Made by a program: the position numbers and the translations under genes. From positions 2,917,780-2,981,779 of the forward strand of contig OZ025881.1 in assembly GCA_964019415.1 (NCBI GenBank): a stretch of DNA of 64,000 nucleotides, read 5' to 3'. This DNA is from Ianthella basta. Lineage: Eukaryota > Porifera > Demospongiae > Verongiida > Ianthellidae. Below the pieces are notes generated by a model that was given only the letters and a program-made list of their open reading frames with translations, had not been told where the DNA came from and ran no database searches. Shown piece after piece: positions 1-64,000 of the stretch. Every line of letters begins with the position of its first letter. The first letter of the stretch is position 1.

Positions 1-107
1 ACACATGCTCAGCAACAGCCGAAGCATGATGTATGCTTATTCCTGTAAACACCAATGCCTCACGTGACCACCCCCTATTTATACACCTCCTTGTAAGTGT
101 CATTATA

Positions 108-152
108 ATCACTGATGAAGGCAGCCGTAGTGCTGCCGAAACGTCTGATATC
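108..152 (+). ncRNA. Hammerhead-ribozyme-like motif, minimal type
   Basis: The conserved core CTGATGA is at 112-118 and GAAAC at 138-142, followed by GTC (143-145), the usual cleavage triplet. Stem II is six perfect pairs (120-125 with 132-137, loop 126-131), with one extra A at 119 between core and stem. Stem I is four perfect pairs, 108-111 with 146-149. Stem III would be the palindrome ACGT (141-144), which has no loop and could form only between two copies, as in the minimal dimeric hammerheads reported from Penelope-like elements. The extra A and the loopless stem III are the weak points. No surrounding element could be delimited because the gap begins at 286. Confidence 0.5.
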
Positions 153-285
153 TGATCCCTTTTGGCTAGTGTCTTTTAGAAATATCAACATATCACAATT
201 ACGTATGTATCGGATGTATCTCACTAGAGGGTTAGGTCTAGCCTGCATGGACCTTATAAGCCATTTGTCATGAGGTGCCTCACTC

Positions 286-485
286 NNNNNNNNNNNNNNN
301 NNNNNNNNNNNNNNNNNNNNNNNNNNNNNNNNNNNNNNNNNNNNNNNNNNNNNNNNNNNNNNNNNNNNNNNNNNNNNNNNNNNNNNNNNNNNNNNNNNNN
401 NNNNNNNNNNNNNNNNNNNNNNNNNNNNNNNNNNNNNNNNNNNNNNNNNNNNNNNNNNNNNNNNNNNNNNNNNNNNNNNNNNNNN
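286..485. other. Assembly gap (200 N)
   Basis: Run of exactly 200 undetermined bases. Any reading frame drawn across it is meaningless. Confidence 0.99.
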
Positions 486-652
486 CAAGCATTGCTATGG
501 AGGGTGTGGTGCTTGATTGGCTGCATGTACATTCAAATCAGCATCTTGCAGTGACTACAACAGACTTGCAGTCTCAAGATGTGTTGGAGCTTGTTGCTCG
601 TGGCATGAATGGGCAGTCTAGACAGAAGCAGTATCCAGCTGCAGGGTCATGA
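486..652 (+). other. Weak coding-like stretch at gap edge
   Basis: After the gap one plus-strand frame is open for about 55 codons (includes AMEGVVLDWLHVHSNQ) and ends at a TGA at 650-652. The composition looks protein-like but no family is recognised and the 5' part is in the gap. It could be a terminal exon or chance. Confidence 0.2.
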
Positions 653-1550
653 ATGCATGACATAGTCACACAGGTCCACATGTAGTGATTATTGCCCTCC
701 TACATGCCAGTACTCTGAACCTGCTATGCATCTCTGGCTATAGACACAATGTCTACGCACGCACAATGCAGCGTGTTGAGCGTTCTTCATGCCTGCACAT
801 GTACACATGTACACAAAACGTCCTACTTTTTCTGATAATATGCATTTCTAAGGTCAACCCTGATGAAGCCCAAGCAGTCTATGAATCATGCAATACTATC
901 GCATCTATACTGCACAGATCACATGGCACCACATGGCACTGCTTCATCCTGCAGTTATATATACAATTACATGTGCTATTCCACATTAATGTGGCTTAAA
1001 GCACCCTACATGTGCAGAAATTTATATTTCACATGATGTCAGTAGCTGATAAGTGAATCATTATAAGGTTTAGTGTATAGCTGTCATCAGATTGATATGT
1101 GGTCCTGTGATATTCAGATAACATTATTTTGGCAGGAACAGGAGCAGTGAGGAAGACTGCGCAGGCTGCTTGATTTCAACTGGTCACCAAATCCTATGAC
1201 AGTGTATGCCATACCAAGATTAGATCTAAACTAAATATATAGCTATATAAAGCAGCTCCAGCCCCCATGGCAAAATATATAACAGAGTGTCTTGCCGTTT
1301 TAATTATAAAAATACTGTACTCAGTTTCCAAAAAATGAAGTTTAGCACCATATCTCTAGTGATTAGCATTGTACTAAATTTGCAACGCTTCAAACACATA
1401 CTGCATATGCATGCATGAGCATCTTTAAACCACCCTAAACTGTTGGCTAGTGCATACAAAACAAGTGTCTGTTGTATTTCGCATATTATATACTGTCCAG
1501 AGCTACTATGAATATGAGGACACTGCAGCTAATCTTCTTTCTCATTCTGC
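653..1550. other. Non-coding stretch downstream of gene A
   Basis: AT-rich sequence with scattered short open frames on both strands, none resembling a known protein. No clear repeat, RNA gene or polyadenylation signal was recognised. It should hold the 3' UTR of gene A next to 1551. Confidence 0.4.
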
Positions 1551-4500
1551 TCAGTCTGTAGTTGGCTGCACAGAGCTTGCCTCTCCTGTACCACTGGTAG
1601 TGGCCTCTCCTGTCTGCTGTTCTGTCTCACTAGGTCCATACTCCCTCCAAATGTCAGGAGAGATGTAGTCCTTGAGCAGGTTACAGCTGATCTCCCATAG
1701 CTGCTCCTGGTGGATCTGGTTCCTGTGGCACACAGGGACAAGACAGGAAAGTCAAATATATTGTACAGCTACTGGGTGGGCTACTGCAATACATAGATGC
1801 CGAAGGTTACATTTATAATTTAATACAATGTCATACAAGTACACCTTTATAACAATGCCATGGTACTTAAGTGCACAGTAATAGCTATAATTACATGGGT
1901 CAACTGCATAGCATCACTTTAAAGTGATCACAAACAGGTGCAATTGTTAGGGTACACTTCTTTCTAGATGCAACAAGTACACTGCATGTAAATGTATATC
2001 TTTGCTCAATTTGTAATTCCAGCCCTTATCTTTCATTGCCTAAGTCATGTACCACAGCACATATATGCACATTGCTGTTATCTGCAGCCATTTTCAACCA
2101 TGACAATGTGCATGCACACTCTACAGAACTGCTGAGAGGGGCCACACAAGGGTGGTTCATTGCATGCAATAGGCTACTGCTGAGGCTTGGGTATGATAGG
2201 TGGAAATGTCAGTGCCTCCTCTGTCTTAATTGAATGACTGTGGGAAGCAATTGATGGTTGCCACTTATAAAGCTCCATCCCCACCCCCTCCCCAGCCTCG
2301 CTGAGACCCCAATACTAGTGTAACAGGCTGGTAGAACTAAAAGCAGTGATAAACTACTTTCATTCTACAGGATGATTAGTATACAGCAGTAGTTGACCAT
2401 TATACTACTACATGTCACTTACATTGCTGCAGCTGAGGTGCGGCTGGGTTTGGCATCACTGTAGTATGCAAACTCCTCCCTGTTAAGTTCTGGGTTGACT
2501 GCAGCATTCAGGGAGGTGACAGCCCCCTTAACAGGGCTTCTTTTAAACCCTGCAACATAGAAAACTCATCAAAGCAAAGTAACAAGTAATTGCATACACC
2601 TAATCAAATAGCACCACTGTAATGTATCACTACACTCAACAGAACATGTACTTTATAGTTATGTGAAATCTGCATGTCCTGAATTATACTTGCCAACAGC
2701 CTGGTCAAAGGTGCCTTGCTTTGCTTGCATGCATGGTCAGCTACACCGGTACAGTTTTGTGTCATATATACGTACTGTAACATACAGTGAGAGTTAGCAA
2801 TGTAGTCTTACAGTTCATGCTGTGCTGTGAAGGGTCACCTTACCGAAGGTTTTTGCTAGTGAATCCAAAGTTGCAAGAACAGTTGCACCTTCCAGTCCTC
2901 TATTTACCTCGGAATCAACCTGGGAAACATAAATGGTGGCGACACTGAACTGCCACACTAGACATTCAACTATATAAGCAACTTCTAAACTATCAAAACC
3001 AAGTACAGCAGTAACAGCAAGCAGCATCACCATTACCACCCACATCAGAACAAAGATCACTGGGTGCCTCCCACCTTCAGGAGCACAGGCTTTCCAACTG
3101 GAGCCCACCCACAAACATCTAGGTTATCCACAGGTGCTTGCCCATGTGTCAAAAGGCCAATGCATGCATGGGCTCAGCGGGCATCCAGGTAAACGCTGAA
3201 AATTATATTCACTGCCTCTCCTTCGGGTGGCTATTGGTTTCACCAAACAAGTCTATTTGTAGTGTATGTGTTGCAACTCATGTGTCTCCTGAAAGGGGCC
3301 TGTCTCATCACAGTTAACATTGTGCATATAACCCCTGCACAGGTCGCACCATTATCAAGTGTTTATGTCCTTAATTGCAATTGCATGCATCCAATACCGG
3401 TTAGAGTCCCATGTATTTGGTTAGTCTGTGCATGAAATATAATTATATGTATATATATTATATATGTGATGTGTGTAACAATTAATGATATATATAAACC
3501 TACATTACATCAGTGTGCATTATGCAAGTGCTCTATGATTATGCACACAGACTCACATATCCAGGATTCACTGCAGACACCACAATTCCTTTGCCGGCCA
3601 CTCTTCTCTGCAGAGCAGCCCCCATCAAGATCTACATTAAAATGCACACCAACATACTATGGACTTATATTTTCATGCACAGCTTCAAACACTTAATACA
3701 TATAATTCTTATTATTATTGTAGGAAGAACAAGAAACTAGGTGAGAATGTGCCTAGACCACTGTGGTTGGGTGCAGACATGAGTGATACACATGCAGGAA
3801 CCAAACAGGAGCAAATGCTAAATGTTCTGATAGCTGTGCAACCACTATCCTCTTGTTGTACAGTATTTGTTCCACTGAAGATGTCGGTTGCACACTAATT
3901 CATAATCTTTTCCTTGTCAAATTATAGTTGCCTATATACTGACACTCAGGCTGACAATGTCATGCTGACGACACAATGATTGCCACACTATAGAAATGGA
4001 GTTCATTGCCCTCAAGCCACACGTACAGCTACGTACCTCCCCTCCCCCACACACATGTTGCTTACATTGAACAGTTTAGAGTTACTGTATTGTTTGAGTC
4101 TACCATAGTTCTGTTCACCCTGGAGATTGGCAGGATCAAACGGCATGGCATTTCTGTGCAACGGTGAAGACAGAATCACCACCCTAGCATCAGGTGCTGA
4201 AGACAAGATGAGTGGAAGAAGCTCCATAGTTAGCAGAAAGTGACCAAGGTGGTTCACCTGTGTGGAGAGAATACATAATTTACAATCAACTATCCATAAG
4301 GTGATAAATCAGAAGAGCAACCTTCATTCAATAAGTGAGTTAATTCAAATTGCAGCCCACACATAGAAATGCACAAAACAGACACTTGCATGCTTTCCAA
4401 AATGTGCTGATTTGAATGACTACAATAATATCCTCTTACTTGAAAATGCCTCTCATATCCATCTTCAGTTTTTCCTACAATAAAATATTAATTAAATGAC

Positions 4501-6933
4501 AAAATTGTGTAATGTCGCACACATACATGCACATCACTGTTGGTTGTTTAATAATAATAGTTGCTACAACAATACATTATGCATACATGGTAAGGATGCA
4601 GGCCCGGAAGAAGCACTTTAAAGGTGGTCAGGCCATATGAAGACAATCTTACCTAGATGGCCACACGCACAGGCCAGCAGGTATCATTGCTATACAAAAG
4701 AATGGCCAGGCCTAAAAATCTGATCAGGCCATGGCCTGAGCAGCCTGGGCTGTTCCGCTGGGCGTGGATGTAAGCTATCGTATATATGCTTTGGTGGTTT
4801 GTGAGTTTTTGTGATTAATCTTTTTTGCATTTTTACTTTTGCTGTTGCAGAGTCTCAGGCCGGATAGCTAAAGCCTCGTGTAAGTTTTCACAAGATGAAA
4901 CTTTCATGGATGGTTGCTGACCAGCGAAAACCGCAAAAGTTTAACCCTACAAAAGTTAAAGTGTACATGGTATATGGGATGGCACAAAAAGGGCAGAAAA
5001 CTAGTAAAGGCTGTTACACAATGAAGCATTAATTATAACCATGGTTCCTACATTCGAGAGTATTGCACAGAAATGTTTCTACATCCTTGAGTGTAGGGTC
5101 AATGGTTAATGCCACACACAGATGTCCTTCGACATGCATTGTCTAACTTTGGCCAAAGTTTGTTGCGGATGCACTTCCTAACATAATCTCATGGTGATGT
5201 GAGGCAATTGAACCAAACATGAAGGAGCAGTAGGTGGACATCTGACCAAGATTGAACCTCTAATGGCACTGACCATATGGCACTGAGGCTATTCCTGCAT
5301 TGTTGATGAGGAGGTGAAGAGGCAGTCCCTTTTGTTTGTAGTCTTCAGTGAACTGCTTTACAGATCGTAAAGATGCCAAATCCAGAAGCATGAACTCCAC
5401 ACTGATGGACTTGTCTGGATGCTCCCGAGATACCTCCTCAGTCATGCGAGTGATGGCCTAAAGTGGAGTGAACTCCTCTTTTGGGCTGATTTCATATGGG
5501 GGTAACCCTGGTGGAGCCAGTTTTGTAAGCAGTGGCCTAATTCTTCATCAAAGTACTCCCCAAGCATGTTTGCAGAGACACGACTATAATAACTGTATAA
5601 CTGTTCCTACCACCTGCTGAAGCCAGCAGTGTGGAATGTAGTCTATAGGGTGCTAGACTATAGATGGAATGGTGGCAAATATCAGAATTGAACTGGAAGC
5701 CATAAATAATAGACCGTGCTCACTGCATATACATTATGCTTAGGAACACTTTGATGCAGAATGGAGCTTCTGCTTACAAAACTGACCCCACCTTGGCTGC
5801 TCCCATACAAAAATGGCCAGTCCAAATTATTCATTGCCATCTCTTTATGACCAGCTGTGTGAAGAGTTCCTCTATATAGGATAGAGCTCATTCTGTGCTT
5901 AATTCTATTGATACCATGCAAGCAATCTACATTAGACTAATATAATAGCTCAAGAGAATACAAAGTTATCCCACTAGCTAGCAATGCAACCAGTCAGCAT
6001 TCTTAAGGCAACTATCTTAAAAGTGGTTGATTCCTGATGAGGATGACATAAATAAAGCCAGTGCACTCATTGAGCTATGACACCTTGACAAAGATTCCGT
6101 AAACAAAGGGAAGTCCACCCTGGCTAGTTCAGTGTTACAGTAGGAACTTAGCACACAGAGCACTTGTCAACCACCACAACTACTGCATGCACCAGTGGCC
6201 ACCTTTCCACCTCTCACTGCACATGCACAACCATCCACCCGCCACCAACACCCAGCGGCTGGCCCACCACACGCACACCACCCAACCAACCACCGCCTAG
6301 AACACATATAGCTAGCTATGCGAAGAGCTGATGTGTGGCTTTCGAGCTGGGTAATGTTACCCCGTTGGAAAGCTGGTGTCACACATTCAGCTTAAAGGTC
6401 CAGCCGGCTAACCAGAGGTTGAATCAATGACAGAGAAATGATGCCAGAATCCACTAAACCGCATCTACATTAGGATGAGACTTCCTTCTATTTTGCAGAG
6501 ACCGTCAAGCACAGCATTTCTCGTGGGATAAAGTGTCCTAGTTAATTTCAACCCAAGGGATATAAAATTCGGAGGCATAGAGAATTCTGTGACCTGCAGC
6601 GCACGCGCCATTGCCATTGGTAGCTATACCTGCACGTATGTAGCTACCGCACGCGGTAGCCATATGATTAGTCTCTATGGTATATGATCACGAGTATATG
6701 GTGACTGGGCAGTAGTAATGGTGTTGTGGGTGGTACCAGGACACCTTACGAAGCTATGTAGTGTGATAGCTCACATTTCTGGCCCTCTCCTCGCTCCTAG
6801 ACGCAATGATGACGTGTGCTCCCAGCACGGCCAGTCCTTTGGCCGTCTCATATCCAATCCCAGTGTTTCCGCCCGTCACAACGGCCACTCTGCTGCTCTG
6901 GTCGACCTCAGGATAGGACAAACGAGCACCCAT
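1551..6933 (-). CDS. SDR retinol-dehydrogenase-like gene A (8 exons, 339 aa)
   Basis: Probable NAD(P)-dependent oxidoreductase of the RDH11-14/SDR7C type (retinal, steroid or fatty-aldehyde substrates in known relatives). Exons: 6775-6933, 5274-5457, 4440-4474, 4066-4257, 3557-3631, 2844-2919, 2423-2549, 1551-1722; all have GT/AG borders and the phases join to 1020 nt. Seen: cofactor motif TGGNTGIG (residues 20-27), LDLASL (D79), LINNAG (103-108), catalytic N128 in VNHLGHF, VVILSS (Ser157), YSNSK (Y183, K187), then NPG near 213. ATG at 6933 begins [10 protein letters not shown], shared by A-D. Odd points: ASRSEE instead of ACRSEE, NPG instead of HPG, an exon-2 donor reading GTCAGT, and the shortest tail of the array (57-codon last exon) lacking the acidic [12 protein letters not shown] block. 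No membrane anchor is visible. Substrate is unknown. Confidence 0.85.
2171..2217 (+). other. Decayed hammerhead-like sequence in intron 7 of gene A
   Basis: CTGCTGA (2177-2183, one base off CTGATGA) is followed by a possible wobble-rich stem II, then GAAATGTC (2203-2210). AGGC at 2171-2174 can pair with GCCT at 2214-2217 as an outer stem I. The surroundings are homologous to the sequence around the intact motif at 55003-55047 and to intron 7 of genes B, D and E, where the core is more worn. Probably not functional. Confidence 0.3.
4970..5125. repeat. Diverged copy of the 41053-41377 foldback MITE
   Basis: Carries GGGATGGCACAAAAAG, a GTAAAGGCTGTTACACA block and a CCTTGAGTGTAGGG block in the same order as the better copy at 41053-41377. 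Lies in intron 2 of gene A. The ends are not clear. Confidence 0.55.
6109..6364. repeat. Duplicated block in intron 1 of gene A (copy 1)
   Basis: About 255 bp, pyrimidine- and CCACC-rich, nearly identical to 19610-19869 in the B-C spacer. A partial relative occurs in intron 1 of D (near 39600-39750). It marks a segmental exchange between intron 1 and an intergenic spacer, or a mobile repeat of unknown type. Confidence 0.75.
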
Positions 6934-7049
6934 TCTATTTCAGCTGTGAATCGCCTCTGAACAACTGTAGTGCTTTACCAGTACCGTAGACACGTACGTA
7001 ATTGCATAAATACTCTTCTTGATTGATATTTTTGCAATAGTTGCTCAAG

Positions 7050-7083
7050 CGCAACTTCCGCTAATGCGCTTGCGCTGACGTCA
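7050..7083 (-). promoter_or_regulatory. Candidate promoter block of gene A (ETS-like and CRE-like sites)
   Basis: About 120-150 bases upstream of the gene A start there is ACTTCCG (an ETS core, CGGAAGT, on the gene strand) near 7054-7060 and a full palindromic TGACGTCA at 7076-7083. The stretch CTTGATTG...CTCAA..TTCCGCT.ATGC is recognisable upstream of genes B (about 18390-18420) and D (about 40775-40810), although B has TTCCCGC and neither has the CRE. Function is inferred only from conservation and matches to known binding cores. Confidence 0.35.
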
Positions 7084-7099
7084 TGCCAACCATCCACGG

Positions 7100-8150
7100 T
7101 CTCGCGCATGATCGAGGCAGAATCCAGGTAGTGATTATGACCAAACGTATTATTACACATTATAGAGATTGATTACTATTATGATGTCAACAAATATTTT
7201 ACATAGCTCTTATAGAGATATCATCACATCGGTCGCAATCATTATACTTGGATGCTGACACAACAGTGGTCAGTCAGTGGCACGCACAAATGGCTCCGTA
7301 CCTGGCCACCTTCTGTTCAACAACTCTCTGGGAATGTGTAACTACACTGATCTTTTCTACAGTAAGACTAATTATCTGTGCCATGGTTAGCAGAAATATA
7401 TACTATGCAACTAAATGAATTAAAACCTTTCACTCTACTATAGGAACATGATACTTTCCTAGGATCAATACATAGAACAAGCGGTATGCAAATTGACGGT
7501 GCACGACTGCTTGCTATTCCCAAAGAGACTGATCAATGATATTCACATACAGCCTCTACACTGCACTTGGTTTACTCCACATACATAAGAACCTTCCTCT
7601 TTCATGAGAAGTTGTGGATCATGAATAGAAAGCTAGGTCGGTGAAGGAGATATAATTGGTGACTGAAGATCTCGAGTTTCTTCCTCTAGCTGGATGTATA
7701 TATCTGAATGGTTGAGAGCCATCCTTGAAGCTATATAATCACTGCATGCACTGTACCCCCAATCCTTGAAAGGTATATAGCACTAGCTAGTCATTTGGCA
7801 TAGGGTTGCATGCATTATACAATGTGTCATGGATCTCTCCCTGCATTCTGCTAGTGTGGTGTGAGAAAGAAAACAAGACCCTATTCTCTCTTACATCTAA
7901 CCATGCATTCAGATCTGATTCAGTAGCCACTCCTCACACAACTATATAACATGATCCTGGGCCAGTGTGTATAGGGTATGCCCAAATTATGCAATTCAGA
8001 AGCTGGGAGAACACTGATCATGCAAGTAGTAGATCTTTGCCAGCTGAATTGGTGAATCTATAAGTGAAGTACCAGGAGCTTTAATTAAGTTAATTGACAC
8101 TCTTAATTGCCACGTCCTTTCACATACACATAACTATGTATGCTTGCATT
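7100..8150. other. A-B spacer: 3'-flank repeat of the array, no gene
   Basis: No coding region is seen. From about 7740 the sequence (TCATTTGGCATAGGG, GTGTGAGAAAGAAAAC) matches the 3' flanks of other copies at 29690-30440, 43757-44340 and 56941-57610. The 3' flank was therefore duplicated together with the genes. Confidence 0.6.
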
Positions 8151-9114
8151 CAGGGGCGTAGGAACACTTTCAAAACTAGGGGGGCCAAAGATAGCAGGTA
8201 CATGAGAGGTAGATTTGCGAGCGAAGCGAGCGAAAAAATTTTTGAGGCTAATTAAATTTAGTAGGGAAATGAGAGTGCAAACCTCACGAGCTTAGTTACA
8301 GATCTGCATACTCCTCTATTATATAGTAATTTACATTTCATTAACAGCTATGATGCCAAAAGCAATGCCACCTGTTGGTTGCATTGCTTTTTCTTCTCTT
8401 TGCTGGCTTTTCCAGAAAACTTAGGAGAGATTGCTGAGACAAACAAATATTATTGCGCGGTAGGATATTATATTCATACTAGCAGAGTGACCCGCCTTCG
8501 GCGAGCTACGGCACCATATGCCTGTACCCCGATGCTCTCAGCAACCATGCTACAGCTACGGCTAAAAATATAATGATTATCGGTTTAAATTCGAACGTAG
8601 GACGACAGCGAATCAACTGGTAAAAAACGGAAATCGATGGTAACAATAATTAGAAAATGGCCGTCGTCCGCGAAGGAAAAAGCGGAAATGGACGGATAAC
8701 TCTCTGTCAACCGCAAGACGAGCGACGTCAACCCCGCTATAACCTGATCCCCGATGCCCCCAGCAACCACAGCGAGTTTGAGGGCGACGGAGCAAGAAAC
8801 GCGCGCGCGTATCGCGAACACACACACTATATACTAGATTCAGGTAATGTGTCAATTGCGCAACCAATAAAATGGCTTCCAAGCAAGCCACTAAACCAGA
8901 ATTTTGAACAACAGGTTTTGTTGGATATAGATCCGAACGAAAATGCTGCGGACTCTTTCTGTATACTTTGGTGAGATGGCCTGAGCATTTTCTAGCATTT
9001 AATAATCAAAGATTGCAGAGGTGAGACAGGGCTAAACATCTATGGGGGCCTGGTCCCCCCCTTGTGAAATCTGGGGGGGCCATGGCCCCCACGGCCCCCA
9101 TGGTTCCTACGCCT
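8151..9114. mobile_element. Transposon with GGGGCGTAGGAAC ends and 11-bp TSD
   Basis: Begins CAGGGGCGTAGGAAC and ends GGTTCCTACGCCT, giving imperfect terminal inverted repeats; purine-rich GGGGGG tracts sit just inside both ends. It is flanked by ATGCTTGCATT at 8140-8150 and 9115-9125. The paralogous flank of gene E (about 57397-57407) has a single ATGCTTGCATT followed by the same downstream sequence, an empty site that proves insertion. An 11-bp duplication would suit a Mutator-like element, but no transposase is present. A Helitron is nested inside. Confidence 0.7.
8479..8838 (-). mobile_element. Non-autonomous Helitron nested in the 8151-9114 element
   Basis: Read on the minus strand it starts TCTAGTATATAG (8838) and ends with a GC hairpin (CGCCGAAGGCGGG), a short spacer and CTAG at 8479-8482, inserted between A and T. 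This is the Helitron 3' signature (hairpin followed by CTRR). No Rep/helicase is encoded. The copy at 22303-22789 shares the end structure. Confidence 0.6.
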
Positions 9115-9324
9115 ATGCTTGCATTGATTACATGTAGATGGCTTGAACATACATGAATAAATGCAGTTGGATATGAACACATTCAAGCCAATAGGTATGC
9201 ATTGCCATGGCTACATTCTTATTTGTGTATGTACATAGAAATAAAATGTTTTTGTACATACTTAGCTACTGGCCCTGTTTGCACCAACAGTTAGAGTTAC
9301 TATGAATATATGAGAGCATTGTAG

Positions 9325-12300
9325 CTAATCTTCACCCTCAGTCTGCTCAGTCTTAGTAGTTGGTTGCACTGAGCTTGCAATTGCTTGTCCTTCACTATTG
9401 TCACCTTTGGTTGTTCCTTCTTGTTTCGGCTCTTCAACACTTTTTGGTGGCTCTTGCAGCTCCTCTCCTGTGCCACTGGCAGTGGCCTCTCCTGTCTGCT
9501 GTTCTGTCTCACTAGGTCCATACTCCCTCCAAATATCAGGTGAGATGTAGTCCTTGAGCAGGTTACAGCTGATCTCCCACAGCTGCTCCTGGTGGATCTG
9601 GTTCCTGTGGCATGCAGGGATGAGACAGACAAGAATACAGCATATACTACTAGGTAAGAATATTGCAATACAGAGTGCAGTAGTGCAAGCATACATACAA
9701 TGACTAAACTGATCCAAACATGTGCAGTTACTGGTTTCTAGCTCAGTTGGGAATCATGGTGAAGTATATCAATACTAGTGACTTTAATAAGATGGTCAGG
9801 GCATGATTCCTTCTAAATGGAAACTACTTTGCACACTAATTGTAAATACACCTGTTCCTAATTTGTGTTCAAGCCCTTAACTTTCATTGCTACTACCACT
9901 GTACACATGCATGCACATTTCACTGCAGTAGCCTACTGCTAAGCTAGGTGTTGATATGTAGGTGGGTAACGTCTCTGGCTGTTTTTTTTAATCTTAGTTT
10001 GATGACTGCATGAGGGAGATGATTTAGAGTTGCCACCAGTAAAGCTCCGCTCCCCACTTTGCCCCACCCTCAACAAGACACTAATACTAGTACAGCACGC
10101 TGGTAGACCCAACAGCAGTGATTAACTATCTTCACTGCACAGGACTGCTACATAACAATGGTAGAAGACCACTATACTATTAAGCATTGCTTACATTGCG
10201 GCAGTTGAGGTGAGAGTTGGTTTGCAGTCACTGTAGTATACAAACTCCTCTGGCTTGTTCAGTTCTGGGTTAACTGCAGCATTCAAAGTGGTGGCAGCCC
10301 CTTTAACAGAGTCTCTTGCAAACCCTATAAAAGCATCAGGCAAAAGTAATTGCATACATGTAACACTTTATTCCACACTACCCAGAATTTCACACTTGTA
10401 AATTTCTAGCATAAAACTCTGGTTAGTGTGAAAGAAACTGTAATACGAATATCCTATATACCTAGCCACTCAGGCCTCTATATACAACATACGTGATTGC
10501 ATACATCTATATATATACAAAGAGAAGCCGGCAAGAACTTTGTCCCGTAAATGCCTCCTTGAGTTCATTGGGTTTCTTTGAGGCAGACTTTGTGCTACTT
10601 TCAAACATTCAGCCACGTGGGGGATCATCCACACTGGAGTGCAAGCCTACCTCCAGTGCCTCAGCCCAGAATCAATATTTTGGGCCGGAATATTGGGTGC
10701 CGCGCTGTTTCTTCAGGTCTTCAAATCTTGCCTGAATCCTCTCTTGCCTTTCCTCAAAATCATACTTTTTTATTGCCTTTATACACAATGAACTTTTCGT
10801 TGTCTTCTTCCTGGGCCTTCTCTACGCACCAAATGGATCCTCTTCCTTTCTTGTTAATGTGCTTCACTACTTCAGCCATGTCCTGGCAGCACTTCAGCCA
10901 TACCTTTTCCCCTCCCCTGAGGTAATACCCCACTTCGCCAATGCCATCAGTCAGGTCCAATTGTTCAGCCAGATACATTCTGAAGCACTCCATGGAAGCC
11001 AGCTTGCCTTTTGGGACGTTCTTCAATGCATATGTCTTTAACTCCTTGTCTGAGTTGATGGAAGGAAGAGCTTTCACAATCAACTCCTTAATTGCCAGTC
11101 CAGATGCGTCTAACATGCTTGCATTTTCTTCCTCCATCGTTGCTGAGGTGTTCGATGCTGCAGGAAGCACGCTTAAATCTACCGTCGACCCTTCACTGCA
11201 TGTGAAGTAAGAACTGGTTTGGGGTAGACAGAAGCTGCCCATATGTGTCAAGGAGGGGTGAGTAGTTGTTAATAGGGAAAGGGTGTCCTCTGTCTCAGAA
11301 ACTGAGGTTGCTGACTGAACCAAACAACAAATCTGGAAGTGTTGTATCCATCATGTCGCACAAATTCCCAGCCGTGACTACAAAATGGCGCACTACAATG
11401 TCACAATGTATGACGTTCACAATGACGTAATGCCATTTGCTGTTACCATTTGTGATTTACCATTTGCCATTTGGACAACCAATCAGAAAACGACTGTAAG
11501 CATGTTGTCATGGGAATGGGCCACAAAGAGTAGATACTGCCTCGGCTGTGTTCCACACCTGCTTACGCATGCAAGCCGATCAGGAAGTTCAGGGCTTGCT
11601 GAAGGCGGACATTGCAGCTGGTAATTAGTAGTAGTAGTAGTAATTAGTTGCAGTAGTAGAGTATTTATGGTGCAAGTTGCAGAATGTATAGGCTGTTGCC
11701 ATAACAACTTCACAATGATATCGTGTAAACAAGTCAGATGGAAGATAACAGGATTCAAGAAGCATTTATCATCGCAGGGGTGCTGAAATCCCTTAGAGAA
11801 GTGATCTGTGAAGTACCACTAAAGTATCTGCGGTGCTAAAACCGATCTGAATTCGCTGTAAAGTAACTGCTCCCATGACATCCACGAGGAACTCATGCGA
11901 CACTTCTACATAGTAGCACTCTCAGTCTCTTAAAGCCTAGCGACCTATTTCCGATTATTTCTGGCAAAGAGTTCCTGCCATAATTCACCTTTTTTCTTTT
12001 AGCAAGTACAGCAGCTTTCTTGGAAAGCTATCCAAAGGGAGCCGCCAAAACTCACTGTGTACGTATGTCAAGTACATTATGCAATCATAAACAATGCATG
12101 GCTTATAGAATGCAAATGGCCGCCGTGGCCCAATGCCAATATCATTGATTTCACATCTGTATTGTTGAGCTGTGACGCCACAACCTTACCTTGCATGTCG
12201 TTACCCATACTCTACACCATAACTGCAATAGGTTATGTAATAGTAGTGAGCGTTAGCAGAATCAGCAATTGCATTACAGTTCATGCTGTGCTGTGCAAGG

Positions 12301-15300
12301 TTACCTACCAAAGGCCTTCATAGCTGAATACATTGCTGAAAGAGCAGTCGAATCTGAAAATCCCCTAGAAATCTCAGTGTTAACCTAGGAAGCGTAAGCA
12401 GTGACAGTACATTCAATGATAAGCACCTTGCCCATTATCAAAATCAAACACAGCATTAGCAGCTCATCACATAATACACCTTAGGGAATACATGAACACA
12501 CACCACCACCACACCAGAAGTGCACAAATACACCAACAAGGATTTTAAGGCCAATCGTGGTGTGCTGGGCATCTCCCGCCTTGAGGCTTTTCGACTGGAA
12601 CCTACCCATGAAGATCTAAGCTGTCCATAATGGCTGAGCCATGTAAGCAGCAGTAGCCGGAGCTCAACGCACGTGGGACATGTCCTATGTAAACAATGCG
12701 GGTCAATTTTTGACCTTCGTATTCTCTGCTCTTTCTCCTGCAGATAGGATTTGCACCAAGCAAGTTGTGTATATAATTGAAGATCCATTCTTCTACTTCA
12801 TTTCTGCATAACAAGTATTCCAGTGACAATTTCCTTGGCGAAGAATCGCCGCCTACAAAAGTACCTGTGTAAGCACACAAAATCGCCAAATCAACCTCAG
12901 TGGAGAGGCTTAAAGCAATTCAAATAGCATAGAACCACGCACAGTCACATCATCTAACTTTTCCATATGGGGGCTTTTGATAAACCAATTCGTTGGTGAG
13001 TTATATTGCGAAAACTAAAGTCTACTTTCACAGCTGAATCTTTGGCACTGGATTACTCACGATCAGAACCTTGGATCAAATGGGTTGTATTATCCGGCAT
13101 TCTGAGTCATTGGGAAGGTGATTTGCGGCAAAACTCTTCTCGCCTTCTCAAACAGCTTGTGTCACACGACAATCTCGTGACCTGCCATATATGGAGTAAG
13201 AAATGAAAGCAATCACATGCTGTCACAAAACATTTGCTGTGTTCAAAGTGCGGGATTCGTTCTTATAGAGGCATGAAACGTCAATCCCTTCACAGTTTGA
13301 GAACAGTGAAGACATCAGCTCTGTCTTTTTACCAAAACTCTTTCTTGTCCTCTCAAATTTAGTTTCTTGGCACCGCCGGATATGATGTTTGATTTCACTA
13401 GCCTCTAGAGTCACGTGCACATCACATGCAGTGCAAGCGTAGCCATGGTAACACAGGAATTTCACGCCTCAAGGTGTGAATACCTCAAAGTTCGCTTTAT
13501 GTAAACGAAGTACGGACATGTCCCACATGTGAACGGATACCTTAATAGAGAGGAATTTCACTGCTTCTCCTATATGTGGTCATTGGATGTACTGACAAAG
13601 TCCATCTGAAGTTTATCATCACTCATGTGTCTCCTGATGGTGCATATTTCATCATAATCCCTACACACCAGTCCCTGGCAATCCTTACTTGTGTGTGCGG
13701 TCAATACTAGTTGGAGTCCCATGTGCTTGGTAAGTCTCGACAAGATGTGGCGTAAGTATGCAATTAGGGCATAGTCTCCATGGACCCCAATAACATTAAC
13801 ATAGCACTAAAAAGCATTACAGTCTACCTCTGTAAAGCAGCCACCTCTCTATAAATGATCAGCTATAACTGGCCCACAGGTGGCTGTCTTTGACAGGCTA
13901 CACTGTATAGGCACTTGAACTCACAAGTCCAGGATGCACTGCAGACACCACAACTCCTTTGCTGGTCACCCGTCTCTGCAGAGCAGCCCCCATCATGATC
14001 TATGCACATAATGCACACCAATTTCATGAACAGCCTCAAAACAATTCAGACACATAATTATTGTTGTTATTGTCGGAAAAACAAGAAATTAGTGTAAATA
14101 GGTTAAGAATGAAATCAAGCCTATTTTGGTCAGGTGCCAACATTTTTGAATGATTGCAAGAGTTTCATCACACAGAAACCAAACAAGAACAAATGCTAAA
14201 TGCCGTAATAGCTATGATGTCAGTTGCATGTTAAGTTAGTGATCAGCGCCTGGTCAAGTAATAATTGCCAACTGGCACTCAGTATGACAGCATCATGTTT
14301 GCACCAATGATTACCATGTACCATAAATATTCTAAAAATTCGTGAACTTCTGAGAGTTTCAATTTTGAATTTTCGAAGTTTAGAAGGAAATATATTCCTT
14401 TTCGTTCATGTCTGGTGAAAATTAGAGACTCTTGCAATATTGGAGGCACTCTCGTCCGCCATTTTCTGGAAGGTTCTGTGAGTAAAATGGCCGCCACTGG
14501 CGCTTCCCTCGTCACCATGTGGTGTGATATTCACATGTCTAAAAAGAGAGGATTTTGTTTGGGTTGCCGAGGAAATGAACTTCCAGGGCAGGAAAGCCAT
14601 AGCTGCCACCTGTGCTACTTGTAGCAAGCTACGACTAGCCAGTAGCTAACCTGAACCGGCATTGAATATCTCTGCAGGTTACACTGTGTCGCTAGGTGCA
14701 TTTACCACCATTAGGTACCATTTCATAAGGTGTATTATGCAGTACCCCAGTAACTGTTGAAGAAATTAGAGGTCAGTTCAAATATTAGAGTCACCCAAGG
14801 ATTCAAAATTTTAGAATATTTCAAGGCAAAACTGTGCAAAGTTTGTGAAATTAGAGTTTAAAATTTTTTAGAATACTTACGGTAAGTTGAATTTTCATGG
14901 GACTATATTTTTGCACATTTTGTGAGGACGCCAGCATCCATGGAAATATTTTCTTGTGAAAGTTTCATGTTTTACACTTCCAGCATATAAAAACATTGTA
15001 TATGTTGCCAATACAAATGACCATGCAACTGTTCATGAAAATACAATCACGAATTACTCTTCCAGACAGTGATTCACAAAATCCCACATACATTAGAGCT
15101 TACACAGCACTACACGGTGAAAGTAAAGCTCATTGCCTTCAAGTCACACAGCTACTCCCCTAGTCTGGCTCACTAGCCGTCTCACTAAGCGCCCAGTATA
15201 TAAGCGCCAGATGGGGCGCTTGGGAGGGAGGAAGGGACGGTCTAGCTGCAATAGTATTCATGACCTGCGGTCACATAATTTCTATAGTAGGATCCATCGT

Positions 15301-18300
15301 TTCCGCTTTGAGAGTGAAAAGAAAGTCATTGCTGTTCCAGGTTTGCCATACTTCCACATCATCTTCCATCTTCTTCACCGTGAGTATCCATTGATAGCAA
15401 ACACTGCACAAGTGAGAAGGACTTCCTTCCTCATAGATGTCCAGCTCGTGTGCAAGCGCTTCTCCAACTGTATTGAGATGCCCAGTGGTCATCAGCAATG
15501 AATACTTTCTGTCCAGCGGTCCACAGTACGGGTGCGCGATTCAATCGATTATGGTGATTAATCGATGGTCTTTCACCAATTGCATTAAAATTGTGAGGGG
15601 AAATCCCCAATCCATTAATTGCGCAAGTGCTATTGTCACAGTGATGTAACAAACGTTTATTGAAAGTGTAAAACTGCTGCAAGAGGCTGTTTCTTTGCTT
15701 CCAAACGGACAAGTGCAAATGGAACCTGGTTCAATGAGCCTACCTACCTACCCTAAAAGAACTGTAGCAGCAATGCGTGGCAGTTCTTTGGATTCTGACT
15801 GGAGAGTGGAATCGTCCACGGATCGCAGCAGAGTAAGTCTGTACCCTAGTGCATATCTGTGCATATAAGTCATCAGCACTGTATCGATGCGTGAAATAGC
15901 TAGGTGTTGCTTTTAACGCTCACACGTAATAGTGTTCTTTTCAATAGTACCTGTCTTTCATCAGTATAAATGCTTTGTGGTGTGCTTCTTGATCAAGAAC
16001 TTGCCTTTGACTTGCTTTAATTCAAACATGTTGCATAAATTTGTGTGATCTGTCATGTTGTGCAAGGAACATTGCTATGTCTATCGCAATTGCCAATTAA
16101 TTACTTAATAATGATACCTCATAAGTAGTACTCAGCATTAATCATACGTGATACCACAAATTTTGATAATCTATAATACCTAGCACATACTGTTTACATA
16201 ATGAGAGGTGCAAAGCCAATAATTCGTAGGTGTTAACTAAAATTAATGCTATTGCTACTACACTGTCCCTCCATTCCTCACAACTGGGTACTTATTGGGA
16301 CAGGCTAGCAAACCAGACTACTACTCCCCCCTCTCCCACGCACACACATGTTGCTTACATTGAAGAGTTTGGAGTTACTGTATTGTTTGAGTCTACCATA
16401 GTTCTGTTCACCCTGGAGATTGGCGGGATCAAATGGGCTGGCCATTTTGTGACCACCTGATGACAGAATGACCACTCTGGCATCAGGTGCTGAAGACAAG
16501 ACGAGTGGGAGGAGCTCCAGAGTCAGCAGAAAGTGACCAAGGTGGTTCACCTGTGGGGAGAGAATACACAATCAGCATTTGATTATCCACAAAGAAATGA
16601 GTCAGACAATCTCATTTCTCAAATGAGCTACTTCATACATTCGCCCACACATAGAAATGCACAAAACAGACACATGCTTTCCTAACATGCTGCTCTAAAT
16701 TACTATAATAAAACAATATGCTCATACTTGAAAATGCATCTCGTGTCCGTCTTCAGTTTTTCCTAAAAGAAACATTGGTAGATGATTAAAATACATAATG
16801 TTGCAAGCATGCACATTACTGGGGATAACCCCAAGCCATCACACAGCAAATGTACAGGAAGTGCACAATGTTGTGCATGCTTAGTTTGCAGCAAGCAGAC
16901 GCCAGAATCTGATGAGTCACAGTGGCCTTGACTGAACCACAAAAAGCACTCACCAAATGGCACGGATCCTATCCCTGCATTGTTGATGAGGAGGTGAAGC
17001 GGCAATCCTTTCTGTTTGTAGTCTTCAGTGAACCTCTTTACAGACCGTAAAGATGCCAAGTCCAGAGGCATGAACTCCACACTGATGGACTTGTCTGGAT
17101 GCTCCTGAGACACCTCCTCAGTCATGCGAGTGATGGCCTAAAGTGGAGGCAAGTGAGATTTTGATAGTGAAATAGCTTATAAGTCAAAACTGGTTTTAGC
17201 CAGGATAAAACTGTTTGCTGATTCCTATTAGGCTGACATTACAGTGCACTCAGAGAACTATTCAACCAGAAGGCATCAACAATTCTTCAAAAAATCTTGG
17301 CGGAAATGTTGTCAACTTTGGCTACTACATTCCAGGCTCCACCTTGTGGAAAGGAACACATTCAAGACTATACAGCAAGTTGCCAGTCGCATTCAAGGAA
17401 ATACTCCGCATCCATCACCACCACCACACACCACACACCATAGACATCAACCCTACCTTGAAGAAGGTATTACACATCCAAGACTACGTGGATCAACTGA
17501 CTTGTAAGGACACGCCATTACTTATACCACAACATGGCTGTGTACATAAAGCACTGCTGGTAGGTACGTACATATAGAGCCAAAAGCTAGCTCTCGTTGA
17601 TTTACTGGTACTTTCAATTTACATTCCCTGTCCACCAAGTACTACCACCAGCAACCACCATGCACCCATGCACAACCTACCTATCCACCCACCCACGACG
17701 AACCCACCCATTGCCATGCACACCCCACTCAACTCTCACACCACCACACCCTGCACTCATCACTACTGCCTGGTGTCACATGCAGTGAATCCGGTATCCC
17801 TGATTTTCTGCATTCCTGTAGTCTATTCTCTAGTGAATATCCCCAAACGTGATTTCTAGCAAATTGTGCAGCTTAAACAACGTAGTTGCTACAGCAGAGT
17901 CGTAGGAAGCACAAAAGAAACGATATGAAGAAGAAAACGAGCGTAAGAGAGGAGAAACTGAGATCTTTGTAGGATGCGAAAATGGCTTCAGCCAGCTGCA
18001 CCATCTAGTGTTTGCCTGCTGAGATTCACTCTGACACCGGTCACAACTACTCATGCCCAGACCCAACTACTTCACAGGGAAGCTACATGTATTCTAGGTG
18101 ACAGCACACACATCAAGACGCTGTGCAGTGTGCTAGCTTACATTTCTGGCTCTCTCTTCGCTCCTGCACGCAATGATGACGTGTGCTCCCAGCACGGCCA
18201 GTCCTTTGGCTGTCTCGTATCCAATCCCAGTGTTTCCGCCCGTCACAACGGCCACTCTACCGCTCTGGTCGACCTCAGGATAAGACAAACGAGCACCCAT
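9325..18300 (-). CDS. SDR retinol-dehydrogenase-like gene B (8 exons, 376 aa)
   Basis: Same family and plan as gene A. Exons: 18142-18300, 16954-17137, 16728-16762, 16359-16550, 13925-13999, 12309-12384, 10195-10324, 9325-9604; total 1131 nt, stop TAG at 9325. TGGNTGIG at residues 20-27, NNAG near 105, catalytic Asn in [22 protein letters not shown] after the catalytic serine, YSNSK at 183-187, [13 protein letters not shown]. The last exon gives [18 protein letters not shown], the end of the conserved fold, then a disordered tail rich in E, P, Q, T and G ([17 protein letters not shown]). Exon 6 donor is GTAGGT. Introns 4-6 are long and hold unrelated insertions (10600-11323 and others). The array context suggests tandem duplication; substrate is unknown. 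Confidence 0.87.
10600..11323 (-). pseudogene. Unknown coding relic in intron 6 of gene B
   Basis: A minus-strand frame of 187 codons runs from an ATG at 11323 to 10760. It has a Ser/Thr-rich start and a lysine-rich, structured-looking second half ([56 protein letters not shown]). Coding-like sequence with the flavour [18 protein letters not shown] continues in a neighbouring frame to a stop near 10670, so this looks like a decayed gene or element ORF. No family is recognised. It is absent from the equivalent introns of D and E, so it was inserted into B alone. Confidence 0.4.
11470..11650. repeat. Inverted copy of a block found directly at 35980-36130 and 61150-61280
   Basis: The run ATGGGCCACAAAGAGTAGA ... 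CTTCCTGATCGGC is present here in reverse orientation relative to D intron 6 (about 35990-36130) and E intron 6 (about 61170-61280). The following 11640-12300 is in direct orientation in all three. A local inversion or a re-inserted repeat explains this. Confidence 0.5.
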
Positions 18301-18510
18301 TGTATTACTTCGCCAACGCACGGTGACAGGTCGTAAACATACCATTCATCATACATACTATTCAGAGATATACGGTATACCGCTATCTTGATTGCGTAAG
18401 CTCAATTCCCGCTCATGCTCGCGTACGTGAGCTGTCAACCACACGAGACAGCATACACTTATTACAGGTACATGCCCATGACAAATGGCCCCTCAAAATA
18501 TGTACAGACA

Positions 18511-18565
18511 TTAATAGCAGCATTCAAGGAGGTGGCAGCACCCTTCACACAATTTCTTGAGAAGC
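18511..18565 (-). pseudogene. Fragment of dehydrogenase exon 7
   Basis: Minus-strand sequence matching the 5' half of exon 7 (GAAGGGTGCTGCCACC and GAATGCTGC), with an acceptor AG at the expected place. It is most like the exon-7 copy at 41855-41981. The flanks 18575-18960 also match 42005-42430, so this is the remnant of a duplicated partial gene. Confidence 0.65.
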
Positions 18566-18869
18566 CTACATGGCTGTGATGACAGACATGTAGGTACCTG
18601 CTTGCATTAATTGAAGTGGACTGAATGCATAGCTACACATTACTGAATATTGCATGCATGCCTTTAAACTATTAAAAACTATACTGAAGATAGGCTGTGC
18701 CTCAATCCATCTGTAGGGTCACTGGGGGCACATCATGTGCTCAAGTGCAGTAGTAGTGAGCATGTGCATCATTGACAGTACTAACTTAAAGCTAGTGTTC
18801 AATGATGTTGTAGAGGCTTATTGCCATATTGTTTAATATAGGCAAATAGCAGTAATGCAGCAGAATCAA

Positions 18870-19015
18870 TCAACATCTGATTGCAGCATGTTTCAGCCAC
18901 ATATAGGCCAAGCCTTTATCAGCTGCATACAAAACTCGTTGTATGCAGCTGATTTGTATGGTTTGTATGCAGCTGATGAAGGCCTATGTGACTGAGACTT
19001 CCTGGGACAACAGAA
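18870..19015. repeat. Foldback repeat with CTGATGAAGGCC arms (copy 1)
   Basis: Two inverted arms centred near 18940 share TGCAGCTGAT(G/A)AAGGC and GTG.CTGA.AC; TTGTATGCAGCTGAT is also repeated directly. The arm consensus recalls the hammerhead core order (CTGATGA, hairpin, GAAAC) but stem and cleavage bases are poorly kept. A second copy is at 42285-42440 in the same duplicated block. Confidence 0.5.
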
Positions 19016-19609
19016 ATGTAAGTATGTAAGCACTGTAAAATCTTCACAGCTGCATGGTAATAATAATAGTTAATAGTTGTATATTTGTATTTATTAGTAA
19101 TGTAGATCACTTGTTATAGTTGATAATAATAATAATAATAATATGGGCGCAAGGGAGTTACGTACAATTTTATCCATATATAATTATATATAGCAAGTTT
19201 TAATTAAGGCTCTATGTGTTGTTCTCATCTATTTCCCCCTCCTGTAGTAGTCACAATGGTGCTTTTTCCTGTTAGCTATGGCACGGACATCCTAAGTTAC
19301 TCATCAACGGGCTATCTACATGTTTCTTATGTTTGTGTGTGTAAGTGCTACATTGGACCGCAGTGAGTCCTAGTGCCACCATGTGGCATATGGTGCACAT
19401 TACTAATAATTGAAATGAACTGATCATATATACAGGATTGATGCACAACAGTGATGAATGACACTATACTAATAACTATATAGCTTGCCAAAGGTCCAGA
19501 CACTATAACACGAGCTATGTTCTCACCACTCGCCCAGCATCTACCTAGCAGCACCAATCTGATACACTAGACACAATTAGCGCTACACTCCATGAGAAGT
19601 ACACCCCAC

Positions 19610-19869
19610 GGAAGTCCACCCTGGCTAGTTCAGTGTAGGAATTTAGCACACAGAGCACCTGTCAACCACCAAAACTACTGCATGCACCAGTGGCCACCTT
19701 TCCACCTCTCACTGCACATGCACAACCATCCATGCCACCCGCCACCAACACCCAGCGGCTGGCCCACCACACGCACACCACCCAACCAACCACCGCCTAG
19801 AACACATATAGCTAGCTATGCGAACTTAAGAGCTGATGTGTGGCTTTTGAGCTGGGTAGCGTTACCCTG
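19610..19869. repeat. Duplicated block in the B-C spacer (copy 2 of 6109-6364)
   Basis: Nearly identical to the intron 1 block of gene A over about 255 bp, with only small indels such as an added AACTTAAG. Confidence 0.75.
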
Positions 19870-19980
19870 TAGCAGCAGTCTCAGATGCATGTGGCTCACC
19901 TTTACTCCGTTCAGAACTGGCCATGCATACAATCATAGCCCAGAACATTCCCAACATCAGTCCTAAGCACCAGTCATCAT

Positions 19981-20122
<142 letters not shown>

Positions 20123-20357
20123 TCTCTCCATGCATGTTGCAACATTCACAATTATTAAGGAATTACATACTGGAGCAAATTTTAGCAATGAATCACTAAA
20201 TAAGCCATACAAACTACATAGATAGCTTATACACAATTATGTGTAGCAGTGTTTGCACTTAGCAGCAGGTTCATACATACTGTAGTTGTGTATAGTGTTA
20301 GTTATATCCAAAGCCTTTTTGGATGTGCTCGCCTCTATTCCTGGGAGCAGTGGCCAT

Positions 20358-23300
20358 TCATCTCTGCTCAGTATCTCCAAGTGGCTCCAGAGGGCTTGCC
20401 TCCTCTTCCTTGTTGCCTCCACCACTGCAGGTCAGTTCACCCCTCTCTTGTTCAGATCCAGTAGGTGGCTCCTGAGGGTCTTCTCTGCTGGCACTGGCAG
20501 TGGCCTGTTCACACTGCTGTTCCACCTCACTTGGTCCATACTCCCTCCAAATGTCGGCAGAGAGGTAGTCCTTGAGCATGTTACAGCTGATCTCCCACAG
20601 CTGCTCCTGGTGGGACTGGTTCCTGTGACAGGCAGGGATAAGACAGGAAAGCTAGTGCAACTACATATAGGTTGGGTTGCATTCTCTGTTATATCTCTTG
20701 CTCAACTACACTAACTCACATTGCTGCAGCTGAGGTTTGAGCAGGCCGGCAGTCACTGTAGTAGACAAACTCCTCCTTGTTCAACTCTGGGTTGACTGCA
20801 GCATTCAGCGTGGTGGCAGCTCCTTTAGTTGAACCTCTTGACATACCTGTATTAATGACATAGGCACATGGGCCAACATACACCACCACTAGTACTGCCA
20901 CAACAACATAAACAACGATGCACTAACTGTCACTTTGAAGATGTTAGAACACTACAACAAGTTACATCAGCTTACCCAGAAAATTGAATAGTACTCTCAT
21001 TGCATTGAACAGTTTCATGTCTTCATAGTTACGATGAATCTCTGTCCGTACCTACAGTACATATGCATTTCAAGTATGCGTACATGAGTGTGTGTCTGTG
21101 TGTATACAGTATGTATGGCAGTATCACTGTGTGCACATGACACAAAAGGAGTTGCATTATATAGAGGTGTTAGGTACGCAATGAACAGATGAGACAAATA
21201 CTATTAGTAACATAAAATTGGCATTTCCACAGCTTTTCAAATTAGAAGCTGGTCAAGCATATCTGCTCATCTCCAATACTGGCCATTTAAAAAGTCCTCC
21301 AGGTTGCTGTTAGTGGCCAACACACTTCTAGCGATCAATGCAAGAATCGACTGTTGTAGTCTCTCAAGCTGAGCCATTTACATTTAGACACAGCTACAGC
21401 AACTGCACTCTATTGCCGACAAAGCCTAAATTGCTGCCATGTACATATTCAGGAAAACTAGATTTTCATAAAGTTGTTTGAGTTTCTAGGGATACTTCCT
21501 TTCAATTAGAATATTTCAATAAAGAAAGTGTCGATCAATTATGATTCTCACCAATTCATGGGAATTTCCTTGTCTATCACATTTTTGATAATGATTATAA
21601 TTGGTTGACGTATGGTTTTAGATTTATACAGCCAGATGTAATGTACCCTAAAGGAAGCTTTGAGCCAGTGCTGCTATATACTTCAAGTGATCTATGTGAA
21701 AGTGATTAACTACCAAACATGCATGATGCAGTAGGTGTTGAGTACCCACCATCCCTGGGTGAACTGCTGACACCACAACACCTTTACCCTTTAGCCGTCT
21801 GTGCAGAGCAGCCCCCATCATGATCTGTACACAATACAAGAAGAATGGGCATGACAACTGGATATCATCAATGGAATACCTTTCTTGGAAACATACTGTC
21901 ACAGAGCAGAAACTCTTTGTATAAGCTGTGCATGAATCACGACATTATTGGAAGACGTGGGCCATAGTCATTGCAGCTGATACATACAAATCAATCAATC
22001 CTCTATTGGACATTTAGAATCCCCATTAACAGGGTTTACTATTGATTAAGATGGTCTACTAGCATTTTAAGATGTGGTATATAATGGTAGTTACATGTGA
22101 CGTTGGTGCCTTACTAAAAGAATAATTTTGTACTTGCTAATCTAGTAAGCTATAATACAATACTCAGATGTTTAGCTAAAATTATAAAAATTATGCAAAG
22201 ACATGGACAGTGGGGCAAATCCAATGTCAAGTCACATGGCATGGCACAACTACCAAATGAATAGCTAGTTATACAACGGCACATCAAATTGCTATGATAT
22301 CATCTTATTATAATAAACGTAACCCACATTTTCGTTGTCCAGGATATTCTCCTTCAATTCTGGACCGAACTTCACAAAATGTGGTAGGATTACGAAGAGG
22401 CGTACTGTGAGTAACCTTGCCGAGCCGAAATTTGGTTTAAGGTCGTTCTGTCCGAGTTCTTGCCACTTTTACGGTCACCGCCGTATCTAAGAGATAGGGA
22501 AAAGATGTGTTTCGTTGTCCAGAAACTCATACTTCAATTTTCCACCAATCTTTGCTAAACTTGGAAGAGTATTATCACGGCAATACGGGGGGTGACTAAG
22601 GTGGTTGGTGCCTTCGTCGCTGGACTCCTTTAGACGAAATGGATTAACAAAAGTAAGTTCTGTGCGCACGGAGTTTTACGGAGCGAGTCTACGGAATGCT
22701 CCCAATTAAATGGGCGTTTCTGATTGGTTAAACGCTCAACTTTCAAACGGTATGCTGGGAACCCGCCCGAAGGGCGGGCATTCAGCTAGTAAATAGAATA
22801 TAGACATTGCTCAAATACAATAATTATATAGATATTTATAGAAATTAAATAGATATACAGTATTAATTTTTACGGAGTATAGGCTAATAGTATGAACTGA
22901 GTGACTGCCATCATGGATCCTGAGAACTAGGTTGCTTCCTAGCTATTAGAATCCACTGGCATGCAGACTTATGACTCGTAACTTACATTGAAGAGCTTAG
23001 TAGCACAATATTGTTTGAAGCGGTTGTAGTCCTGCTCTCCTTCAAGGTTGTTTGGATCAAATGGGTTGGCCATGTCATGACCAGCTGATGACAAAATGAC
23101 CACTCTGGAATCAGGTGCTGAAGACAAGATGAGTGGGAGGAGCTCTAGAGTCAGCAGAAAGTGACCAAGGTGGTTCACCTGTAGTGGGAGCCGCAATGAG
23201 GATGGATGACAGTTATGGTACACAAATAGACATCGTTATCACTGAGAGTGTCCATGAAATTGATGTACAGTGTGGGCACATGCCGGCATGTAGGGGCATC

Positions 23301-26021
23301 TGTAGCATGCATGACAAACATCCCACAGACGCTATTGTGTGTGTGTGTGTGTGTAGGCATGTATGAGTGCACATGGTGGAGTTGGTGTTGTTCACTTGAA
23401 ACTGCTGTTCATGTCCATCCTCCGTTGTACCTAGCAAATGGATAAAACGAATAAAATGCTTAAATACACTCACTTCACATGTACAGTCTTACAGTGCACA
23501 TACCATACAATAACGTATCAACAAAGGTAACAGAATTCACTATCAACTAACCATAAAGGTTACTTGCTATCCCTGCATTGTTGATGAGGAGGTGAAGAGG
23601 CAGTCCCTTTTGTTTGTAGTCTTCAGTGAACCTCTTTACAGACTGTAAAGATGCCAAGTCCAGAGGCATGAACTCCACACTGATGGACTTGTCTGGATCC
23701 TTGTGAGACACCTCCTCAGTTATGCGAGCGATGGCCTGAGGGAGGAGAGCAACAGTGAATGCACAAATTGTAGTCTGTACAGAGGAAGTGTAGCACTGAG
23801 AGTTGCCTAGGCAGTCTTAGTGCTGTGTCTGTTGGCATGCAGAAATGATTTGCTCCTGCAGCAAATCAGTATGATCTCATGTCAGTTAACTGTTTTACTA
23901 ACACTGCTTCATAAGAATCAATGTCAAATCATGGGAGAGGTGGAGCCTAGATGTTATGTGTGGTCTGCTTGGCATGCTGTTCCAGGAGTCAAAAACATTG
24001 AGCAAGGATCGAAGCAATCTATTGTGTATGCTAGCAACTGTGTTAATTAGTATGCATTTTTGGGTCTAACAATAATTCATAGCAATTCTTATTCATTATT
24101 TAATTTCTAAGTGTACCATGCTGTACAAATCTCTACAGTGTTAGCACCATAAGCATGCTGCTAAGAATCAAGGATCAAAATTGACTCATAGCTATAGTTT
24201 TTAACAGCAGTTGATCGACTCTCTTCTCCCACGCCCTCTGCATAAACTTACAAACCTTGCCTTTTCTGCATGCCTCATCGAATACCCACATCACCCTGTC
24301 AACCCACTTCATGATCTGCCAATTAACCTTCCATCATCCCATTCAACAGTTTCTCTTTACTCTCCTCGATCTGCTATAAACGCACACCGTCACAGAATGT
24401 GGTCAACATCTAGCTTCCACTTCACTAATTTTACAAGTCCTACAAAAGCTCTCATCCTACCTAATCCATATATACCACCTGCTAGTTTCAATCTTCCTTT
24501 CTGCATGGTTGGTCCCTCTTGTATAAACTTAAGCACCCTACTCCTTTATCTCTTATGCTCTGTCTCCTCTCACAATGCCTTACATTCAGCATTCATTCCG
24601 AGCCATTTGCTTTGACCCCCCCCCCCCCCCCCAGCTACTTCCCTCCAAACCTCTCTCACTTCCTCCATGCCATTGCCTTCAGTATATAGCTGCTTCACTG
24701 CCAACCCACTCTTGGTCTCTACTTCACAGTTACATTACATTACAGTGCTGTATATACGTATTATTGTGACTTGTGTGGGTGGATCGAAGGGATTTTGAGT
24801 ACTTCATATTGCATAATCCTGCAGCGTGCTTTATGGCTGTTCTGTATGGAAGTTAAAGAACGCTGGTGTGCCATAAAGTACACTAGGAAGAAACGCAGGC
24901 ACTCAAACTCCTTACTTATGCTTTTAAAGGGTTCCTGTCCAGTACAGTCTACTGAGATCGCAAATTTCGAAAGTTCATCTTAATTTCTGCTGAAATGTGA
25001 CCTTGCCGCTCCATACGTGAAAGCCTAGCCTGCTATTCATCCTTTGCTTCTGAAAGGCGGCAACGAGTGCTCTAACAACAGAGGGAGGGTGCTTCACTAG
25101 TCTCTTTTGCGTCTCTTGAACAGGTGATTTCGAGCAGGCATCTTCGCACTAGCTAGCTAGCCAAAGGGACAGCAACAACGGCAGCAAATAGTTGTTCTTC
25201 CTCAATGATAAAAAGAACGACGCGCAGCTTGGACTTGTTCCCTTGAGGCTCATTGAGAGTCTTCCCGCCAGTGAAGGAGCGATTTTGCTCACTGCTGCTA
25301 CAGTTATTCACTTCGCTTTTCCTTCCTTCTGACCAGAATGTGAGGCGAGGGAGGAAGTTTGAATGGGGTCCACCAATCACATTAGAGATGACACTATGGA
25401 ATCAACCAATATAGCTTGCAGATGATGCAATTGGAAAATAGAAGACTGAAAGCCCACCGTTCGCCTGCGCACTTCACAATAAACCACTTAAAGTTAGTTA
25501 GGAGTCCCTTATGGGATTTATGACACTCGAGGTGGGGTCTCGTTGCCTGATTCAGCACGAGGCAAAGCCGAGTGCTGTATCAGCAACTCGACCTCATCTC
25601 TTGTGCCATAAATGCCATAAGGGACTCCAAACCAACTTTAAGTAATACATAGTGCTTACTTCACCTTGATCCCGTACCCTGTGGAGAGTCCAACCCTAGC
25701 TACACAGTAACTGTATGTAGACAGTATACAGTCCACCGAGTGCCCTGACAACTGGTCTCGTAGCTAGCTATGCTATGTGGCTATCCAGACCCAATAGTGC
25801 AGGGGAGGAAGCTGGATGGCTCAGGAAATAGATTGACTTGACCTTAGCTACCACGTACTCACATTTCTGGCCTTCTCCTCACTCCTACACGCAATAACGA
25901 CGTGTGCTCCCAGCACGGCCAGTCCCTTGGCCGTCTCGTATCCAATCCCAGTGTTTCCGCCCGTCACAACGGCCACTCTACCGCTCTGGTCGACCTCGGG
26001 GTAGGACAAACGAGCACCCAT
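20358..26021 (-). CDS. SDR retinol-dehydrogenase-like gene C (8 exons, 370 aa)
   Basis: The most diverged complete member. Exons: 25863-26021, 23552-23735, 23396-23430, 22987-23178, 21750-21824, 20976-21051, 20720-20846, 20358-20622; 1113 nt in phase. TGGNTGIG (20-27), NNAGIASNLYG, catalytic Asn in VNHLGHF, VVILSSAGHDMANPF, and QYCATKLFN, so Y and K are kept although the residues between them change. Exon 6 reads VRTEIHRNYEDMKLFNAM, different from the QVNTEI..GFSD type of A, B, D and E and closer to vertebrate RDH sequences. Exon 7 begins GMSRGS rather than GF.RD. The tail (EREEDPQEPP-like, GGGNKEEEA) differs from the others. It may be the oldest copy. Introns hold a Helitron (22303-22789) and other repeats. 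Confidence 0.85.
22303..22789 (+). mobile_element. Non-autonomous Helitron in intron 4 of gene C
   Basis: Starts TCTTATTATAATAAACG after an A and ends with the palindromic hairpin CCCGCCCGAAGGGCGGG, a 6-base spacer (CATTCA), then GCTAG followed by T. This matches Helitron termini (5' TC, 3' hairpin plus CTRR, A/T target). Inside are two copies of a TTTCGTTGTCCAG phrase. No protein is encoded. About 487 bp. Confidence 0.72.
24776..25288 (-). repeat. Dispersed repeat, reverse copy in intron 1 of gene C
   Basis: The reverse complement of 62470-62960 (E intron 5), with a shorter copy at 37315-37690 (D intron 5). Shared pieces include CTCTTTTGCGTCTCTTGAAC, AGGGACAGCAACAAC and TAGTTGTTCTTCC. No terminal inverted repeats were found. 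The opposite orientation and different host intron show it is mobile rather than part of the gene duplication. Confidence 0.65.
25486..25643. repeat. Foldback MITE-like element in intron 1 of gene C
   Basis: Ends ACTTAAAGTTAGTTAGGAGT and its near complement ACTCCAAACCAACTTTAAGT enclose inner complementary arms (CCCTTATGG / CCATAAGGG, ATTTATG / CATAAAT) and a central GCACGAGGCAAAGCCGAGTGC hairpin split around 25555-25580. Whole length about 158 bp, no coding capacity. Confidence 0.6.
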
Positions 26022-26435
26022 TCTACTTCAACTTCACACACTCCACTGTATTCACCTACTGTGACTCAGCTATCTCAGTGTGTATTAAATGATAACTGAA
26101 GCTAGTTTTGTCTTCGGTCTAGATCTGGTACCATAACCCTACTGGTACACAGCAAAACATATATTTTATGTGTTCGGACACGGACGGAACTGAAGTTCAC
26201 GATACTAACCGCAACTCTTCATTACCATTCGGAACGTTACCGATGGGCCGACAACCGTGCAAGTGTCCCCAGCAAACGCCGGGGGCGCAGACAGGAGGGA
26301 ACTGAAGCGGATCGTATCGTCGCTATAATTATAGGTTGATGTTCATTTCATCTGTCACAATTTCACACGTTTGCCCTTGTCATGTAAGGCTGAGTACAAT
26401 AAAATAACTGATAAGAAAGGAAACTTGTAGCTGGT
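26022..26435. other. Upstream region of gene C
   Basis: Contains a CpG-richer patch (about 26160-26330: GTTCGGACACGGACGG, AAACGCCGGGGGCGCAG) unlike the surrounding AT-rich DNA. It might be the promoter or CpG-rich 5' region of gene C or an inserted fragment. No gene seen. Confidence 0.3.
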
Positions 26436-26990
26436 AGTTACACTTTAGTGGCAACAACGAAACCGATTAAGTAAATATATCTCATTGTTGAAGTTATGTT
26501 TGAAGAATACATCCCCCGCAATTGCAATGTTCTCTCTCTCCACACAACTTGCACCAGCTCCTTCCTGAACTTTGCAGCCTGCCCCATAAGAGAGTACAAA
26601 TGAAACATCGCCCACAATAGCTGATGTTGCCATGGGACTGAACTCATTTGATCTTACATACTTTGGGCATGTCAACGCAGTGTGGCCCAATGGCAGGAAG
26701 GGTGCCACAATTGCAGTGGTTTTGGCTTGAAGTTCACTGCGAAATGTAGCCACCAACGTGCCGTACTGTACCTAAATGGCAAGGGAAAATTAGCGTGATC
26801 CATGTAATGAATTTTTCTTGCAAGACTGTTTTTTGTCACCTCATTCACTGAATGCATACTGTCACCTACCATGCCACAGGGGTCTTGATACTTGACATAA
26901 CTTCCACAGTTCACAACCCAACTTTGTGATGAGCAGTAGAAGGTGTGTCCAGACAAACAAGACTGTTCAAACACAAAGGATGCCAGTGAT
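26436..26990 (-). other. Two coding-like blocks of unknown family
   Basis: Minus-strand open stretches at about 26868-26990 (FEQSCLSGHTFYCSSQSW) and 26440-26771 (ATFRSELQAKTTAIVAP, SPMATSAIVGDVSFVLSYG). The second is preceded by an acceptor-like TTTAG. The Cys/His spacing of the first hints at a zinc-binding part. It neighbours the multicopy relic at 27211 but lies on the other strand; no family is recognised. Confidence 0.25.
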
Positions 26991-27210
26991 GGGTAGTCTC
27001 CAATTTTAGATCTTCACATCCCCAACAAGGATAGTTTTCTGTGGGCAAATCTGTGACAGTGTGCACTTTGATTGCCTGTCAGGCCTATCCCAGAACAGCA
27101 TCTAAATGTGTACAGGCCAGAGTTTCACCAGCAATGTGCAGTCTGCATGGGTATGCATATAGTCTGTACTAAGTTTATTATTCTAGCTTGTTGTTCTTGC
27201 TTGTCTTACT

Positions 27211-28434
27211 AGGAGTCAATGTCAGTATCAGCACATACACTTACATACATTGATGTGGGTGTCCAATGTGACATCGCCTTGCTGTCACTGCTGACTTCAG
27301 ACTCCAAGTCATGGTCAGAGGAAGATGATGAGATCAGCCTACCACATCACCCAACTGATCATGTGGACCACAAATCTGAGTCCTGGGGTGAAGTCACTGA
27401 GGAACCTAAGGAAGCTGAAGAGGACAGTGAGGTAGAAGAGGATGTACTGAACCAAAGTACCAGGTAAGTTCATCATACACATCCTGATGCAGAATGAAGT
27501 CATCACATTGCATTTTACTCCTTTCCATTTAGCAGCAAGTACACTGAAAGGAAAGGTACCTTGAAGGAAGCCAAGGTTTTGGTATTCTTTTCAGCATTGG
27601 TGGAGGTGAAGTGCCTATCACCATGTACCATTGAAACAAAGGTGATAGGTACCTTCCTAGCTGTTAAGCAGCTGTGTATTTCATGTGGCCATGTGATAAA
27701 CTGGAATAGTCAACCACATATAGGTAATGGAGCAGTACCAGCAGGCAATCTCCTCCTATCAGCCTCCGTTTTGTATGCGGAGCATCACCTCTAACAGTGT
27801 GCAGCATCAACTCCTGGTGGAGACAGTGACATGATGAAAGAAAAGTGGCTTTCAGTGGTCAACCACATCAGGAATAGACACACTCGCCATGGACATCCAT
27901 TTCCTAGGTGCCTCCATGACAAGTATAAGAGAAAAAAGAGGTGAAGCTGTCAAGTGGATGAAACCAGGTACAATTTCATTCAGAAATATATACTTCATTA
28001 CATACATCATTGCAATCAATGCTGTGAACATATTATTATTGTCACTAATTTTGCAGGTAAAACAGCGTACGAAGAAGTGTATGCATCCTCACTGCAAAGA
28101 CATTGATAGCTGATGCTAGTAAGCTATCAGCACTCTACCAGACAAGCAGTGTCGAGGCAAACCACAGTGTTGTAATCCATTTAGCGCTGAAGTTGCTTGT
28201 ATTTAGTTATGAGGGGATGGGTGGCAGGTAAGGAATTTTGCACAGTGCATGCATTCATTAACCCTTGGTGCATTAATGCATGATATTCTTCGTTATAACA
28301 GGTTACCCTTATCAGCTTTGCATTTTAATGAAAACTCCCTATTTGAAGAAATTGTTCATGTTTGTCTGATTGAGAGGTTAACTGAGTCTGGGGCCCCTTA
28401 CATTCCTCCATCACTAAGCAGCAATTCTGAATGA
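27211..28434 (+). pseudogene. Decayed spliced gene of a multicopy transposon-like family
   Basis: Four exons are readable: 27211-27463 (ATG 27219), 27533-27967, 28057-28227, 28302-28434, each with good GT/AG borders. Landmarks: VGVQCDIALL and an acidic stretch (SEEDDEI...EAEEDSEVEED), CISCGHVINWNSQPHIG, PAGNLLLSASVLY, then CAASTPGGDSDMMKEKWLS, WMKP, SKLSALYQTSSVEANHS, ALHFNENS. From memory these belong in this order to a widespread, highly repeated family of uncharacterised metazoan proteins, probably a DNA-transposon product. About 200 residues expected between SASVLY and CAASTP are missing, a stop follows SASVLYAEHHL, and the frame changes near 28078, so it is inactive. It converges with the P2X7-C-like relic. 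Confidence 0.55.
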
Positions 28435-28542
28435 CCTTCCAAAGTGGAAGCGATCAAGGAGCAGCGCACACGATTCAACTCATAATAAACTAGCCAAGCA
28501 ATAACATAAATTTAACTGCAATACAATACAAACTACATTATT

Positions 28543-29290
28543 TTATAGTTTGAACCCTGCATAACTGTTAGATGTGAAACGTGGAAACATTGACCTAATC
28601 TTACTTACTGCACATGATGGTAACACTAATCGGACTTCACGGCCAAGATATCTCCAGCACCATCTTACCAACTGTCGATATGCAATGTACCAAAGGGCTC
28701 TGAGCATAGAATTTGAAGACATGGAATAAGCGATACAGGTACATTAAGCAAGTATTTCGTGATAACCATATAGAAAGATTCGCTAACTTGTGTTCAGGAC
28801 CATTTGTGGCACTTCTTCCATATTCCTGGTGAGCTTGGTATGCTGCTATCTGCAGCACCCATTGGTCTAAGCAGACTGGCTGGAAACCTCCATGCTCAGT
28901 AATACAGTTGATGTCACCTTCCCACTCCATCGGTTTGCTCTCCATCTCCCTACAACAGATGCTTTCTCTCTCCATAGGCATGGCTTAACATTCGCCACAA
29001 GCGCACCTGTATGTGAAGCCATTTCAGCTCTAAACGTACTTTAATCGATAAAGACACCGTTAGCTAAGTGCGTACCTGCTGGTATTGCTCAATCTCCAGT
29101 CTGCATCGTCGCTGTCCTCGTTTGAGCTGCTTTCCGTCGCCGCGGACTCGATGAGGCCTACCGGTTCGTACTGGTACGGCTGCAAGCCAAGCGGGTCCGG
29201 GCTTCCGTCTTCGCTATCCTCGTCACTATATACGCGTCGTCCGCGCCTTCCGAGCTGCTTAAATCGCGTTCGTCATATGACGAATCGCTA
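28543..29290 (-). pseudogene. P2X7 intracellular (C-terminal) domain-like gene, decayed
   Basis: Three exons: 29076 to about 29290, 28788-29006 and 28543-28699, with GT/AG borders and matching phases. Exon 1 is acidic/serine-rich (DSSYDERDLSSSEGADDA, then LGLQPYQYEPVGL). Exon 2 gives CACGEC, RESICCREM, CITEHGGFQPVCLDQWVLQ; exon 3 gives YRQLVRWCWRYLGREVRLVL and PSCAVSKIR before a TAA. These cysteine-rich blocks are the hallmark of the domain at the C terminus of vertebrate P2X7 receptors, which also occurs as free-standing multicopy proteins in invertebrates. A stop after GEC and a frame change within exon 1 (TATATA run near 29230) mark it as probably non-functional. No channel part is present. 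Confidence 0.62.
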
Positions 29291-29689
29291 AAAGACAGGC
29301 TGACAAGGGAACCTCCTTAACCCTATGCTTATACATTGTATGGTGAACCTAAACAGATGATGGCATACTTACCTGTATCTACACACCGCAGCAGATCTAG
29401 CCTAGCTGCTCATGCTCAGAGGGCACGGTGCCTTGTGCTCGTGATCTCATCGACGGCTGTTGACTCTACAGCTGCCGCCTTAAAGTTTTCAGCCGTTACG
29501 GGTAAGTCTGTGATCGATGTCACTGTGCGAAAGGTCAGACAAATTGGTGACTGAGGATCCTCATCATCATCATTTTATTTTACTACAGGAGGATCCTGAG
29601 ATGTTCCCGCTAGCTACATGTTTTGAATGGTACAGAACCCTCCTTGCAATATGAAGTTATATAATCATGGCACTGTACCCTCAATCCTT

Positions 29690-30440
29690 GAAAGGTACCA
29701 CTAGTCATTTGGCATAGGGCTATATGCATTATATATGGTGTGTCACAGATCTCTCCCTGCATTCTGCTACTGACTGTGGTATGAGAAAGAAAACGACACC
29801 CTATCCTCTCTTACATCCAACCATCTACTAGCCATGTGCACTCCTCACACAACTATATGAAATAATCCTGGGCCAGTGTATAGTGTGTACCCTTATAAAC
29901 TATGTATTCAGAAGCTGGGAGAACACTGATCTTACAAAAGGTGTAGATCTTTGTTAGCTGAATTTGTGAATCTGAGTGAAGTAACCAAAGCTCAAGGAAT
30001 ACACCTAGTCCTGGTATATATATAATGATAACCTGCATAAGCTACATATGTGGAGGGATTAGACTGCATGGATATGAGTTTGGAGCATGCCTTCATGCAT
30101 TTAGTATCTGTTATATATTAACTCAGGCGCTCCACTGCTATAAAAATTATATATCCTGCATTTTAATGGTTAATCGACACTAATTAATTAATGCATTAAT
30201 TACCACATCCATGCATGTATACATAATTATGTATTTATAATTATTCTTGTATTGATCACATGTAGATGGCTTGAACAATCATACATGAATAAAAATGGAT
30301 ATGAATACATTCAAGCCAATAAACTTGCATTGCCATGGACAGATTCTTATGTATGTACATAGAAACTATAACTTTTTGTACATACGTAGCTAGTGCCTCT
30401 GTTTGCATCAACATTTACAGTTACTATGAATATATGAGAG
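29690..30440. repeat. 3'-flank repeat of the gene array (D copy)
   Basis: Matches 7740-8150 plus 9115-9300, 43757-44340, 55190-55430 and 56941-57610. It ends at the stop codon of each dehydrogenase gene and travels with the duplicated genes. No ORF. Confidence 0.7.
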
Positions 30441-30448
30441 GATTGTGG

Positions 30449-33400
30449 CTAATCTTCTTTCTCAGTCTGCTCAGTCTCCGTAGTTGGTTGCACTGAGCTT
30501 GCCTGTCCTTCACCACTATTGTCATCTCCGGTAGTTCCTTCTTGTTTCGGCTCTTCAACACTCTTTGGTGGCTCTTGCAACTCCTCTCCTGTGCCACTGG
30601 CAGTGGCCTCTCCTGTCTGCTGTTCTGTCTCACTAGGTCCATACTCCCTCCAAATGTCAGGTGAGAGGTAGTCCTTGAGCAGGTTACAGCTGATCTCCCA
30701 CAGCTGCTCCTGGTGAACCAGGTTCCTGTGTCATGCACGGATGAGACAGATAAGAATGCAGATATGTATGTACAATAATATTTATACAATGCAAGTTATA
30801 TATATTATATATATACTAGACAATTGTGTAACATTGTGGGGGCAAGCGGGAGTATGCAGGGGAGTGTTGAGAAATAATGGCTGAGGCAGTGTATGTGTCC
30901 TGCCTTTAAATGCGAAATCAGACAGGATGGATGTACAGCTGGTATGCAGCAGGATTGGAATTATGCTTAGCCTTTGACTGGGGTGTAGCTAGGAAACTTG
31001 CCTACTTGGCACTGTAATGAGCAATTGCTAGCTTGAATGCCCAGAGGAGACTACCTGGCCTGTGTGGTCCTTGTAGAGCCAACTGGTCCAGTACACCCTC
31101 ACTCATGATCCTGACAGGCACGCTGTCCAGTGGAATCGTAGTAGGCAAAAAGCTTAAAGCCAGCGGCATTGCAGACTGCTGCAGCTGACTAGGCTTACGC
31201 CGAGAGACAGCATGCATGCAATTGCACAATACGGATAGTATTGTGCAATGCAGCTATGAACACGACGTACCAAAAACTATTGCACAATGCAACGTATGTA
31301 CCATATATGGTCTGGACACGACGTACCAAATCTTTCAGTTCACAGCACCCAGAAGAGAGGGGCAAGCGAAGGTGGGGGGTAAGAATATTGCAATACAAAG
31401 GGCTGTAGTGCAAACATACATACTTTACATAACAAAACTGATTCCAGTTTCTAGTTTTAGTTGTGAATCAAGATGAAGCGTATACCAACACTAGTGCCTT
31501 TAATACGATGGACAAATGAAAACCACTTTGCACACTAATTGTAAATACACCTGTTTCTAATAGGTGTTCAAGCCCTTAACTTTCATTGCTATTGCCACAG
31601 CACACATGCATGCACATTTCACTGCAGTAGCCTACTGCTGAGCTAGGTGTTGATATGTAGGTGGGTAATGCATATATATGTCTCTGGCTCTCTTTTATTT
31701 TAGTTTGATGACTGCATGAGGGAGATGATTTAGAGTTGTCACCAGTAAAGCTCCACTCCCCACTTTGCCCCAGCCTCAACAAGACACTAATACTAGTACA
31801 GCATGCTGGTAGACCCAACAGCAGTGATTAACTATCTTCACTGCACAGGACAGCTACACAACAATGGTAGATGACCACTATACTATTAAGCATTGCTTAC
31901 ATTGCAGCAGTTGAGGTGAGCTTTGGTTTGCAGTCACTGTAGTATACAAACTCCTCTGGCTTGTTCAGTTCTGGGTTAACTGCAGCATTCAATGTGGTGG
32001 CAGCCCCTTTAACAGAGTCTCTTGTAAACCCTGTAAAAGAGTCCAGCAAAAGTAACAAAGAAATTGCATACATGTTACACTTAGTTTCACTCTAGTCAGA
32101 ATTTCACACTTGTCAATTTCAAACATGAAACTCTGGCTAGTGTGAAAGTGTAATATGGATACCCTACCTAGCCACTCAAGCATCTACAACATACGTAATT
32201 GCATACATCTCTATATATACAACACGAATGCACAGCACACATCGTAGGTATCGGCTATGGACCTCCCTACCGTACTATATAATATGTTATACTGTACAGT
32301 TAGTGCGCAACAGGAACGAACCTTCACCAGTATAATTGAGTGCTTGAGATAATGCCATTTGCATTCTGTAAGTGCCTATATTACGTTACAGGTTATGTGG
32401 AGCAAAAATGGTACCATTTGCATTCATCAGACGTCTAGCTCACATCAGAATATGCATAAGGCTGCACAACTGTGAGCCTTTTGGCAAGCAGTTGACAATG
32501 AGATGAGAGGAAAATGAAATTCAAAATAAAGCACAGTCAGGACTATGAGAACGCTAAACACCCCCCCTGCAACCGATTCAAGCCTGAATCCAAGCGAGAG
32601 CTGTACAGCACGCAGTTTCAGGCTAAGAGGCAAAGGCCAGACGAGTCATAGGCTGATTTTGCTGACGGCCTGAAGCTCCTAGCTGATAGGGTGTTCCCTG
32701 AGCTCCAGAAACAGGCCCGAAAGTAGCTTTCGTTAGACCACTTCCTGGGGGAGGTGACCAAGCAGCAGGTGGTTTGTGCAGTGCACCAGCGAAGGCCAAA
32801 AACACTGGACGATGCAGTAGCACACACCCTAGAACTGGAATTGTACCTGAAAAGGAAATCAGCTGTAGTTCCATGCAGGAGTCAGGGAGGAGAAAGCTGA
32901 AGTGGCAGTCTCTGGTGGAGCGTATGGACCACCTGGAAGCTAGTACCATTCGCCAAGGTACCAACAAGGAGCCTAACAAGAAGCAGACAGCCAAGCTGCG
33001 AGGCCCAATTATTGTATGTTACAAGTGTGGACAAGAAGGACATTTTGCTAGAGGGTGCGCTGCAGGCCCACCGGGAAACTAGATGCCCTCAGCGCTGCAG
33101 AACAGGCAGCTGAGGGCGATTCCAAGATGTTCCAAAATCAAGGTCAGTGCACTGCCAGTCTGCTAGCTGTAAACCCTGTTTGTGCATACCATGTTGTAGG
33201 CTCGATGTATGGAGTAGAAGTGTGTTTTATGTTGGATACGGGGGCAGCTGTAAGTCTTCTTCGGAAGGACATGTGGGATGACACTGGTGGGCATGCAGGG
33301 CACCAACTGAGTCCTTGAACTGGGCTGAAGTTAGTGGGGGTCGAGGGTACTCCCCTAGAGGTGCATGGAGTAGCCACCATGGAAATAGCATTGGCAGGCA

Positions 33401-36400
33401 AATACTTTCAAGTTGACTTTGTTGTGGTTGCATTACTGAGGACCCAATCCATCCTGGGTCTGGACTTTATGGAGGGCAACCAGTGTGTAGTCAATGCTGG
33501 CCAGAAAACTCTTCACCTCAGAGGCCTTGGAGTGCCAATACAAACCGTGACCAGGATGTCATTCATTCGGCATTTCCGCCACTACCTCCTGAGTTGCACC
33601 CTTTAACTGAGGACAGACCATGGATCACTCACATGGTTGCAGAATGTTAAAGAACCAGAAGGTCAGCTGGCCAGGTGGTTGTAGGAACTATAGGAGTTCA
33701 ATTTTGTTATTATACACCGTCGAGGGTGCAGTCATGAATGCCTTGTGGACAGTGTGGATGCTCTCACGGAGATCTTGACGAGGAGCTCAATAGCTTGGTC
33801 TGCATGATTACGGAGAGTCCTAGAGAGCCAGCCACAGAGTCCATGCATTCAAGATATCCACCAGTTGCAGCATGATGATGAAGCAGTGGGACCTGTCCTG
33901 AAGGCAAGAGAGGCAGGTAGGAAACTCAGTCCAGATGAGATTGCAGGAAAAGGGTGAGAAATGAGCTACCTTGTGCAGCTGTTGGACCAGCTCATTGTCA
34001 GAAATGGGGTGCTGTATAAAGAGCACGAGGATGAGCGTGGCTCTGGCAGTCACCTCCACCTAGTAGTTCTAAGGCAGAATCAAGAGGAGATCCTCCAAGA
34101 CATACATGGTGGAGCAGTAAAAAGACATCTGGGAGAGAATAAGTCTCTGAGCCGACTAAAGGAGAGGTTCTATTGGCTGGTGCAGTCCAAAGAAGAGGTG
34201 GTGCCAGAATTGTCCTAGTTGTGCCAGGGGGAAGACTACAGCTCCAAAGAAAAGGGCCCCTTTGCAGAATGTGAAAGCTAGTTACCCTATGCAGAGGGTA
34301 GCGGTGGACACAGTTGGACCATTCCCCCAAACTGTGTAACTCCTATGTGTTAGTTGCAGCAGATTACTTTACACGTTGGGTAGAAGCGTATGCAATCCCC
34401 AACCAAGAGGCAGTTATAGTGGCATCCAAGCTGGTGGATGAAATGTTTTGCCATTTTTAAATCCCAGAGCAGCTGCGTTCTGACCAGGGGCGCCAGGTCG
34501 AGTCATTGTTAATGCAAGAAGTGAGCCGTATCCTCCAGATACACAAGACGCACACTACCCCATACCATCCACAGTCCGATAGATTGGTAGAGCAGTTCAA
34601 CAGAACCCTAAATGACATGTTGGCCACTAGGGTTCATGAGCACCCGAAGGAGTGGGAGTGTCAGTTGAGGAAAGTCTGCATGGCATACAACACAAGTGTA
34701 CATTCCTCCACAGGGTTCACCCCATTCTTCCTCATGTTTTGTCAGTAAGCAAAGCTGCCCATTGACATTGTCTATGGCAACCCATCCCCTAGCAGTGACT
34801 CCATTGGACAGTATGCATCTAACCTCAAGAAGTCACTCGAAGAAGCATATAGGAAAGTTCGAGTCACAACCAATACTGTTGCGGAGAGACAAAAAGAGTT
34901 GTACAACAGGAAGGCACACAGAGGAATGCTGGAAGTTGGGGACTTGGCGTGGCTCCACAACCCTGCAGTGCCTCAAAGCCAATCCAAGAAGCTACACTGC
35001 CATGGACAGGACCATTCACTGTCATGCAACGGCTTTCGGATGCAGTGTACCGGATTCAGGACACTCGGCCCAGGAGGCGTTGTACTCGGGTAGTTCTTCA
35101 CTTTAAGTTATGCCCTCCTAGTATGAAGGAAGTGATGGTGCTCTCAATCAACCTTCCCTCACAGGGCCAGCTTCAAGGGTGATCAATTTGCCACACCCTG
35201 CAAGTACCCACCTAAATGTGACCATTGAAGACTCTGATGCTGAAGACATTGACCCTCCACTAGCCTCTTCAGATTCAAGTGCTGAAGAAAGAGATGACGG
35301 CAACTCTCGCGCCGAACCTGAAGTGCCCGCTGCTGTGGAACCAGCTGTGCAACGGTAACCCTTGAGACAGCGGCGAGCCTGACTGACTTACTACCTACAG
35401 TCCGGGACGTGCTCTCTGAAGGAGGGGGGCAGTGTAATGGACTGACTCTGTATGTTTACTGCGTTAAGTGTTACTTTCTGATTCCCAACTAGCCTGAACC
35501 GGTCAGATTCACATGTGTTGTGTTCCCCAATGTGTGTCAGTGACCCTGTACTGAGTTTCCATTGAATACTTTGTGACTGCTGTGTCGGTGACCATTGGCA
35601 TTCGAACGAGCTCCCATGGACCCCCATTACATTTATAAGATACCAATGCAAAAAGGTTCCTTGGAAGAATTGGCTTGAGTTTCAAGCAAAAAGACTGACA
35701 TTGTACATGATGGGAAACTACCTTCGTGGAGTTCATTGAGACAGTGGAACAGCGTAGCACACTTCAGAAATCATGGTGCTGAAGTGAGCAATTGGCAAGT
35801 AGTTCAAGTTCAGGGGCACCTGGCGCCCCACGTTTTTTTTTAACTCGAAATACTTGTTCTCACACAGTTGTGAACAGATGGCAACCAACTTGTCCAGCAC
35901 TACAATGCCTGGCCATAGTGTGCTCTAAAATGTTGACATTTTCTGGCATCCTACAGTCGAGTAGGAGGCGGTGAACAAGTTTCAGAAAAACTTGCCTGCC
36001 GACCCTTCCCACATCCAGCAACCCGCCCTTGGCAAGCCCTGAGCTTCCTGATTGGCTTACATGCATAGTCGGGAATGGAATACAGCCGAGGAGTGTCTAC
36101 TTTTTGTGGCACATCCCCATGGCAACATACATATAAGCCTCCACCTCCAAGATGGGTATCAAGTGCTTTGCACCAAAACGTCTTTGCACTGCTCAGAATT
36201 AACCTGTGTATGCTAACATGAGGCTCTTCTTCACACTGTACAACAATGGCTGAGGTTATCGGGGAAGTTTGGTAGCGATACAGCAGCTGCCGTCAGAGGA
36301 GTGTGATGCAAAATCATGCTAAAACCTTTCCTCCAGTACAGAGGGAAAGTTTTAACAGTAGCCTATTTCCAAAAGCCTCTCACCTGCTGGCATTCTAAGG

Positions 36401-39400
36401 CATAGAGGGTTGCCTGTGACGAGGTTTGGTTGCAAACTAGCATTGCAGCTAGTAATATATATATGGTGCAAGTTGCATTATAGATGCTGTTACCATGGCA
36501 ACTTCACAATGATATCCAATGTAAACAGCCAGATGGGTGGTAACAAAATTAAGGAGCATATCGTTGCAGGGGTGCCTAAATCCCTTATAGGAAGTGAGCA
36601 AAGTGCCACCGAAGTGTCTGTGGTGCCGTAACTGATCTGAATTTACTGGGAAGTAACTGTATCCATGTACAGGAGGAGAACACTTCCACAGTAGCACTCT
36701 CAGCCTCTTAAAGCCTAGCTACCTATTTCCCTTCATTTTTGGCATAGATTTATTGCCAAAATGCACCTTTTGTCTTTCAGCTAGTACAGTAGCTTTCTTG
36801 GAATGCTATCTAAAGGGAGCCGACAGAAACTCACTGTGTATGCACAGTACATTACGTAATCATAAACAATGACTTATAGAATGCAAATGCTGTCGTAGCA
36901 CATCTGTATTGTTGAGCTGTGACGCCACAACCTTACCTTGCATATTGTTACCCATACTCTACACCATAACTGCAACAGGTTATGTAATAGTAGTGAGCGA
37001 TAGCAGAATCATCAATTGCATTACAGTTCATGCTGTGCTGTGCAAGGTTACCTACCAAAGGTCTTTGCAATTGAATGCACAGTTGAAAGAGCAGTCATAT
37101 CTGAAAATCCCCTTTGAATCTCAGTACTAACCTGGGAGACGTAAGCAGTGACAGTACCTTCAATGATAAGCACCTTGCCCATTATCAAATCAAACACAGC
37201 ATTAGCAGCAAGTCACAAAATATACCCTAGGGAATGCATGAACACACGCAACAACCACACCAGAAGCACACCAACACCATCAATACACCAACAAGTATTC
37301 TAAGCCAAATTGGGCAAAAGTGCTCATCCACTGGCGAGAAGACTTTCACTGTGTTTGAAATAGAACAAGTCTGAGCTGTGCTTTCCTTTCATCACCTCGG
37401 AAGAACAACTATTTTCTGTCGTTGTTGCTGTCCCTTTCGCTAGCTAGTTAGCTAATGTGAACATGTCCGCTCGGACTGCCAGTTCAAGAGATGCAAAAGG
37501 GACTAGCAAAACACCTTCCCTCTGCTGTTAGAGCACATGTTGCCGCCTTTCAAAAGCAAAGAATGGGTAGCAGGCTAGGCTTTCACTTATGGAGCAGTGA
37601 GGTCACACTTTGTAAAATTCATAATCTCAGTAGACCACACTGGGCTACTCAAAATTCCTTTGATCTGCACGTGTATGTCAACTATAAGTTAGTTATAGCT
37701 GGCCCACAGATGGCTAACTTAGACAAGCTACACTATAATATTATGCACTTGGACTCACATATCCAGGATGCACTGCAGACACCACAACTCCTTTGCTGGT
37801 CACCCTTCTCTGCAGAGCAGCCCCCATCATGATCTATGTACATAATGAACACCAATTTCATGAACAGCCTCAAAACATTTGCATGTCAAATTATGTTAGT
37901 GATCAGCACCTGGTCAAGTAATAATTGCCAACTGACACTCTGGATGTCAGTTGGCAACAGTGTCATGCTTGCACCACAATGATTACCACGTAAGTTCTAA
38001 TTTTCATGGGACTTTACTTTCGCAAATTTCGTGAGGAAGTCGGCATACATGAAAATATTTTCTTGTGAAAGTTTCATGCTTTACACTTCCAGTATGTAAA
38101 TACTTTGCATATGTTACCAATACAAATAACCAGGTGACCATTCATGCAAACATAATCGCGAATTACCCTTCCCAATGATGATACACAAAATCTTGCGAAA
38201 ATTAGAGATTACACGGTACTACACTGTGAAAATTGAGCTCATTGCCCTCAGGTCACACAGCGACTCCACCCCCCCCCCCCCCCAACACACACACATGTTG
38301 CTCACATTGAAGAGTTTGGAGTTACTGTATTGTTTGAGTCTGCCATAGTTCTGTTCACCCTGGAGGTTAGCAGGATTGAATGGCATGGCCTGAGTGTGCA
38401 TCACTGATGACACAATGACCACTCTGGCATCAGGTGCTGAAGACAAGATGAGTGGGAGGAGCTCTAGAGTCAGCAGAAAGTGACCAAGGTGGTTCACCTG
38501 TGGGGAGAGAATACACAATCAGCATTTGATTATCCACTAAGAAATAAGTCAGAAGAGCAATCTCTCATTCCTCAAATGAGCTACTTCATACGTCTGCCAA
38601 CACAGAAAAAAGCACAAAACAGACACATGCTTTCCTAACGCGCTGCTTTAAATTACTATAATAAAACAACATGCTCGTACCTGAAAATGCATCTCGTGTC
38701 CATCATCAGTTTTCCCTAAATGAAACATAAGCGGATGATAAAAGTATATAATGTTGCAAGCATACACATTACTGGGGATAACCCCAAGCCATCACACAGC
38801 AAATGTACAGGACATGCACAATTTTGTGTATGCCTAGTTTGCAGCAAGCAGACACCAGAATCTGATGAGTCACAGTGGCCTTGACCGAACCACGAAGGGC
38901 ACTCACCAAATGGCACAGATCCTATCCCTGCATTGTTGATGAGGAGGTGAAGGGGCAATCCTTTCTGTTTGTAGTCTTCAGTGAACCTCTTTACAGACCG
39001 TAAAGATGCCAAGTCCAGAGGCATGAACTCCACACTGATGGACTTGTCTGGATGCTCCCGAGACACCTCTTCAGTCATGCGAGTGAGGGCCTAAAGTGGA
39101 GGCAAGTGAGATTCTGATAGTGAAATAGCTTAATCATGGCACAACTCTCAAGGCTGCACACACTGTTGGGAGTTGATCCCATGGGAATTTCTTTAATGCT
39201 AAGTTAAATTAAGGGATGAACCTCTAAAGCCAAGTAATAGAGAGTACCAAATTCACACGTCATCAAATCCATTGGAGTTAGCTTACAATTGTATGAACTA
39301 AAGGGAAAGGTAACAACCCACGTCATTATCCATGTCTACACATCACAATATTCTTCTCATTGCCAGAAAGATGATTGCTGCTAACATCAAGCTGGCTTCC

Positions 39401-40690
39401 CAGTGAGACATCAATGTGCTCGTTTTGACAAGAATAAAAATAACAGTATGGGTGGACAGGGTGACTAGCACAAAGTGCAGCTACTTGGAGAAATGGACTT
39501 AGAGGTCAAAACTGAGTCTATAGTCGGATAAAATTGTTTGCTGACTCCTGTAAGGCTGACATTCCAGTGCACTCAGAGAACTATGACACCTTGATGTAGT
39601 TTACTGTTAGAGTGAAAGGGAAGCCATCCTGGCTAATTCAGTGAAGAAACCTGTAAGGCTGACATCCCAGTGCACTCAGAGAACTATGACACCTTGATGT
39701 AGTTTACTGTTAGAGTGAAAGGGAAGCCATCCTGGCTAATTCAGTGAAGAAACATGCACACAGAGCATAGTCTGATGCACTTGCCAGCACCATTTGGGTG
39801 GAATGGCCTGAGGACTTTGTGTAAGCTTTTAGTTGTGCCAGAGGAATGCAATTCTTGTTCAACATCTACACAGTGCTGTCAGATGCCAGAAGGCATCAAC
39901 GATTGTGAATGGTTAGGCCAAATCTTGGCATAAACATTGTCAACTTTGGCTACATTACAGGCTCTACCTTGTGGAAAGGAATACATTCAAGAGTACACAG
40001 AATGTTGCCAGTTGCATGAAATACTTTTCGTTATCCTTCATCCATGACACCACCACCACACACCACAGCTTGGGCTATACAAAGTTAATCAACCTTACCT
40101 TGAGGAAGGGATTACACATCCAAGGCTACACAGATCAACTGACTTGTATGGACATGCCATTATTTAGAGTCTATGCCACAATAATAATGGCTGTGTAGCT
40201 ACATGGAGTGTTGCTGATAAGTACATTGAGCTAAAAGCTAGCCTCGTGGAATACTTTCAATTTGCGTTCCCTGTCCACCACGTATGACCAGTACCACCCA
40301 CCAGCAACCACCATGCACCCGTGCACAACCCAACTATCCACCCACCTGCGACAACACCCGTGGTCATGCTCCACTCACTCTCATACTAACACGCACATCC
40401 ATCCCGCACCCACCACTACTGCACAGTTCAATACCAATACTCATGCCACGACCCAACTACTTCACAGGGAAGCTACATGTATTCTAGGCGACAGCACACA
40501 CATCAAGACGCTGTGCAGTGTGCTAGCTTACATTTCTGGCTCTCTCTTCGCTCCTACATGCAATGACGACGTGTGCTCCCAGCACGGCCAGTCCCTTGGC
40601 CGTCTCGTATCCAATCCCAGTATTTCCGCCCGTCACAACGGCCACTCTACCGCTCTGGTCAACCTCGGGATAGGACAAACGAGCACCCAT
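30449..40690 (-). CDS. SDR retinol-dehydrogenase-like gene D (8 exons, 375 aa)
   Basis: Exons: 40532-40690, 38907-39090, 38681-38715, 38306-38497, 37759-37833, 37056-37131, 31901-32030, 30449-30725; 1128 nt in phase. TGGNTGIG (20-27), [21 protein letters not shown], catalytic Asn in [47 protein letters not shown]. The last exon starts [20 protein letters not shown] (NQIH in A, B and E) and ends in the acidic/Thr-rich tail. The 5-kb intron 6 holds an old Ty3/gypsy copy (32560-35631), and intron 7 holds the decayed hammerhead-like block. Closest to gene E: introns 4-7 align over long stretches, so D and E split recently. Confidence 0.87.
31002..31229 (-). other. Conserved open stretch in intron 7 of D, unknown
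   Basis: A 75-codon minus-strand frame ([38 protein letters not shown]) is nearly repeated at 56135-56452 in the duplicated intron, with protein-like composition. It is absent from introns 7 of A and B. It could be a domain fragment of an inserted element or a skipped exon; no family is recognised. Confidence 0.25.
32560..35631 (+). mobile_element. Old, heavily broken Ty3/gypsy element in intron 6 of gene D
   Basis: A fossil LTR retrotransposon truncated at its 5' side (no 5' LTR seen). Order: gag remnant, a CCHC knuckle ([14 protein letters not shown], about 33017-33060), protease ([11 protein letters not shown], about 33230), a scrap of RNase H, an integrase remnant (PYHPQSD near 34560), a polypurine tract (about 35417-35432) and the 3' LTR. 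Most of the reverse transcriptase region is missing. Many breaks; an old copy. A more deleted copy sits at the same intronic place in gene E (60143-60790), so it inserted before D and E were duplicated. Confidence 0.8.
35433..35631 (+). repeat. 3' LTR of the old Ty3/gypsy copy
   Basis: 199 bp bounded by the inverted ends TGTAATGG and CCATTACA, preceded by a purine-rich tract. It aligns with 60143-60334 (5' LTR) and with 60717-60790 (partial 3' LTR) in gene E. Confidence 0.75.
37315..37690 (+). repeat. Dispersed repeat, short copy in intron 5 of gene D
   Basis: Same repeat as 62470-62960, and in reverse as 24776-25288. Relative to E it lacks about 130 bp near its right end (the part with GGGATTCATC to CATAAAGCAC). 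Confidence 0.6.
39548..39753 (+). repeat. Tandem duplication, two units of 103 bp
   Basis: Two consecutive near-identical units begin CTGTAAGGCTGACAT and end CAGTGAAGAAAC. In intron 1 of gene D. Confidence 0.85.
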
Positions 40691-40769
40691 TGTATTACTT
40701 CGCTGATCACCAACTGTAATAATAATTAATGGTGAAGCATATAGGTATAAACGTATATGTTCCTACATA

Positions 40770-40815
40770 AACCTCTATCTTGATTGCGTAAAGCTCAACT
40801 TCCGCTCATGCTCTC
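40770..40815 (-). promoter_or_regulatory. Candidate promoter block of gene D
   Basis: CTTGATTGCGTAAAGCTCAA followed by CTTCCGCTCATGCTC lies about 90-120 bases upstream of the ATG and corresponds to the blocks upstream of genes A and B. It includes an ETS-like CGGAAG on the gene strand. Inference from conservation. Confidence 0.3.
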
Positions 40816-41052
40816 GTACGTGAGCTGTCTACCACACGTGCACACACATGTACACTTGCGCATGATAGAGACAGCATCCGCAAATATTGCAGGTACATAA
40901 TCGTGACTGACAAATAGCCCCCAGGATATGTATAGGTATCAACTGGAATCCAGCGCAAGCATGTATTGTCACTGTATAAGATTCTAAATGAAAGAGTGTA
41001 ATTAAATGCATAGCTAGCTAGCTATGTAGGTAGCTAGCTAGCCATAGCTATA

Positions 41053-41377
41053 CTAGAAATAATAATAATTTTCTACAAAAGTAGCAGGGATGTAGGGATG
41101 GCACAATCAGTACAGAAACAAGTAAAGACTGTTACACAGTGGAGCATTAACCATGGTCCCTACATGTAAGAATGTTGCACCTTATAGTCCTACACCCTTG
41201 AATGTAGGGACGATGGTTAATGCTCCACTGTGTAACAGCCTTTACTTTAGTCCTACACCCTTGAATGTAGGGACGATGGTTATTGCTCCACTGTGTAACA
41301 GCCTTTACTTGTTTCTGTACTTTTTGTGCCATCCCTAAATCCTTGCTATTTTTGTAGAAAATTATTATTATTTCTAG
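41053..41377. repeat. Foldback MITE with about 110-bp inverted ends
   Basis: Left arm CTAGAAATAATAATAATTTT, GGGATGGCACAA, GTTACACAGTGGAGCA is mirrored on the right to ATTTCTAG at 41377. The middle has two direct copies of a CCTACACCCTTGAATGTAGG unit. No coding capacity. A diverged relative is at 4970-5125. Confidence 0.72.
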
Positions 41378-41582
41378 TTTCTGTACTTGTTATGGTGTGC
41401 AAGCTGCACATGCTAAGTGCCACTAGAGGACATCCATGCAGGTTACAGTATAGGACCTTATTTCTGTAATCCTGGAGCTGGATGTGTCAGCTATCTCCTA
41501 GCTTCCGCGCCAGCCCACCTAAGAGCTTAGAAACAGTGACCGAAAGTTAGCCGAGTACTAATTAAAAATGGCGGGATACGCA

Positions 41583-41981
41583 CTCCTTGAGCAGGTTACA
41601 GCTGATCTCCCACAGCTGTTCTTGGTGGATCTGGTTCCTGTGAAATGCCATAGATGAGACACACAAGTTGAATGTATACTATAAACAGATATGTGGGACA
41701 TGGTTATTTACACGATGTCAATAGCTAGAAATAAGTAAAATTAAACTATGCTAATGATTGCAAATCAAACCCTAATTTCTATTCCAAAGAGACTGATGAT
41801 ATTCACATACAGCCTCTACACTTATAGTGCTCACTGAGTACTTCCCTAAGTTACCTTGCTACAGCTGAGGTGTGAGCTGGTCGGCAGTTACTGTAGTAGA
41901 CAAATTCCTTTGCGTTCAGTTCTGGGTTAATAGCAGCATTCAAGGAGGTGGCAGCACCTTCCACACAGTTTCTTGAAAAGC
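41583..41981 (-). pseudogene. Partial dehydrogenase copy: exon 7 and the start of exon 8
   Basis: Exon 7 is complete (41855-41981; GFSRNCVEGAATSLNAA, EFVYYSNCRPAHTSAVA) with an acceptor and a GTAACT donor. Exon 8 starts correctly (acceptor at 41636, [16 protein letters not shown]) but the homology stops at 41583, after which ten bases or so lead to a stop. Exons 1-6 are absent upstream. It is distinct from A-E in sequence (closest to C), so it descends from another lost gene of the array. Confidence 0.75.
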
Positions 41982-42284
41982 CTATAAGAGAGCAATGCAA
42001 GAGCATTATGGCTGTGATGACAGGCATGTAGTTGCTTGCATTACAAATTGAAGTGGACTGAATGCATAGCTACATTTCCGAATCATGCATGCATGCATGC
42101 ATGCTGCATTAAAGCTACTTAAGATAGCCAGTGCCTCAATCCATCTGTAGGGTCACTGGGGGCACATCATGTGCTCATGTGCAGTGATAGTGAGCATGTG
42201 CATCATTGACAGTACTAACTTAAAGCTAGTGTTCAATAATGTCATAGAGGCTTATTACCATGTTGTTCAATACGGGCAAATAGC

Positions 42285-42440
42285 AATGATGCAGCAGAAT
42301 CAATCAGAATTTGATTGCAGTATATATGTTTCAGCCACATAGGCCATGCAGGCCTTCATCAGCTGCATATAAACTCTTTGTATGCAGCTGATTTGTATGG
42401 TTTGTATGCAGCTGATGAAGGCCTATGTGACTGAAATTTC
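42285..42440. repeat. Foldback repeat with CTGATGAAGGCC arms (copy 2)
   Basis: Copy of 18870-19015. Its minus-strand arm (about 42313-42365) keeps GCAG-CTGATGA, a GGCC hairpin, GGCTGAAAC and a later CTGC able to pair with GCAG. It is a hammerhead-like order with a poor stem III. Confidence 0.45.
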
Positions 42441-42889
42441 CTGCACTCAGTTTTTGATTGATTCTGCTACGTCATTGCTCATGGCTTTAAGCAGTCAACT
42501 GCACCAATTCTCATATGGGTGTGCAGTAAGGCATGCATGGTTCAAAGGCAGATTCACATGCAAATCTTACCCAATAATGCTAAAAGAGACATCAAGGTTG
42601 CGATAGCAGTCATGTCTGCCCAACCTCTAGGCAGCTCACTGTCAACCTAGCATATACAGTAAATGTGCGTAGACGATATTGTAACATATGCATTGCAGTA
42701 AGATATATATTTGTGTGTAACATATATAATACAACAGATACACCATGCATGGTATATTAATGTAGTTACAAGTGTCAAAGCATGATTCCGACCATGAAAT
42801 GATGGAAAAATATGAAAGACGCAATTCAAACCAACTCTAATCAACTGATAAGGCTGATCTCCAAATGTGCCTGACTCCATGCTCTGGCT

Positions 42890-43755
42890 TCAATTCCCGA
42901 TCTGTTGGCTCCTCACCAGCTGGGTTTTGGCATTGCAGCAGGAGTCAAGGCAGCTATACGTACATGCCAGCCGAGTATACCTTGCTCACCTGTCATCCAA
43001 CAAAGCACTTGTCAAGCTGGACTTCCAGAACACCTTCAACAGCATTTGTCAAGACAAACTGCTGGAGGCAGTTAAAGGATTCCAGATCTACTTCCCTATG
43101 TGCATTCTGCCTATGGTGCTCCATCTGTTCTCCTGTGGGATGGTGCCCAGCTTAGCTCAGCCGAGGGTATTCAGCAAGGAGACCCCTTAAGTCCCATGTT
43201 GTTCAGCCATTCTTTCTCTATTCTAAAGCTCCTGCACATTCTGCGGACACCCCCTACTTTCTCATCTCCCTTCTTGGGAACTTGGGACAACTTATTAAGG
43301 TCCATTGTCTCCAGGATAACCAACATCTGCTTTGAATTTGATGATTTGTCTTGGTGCCAAGCGACCCTTCCTGTCAACCAGGGTGGCCTTGGGTTCCGGA
43401 GTTGCTCTAGTCTTGCACCGTCTGCCTTTTTGGCTTCTGCTGACGGAGCCTCTGAACTCATGCTAAAGCTCTTACCACCTCACCTTCTGTCTGTCCCTTA
43501 CATTTCCAAGGACCATGCACTCACTGCTTGGAAGGGTGCTCTGCCAGCAGACACCCCCCTCCCCACCAACTTGAATCATTAGAAGTCTTGGGACCTGCCC
43601 AATATCCAGCTTCACCTTGACACCCTCCTGGCCCAGTGTGTTGACCAGACCTCCCGTTCCCGTATCCTCGGGGCAAGCTCCCGTGAGTCCGGAGCTTGGC
43701 TTAACACACTCCCAATCTCCTCTTTGGGCCTCTGCATGTCAGATGATGCCATCCA
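42890..43755 (+). mobile_element. LINE relic: reverse transcriptase and C-terminal parts
   Basis: Plus-strand frames show LVKLDFQNTFNSICQDKLLE (RT block), SAEGIQQGDPLSPMLFS (RT block near 43150-43205), then LPVNQGGLGFRSCSSLAPSA, LPPHLLSVPYISKDHAL and ESGAWLNTLPISSLGLCMSD (to about 43745), the C-terminal part typical of a non-LTR element family found in many invertebrates. The FADD-type RT core between QQGDPL and the C-terminal part is missing, and the frame changes several times. A 5'-truncated and internally deleted, dead copy. Its right end abuts the 3'-flank repeat. Confidence 0.7.
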
Positions 43756-43756
43756 T

Positions 43757-44350
43757 ACACCACTAGTCATTTGGCATAGGGCTAGCTATATCATGCATTG
43801 TACCCTCAATCCTTGAAAGGTACCACTAGTCATTTGGTATAGGGCTATATGCATTTTATATGGTGTGTCATAGATCTCTCCCTGCATTCTGCTACTGACT
43901 GTGGTGTGAGAAAGAAAACGACACCCTATCCTCTCTTACATCCATCCATCTACTAGCCACGTGCACTCCTCACACAACAATATGAAATAATCCTGGGCCA
44001 GTGTATAGTGTGTACCCTTACAAACAATGTATTCAGAAGCTGGGAGAACATTGATCTTACAAAAGGTGTAGATCTTTGCCAGCTGAATTTGTGAATCTCT
44101 GAGTGAAGTAACCAAAGCTCAAGGTATACACATAGTCCTGGTAATGATAACCTGCATAAGCTACATATGTGGAGGGATTAGACTGCATGGATATGAGTTT
44201 GGAGCATGCCTTCATGCATTTATCATATGTTATATTATTATATCAATATTTACTCAGGCGCTCCACTGCTATAAAAATTATATATCCTGCATTTTAATGG
44301 TAAATTGACACTAATTAATTAATGCATTAATTCCCACATCCATGTATATA
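43757..44350. repeat. Orphan copy of the gene array 3'-flank repeat
   Basis: About 590 bp like 29690-30210 with no gene attached on its right; the ACCACTAGTCATTTGGCATA block at its start is doubled. It served as the target of the unit beginning at 44351. Confidence 0.7.
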
Positions 44351-44483
44351 GGCGTAATATCCAGTGATTAGCCTTTGTTCAACCTAGCCCGGCCTGGCCG
44401 TTGCAGTGGCTTACTGCAATGAACCGATCTCTCAACAATCACGCGCAAGTCACGCTCATGACTTAGCCTTCCCCCATTAATAT

Positions 44484-44751
44484 TGTTGTGAAGGCATGTC
44501 TCCCAGAGGCTCCGATCACCTGCTGTCATGTAACAATGTGTCATGTAACAATGTGTAGTGCCACTTTGTCTAGAACTTTCGACACATGCATCTATAAAAG
44601 ATCACCTCCTCCCTTTGTAACTGCTGCTGTTGTTGTTCAATAAAGCTCCCTGGTTCCCGTTACCAGTGTCCGTTCGCGTAGTGCCTGTCCCTTACCCTGT
44701 CCTCGCTGTCTGGACTTGTCCCATGTACCCCGTGCCCACGACAACGGTACA
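44484..44751 (+). repeat. 5' LTR of the outer Ty3/gypsy element
   Basis: 268 bp, TGTTGTGAAGG to GGTACA. Contains a TATA-like CTATAAAAG (about 44591) and a polyadenylation signal AATAAA (about 44639), so promoter and 3'-processing signals are in place. Same as 54654-54921. Confidence 0.95.
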
Positions 44752-44775
44752 ATTGGTGTCAGAAGTGGGATCTAG

Positions 44776-46047
44776 ATGAGTACCAGAGCGACAACCAAGA
44801 TGGAGGCTCTTCTTGAGGAGGTGATCCAGCAGAACGAAAAGATAGTCCGGCGAATGGACGAGCAGTCGGAGCAAATTAGCGAGCATCTGAGGATGCTGAG
44901 TCAGCAGCAGTCGGAACGAGTAGACGGTATCGCCCAGAAGCAAAAGGAGACTGAACAGGAAGTCAGTGCCATCGCAGGAGATTTGAGCTCCGTAAAGCTG
45001 ACCGTTGAGGGTCGGCTGAGTGCAATGGAGAGCTCAGTATCAGGACTGACGAATCAGCTCCGCACCGAGGTCGGAGAAAGCCGCGAGTCACTGAAGCAGG
45101 AACTTCGCGTGGAACTACTACGGGAGCTTGGAGCTACACCCGGTCTTCGCCCTGCTGCGCGCCCCTTCACGCCTTCGGACCCGAATACAGAAGCAATTGG
45201 AGGGCAGACTAATCGGGTTGGGGACACCAGTGCAGCGGGCAGGACACCCCTCACCCCGAGTGTGGTACAACAGCGCCCTGCACCATTCGATGGGACGCTT
45301 GCTTGGGACGCCTACCATGCCCAATTTGAGTTGTTGGCAGAAATGAATAGGTGGGACCGCTCAGAGAAGGCCACTTATCTGGCCATCAGTCTAAAAGGGG
45401 CTGCAGCCACCGTATTGACAAACCTCCCTCCGGAGAAGCGCCATGACTATGCAGCCCTGACTACAGCACTGGACTCCCGATTTGGTGCGACACACCAGAC
45501 TGAACTGAACAGGATGCGCCTCAAGTCCAGAACCCGTCACAGAGATGAGACCTTGGCTGAGCTGGCAGAAGATGTTGAACGCCTTACACGCCTTGCATAC
45601 CCAGGAGCAACCGAAGACATGATTCAGGTTCTTGCACAAGACCAATTCGTAGATGCTTTGGTGGAAGAGGACGTGAGGCTCCGTATTCGCCAGAACAAGC
45701 CAGTGACATTGCGTGACGCCTTGAGGATTGCTCTGGAACTAGAGTCTTATCAACTAGCCAGCAGGCAAAGAGTGAAATACGTGAGAGAAGCCCAGTCGCT
45801 GGAGGATGGATACGCAGTGCAACAGCAGGTGTCCACAGCTACAGCCAGGGAAGACATCCTACAGCAACTGGTAGATGCTATTCGTGGTGATGCAAGCTCA
45901 CTCCCATTCAGAAGGAAACCAGGCAGAGGAAATGCCTTGACTTGCTGGGAGTGTGGGGAGAAAGGCCACCTTAGACGAGAGTGCCCTCGGCTGCAGAAGA
46001 AGCAACAGGGAGGGGATACAGTGTCCCGTCCGGGAAACGGGCAGTAG
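44776..46047 (+). CDS. gag of the outer Ty3/gypsy element (423 aa)
   Basis: Structural protein of an LTR retrotransposon. Residues about 10-65 form a Gln/Glu-rich coiled coil (VIQQNEKIVRRMDEQSEQIS), residues about 165-320 resemble the retrotransposon gag core (RRDETLAELAEDVERLTRLA region), and a single CCHC zinc knuckle CWECGEKGHLRREC lies near residues 393-406. It overlaps pol by 67 nt, with pol in the -1 frame, the arrangement many Ty3/gypsy elements use for frameshift expression. GC-richer than the host genes around it. Confidence 0.9.
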   Translation: MSTRATTKMEALLEEVIQQNEKIVRRMDEQSEQISEHLRMLSQQQSERVDGIAQKQKETEQEVSAIAGDLSSVKLTVEGRLSAMESSVSGLTNQLRTEVGESRESLKQELRVELLRELGATPGLRPAARPFTPSDPNTEAIGGQTNRVGDTSAAGRTPLTPSVVQQRPAPFDGTLAWDAYHAQFELLAEMNRWDRSEKATYLAISLKGAAATVLTNLPPEKRHDYAALTTALDSRFGATHQTELNRMRLKSRTRHRDETLAELAEDVERLTRLAYPGATEDMIQVLAQDQFVDALVEEDVRLRIRQNKPVTLRDALRIALELESYQLASRQRVKYVREAQSLEDGYAVQQQVSTATAREDILQQLVDAIRGDASSLPFRRKPGRGNALTCWECGEKGHLRRECPRLQKKQQGGDTVSRPGNGQ

Positions 46048-49000
46048 CCGGGCTTGCGGGGCAAAGCTCGGCTGGGACATCTACAGCCCCCATAGTAGAA
46101 TTTGACATCTTCAAGACGGGATCTATTAACAGCGGAGGAGACAGCCTGACAGTTCCGGGAACCATCAATGGGAGACCCTGTGAGTTGACTGTTGATACTG
46201 GTAGTAACATCTCTATTGTCAGACCTGACATACTCAGAGGAATTAACCATAACCTGATACATCCTGTTAGCAGCTGTCTCAGAACCGTAACTGGGGAAAG
46301 AGCCCCTATCCATGGAAAGGGACTGTTACACCTTGGCATTGGATCCCTTGTAGTCCAGCAGGAGCTCTGGGTTGCAGACATACATGACGAGTGTATCCTT
46401 GGACTTGACTTCCTGCAGTCAAATGGATGTCAGGTAAACCTTCGAGACCAAGCCCTGGTCATTGGTGATGAGGAGTTTCCCTTGAGGAAGCCATCAACCA
46501 GTCCACGACCAAACTGCTGCAGGGTTGTGTTGACAAAGAAAGTTTGTTTGGCCCCACTGGCAGAGGCAATTGTCCCTGTGGAAGTAGACCCAGTCCACAC
46601 CGACTACAGAGTGGGGCTCCTGGAGCAGACCCAGCCATCACCCTTTGGGAGCCTACTGGTGGGGAGGACACTTGTTGACCTGGAAAAAGACAGGATCCCT
46701 TTGAGAGTAATGAACCTCTCCCATCAGCCACTAACTCTCAAGAAGGGGACCGAGGTGGCACATTGCAATCTGGTCAGTGCCATTATTGTTCCAGACGAGA
46801 CCATTAGCTGTGAAGAACCTATGGAGAATGTTCGGAGAACCAGATCAGTGGAAATCTTACCCACCCACCTGAGGGACCTGTATAACCGCAGTATCCTAGG
46901 GCTGGAAGAAGCAAAGCACCCAGAAGTGCACCAGCTCTTATGTTGTTATTCCGATGTCTTTTCCACAGGTCCAGAAGATATTGGGTGTACTGACCTGGTT
47001 AAGCACCACATCAATACTGGCCAAGCCGCACCGGTGCGCCAACCACCCAGACGACTTCCCCTAGCGAAGAGAGAAGAAGCAGAGAAAGCTGTCCGAGAGA
47101 TGAAAGAGCGAGATGTAATTGAGCCATCCGCAAGTCCCTGGTCATCACCTATTGTGCTCGTACAAAAGAAAGATGGAGGTATGAGGTTTTGTGTTGATTA
47201 CCGCAAGTTGAATGATGTCACACACAAGGACTCCTATCCATTGCCACGAATAGATGACACTCTCGAGGCCTTATCAGGAGCAAAGTGGTTTTCTGCACTT
47301 GATCTCAAGAGCGGTTATTGGCAAGTTCAACTGGATGACAACTCCAAAGAAAAAACTGCCTTTTCAACTGGGAGTGGGCTATGGCAGTTCAAGGTTATGC
47401 CGTTTGGACTTTGCAATGCCCCGGCCACCTTTGAACGGTTGATGGAACAGGTTCTAGTTGGGCTACCCACATCCATAGCCCTCGTTTACCTGGATGACAT
47501 CCTTGTACCTGGACGTACCTTTTCCCAGGAGCTTGCCAACCTGAGACAAGTGTTTGAACGGCTGAGGGAGGCTAAACTGAAGTTGTCACCAAAGAAGTGC
47601 ACTCTTTTCCAGAAGGAAGTGAACTACTTGGGTCATGTAGTCAATGAAAAGGGCATCTCCCCAGACCCCTGCAAGGTTGAGGCAGTCAAGTCCTGGCCTA
47701 AGCCTACTACGGCTACCGAAGTGAAGAGCTTCCTGGGCCTTTGCTCCTACTACCGGCGATTCATCAGTTTCTTTGCCGACATTGCACACCCCCTACATCA
47801 GAGTGCCACAGTCTCTCCTTTTGAGTGGACACAGGAAGCTGATGATGCCTTCAGCAAACTAAAGCAGATGCTGACAGAGTCCCCTATTCTTGCCTATCCG
47901 CAACTGGATGTTGAGTTTGTGCTTGACACCGATGCAAGTAGCACTGGCATCGGTGCTGTTCTTTCACAGCAGGTTAATGGACAAGAGAGAGTGGTTGCTT
48001 ATTTCAGTCGCGCCTTGAAAGCACCAGAACGCCACTATTGTGTGACCCGTAAAGAGCTACTGGCCATGGTGAAGGCAATCAGGCACTTTCATGCTTACCT
48101 GTATGGTAGGAAGTTTCGGCTTCGCACTGATCATTCAGCTCTTCGTTGGTTGTTGAACTTCCGGCACCCAGAGGGCCAGACTGCCAGATGGATTGAGAGT
48201 CTCCAGCAGTATGATTTCTCAGTGGAGCACAGGCCCGGTGTTCAACATACCAATGCAGATGCACTCTCAAGACGGCCGTGCCTGAGAGATACTTGTAGGC
48301 ACTGTGAACGATTGGAGTCACGAGAGTGGGGGAACAAGCCTCATGACCGTATAACTGGTCAAGATGTACCACAGGTAGCCACGCTTGCCTTGAGTGGACC
48401 ACAACCCACTGGAGGCAGGTCTTGGGAGAATCTGAGAGAAGCCCAGCTGTGTGATCCAGAGATCAAGCCAGTGTTAGAATGGATGGAGAGAAGTAAGGAC
48501 AAGCCTTCATGGGAGGAGACTGCATCCCACCCTCCAGCCACAAAAGTTTATTGTGCCCAGTGGGAGAGTTTGAAAATCTTCCATGGAGTGTTGTATCGAC
48601 TCTGGGAGACACCGTCTGGAGATGCCACTGTCAGGCAGCTGGTGCTCCCCAAGTCCCTGAGAAGGGAGGTTCTGCAGGAGTTGCACAATGCCCCAACTTC
48701 AGGACACTTGGGCATGGCTAAGACCCTCAGTCGTGTCAGGGAGAGATTCTATTGGCTCCAGTGTAGACGTGATGTCCAGGAGTGGTGTCGAAGCTGTGAT
48801 CTGTGTGCACAGAAGAGAGGACCTCAGAGAAAACCTAAAGCCCCGCTGAGGACATACAATGTGGGATCCCCTTTGGAGCGCATAGCCATCGATGTACTGG
48901 GCCCACTACCCCCTACAGAAGCAGGCAACAAGTATATCCTTGTCATTGCGGATTACTTCACCAAATGGGTGGAAGCCTATCCAATGGTCAATCAAGAAGC

Positions 49001-49186
49001 AGGGACCATAGCAGAACTACTGGTCCAGGAATTTATCAGCCGGTTTGGGATGCCGTTAATAATTCACACTGACCAGGGGCGAAATTTTGAGTCAGCTTTA
49101 TTTGCTGAGATGTGCAAGTTACTAGACATCCAGAAGACCAGAACAACTCCCTACCATCCACAGTCAGATGGCATGGTTGAACGATT
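45981..49186 (+). CDS. pol of the outer Ty3/gypsy element, 5' part up to the inner insertion
   Basis: One open frame carries, in order, protease (VDTGSNISIV, about residue 70), reverse transcriptase (CVDYRKLNDVT near 400; VYLDDIL near 502), RNase H (DTDASSTGIGAVL near 648), the integrase zinc region (H-H-C-C, about 900-943) and the integrase catalytic core (IDVLGPLP, HTDQGRNFE, PYHPQSDGM). The frame has no ATG of its own near the start, in line with gag-pol frameshift expression. It is interrupted at 49187 by the inner element. Confidence 0.92.
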
Positions 49187-49421
49187 TGCAGCAAAGACCT
49201 AACACATCTATCCGTCTATTGGGATCAGACGTGTTGCTGTGTATTGTGTACTGTTGCTGTGATCTGTCCATGTCCTGTAATAACACAACATTGTACTTGT
49301 AGAGACTATTTAAGCTATGCATGAGCATCTTGATTAGAGTTGTTGTCATGAGATTAATCTTTGAGCGGTCAATCCAGTTACTGAGTTACTCGAGCGAGAC
49401 TGTGGGCATCCCGGTGTTACA
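49187..49421 (+). repeat. 5' LTR of the inner Ty3/gypsy element
   Basis: 235 bp from TGCAGCAAAG to GGTGTTACA; TATTTAAG near 49307 may act as a TATA box. Followed by TGGTAGCAGAGGG, a primer-binding-like site. Same as 53693-53927. Confidence 0.94.
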
Positions 49422-49458
49422 GTGGTAGCAGAGGGTGGTTCTTGAGCGACAGGGAGAG

Positions 49459-50289
49459 ATGGCATGGAAGCATGTGAGCCTGCCCCATCCCTTTTCGGAC
49501 GGAGACCCCGTAGAGTGGTTCAAGCGCTATGACATTTGTTGTAAGGCGAATGGTTGGGATGACGACGCCAGAGCTGCCAAACTGCCGACTCTATTGGAAG
49601 GAGAGGCGCTAGCTGTTTGGTCAGAGCTGAGTGAGCAAGACCAGAGTACGTACAGCACGGCTCGGCGGCGGATCAAGGAAGCGATGGCCCCCATCGCATT
49701 TGTTTCACTGAGTGGGTTCAACCAAAGGAAGCAACAGCCTGGAGAGGCACTATCCGTTTATCTTCACGAACTGAAGCGATTATTGGATCAAGCGATGCCA
49801 AACCTAGACGGTGCAACACGAAGCCAGCTGCTGTGCCACCAGTTCCTCAGTGGAATACCAGCAAAAATCAGCAGACAACTCAGAGCATCCGGTGAAGTTG
49901 ACGATCTGGAAAAAGTATTGGAACGCGCCAAGCTCCTGACGACCCTCGACGTTGAAGAAAAGGTAGCCGCGGTTAGTCAACAGACAGCCGCCGTGGAAGT
50001 ACAGGAGCTCAAGGATCAAATCGCCCTACTCACCGACCAAGTGGCAGCCATGAGGACACAGACGGATGCTCATCAATCGTCCCGCGGACGCCCAACAACT
50101 CCCCGCGGTCCACCAGTTTGCTATCGCTGCCAACAGCCAGGGCATTTACAGCGGAACTGTCCCTATCGTCGTCCAGCGCCAATCTGCTACGCATGCCAGC
50201 AGAGGGGACATATAGCCAGAAATTGCAGGCTGCAGGGAAACGACCAAGGGGCACCCAATTCGGGCCGTGGGCGTCCCCAGATGTATTAG
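49459..50289 (+). CDS. gag of the inner Ty3/gypsy element (276 aa)
   Basis: The first ATG in the open frame is 49459 (MAWKHVSLPHPFSDGDPVEW); eight codons upstream are open but lack an ATG. The gag core spans about residues 15-180 (SGFNQRKQQPGEALSVYLHE), followed by a Gln/Val-rich stretch and two CCHC knuckles (CYRCQQPGHLQRNC, CYACQQRGHIARNC) near the end. It overlaps pol, which is in the -1 frame. Confidence 0.9.
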   Translation: MAWKHVSLPHPFSDGDPVEWFKRYDICCKANGWDDDARAAKLPTLLEGEALAVWSELSEQDQSTYSTARRRIKEAMAPIAFVSLSGFNQRKQQPGEALSVYLHELKRLLDQAMPNLDGATRSQLLCHQFLSGIPAKISRQLRASGEVDDLEKVLERAKLLTTLDVEEKVAAVSQQTAAVEVQELKDQIALLTDQVAAMRTQTDAHQSSRGRPTTPRGPPVCYRCQQPGHLQRNCPYRRPAPICYACQQRGHIARNCRLQGNDQGAPNSGRGRPQMY

Positions 50290-53200
50290 GCCCTCCCAAA
50301 CCTGTTCCTTTTGATGTAGTAGTTGCAGCAGTACGGTCTAACACAGCCGTTGTCAGAGGAGAACTGGGATTGAGAAGTATGGACATGATGCTTGACTCAG
50401 GATCATCAGTGTCACTCATTCGGGAAGATGTCCTATCACAACTTTCTGAGGTTTGTTCAGCCCCTCCCAGAGAACTGAGACTGGTGACAGCAGCAGGTGA
50501 GGCCATTCCAGTTGCTGGATACGTTTCTGTGCCTGTGCAGTTAGGGCAAGTGAGGGTGATGCATCCTTTTGTTGTGGTGAAGTCACTTATTGCTGGGGTC
50601 ATTCTTGGAATTGATTTTCTCCAACAGCATGGGCTGGTGTTAGACTTTGCCCATTCCCCAATTAAAGTCCTACCCTATTGCCCTGAGAGTGAAAATTGTC
50701 ATGAGAACACCATTTGTGTTCCTCCAGACATGCAGGGTATTGCTAAAGAAGCAACCAAGGCAAGGGGTGAACTGGGAGCTATCATGTCTATAGGGGAATC
50801 CCCCGAGGATGTAGTCAATGACTGTGCAATTCCCAGACTGGACAAGACCAAAGTAATATCTTTTGAGTTGCCTTCATGCTCTTCAGTCGATGTCACATCG
50901 CTAATGAATGAATTCAAAGAGCTATTCCGGACTACCCCGGGGACTACGACAGTCACTCAGCATTTTATTCCAACATCGGGTCCCCCAGTGAAAATTCCAC
51001 CTAGACGAGTGCCCGCCAATTATCGGAAAGCAGTTGAAGAACAGCTCCAGTCAATGTTGAATGCTGGCATAATCGAGGAGAGCTCGAGCCCATGGATGGC
51101 CCCTGCTGTTTATGTACCCAAAAAGTCAGGAGAAATACGAATTTGCATAGACTACAGAGAATTGAATAAGAAGACCATTAAAGATGCCTATCCGCTACCA
51201 CGGCCAGACGAGGTGCAAGACAAGCTTCAGGGTTCAGCAGTCTTCTCGATCCTCGACCTACAGAGTGGGTATTGGCAGCTGCCAGTGCATCCCGCAGACA
51301 GACCCAAGACTGCATTCAGTCCTGGACCAGGTATGGGGCTGTTTCAATTCACTCGAATGCCATTTGGACTTTCCAATGCACCGGGATCCTTTCAACGGCT
51401 GATGGATAAAGTCTGTCGTGGCTTACCCTTTGTGACGACATATCTGGATGACCTTCTAATCCACTCAGCGACTATTGAGCAGCACAAAGCACACCTACGT
51501 GAAATCTTTGAGCGACTGCAACAGGCAGGGCTCACACTCCGGGGCAAGAAGTGTCGGTTGGGTTTGTCCAAAGTGGCCTACTTAGGCCATATCTTCTCAG
51601 CCGATGGAATGTCACCAGATGATCAAAAAAGTGAGGCCATCCGTTCTTGGCCTACACCGACCACACTGCAGGAGCTGAAGAGCTTCCTGGGACTGGCATC
51701 CTACTATCGCAGGTATGTGAAGAATTTTGCTGACATTGCAGCTCCGCTCAACCTGCTAACCCAGAAGGACAGTCCATTTGTGTGGGACTCATCTTGCCAG
51801 AATGCCTTTCAGCTGTTAAAGGAGAAACTGACTCAGGCCCCTATCCTGGCTTACCCCTGCTTTGGTGCAGATGCACCTATTTTCCACTTGCTGACAGATG
51901 CTAGTGCCTCAGGACTGGGAGCCATTCTAGAACAAGGTGGTCAGGTCATTGCATATGCGAGTCGGGCCCTCAGTGAAGCTGAAAAAAACTACAGTGTTAT
52001 CCAACGAGAATGCCTCGCTATTATGTATGGTGTGAAGCAGTTCCGCCACTACCTACTGGGCAGGTCCTTCAACCTGATTACTGACCATGCTCCACTTCAA
52101 TGGTTGTCAGGGCAGAAAATGGAAGGACTACTGGCTCGATGGGCACTGGCGCTACAGGAGTTTGATTTCCACATTGTCTATCGCAAAGGTGCACAACATG
52201 GGAATGTTGATGCTCTCTCCAGGCGAATGCCGCATGCCCATGTGAGTGCTGCCACATCTTGTGTTCCCTACCCCAAGGATGAACTGCAGCACAAACAGAA
52301 ACAGGATCCCCACATTCAAATAATTTGGCAAGCTCTCAAGTCCAACCAGATTCGTCCACAATCGGCCATGTGGCAGCAACAACCTCTTCGTAGGTATGGT
52401 CAGCTTTGGTCCCAACTTACCATGGTTGATGGTGTGGTCTGCCGCCAGTACAGACCAGGTCCCACTGAAGATATTGTGACGGTTCCAATCATTCCCATCA
52501 CCTTGCGACAATCCATGCTGCGGCAAGTTCATGATGCCCCTGGAGCTGGACACTTAGGCATAGACAAAACCTTGGAGAAAGCCCGTCAGCAGGGTTACTG
52601 GGTTTCTATGTATGAAGATGTTGTTAGACATTGTCAGGAGTGTTCCAGCTGTCAACAAGCAAAGCTGCCAAGTCCGTCCAAAGCACCTATGACAAGTATC
52701 CCCATTGGTCGCCCATGGCAGATGGTGGCAGTTGATGTCCTTGCAGTTCCCCCATCGTACAACCGTAACCGCTACTTGCTTGTCATACAAGATTACTTTA
52801 CAAAGTGGGTGGAGGCTGTCCCTCTTCCAGATCAGACGACGGATAGAATCACGAATGCATTGGTGCAGGTCTTCAGTACCTATGGTATGCCAGAAGTACT
52901 GCACTCTGACCAAGGCAAGAACTTTGAAAGCACCCTGTTGCAGCAGACTCTCACCACTTTTGGCATTCACAAATCACGTACAACAGCATATCATCCAGAA
53001 GGTGATGGAATGGTAGAACGCTTTAACCGTTCCTTGTTACAAATGCTGAGGGTGTATGTCACTGACCAGGCTGACTGGGAGCGATTCCTTCCCTTGATGC
53101 TCTTTGCATATCGCACCTCAGCTCACTCCTCTACAGGTATTTCCCCATTTGAACTTATGTTTGGGCGCTCTCCTCACTTCTCTGATTTGCCACCCATTTC

Positions 53201-53675
53201 TGCTTTCGATGCCGGTACTTATCAATGCCAGCTACGTACTAAGCTTGCACAACTGCAAGACTTAGTGGATGCTTCTCTGACGCAGGCGGGTGCTCGCCAG
53301 AAGCATGCATTTGATCAGGGCTGCCAGCCTCGTTCATTTGAACTTGGAGAACCTGTGTGGTTATCCATACCTACAGCAGGAAAACTGAGTCCTCGGTGGG
53401 AGGGGGGATGGATGATTCAAACACAGAAGGGTCCCTCAACATATGGCATCACAGATGGATCCAGAGAGAAAGTTGTTCACATCAACAGGCTACAACGTCG
53501 GGTTCAACCCAGCAAGTCACCTGCAAAGCCAACTCTCACAGGCCCAAGAGCGCCTCCCTGGCAGCCACCATTGGTTGACCATGATGAGATCCTCCTGGAA
53601 GACATATCACAGCAGCGCCGTTACCCGCAACGGACAAGAAGACCACCAGATCGCTTGCAGCTCGGGACGAGCTGA
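50118..53675 (+). CDS. pol of the inner Ty3/gypsy element (about 1185 codons)
   Basis: Protease (MLDSGSSVSLI near residue 90), reverse transcriptase (CIDYRELNKKT near 340; TYLDDLLIHS near 441), RNase H (LTDASASGLGAIL near 591), integrase zinc region (about 803-848) and core (VAVDVLAVPPS, LHSDQGKNFES, AYHPEGDGMVERF). A GPY/F-like end (KLSPRWEGGWMI) is followed by a basic C terminus. It ends at 53675, just before a purine tract (AGGGGGGACATA) and the 3' LTR. Open throughout. Confidence 0.93.
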   Translation: MLSLPTARAFTAELSLSSSSANLLRMPAEGTYSQKLQAAGKRPRGTQFGPWASPDVLGPPKPVPFDVVVAAVRSNTAVVRGELGLRSMDMMLDSGSSVSLIREDVLSQLSEVCSAPPRELRLVTAAGEAIPVAGYVSVPVQLGQVRVMHPFVVVKSLIAGVILGIDFLQQHGLVLDFAHSPIKVLPYCPESENCHENTICVPPDMQGIAKEATKARGELGAIMSIGESPEDVVNDCAIPRLDKTKVISFELPSCSSVDVTSLMNEFKELFRTTPGTTTVTQHFIPTSGPPVKIPPRRVPANYRKAVEEQLQSMLNAGIIEESSSPWMAPAVYVPKKSGEIRICIDYRELNKKTIKDAYPLPRPDEVQDKLQGSAVFSILDLQSGYWQLPVHPADRPKTAFSPGPGMGLFQFTRMPFGLSNAPGSFQRLMDKVCRGLPFVTTYLDDLLIHSATIEQHKAHLREIFERLQQAGLTLRGKKCRLGLSKVAYLGHIFSADGMSPDDQKSEAIRSWPTPTTLQELKSFLGLASYYRRYVKNFADIAAPLNLLTQKDSPFVWDSSCQNAFQLLKEKLTQAPILAYPCFGADAPIFHLLTDASASGLGAILEQGGQVIAYASRALSEAEKNYSVIQRECLAIMYGVKQFRHYLLGRSFNLITDHAPLQWLSGQKMEGLLARWALALQEFDFHIVYRKGAQHGNVDALSRRMPHAHVSAATSCVPYPKDELQHKQKQDPHIQIIWQALKSNQIRPQSAMWQQQPLRRYGQLWSQLTMVDGVVCRQYRPGPTEDIVTVPIIPITLRQSMLRQVHDAPGAGHLGIDKTLEKARQQGYWVSMYEDVVRHCQECSSCQQAKLPSPSKAPMTSIPIGRPWQMVAVDVLAVPPSYNRNRYLLVIQDYFTKWVEAVPLPDQTTDRITNALVQVFSTYGMPEVLHSDQGKNFESTLLQQTLTTFGIHKSRTTAYHPEGDGMVERFNRSLLQMLRVYVTDQADWERFLPLMLFAYRTSAHSSTGISPFELMFGRSPHFSDLPPISAFDAGTYQCQLRTKLAQLQDLVDASLTQAGARQKHAFDQGCQPRSFELGEPVWLSIPTAGKLSPRWEGGWMIQTQKGPSTYGITDGSREKVVHINRLQRRVQPSKSPAKPTLTGPRAPPWQPPLVDHDEILLEDISQQRRYPQRTRRPPDRLQLGTS

Positions 53676-53692
53676 GTCCTAGGGGGGACATA

Positions 53693-53927
53693 TGCAGCAA
53701 AGACCTAACACATCTATCCGTCTATTGGGATCAGACGTGTTGCTGTGTATTGTGTACTGTTGCTGTGATCTGTCCATGTCCTGTAATAACACAACATTGT
53801 ACTTGTAGAGACTATTTAAGCTATGCATGAGCATCTTGATTAGAGTTGTTGTCATGAGATTAATCTTTGAGCGGTCAATCCAGTTACTGAGTTACTCGAG
53901 CGAGACTGTGGGCATCCCGGTGTTACA
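53693..53927 (+). repeat. 3' LTR of the inner Ty3/gypsy element
   Basis: Same 235 bp as 49187-49421, no difference noticed by eye. Confidence 0.94.
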
Positions 53928-53931
53928 GATT

Positions 53932-54613
53932 CAATAGGACCTTGGAAGCCTTACTTTCTAAGTTCGTTGATCACAACCAGAAGGACTGGGACGAGCACCT
54001 CCAGATTCTCCTAATGTCCTACCGTTCAGCCGTCCATGAGAGTACTGGTTGCTCTCCAGCCAAGCTGATGATGGGGAGAGAACTGACTCTGCCAGTTGAC
54101 TTGACATTTGGTAGACCTGAAGAAGAGGAGCCTCAGACAACTGTGGAGTACACCAATGCCCTGCACGAGCGACTTGAGAGGGTCCATGACTTTGCCAGAA
54201 ACCATCTCAAGCTGGTGACGGACAGAATGCGGCAGAGGTACGACTCGTCACCGGAGTGTCACAGGCTGCAACCAGGTGACGCAGTCTGGCTCCACAACCC
54301 ACAGCGGACTAAAGGCCTTTCCCCTAAGCTTCAACGCCCATGGCAGGGCCCTTTCACCGTCATTAAACGGATCAATGATGTAGTCTACAGGATCAAGCTC
54401 AGTCCAACTGCAAAGCCAAAAGTGGTTCACAGAAATAGACTGTGGAGCTATACTGGGGCTAGCCCTCCAACCTGGTTCCGGGCCCAGGAGCAAACAGTTT
54501 CAGCGCCCTGCACCACTACTGATCCTCAGGCTGATTCGGTACCTAGGGACTCATCAAGCCAACCGAGAAGGAGCAGTCGGACCAGACGCCCTCCTGATCG
54601 TTATCACAGTTGA
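53932..54613 (+). CDS. pol of the outer Ty3/gypsy element, 3' part after the inner insertion
   Basis: About 223 codons with the integrase C-terminal region: SYRSAVHESTGCSPAKLMMG, LTLPVDLTFGRP, then LQPGDAVWLHNPQRTKGLSP and KLQRPWQGPFTVIKRINDVV (GPY/F module). Ends at 54613, ahead of the purine tract and 3' LTR. Listed as a separate piece because the inner element lies between it and 45981-49186. Confidence 0.9.
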
Positions 54614-54653
54614 TTGAGGAACCAAACCCAGTGTGAAGTTAAGGAGGGGAGAG

Positions 54654-54921
54654 TGTTGTGAAGGCATGTCTCCCAGAGGCTCCGATCACCTGCTGTCATG
54701 TAACAATGTGTCATGTAACAATGTGTAGTGCCACTTTGTCTAGAACTTTCGACACATGCATCTATAAAAGATCACCTCCTCCCTTTGTAACTGCTGCTGT
54801 TGTTGTTCAATAAAGCTCCCTGGTTCCCGTTACCAGTGTCCGTTCGCGTAGTGCCTGTCCCTTACCCTGTCCTCGCTGTCTGGACTTGTCCCATGTACCC
54901 CGTGCCCACGACAACGGTACA
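54654..54921 (+). repeat. 3' LTR of the outer Ty3/gypsy element
   Basis: 268 bp, identical by eye to 44484-44751, followed by the target duplication ATAT. Confidence 0.95.
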
Positions 54922-55002
54922 ATATTCACTCTTGTTGAAACCACAAGTGTTTCACTGGTGGGGGATACAAGAGTGACTAGTCATCCTGCATTCCATCAGT
55001 AC

Positions 55003-55047
55003 GCCACACTGATGAGCCCCAATCAGGGAGAAACAGCTGTCTGTGGC
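55003..55047 (+). ncRNA. Hammerhead ribozyme candidate
   Basis: All invariant core bases are present: CTGATGA (55009-55015), GAAA (55030-55033), T-C before the cut (55040-55041). Stem I is six perfect pairs, GCCACA (55003-55008) with TGTGGC (55042-55047). Stem II is CCC (55017-55019) with GGG (55026-55028), closed toward the core by a G-A pair (55016, 55029). Stem III is the palindrome ACAGCTGT (55033-55040): two pairs with a 4-base loop in one molecule, or four pairs in a dimer. Predicted self-cleavage is after C55041. It lies in a 0.4-kb mobile unit, the usual setting of such motifs in animal retroelements. Activity is untested. Confidence 0.68.
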
Positions 55048-55434
55048 TCTTCCATCTCTGTAGGATGACTAGTAATGGGGGAGGGCGATCGCTGGTTGCC
55101 ATAAATAGGACTCCGGCCCCCCAGCCTCCTGAGACACTTCGGTGTAGAAGGCTGGTAGGCGTAATATCCAGTGATTAACCCTTGTTCATCTATGTATATA
55201 TACATAATATTGTATTTATAATTATGCTTGTATTCATCACATGCAGATGGCTTGAACATACGTACATGAATGAAAATGAATATGAATACATTCAATCCAA
55301 TAGACTTGCATTGCCATGGACATATTCCTATAATTATATATGTACATTGAAATTATAATTTTTGTACATATGTAGCTAGTGCCTCTGTTTGCATCAACAG
55401 TTAGAGTTACTATGAATATATCAGATCATTGTAG

Positions 55435-55711
55435 CTAATCTTCACTCTCAGTCTGCTCAGTCTTCATAGTTGGTTGCACTGAACTTGCCTGTCCTTCACC
55501 ACTATTGTCATCTTCGGTAGTTCCTTCTTGTTTCGGCTCTTCAACACTCTTTGGTGGCTCTTGCAACTCCACTCCTGTGCCACTGGCAGTGGCCTCTCCT
55601 GTCTGCTGTTCCATCTCACTAGGTCCATACTCCCTCCAAATGTCAGGTGAGATGTAGTCCTTGAGCAGGTTACAGCTGATCTCCCACAGCTGCTCCTGGT
55701 GGACCAGGTTC
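55435..55711 (-). pseudogene. Orphan copy of the dehydrogenase last exon
   Basis: A complete 277-nt last exon with acceptor (CACAG before 55711), [20 protein letters not shown] and the acidic tail down to a TAG at 55435. It is open from end to end and most like gene D. Exon 7 is missing: the homologous intron 7 stops at about 56940 and runs into the 3'-flank repeat of gene E. It lies downstream of gene E, so it is either a relic or a possible alternative last exon of E. Confidence 0.7.
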
Positions 55712-56021
55712 CTGTGTCATGCACGGATGAGACAGATAAGATTGCAGATATATATAATTTATATAAAATTATATTATATTGTTATACATATAATATTTAT
55801 ACAGTGCAAGTTATGCATATATACATAACATATATATTAATAGGAGAATGTTGAGAAATAATGGCTGAGGCAGTGTATGTGTCCTGCCACGAAAGGCGAA
55901 ATCAGACAGGATGGATGTATAGCTGGTATGCAGCAGGATTGAAATTATGTTTAGCCGTTGACTGCATGGGGTATAGCTAGGAAACTTGCCTACTTGGCAC
56001 TGTAATGAGCCATTGCTAGCT

Positions 56022-56231
56022 TCAGAAAGGGGTTGGTTCTCTAATACCAGCTTCACAACAGGGTTGAAAACCTTGCCGACGTTTCGACCAGATGCTCTGG
56101 TCTTCTTCGCCCTGAAGAAGACCAGAGCATGTGGTCAAAACGTCGGCAAGGTATTCAACCCTGTTGTGAAGCTGGTATTAGAGAACCAACCCCTTTCTGA
56201 TGCCTGACCCAGCTGAGAAGCCCTCACTTCA
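56022..56231. mobile_element. 210-bp foldback element with degenerate hammerhead arms
   Basis: Arms of about 85 bp from TCAGAAAGGGGTTGGTTCTC are mirrored to GAGAACCAACCCCTTTCTGA at 56200, plus a 31-bp right extension. ATTGCTAGCT flanks it (56012-56021, 56232-56241); the paralogous intron of D has one copy (about 31023-31032), so the insertion is proven by an empty site. The minus arm reads GAAGA, a perfect stem II (GACCAGA with TCTGGTC), GAAACGTC, GGC; the plus arm has CTGAAGA (56112-56118) and AAAACGTC. The order matches the hammerhead-like motif at 108-152 with core changes. A Penelope-like remnant is plausible. Confidence 0.55.
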
Positions 56232-57612
56232 ATTGCTAGCTTGAACGCCCAGTGGAGACGACCTGGCCTGTGTGGTCCTTGTAGAGCCAACTGGTCCAGT
56301 TCACCCTCACTCATGATCCTGACAGGTGCACTGTCCAGTGGAATCGTAGTAGGCACAAAGCTTAAAGCCAGCGGCATTGCAGACTGCTGCAGCTGACTAG
56401 GCTTGTGCTGAGAGACAGCATGCATGCAATTGCACAATGCAGCTATGAACACGACGTACCAAAACTATTGCACAATGCAACGTATGTACCATATATGGTC
56501 TGGACACGACGTACCAAATCTTTCCACCCAGAAGAGAGGGGCAAGCGAAGGTGGGGGGGTAAGAATATTGCAATACAAAGTGCTATAGTGCAAACATACA
56601 TACTATATATAACTAAACTGATTCCAGTTTCTAGTTTTAGTTGTGAATCAAGGTGAAGCGTATACCAACACTAGTGACCTTAATACGATGGTCAAATGAA
56701 AACCACTTTGCACACTAATTGTTAATACACCTGTTCCCAATTTGTGTTCAAGCCCTTAATTTTCATTGCTACTACCACAGCACACATGCATGCACATTTC
56801 ACTGCAGTAGCCTACTGCTGAGCTAGGTGTTGATATGTAGGTGGGTAATGTCTCTGGCTCTCTTTCATTTTAGTTTGATGACTGCATGAGGGAGATGATT
56901 TAGAGTTGCCACCTATAAAGCTCCACTGCCCACTTTGCCTGCTAGTGTGGTGTGAGAAAGAAAACGAGACCCTATTCTCTCTTACATCTAACAATGCATT
57001 CGGATCTGATCCAGTAGCCACTCCTCACACAACTATAATTATAATATGAACATGACCCTGGGCCAGGCCAGTGTGTATAGGGTATGCCCTAATTATGCAA
57101 TTCAGAAGCTGGGAGAAAACTGATCATGCAAGTTGTAGAGCTTTGCCAGCTGAATTGGTGAATCTATAAGTGAAGTACCAGGAGCTCAAGGTATACACCT
57201 AGTCCTGGTAATGATAACCTGCATATGTATGTGGAGGGACTGGACTGGAATTTATGAGTTTGGAGCACGTACCTTTGACGTGTGCATTTGTGCTTAATGT
57301 AATATTAACTCCACTTCTATAATTATTATGTCCTGCATTTTAATTAAGTTAGTTGACACTCTCAAATGCCACATCCTTTCATGTACACATAACTATGTAT
57401 GCTTGCATTGATTACATGTAGATGGCTTGAACATACATGAATAAATGCAGTTGGATATGAACACATTCAAGCCAATAGGCTTGCATTGCCATGGCTACAT
57501 TCTTATTTATGTATGTACATAGAAATAAAATGTTTTTGTACATACTTAGCTACTGGCCCTGCTTGCATCAACTACTAGAGTTACTATGAATATGTATATG
57601 AGAGCGTTGTAG

Positions 57613-60600
57613 CTAATCTTCACTCTCAGTCTGCTCAGTCTCCGTAGTTGGTTGCACTGAGCTTGCAATTGCCTGTCCTTCACCACTATTGTCACTTTTC
57701 GTTGTTCCTTCTTGTTTTGGCTCTTCGACACTTTTTGGTGGCTCTTGCAGCTCCTCTCCTGTGCCACTGGCAGTGGCCTCTCCTGTCTGCTGTTCCATCT
57801 CACTAGGTCCATACTCCCTCCAAATGTCTGGTGAGAGGTAGTCCTTGAGCAGGTTACAGCTGATCTCCCACAGCTGCTCCTGGTGGATCTGGTTCCTGTG
57901 GCATGCAGGGATGAGACTGATAAGATTGCAGCATATACTACTAGGTAAAAATATTGCAATACAGAGTGCAGTAGTGCAAGCATACGTACAATGACTAAAC
58001 TGATCCAAACATGTGCAGTAACTGGTTTCTAGCTCAGTTGTGAATCATGGTGAAGTATTATATCAATACTAGTGACCTTAATAAGATGGTCAGGGCACGA
58101 TTCCATGAAAACTACGTACTTTGCACACTAATTGCAAATATACCTGTTCCTAATTTGTGTTCAAGCCCTTAACTTTCATTGCTACTGCCACAGCACACAT
58201 GCATGCACATTTCACTGCAGTAGCCTACTGCTAAGCTAGGTGTTGATATGTAGGTGGGTAATGTCTCTGGCTCTTAGTTTGATGACTGCATGAGGGAGAT
58301 GATTTAGAGTTGCCACCAGTAAAGCTCCACTCCCCACTTTGCCCTTGCCTCACCAAGACACTAATACTAGTACAGCATGCTGGTAGACCCAACAGCAGTG
58401 ATTAACTATCTTCACTGCACAGGACTGCTACACAACAATGGTAGATGACCACTATACTATTAAGCATTGCTTACATTGCAGCAGTTGCGATGAGTTTTGG
58501 TTTGCAGTTGCTGTAGTACACAAACTCCTCCGGCTTGTTCAGTTCTGGGTTAACTGCAGCATTCAATGTGGTGGCAGCCCCTTTAACAGAGTCTCTTATA
58601 AACCCTGTAAAAGCGTCAAACAAAAATAACAAAGAAATTGCATACATGTTACACTTTGTTCCACTCTAGCCAGAATTTCACACTTGTCAATTTCAAACAT
58701 GAAACTCTGGCTAGTGTGAAAGTGTAATATGGATACCCTACCTAGCCACTCAAGCATCTACAACATACGTAATTGCATACATCTCTCTATATACTACACG
58801 AATGCACAGCATTGTGGGGTGAGCTCACGCATTGCATGTTTAGAGCTGATCTGTTTCCATTTGCATTCTGTACATGCCTATATTACGTCACAGGTTGTGT
58901 GGAGCAGAAATGGTACCACTTGCATTCATTAGACGCCTAGCTCACATCAGAATATGCATAAGGCTGCACAACTGTGAGCCTTTTGGCAAGCAGTTGACCA
59001 ATGAGATGAGAGGAAAATGAAATTCAAAATAATGCACAATCAGCAGTTTTTGTTGTGGCTGTGACAAGGTGTTGCAGAGGTCTGGAAAATGCTTGTTCTT
59101 GGAGGAGAAGATGGTCTTTGATAGGCAAAGCAGAACTGGAAGGGACATTTTAATCACTTTTAGGAGCGTTCATCTGAACCTATTTGCTGCATTACTTTGC
59201 AGAACAGGGACTAGTGCAGTGTTCAGTGCCTAGAAGACGTCCATCACTGATTTACACTACGACTGACTTGGCTTCATTCTTGCGTTTTTACTACTGTCAC
59301 AGCCTCTTGGAAGTTCCAGTCCCCGTAACATTCATTGTCACCACCACAGGGAAATCGGTAAGGCTGTATAGCTTGACATGCTAGAGTAGACTGCCCACAT
59401 AGTGGAACCCCTATAATACGGACTGCTGTTCGCACTGAACTTTCCCATGTTCCAGACAGTTTCAAAATCCTTAGTATAGACAATTTGCGGCACCCACCAA
59501 CTTCTGTGCTGTTTCTGTCACTTGTCAGAGGTAGCGGTGCAAATCAGGGAGTGAGCATTTTCTGGCAGCAGCTTGAAATGTCCGGATTATTAGGTGTGGT
59601 TTATACAGAGTTGTATAGGGCAGTGCATAGGGCACTGCCCGCAATACGGATTAATGGGGTGTCCGCATTTCAAGGGGAAGTTTATACAGGTAGAATAGAA
59701 CTAATCATTGGGACTTTAGAAAGTGTCCACATAAGTGCACATAAGAGGTGTCTGCTTTTCAGGGGTGTCCATAAGGCAGGGTTCCACTGTAGTTCTCTTG
59801 ATGGATTTCTTGTGTAATTCACAGGTCCCATATCGTGATATGGGACCACTTTCAAGATGGTGATGCTTGAGGTCTACGTTTACAAGGCTCGTAATCATCT
59901 TTGATTGCATTTTGCCGCCTATGTCTCAAGTGAAATTAGGACATAGGTATGTGTTTGCAAGGTAATGCTAGTAAGAAGCCTATAGAATGACTCTCCTGTG
60001 AGATATAGCTCCAAATATCATAAGAGCAACGGGCATTTTAAAATGGCAGCACCCTGAGAGTCTATAGACTTGCTGCATTTTCTAACTTCCTCTCTTGTGT
60101 AGTACTTTAGTTGAAGGGGAATTAGAACCATTTCTTCCTTATTTTAATGGACTGACTCTGTATGTTTATTGTGTTACTTTCTGATCCCCAACTAGCCTGG
60201 ACCGGTCAGATTTACACGTGTTGTGTTCCCCTATGTGTGTCAGTGACCCTGTACTGAGTTGCCATAGAATGCTTTGTAACTGTTGTGTCAGGGACCATCG
60301 GCATTCAAATGAGCTCCTGTGGATTCCCATTACATGTGGCATAGTCGGCAAGATTGGAACTTGCAATGGCGGAGACAGGTGGTGACACTCCAGCCAGTGG
60401 AGGCCCGTCCAGGTCTGACAGGGAGGTCAACTGTGCATTACATCCCGTCATTATTCCCAATTCCTATTCGGGGGACGGGTTGGGATGAATGCATCTGTAC
60501 AGCACGCAGTTTCAGGCTAAGAAGCGGCGGCCAGACGAGTCATGGGCTGATTTTGCTGACGGCCTGAAGCTCCTAGCTGATAGGGCGTTACCTGAGCTCC

Positions 60601-63600
60601 AGGAAGAAGCCCAGGAGAAGCTTTCATTAGACCACTTCCTGTGGGAGATGACCAAGCAGCAGGTGGTTTTTGCAGTGCGCCAGCGAAGGCCGAAGACACT
60701 GGATGATGCAGTAGCCATTGAATACTTTGTGACTGCTGTGTTGGTGACCATTGGTGTTCGAACGAGCTCCCGTGGACTCCTACTATGTTTATAATATACC
60801 AATGCAAAAAGGTTCCTTGAAAGAATTGCTTGAGTTTCAACCAAAAGGCCTGACATTGCACATGATGGGAAACTACCTTATGGAGCTCATTGAGACAGTG
60901 GAACAGCATAGCGCACTTCAGAAATCATGGTGCATAAGTGAGCAATTGGCAAGTAGTTCAAGTTCAGGGGCGCCAGAAGCCCCACGAGTTTTTCTTAACT
61001 CGAAATACTTGTTCTCACACAGTTGTGAACAGATGGCAACCACCTTGCCCAGCACTATGATGCCTGGCCACAGTGTGCTCTAAAATGTCGGCATTTTCTG
61101 GCATCCTACAGCCAAGTAGGAGGCGGTGAACGAGTTTCAGGAAAACGTGTCTGCCGACCCTTCCCACGTCCAGCAACCCACCCTTGGCTAGCCCAGAGCT
61201 TCCTGATTGGACAAAGGCAGGAATGGAATACAGACGAGGAGTGTCTACTTTTTGTGGCACATCCCCATGGCAACATACATATAAGCCTCCACCTCCAAGA
61301 TGGGTATCAAGTCGTTTGCAACAAAACGTCTTTGCACAGCTCAGAATTAACCTGTGTATGCTAACACGAGGCTCTTCTTTACACTGTACAACAACGGCTG
61401 AGGTGATCGAGGAAGTTTGGTAGCAATATAGCAGCTGCCGTCAGAGGAGTGTGATGCAAAAACATGCTAAAACTTTCCCTCCAGTACGGAGGGAAAGTTT
61501 CAACAGTAGCCTATTTCCAAACTCCTCTCACCTGCTGGCATTCTTAGGCATAGAGGGTTGCCTGTGATGAGGTTTGGTTGCAAACTAGCATTGCAGCTAG
61601 TAATATATATATATGGTGCAAGTTGCATTATATATGCTGTTGCGATGGCAACTTCAAAATGATATCCAACGTAAACAGCCAGTTGGGTGATAACAAGAAT
61701 TAAGAAGCATATACCATTGCGGGGTTGCCTGAATCCTTTATAGGAAGTGAGCAAAGTGCCACCGAAGTATCTGTGGTGCCGTAACTGATCTGAATTTACT
61801 GGGAAGTAACTGTATTCATGTACAGGAAGAAAATCATGGCAACACTTATATACAGTAGCACTCTCAGCCTCTTATAGCCTAGCGACCTATTTCCCTTCAT
61901 TTTTGGCATAGATTTATTACCAAAATGCACCTTTTTCTTTTAGCTAGTACAGTAGCTTTCTTGGAATGTTATCTAAAGGAGTCGACAAAAACTCACTGTG
62001 TAAGCACAGTACATTATGTAATCATAAACAATGACTTATAGAATGTAAATGGCTGTCGTGGCACATCTGTATTGTTGAGCTGTGACGCCACAACCTTACC
62101 TTGCATGTTGTTACCCATACTCTACACCATAACTGCAATAGGTTATGTAATAGTAGTGAGCGATAGCAGAATCATCAATTGCATTACAGTTCATGCTGTG
62201 CTGTGCAAGGTTACCTACCAAAGGCCTTTGCAATTGTATGCACAGTTGAAAGAGCAGTCATATCTGAAAATCCTCTATCCATCTCAGTATTAACCTGGGA
62301 AATGTATGCAGTGATACCATATTCAATGTCAAGCACCTTTCCAATTATCGAATCAAACAGCATTAGCAGCAAGTCACATAATATACCTTATAGGGAATAC
62401 ATGAATACACACCTCCACCACACTAGAAGCGCACCAACACCATCAAGACACCAACAAGTATTCTAAGCCAAGGCAAAAGTGCTCATCCACTGGCGAGAAG
62501 ACTTTCAATGTGCCTGAAATAGAACAAGTCTGAGCTGTGCTTTCCTTTATCACCTCGGAAGAACAACTATTTGCTTACGTTGTTGCTGTCCCTTTCGCTA
62601 GCTAGTTAGCTAATGTGAACATGTCCACTTGGACTGCCGGTTCAAGAGATGCAAAAGGGACTAGCAAAACACCTTCCCTCTGCCAATAGAGTACTCGTTG
62701 CTGCCTTTCAGAAGCGAAGAATGGGTAGCAGGTTAGGCTTTCACTTATGGAGCAGTGAGGTCACACTTTGCAAAATTCGTAATCTCAGTAGACCACAACG
62801 GGTGGGATTCATCTTTAAAAGTGTAAGGAAGGAGTTTGAGTGCTTGTTTTTCTTGCTAGTGTTCTAGATGGCACACTAGCGTTCTTTAACTTCCATAAAG
62901 ATTGGCCATAAAGCACACTGCAGGATTATGCAATGTAAAGTACTCAAAATTCCTTTGATCCGCCCACACATGTCAACTATAAGTTAGTTATAACTGGCCC
63001 ACAGATGGCTAACTTAGACAAGCTACACTATAATATTTTGCACTAGGACTCACATATCCAGGATGCACTGCAGACACCACAACTCCTTTGCTGGTCACCC
63101 TTCTCTGCAGAGCAGCCCCCATCATGATCTATGCACATAATGCACACCAATTTCATGAACAGCCTCAAAACATTTGCATGTCAAATTATGTTAGTGATCA
63201 GCACCTGGTCTAGTAATAATTGCCAACTGACACTCAGGATAACAGTGTCATGCTTGCACCACAATGATTTGCATGTCAAATTAAGTTAGTGATCAGCACC
63301 TGGTCAAGCAATAATTGCCAACTGACACTCAGGATAACAGTGTCATGCTTGCACCACAATGATTTGCATGTCAAATTAAGTTAGTGATCAGCACCTGGTC
63401 AAGCAATAATTGCCAACTGACACTCAGGATAACAGTGTCATGCTTGCACCACAATGATTTGAAGTGTCAAATTAAGTTAGTGATCAGCAATGATTTGCAT
63501 GTCAAATTAAGTTAGTGATCAGCACCTGGTCAAGCAATAATTGCCAACTGACACTCAGGGTAACAGTGTCATGCTTGCACCACAATGATTACCACGTAAG

Positions 63601-64000
63601 TTCTAATTTTCATGGGACTTTACTTTCGCAAATTTCATAAGGAAGTCGGCATACGTGAAAATATTTTCTTGTGAAAGTTTCATGCTTTACACTTCCAGTA
63701 TGTAAATACATTGCATATGTTACCAATACAAATAACCAGGTGACCATTCACGCAAACATAATCGCAAATTACCCTTCCAAATGATGATTCGCGAAATCTT
63801 GTGAAAATTAGAGCTTACATGGTACTACACTGTGAAAATTGAGCTTATGGCCCTCAAGTCACACAGCGACTCCACCCCCTCAACACACACGCATGTTGCT
63901 CACATTGAAGAGTTTGGAGTTACTGTATTGTTTGAGTCTGCCATAGTTCTGTTCACCCTGGAGGTTAGCAGGATTGAATGGCATGGCCTGAGCGTGCATC
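57613..64000 (-). CDS. SDR retinol-dehydrogenase-like gene E, 3' part (exons 4 to 8)
   Basis: Exons in the window: 63904 to beyond 64000 (exon 4, its 3' part), 63054-63128, 62219-62294, 58475-58604, 57613-57895 (stop TAG). Exons 1-3 and the start lie outside. Seen: [20 protein letters not shown], catalytic [60 protein letters not shown] and the longest tail of the set (94 codons including stop). Closest to gene D, with shared intron insertions. The acceptor, donor and exon lengths equal those of A-D, so the gene is probably intact in the visible part. Confidence 0.85.
59398..59791. repeat. MITE with pogo/Tc1-mariner-like ends in intron 6 of gene E
   Basis: Left end AGTGGAACCCCTATAATACG, right end GGCAGGGTTCCACTGTA, giving imperfect inverted ends of the CAGTGGAACC type known from pogo-like elements. 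Several internal GTGTCC phrases; no transposase. Not present in D at the same place. Confidence 0.5.
60143..60790 (+). mobile_element. Old, mostly deleted Ty3/gypsy copy in intron 6 of gene E
   Basis: 5' LTR 60143-60334 (ending CCATTACA), a primer-site-like stretch, a gag remnant (about 60366-60715, with KLLADRALPELQEEAQEKL) and a partial 3' LTR (60717-60790). Everything between is gone. It is the same family and the same insertion place as 32560-35631 in gene D, with matching flanks on the right (CCAATGCAAAAAGGTTCCTT). Broken beyond function. Confidence 0.78.
62470..62960 (+). repeat. Dispersed repeat, longest copy, in intron 5 of gene E
   Basis: Holds GGACTAGCAAAACACC, TTCACTTATGGAGCAGTGAG and ACTCAAAATTCCTTTGATCC. 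Present reversed at 24776-25288 and shortened at 37315-37690. Family not recognised. Confidence 0.6.
63172..63591 (+). repeat. 95-bp tandem repeat, about 4.4 units, in intron 4 of gene E
   Basis: Units run GATTTGCATGTCAAATTAAG ... GCTTGCACCACAAT. One unit (about 63460-63490) is truncated. Genes B and D have a single unit at the same place (about 14230-14310 and 37880-37985), so the expansion is specific to E. Confidence 0.88.

What the first reader, a model, noticed from the sequence alone, without database searches (positions are those of the whole stretch)
55003..55047. Intact-looking hammerhead ribozyme in a spacer
Every core base is present, with a 6-bp perfect stem I that closes exactly around the core and a palindromic stem III. 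Chance formation of core plus stem I at the right spacing is unlikely. Only the G-A closing pair and three-pair stem II are weak.
Basis: partly seen in the sequence, partly recalled or inferred. Interest (0 to 1): 0.78.

Follow-up and report, generated by a model that had tools for sequence, protein, structure and literature searches.

The report
Split retrozyme copy carrying damaged hammerhead
The hammerhead ribozyme is real but is one worn copy of a mobile RNA element found in hundreds of places in this animal-like genome, and the way its copies sit in the DNA suggests that a larger jumping gene, a Penelope element, inserts it.

Summary
The motif at 55003-55047 is a genuine type I hammerhead: 28.0 bits with Rfam RF00163 (cut-off 34), none in 200 shuffles, and 565 genome sites within two mismatches of the family core against 0 in a reversed control. 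It is not a solitary intact ribozyme. It belongs to a ~365-nt retrozyme copy split by a young Gypsy element (44349-44483 plus 54922-55188), flanked by a 14-bp target duplication. This copy has a G·A mismatch at the base of stem II; the 29 other copies compared all pair there.

The larger result concerns mobilisation. In 27 of 33 distinct insertions two arms lie head-to-head, 3' ends outward, one arm ending at start site 1 and the other at site 2. None has two like ends; six are one-armed, odd or unresolved. TSDs are 12-16 bp and the two arms share alleles. GIY-YIG Penelope elements of the same genome show the same pattern (13 of 13 pairs read; TSDs in 11), and a 12/13-nt motif is shared just upstream of site 2. 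This points to Penelope machinery as the mobiliser of retrozymes, which a 2020 review left open. No RNA or biochemistry could be tested, and LINEs were not examined as a control.

The parts
55003..55047 (+). type I hammerhead ribozyme motif; expected cut after 55041; G55016·A55029 mismatch at the base of stem II
54922..55188 (+). 3' part of the retrozyme copy (unit positions 246 to 365 and 1 to 147, unit numbered from the hammerhead cut); ends at reverse-transcription start site 1 (..TTGTTCA)
44349..44483 (+). 5' part of the same retrozyme copy (unit 115-249), on the far side of the Gypsy element; with the 3' part the copy is about 1.09 units long
44337..44350 (+). left target-site duplication of the retrozyme (CATCCATGTATATA; overlaps the element by 2 bases)
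55187..55200 (+). right target-site duplication (CATCTATGTATATA; one mismatch to the left one)
44401..44434 (+). site-2 region as copied in this insertion: hairpin TTGCAGT/ACTGCAA (44401-44419), then 15 nt to reverse-transcription start site 2 (..TCTCA, 44434); ACTGCAATGAACC at 44413-44425 is the motif shared with the Penelope tail
54976..55073 (+). long stem ACTAGTCATCCTGCA (54976-54990) / TGTAGGATGACTAGT (55059-55073) that encloses the hammerhead
44484..54921 (+). Gypsy-type LTR element that splits the retrozyme; LTRs 44484-44751 and 54654-54921 identical over 268 of 268 bases; 4-bp target duplication ATAT at 44480-44483 and 54922-54925
49184..53928 (+). second Gypsy-type element nested in the first (239-bp LTRs, 99.6% identical; gag and pol reading frames)

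Best explanation
The motif is the hammerhead of one old copy of a metazoan-type non-LTR retrozyme: a ~365-nt non-coding repeat whose transcripts are cut by type I hammerheads into unit-length RNAs that are closed into circles (cutting and closure inferred from the family, not shown here). The circles or multimers are then used by the Penelope-like element (PLE) machinery of the same genome. The PLE enzyme opens both strands of an AT-rich target about 14 bp apart, and each target strand primes reverse transcription on the same RNA, one at start site 1 (unit ~147) and the other at start site 2 (unit ~200). The two cDNA arms run round the template for variable distances, sometimes several turns, and are joined head-to-head. 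The copy in the window is a single-armed product (5' end at unit 115, 3' end at site 1, 1.09 units). It was later split by a Gypsy insertion, and its hammerhead lost a stem II pair, so it is most likely inactive now.
For: Hammerhead: RF00163 28.0 bits; in four sister loci 10 of 11 hammerheads exceed the cut-off; compensatory changes between subfamilies in stem I pairs 3, 4 and 6 and stem II pair 2. Retrozyme: tandem copies with a 365-nt period and 565 core sites. Insertion anatomy: in 27 of 33 distinct insertions two head-to-head arms, one ending at unit 134-153 and the other at 200-209; 0 of 33 with two like ends; 5' ends variable, up to 6.24 turns. TSD of 12-16 bp in 30 of 34 loci (29 of 33 distinct) against 4 of 1122 mismatched pairings; the TSDs are 71% AT, the loci 55%. 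Both arms share alleles at 73 of 85 comparisons, against 53% when arms are shuffled, 0 of 2000 shuffles as high. Neighbour order among the first 100 listed sites within 1.2 kb: 16 '- then +' to 1 '+ then -'. PLEs of the same genome: GIY-YIG neighbours 13 '- then +' to 0; one short and one tailed arm in 13 of 13 pairs, these being all head-to-head pairs within 4 kb in the list; TSD 11-16 bp in 11 of 13, against 0 of 132 mismatched pairings. Shared site-2 motif AC[TA]GCAATGAACC, 12 of 13 bases. Stem-loop, then 13-16 nt, then site 2 in three retrozyme families and the PLE. Frangieh et al. 2024 (PMC11167929; abstract and the whole main-text section read) show that a PLE protein cleaves and extends both strands and starts at two adjacent internal sites, the 'tail' being the stretch between them.
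Against: No RNA, cleavage or circularity could be tested here. LINEs of this genome were not examined as a control. Six of 33 insertions do not show the two-armed form: four are one-armed (window, L007, L010, L011), L015 has a left arm that ends at unit 238, at neither site, and the left end of L079 lies outside the fetched stretch; L007, L010 and L015 have no TSD. The shared motif alone is modest (71 of 5000 shuffles of the unit reach its score, 67 of 5000 shuffles of the PLE tail, 9 of 5000 for the retrozyme tail only), and the other retrozyme families have other letters there. The spacing of the two sites differs (53 nt in the retrozyme, 31-36 nt in the PLE). Lower divergence of the hammerhead than of the rest is not significant in loci not selected by the hammerhead (10 of 1170 against 116 of 8668 sites, p 0.21); the p 0.003 includes loci picked by their core. 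The unit is 52.9% GC, whereas published metazoan retrozymes are described as under 50%. In vitro the anole PLE shows no strand difference in start site and inserts without hammerhead cleavage, so the one-of-each rule and the need for circles remain inferred. More than one turn could also come from linear multimers.
Confidence: 0.82

Rival explanations
1. A stand-alone working hammerhead in a spacer that processes a transcript at this locus.
For: Core bases and stem I are complete.
Against: It lies in a repeat present at hundreds of sites, the copy is split by a Gypsy element and carries a private stem II mismatch.
Confidence: 0.05
2. The repeats are satellite DNA amplified at DNA level (unequal crossing-over), with the hammerhead as a passenger.
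For: Perfectly identical 365-nt tandem copies on C7.
Against: Dispersed insertions have target duplications (30 of 34 loci), mostly fixed 3' ends and variable 5' ends.
Confidence: 0.04
3. Retrozymes are inserted by a LINE (APE- or R2-type), not by PLEs.
For: TSD lengths alone would fit many LINEs (recalled). LINEs of this genome were not examined.
Against: Head-to-head arms with outward 3' ends, two start sites and one tail per pair match the PLEs of the same genome; no poly(A) or simple-repeat 3' tail of the element is seen in the junctions printed.
Confidence: 0.1
4. The second arm arises by snap-back self-priming of the first cDNA, akin to the self-priming proposed for rotifer Penelopes (Arkhipova et al. 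2013, PMC3846280, passages read; there on an antisense template), not by a second target primer.
For: Some arm junctions lie at hairpins (L003, L012, L014).
Against: A snap-back copy should end where the first arm ends (inference); here 27 of 27 two-armed family-A insertions, 4 of 4 family-B and 13 of 13 PLE pairs have different ends.
Confidence: 0.08

Closest known systems
Metazoan non-LTR retrozymes with type I hammerheads (Cervera and de la Pena 2020, PMC7229834; abstract, sections 13, 14 and 17 and passages read)
   Same: Small non-coding repeat within 150-450 bp, tandem copies, type I hammerhead with a very short palindromic stem III, TSDs longer than 4 bp, co-existing PLEs
   Different: Head-to-head arms and two preferred 3' ends are described here; the words 'inverted' and 'head-to-head' do not occur in the held main text of that paper. 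GC is 52.9% here, described there as under 50%
Penelope-like elements with minimal hammerheads and an optional 'tail' (PMC11167929, abstract and main text read; PMC3846280, passages read)
   Same: Two start sites, outward 3' ends, tail on one arm of a head-to-head pair, AT-rich targets with short TSDs, hammerhead upstream of the start sites
   Different: The retrozyme has no reading frame for RT and endonuclease, another hammerhead subtype, and 53 nt instead of 31-36 nt between its two sites
Plant LTR retrozymes (PMC4918200, search listing only; features as described in PMC7229834 section 13)
   Same: Hammerhead-bearing non-autonomous retroelement propagated as RNA circles
   Different: Those have type III hammerheads in LTRs with PBS and PPT and 4-bp TSDs; here type I and 12-16 bp TSDs

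Membership tests
Hammerhead ribozyme type I (RF00163) | covariance score over the gathering cut-off | tested here: inconclusive
   window copy 28.0 bits against 34, so not met by this copy; 10 of 11 hammerheads in four sister loci are over it
Hammerhead ribozyme type I (RF00163) | conserved core CUGANGA / GAAA / UH and open stem I | tested here: met
Hammerhead ribozyme type I (RF00163) | pair 10.1-11.1 closing stem II, needed for a working copy | tested here: not met
   G·A in the window copy; C in its place in all 29 other copies. So: a hammerhead-derived motif, not a claimed working one
Hammerhead ribozyme type I (RF00163) | self-cleavage | not testable with these tools
   no biochemistry here
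Metazoan non-LTR retrozyme | small (150-450 bp) repeat with a type I hammerhead, in tandem and dispersed copies | tested here: met
   365-nt period, 565 core sites
Metazoan non-LTR retrozyme | TSD, when present, longer than 4 bp | tested here: met
   12-16 bp, median 14, in 30 of 34 loci
Metazoan non-LTR retrozyme | no LTR, PBS or PPT | tested here: inconclusive
   copies are head-to-head arms, not LTR-bounded; PBS and PPT were not searched for
Metazoan non-LTR retrozyme | GC under 50% (a trait described in the 2020 paper; I treat it as descriptive, not defining) | tested here: not met
   the unit read from L024 is 52.9% GC
Metazoan non-LTR retrozyme | expressed as circular RNA | not testable with these tools
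   no RNA data
Penelope-like element | reading frame with RT and GIY-YIG endonuclease | tested here: not met
   the 365-nt unit is too short for it; GIY-YIG matches are separate loci
Penelope-like element | insertion anatomy (two RT start sites, one tail, head-to-head) | tested here: met
   against 56, 61, 87: the retrozyme inserts like a PLE without being one
Plant LTR retrozyme | type III hammerhead inside LTRs, 4-bp TSD | tested here: not met
   type I, TSD 12-16 bp

The most novel reading that the evidence does not exclude
Animal retrozymes are SINE-like parasites of Penelope elements. They imitate the PLE tail (stem-loop, 13-16 nt, start site) and are inserted by twin priming of a single RNA circle, one target strand at each of two start sites. 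This yields the one-tail rule that also explains the old puzzle of the optional Penelope tail.
Probability: 0.7. Interest if true: 0.75.

Novelty: new member of a known kind. Interest (0 to 1): 0.6.

Why it matters
A 2020 review states that metazoan retrozymes show no conserved motif from which the mobilising element could be deduced (PMC7761336, passages read). Here the insertion anatomy itself points to the helper: retrozymes and GIY-YIG Penelope elements of one genome share arm topology, two-site ends, TSD size and a tail motif. It also suggests that the optional Penelope tail is one half of a two-primer reaction on one RNA, which can be tested with a purified PLE protein.

Tried and rejected
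Chance hammerhead: rejected (0 in 200 shuffles; 0 of the reversed pattern). Association with the neighbouring Gypsy LTR: rejected; the LTR simply interrupts the repeat. Selection on the hammerhead seen as lower divergence: not significant without core-selected loci. The Rfam miRNA, rliF and enod40 matches, all far below their cut-offs, were ignored, as was the MIR397 match.

Rows dropped or merged: L023-L030 are one array (C7) and were counted once as an insertion; L074 and L076 are one insertion in duplicated DNA; L072 and L073 likewise. L071-L073 belong to retrozyme family B and were kept out of the family-A counts. PLE pairs: all 13 head-to-head pairs within 4 kb in the list were read, 5 of them also among the 13 GIY-YIG pairs; the other 8 GIY-YIG pairs were not fetched. 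PLE arms without a partner in hand (L055, L063, L065, L066, L092) were left out. The short second arms of L009 and L020 were read by eye, and the ends of L093, where I see no TSD with at most one mismatch.

A claim of not being in print (PLE-type insertion anatomy of retrozymes) rests on the searches only, in an open-access library; Craig et al. 2021 was not held.

Full report
What was claimed and what is there. The bases at 55003-55047 are as described. Rfam's type I hammerhead matches exactly these coordinates over its whole length with 28.0 bits, E 0.00012 for 701 bases, under the curated 34 bits, so a plain Rfam scan of the window reports nothing. A simple descriptor finds this one place in the window and none in 200 dinucleotide shuffles. 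The genome that holds the window (209 Mb in 96 contigs; window at C14:2917780-2981779) has 565 places within two mismatches of the family core and 0 for the pattern read backwards.

State of this copy. The 29 other copies compared with it (L002-L030; eight of them units of one array) all have C where the window has A at 55029, the partner of G55016 at the base of stem II. The window differs from all 29 at five further positions as well (55058, 55091, 55103, 55110, 55133). In four sister loci 9 of 11 hammerheads score 38.7 bits, one 37.6 and one 33.2, against the cut-off of 34. The window copy is therefore a worn member of a family most of whose sampled members look intact. Between subfamilies of the same genome the stems change in compensating ways: stem I pair 3 A-U to G-C, pair 4 C-G to U-A, pair 6 G-C to A-U, and stem II pair 2 C-G to G-C (27 sequence variants; sites were picked by the core letters, so the core's constancy there is no evidence).

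It is a retrozyme copy cut in two. The unit is about 365 nt, seen as perfect tandem copies on C7. Numbered from the hammerhead cut, the window holds unit 115-249 at 44349-44483 and unit 246-365 plus 1-147 at 54922-55188. Between them sits a Gypsy-type element with 268 of 268 identical LTR bases and a 4-bp duplication ATAT, itself holding a second one. The retrozyme copy is flanked by CATCCATGTATATA at 44337-44350 and CATCTATGTATATA at 55187-55200, a 14-bp target duplication with one mismatch. It is about 1.09 units long, so its template was longer than one linear unit.

How the family inserts. I mapped 33 distinct family-A insertions (34 loci, one being a duplicate): the window, L002-L022, the C7 array, L070 and L074-L083 with L074 and L076 as one. 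In 27 of the 33 the insertion consists of two arms head-to-head with the 3' ends outward, one arm ending at site 1 (unit 134-153, mostly 147..TTGTTCA) and the other at site 2 (unit 200-209..GACCTCTCA), sometimes with a second arm of only 10-40 nt. None of the 33 has two like ends. The other six: the window (site 1), L007 (site 1), L010 (site 2) and L011 (site 2) are one-armed; L015 has site 2 on the right but a left arm ending at unit 238, at neither site; L079 has site 2 on the right and a left end beyond the fetched stretch. The 5' ends vary and single arms cover up to 6.24 turns (5.84 and 0.40 contiguous, because the query held six units). Target duplications of 12-16 bp, median 14, were found in 30 of 34 loci, against 4 of 1122 pairings of left and right flanks from different loci (none in L007, L010, L015, L079). 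They are 71% AT, the loci 55%. At five polymorphic positions the two arms of a locus agree in 73 of 85 comparisons, 53% being expected when arms are shuffled among loci (0 of 2000 shuffles as high; the 25 loci include L011, whose plus-strand piece is a separate insertion). Repeated passes within one arm agree in 45 of 51. So both arms were most likely copied from one RNA, or from RNAs of one source. A related family B shows the same one-of-each pattern in 4 of 4 distinct insertions (L034, L041, L071, L072 with L073 as its duplicate).

The helper. The genome has PLEs with GIY-YIG domains (55 matches over the cut-off). Their neighbours within 4 kb are '- then +' 13 times and '+ then -' 0 times; for the first 100 listed retrozyme cores within 1.2 kb the numbers are 16 and 1. 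A search with one PLE 3' end lists 45 places, among them 13 head-to-head pairs within 4 kb. In 13 of 13 one arm stops short (..CTCTAAATCA) and the other carries a tail of 31-36 nt (..TCACATTTCACACAGCAATGAACCCTTATCA, some with TATCA more), with target duplications of 11-16 bp in 11 of 13 and in 0 of 132 mismatched pairings of 12 of them. This matches what Frangieh et al. 2024 (PMC11167929; abstract and the complete main-text section read) found with a purified anole PLE: both strands are cut and extended, reverse transcription starts at two adjacent internal sites, and the 'tail' is the stretch between them. Arkhipova et al. 2013 (PMC3846280, passages) note that the tail is optionally present on one of the inverted pLTRs and that head-to-head is the commonest order, and favour self-priming on an antisense template. 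The tail of this genome's PLE and site 2 of the retrozyme share AC[TA]GCAATGAACC, 12 of 13 bases, at 7-9 nt from the end; 71 of 5000 shuffles of the unit reach that score anywhere, 67 of 5000 shuffles of the PLE tail, and 9 of 5000 for the retrozyme tail alone. In the PLE and in retrozyme families A, B and C a stem-loop is followed by 14, 15, 13 and 16 nt and then site 2 (the end of family C is less certain).

Mechanism, shown and inferred. Shown by sequence: insertions with target duplications, two preferred 3' ends and variable 5' ends, one of each end per two-armed insertion, and one source for both arms. These are the marks of target-primed copying of an RNA. Inferred: that the template is a hammerhead-made circle (multi-turn arms allow it, linear multimers are not excluded); that the PLE protein does it; that two target strands prime the same RNA molecule at different sites. 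Snap-back copying of the first strand should give two like ends and is not seen.

Relation to what is known. It is a metazoan non-LTR retrozyme by repeat size, hammerhead type, tandem copies and TSD (Cervera and de la Pena 2020, PMC7229834; abstract, sections 13, 14 and 17 and passages read); its GC of 52.9% lies outside the under-50% described there, which I take as a descriptive trait. That paper calls PLEs a strong candidate for the helper; a curation guide says that retrozymes may rely on PLEs (PMC8969392, passages); the 2020 review (PMC7761336, passages) says that no conserved motif allows the helper to be deduced. I found no paper that describes PLE-type insertion ends of retrozymes. Novelty is thus moderate for the object and higher for the evidence on its helper.

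Against. No biochemistry or RNA was available. The tail letters differ between retrozyme families. The anole PLE in vitro shows no strand bias in start site and does not need the hammerhead. LINEs were not examined as a control. Lower divergence in the hammerhead is not significant in loci not chosen by it. Eight GIY-YIG pairs were not read.

Noticed in passing
56012-56242: A head-to-head pair of short Penelope pLTR-like arms with a minimal hammerhead (core at 56112 and its mirror near 56076-56091): short left arm, right arm with a ~32-nt tail, 11-bp target duplication ATTGCTAGCTT (56012-56022 and 56232-56242). The one-tail rule in another family, about 0.8 kb from the finding (arms read by eye).
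   Followed up: partly
108-149: Another minimal hammerhead of the Penelope kind (CTGATGA at 112, six-pair stem II, GAAACGTC) that the Rfam gathering search does not list.
   Followed up: no
L038, L042, L044, L046-L048: Type I hammerheads with longer stem III and flanks that match the retrozyme unit only around the core, found by RF00163 in the same genome: at least one further hammerhead-bearing repeat family.
   Followed up: no
G000:C7:2397813-2401001 (L023-L030): A head-to-head retrozyme insertion with 2.5 and 6.24 turns in its two arms; the plus-arm units seen in L024 are identical to each other, so the family has probably been active recently.
   Followed up: partly
L011 (C1:868518-871757): An insertion at a target that carries GGGATTGTTG, complementary to 10 bases of the RNA at and just past site 2, suggesting that primer-template pairing can steer the start site.
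   Followed up: no
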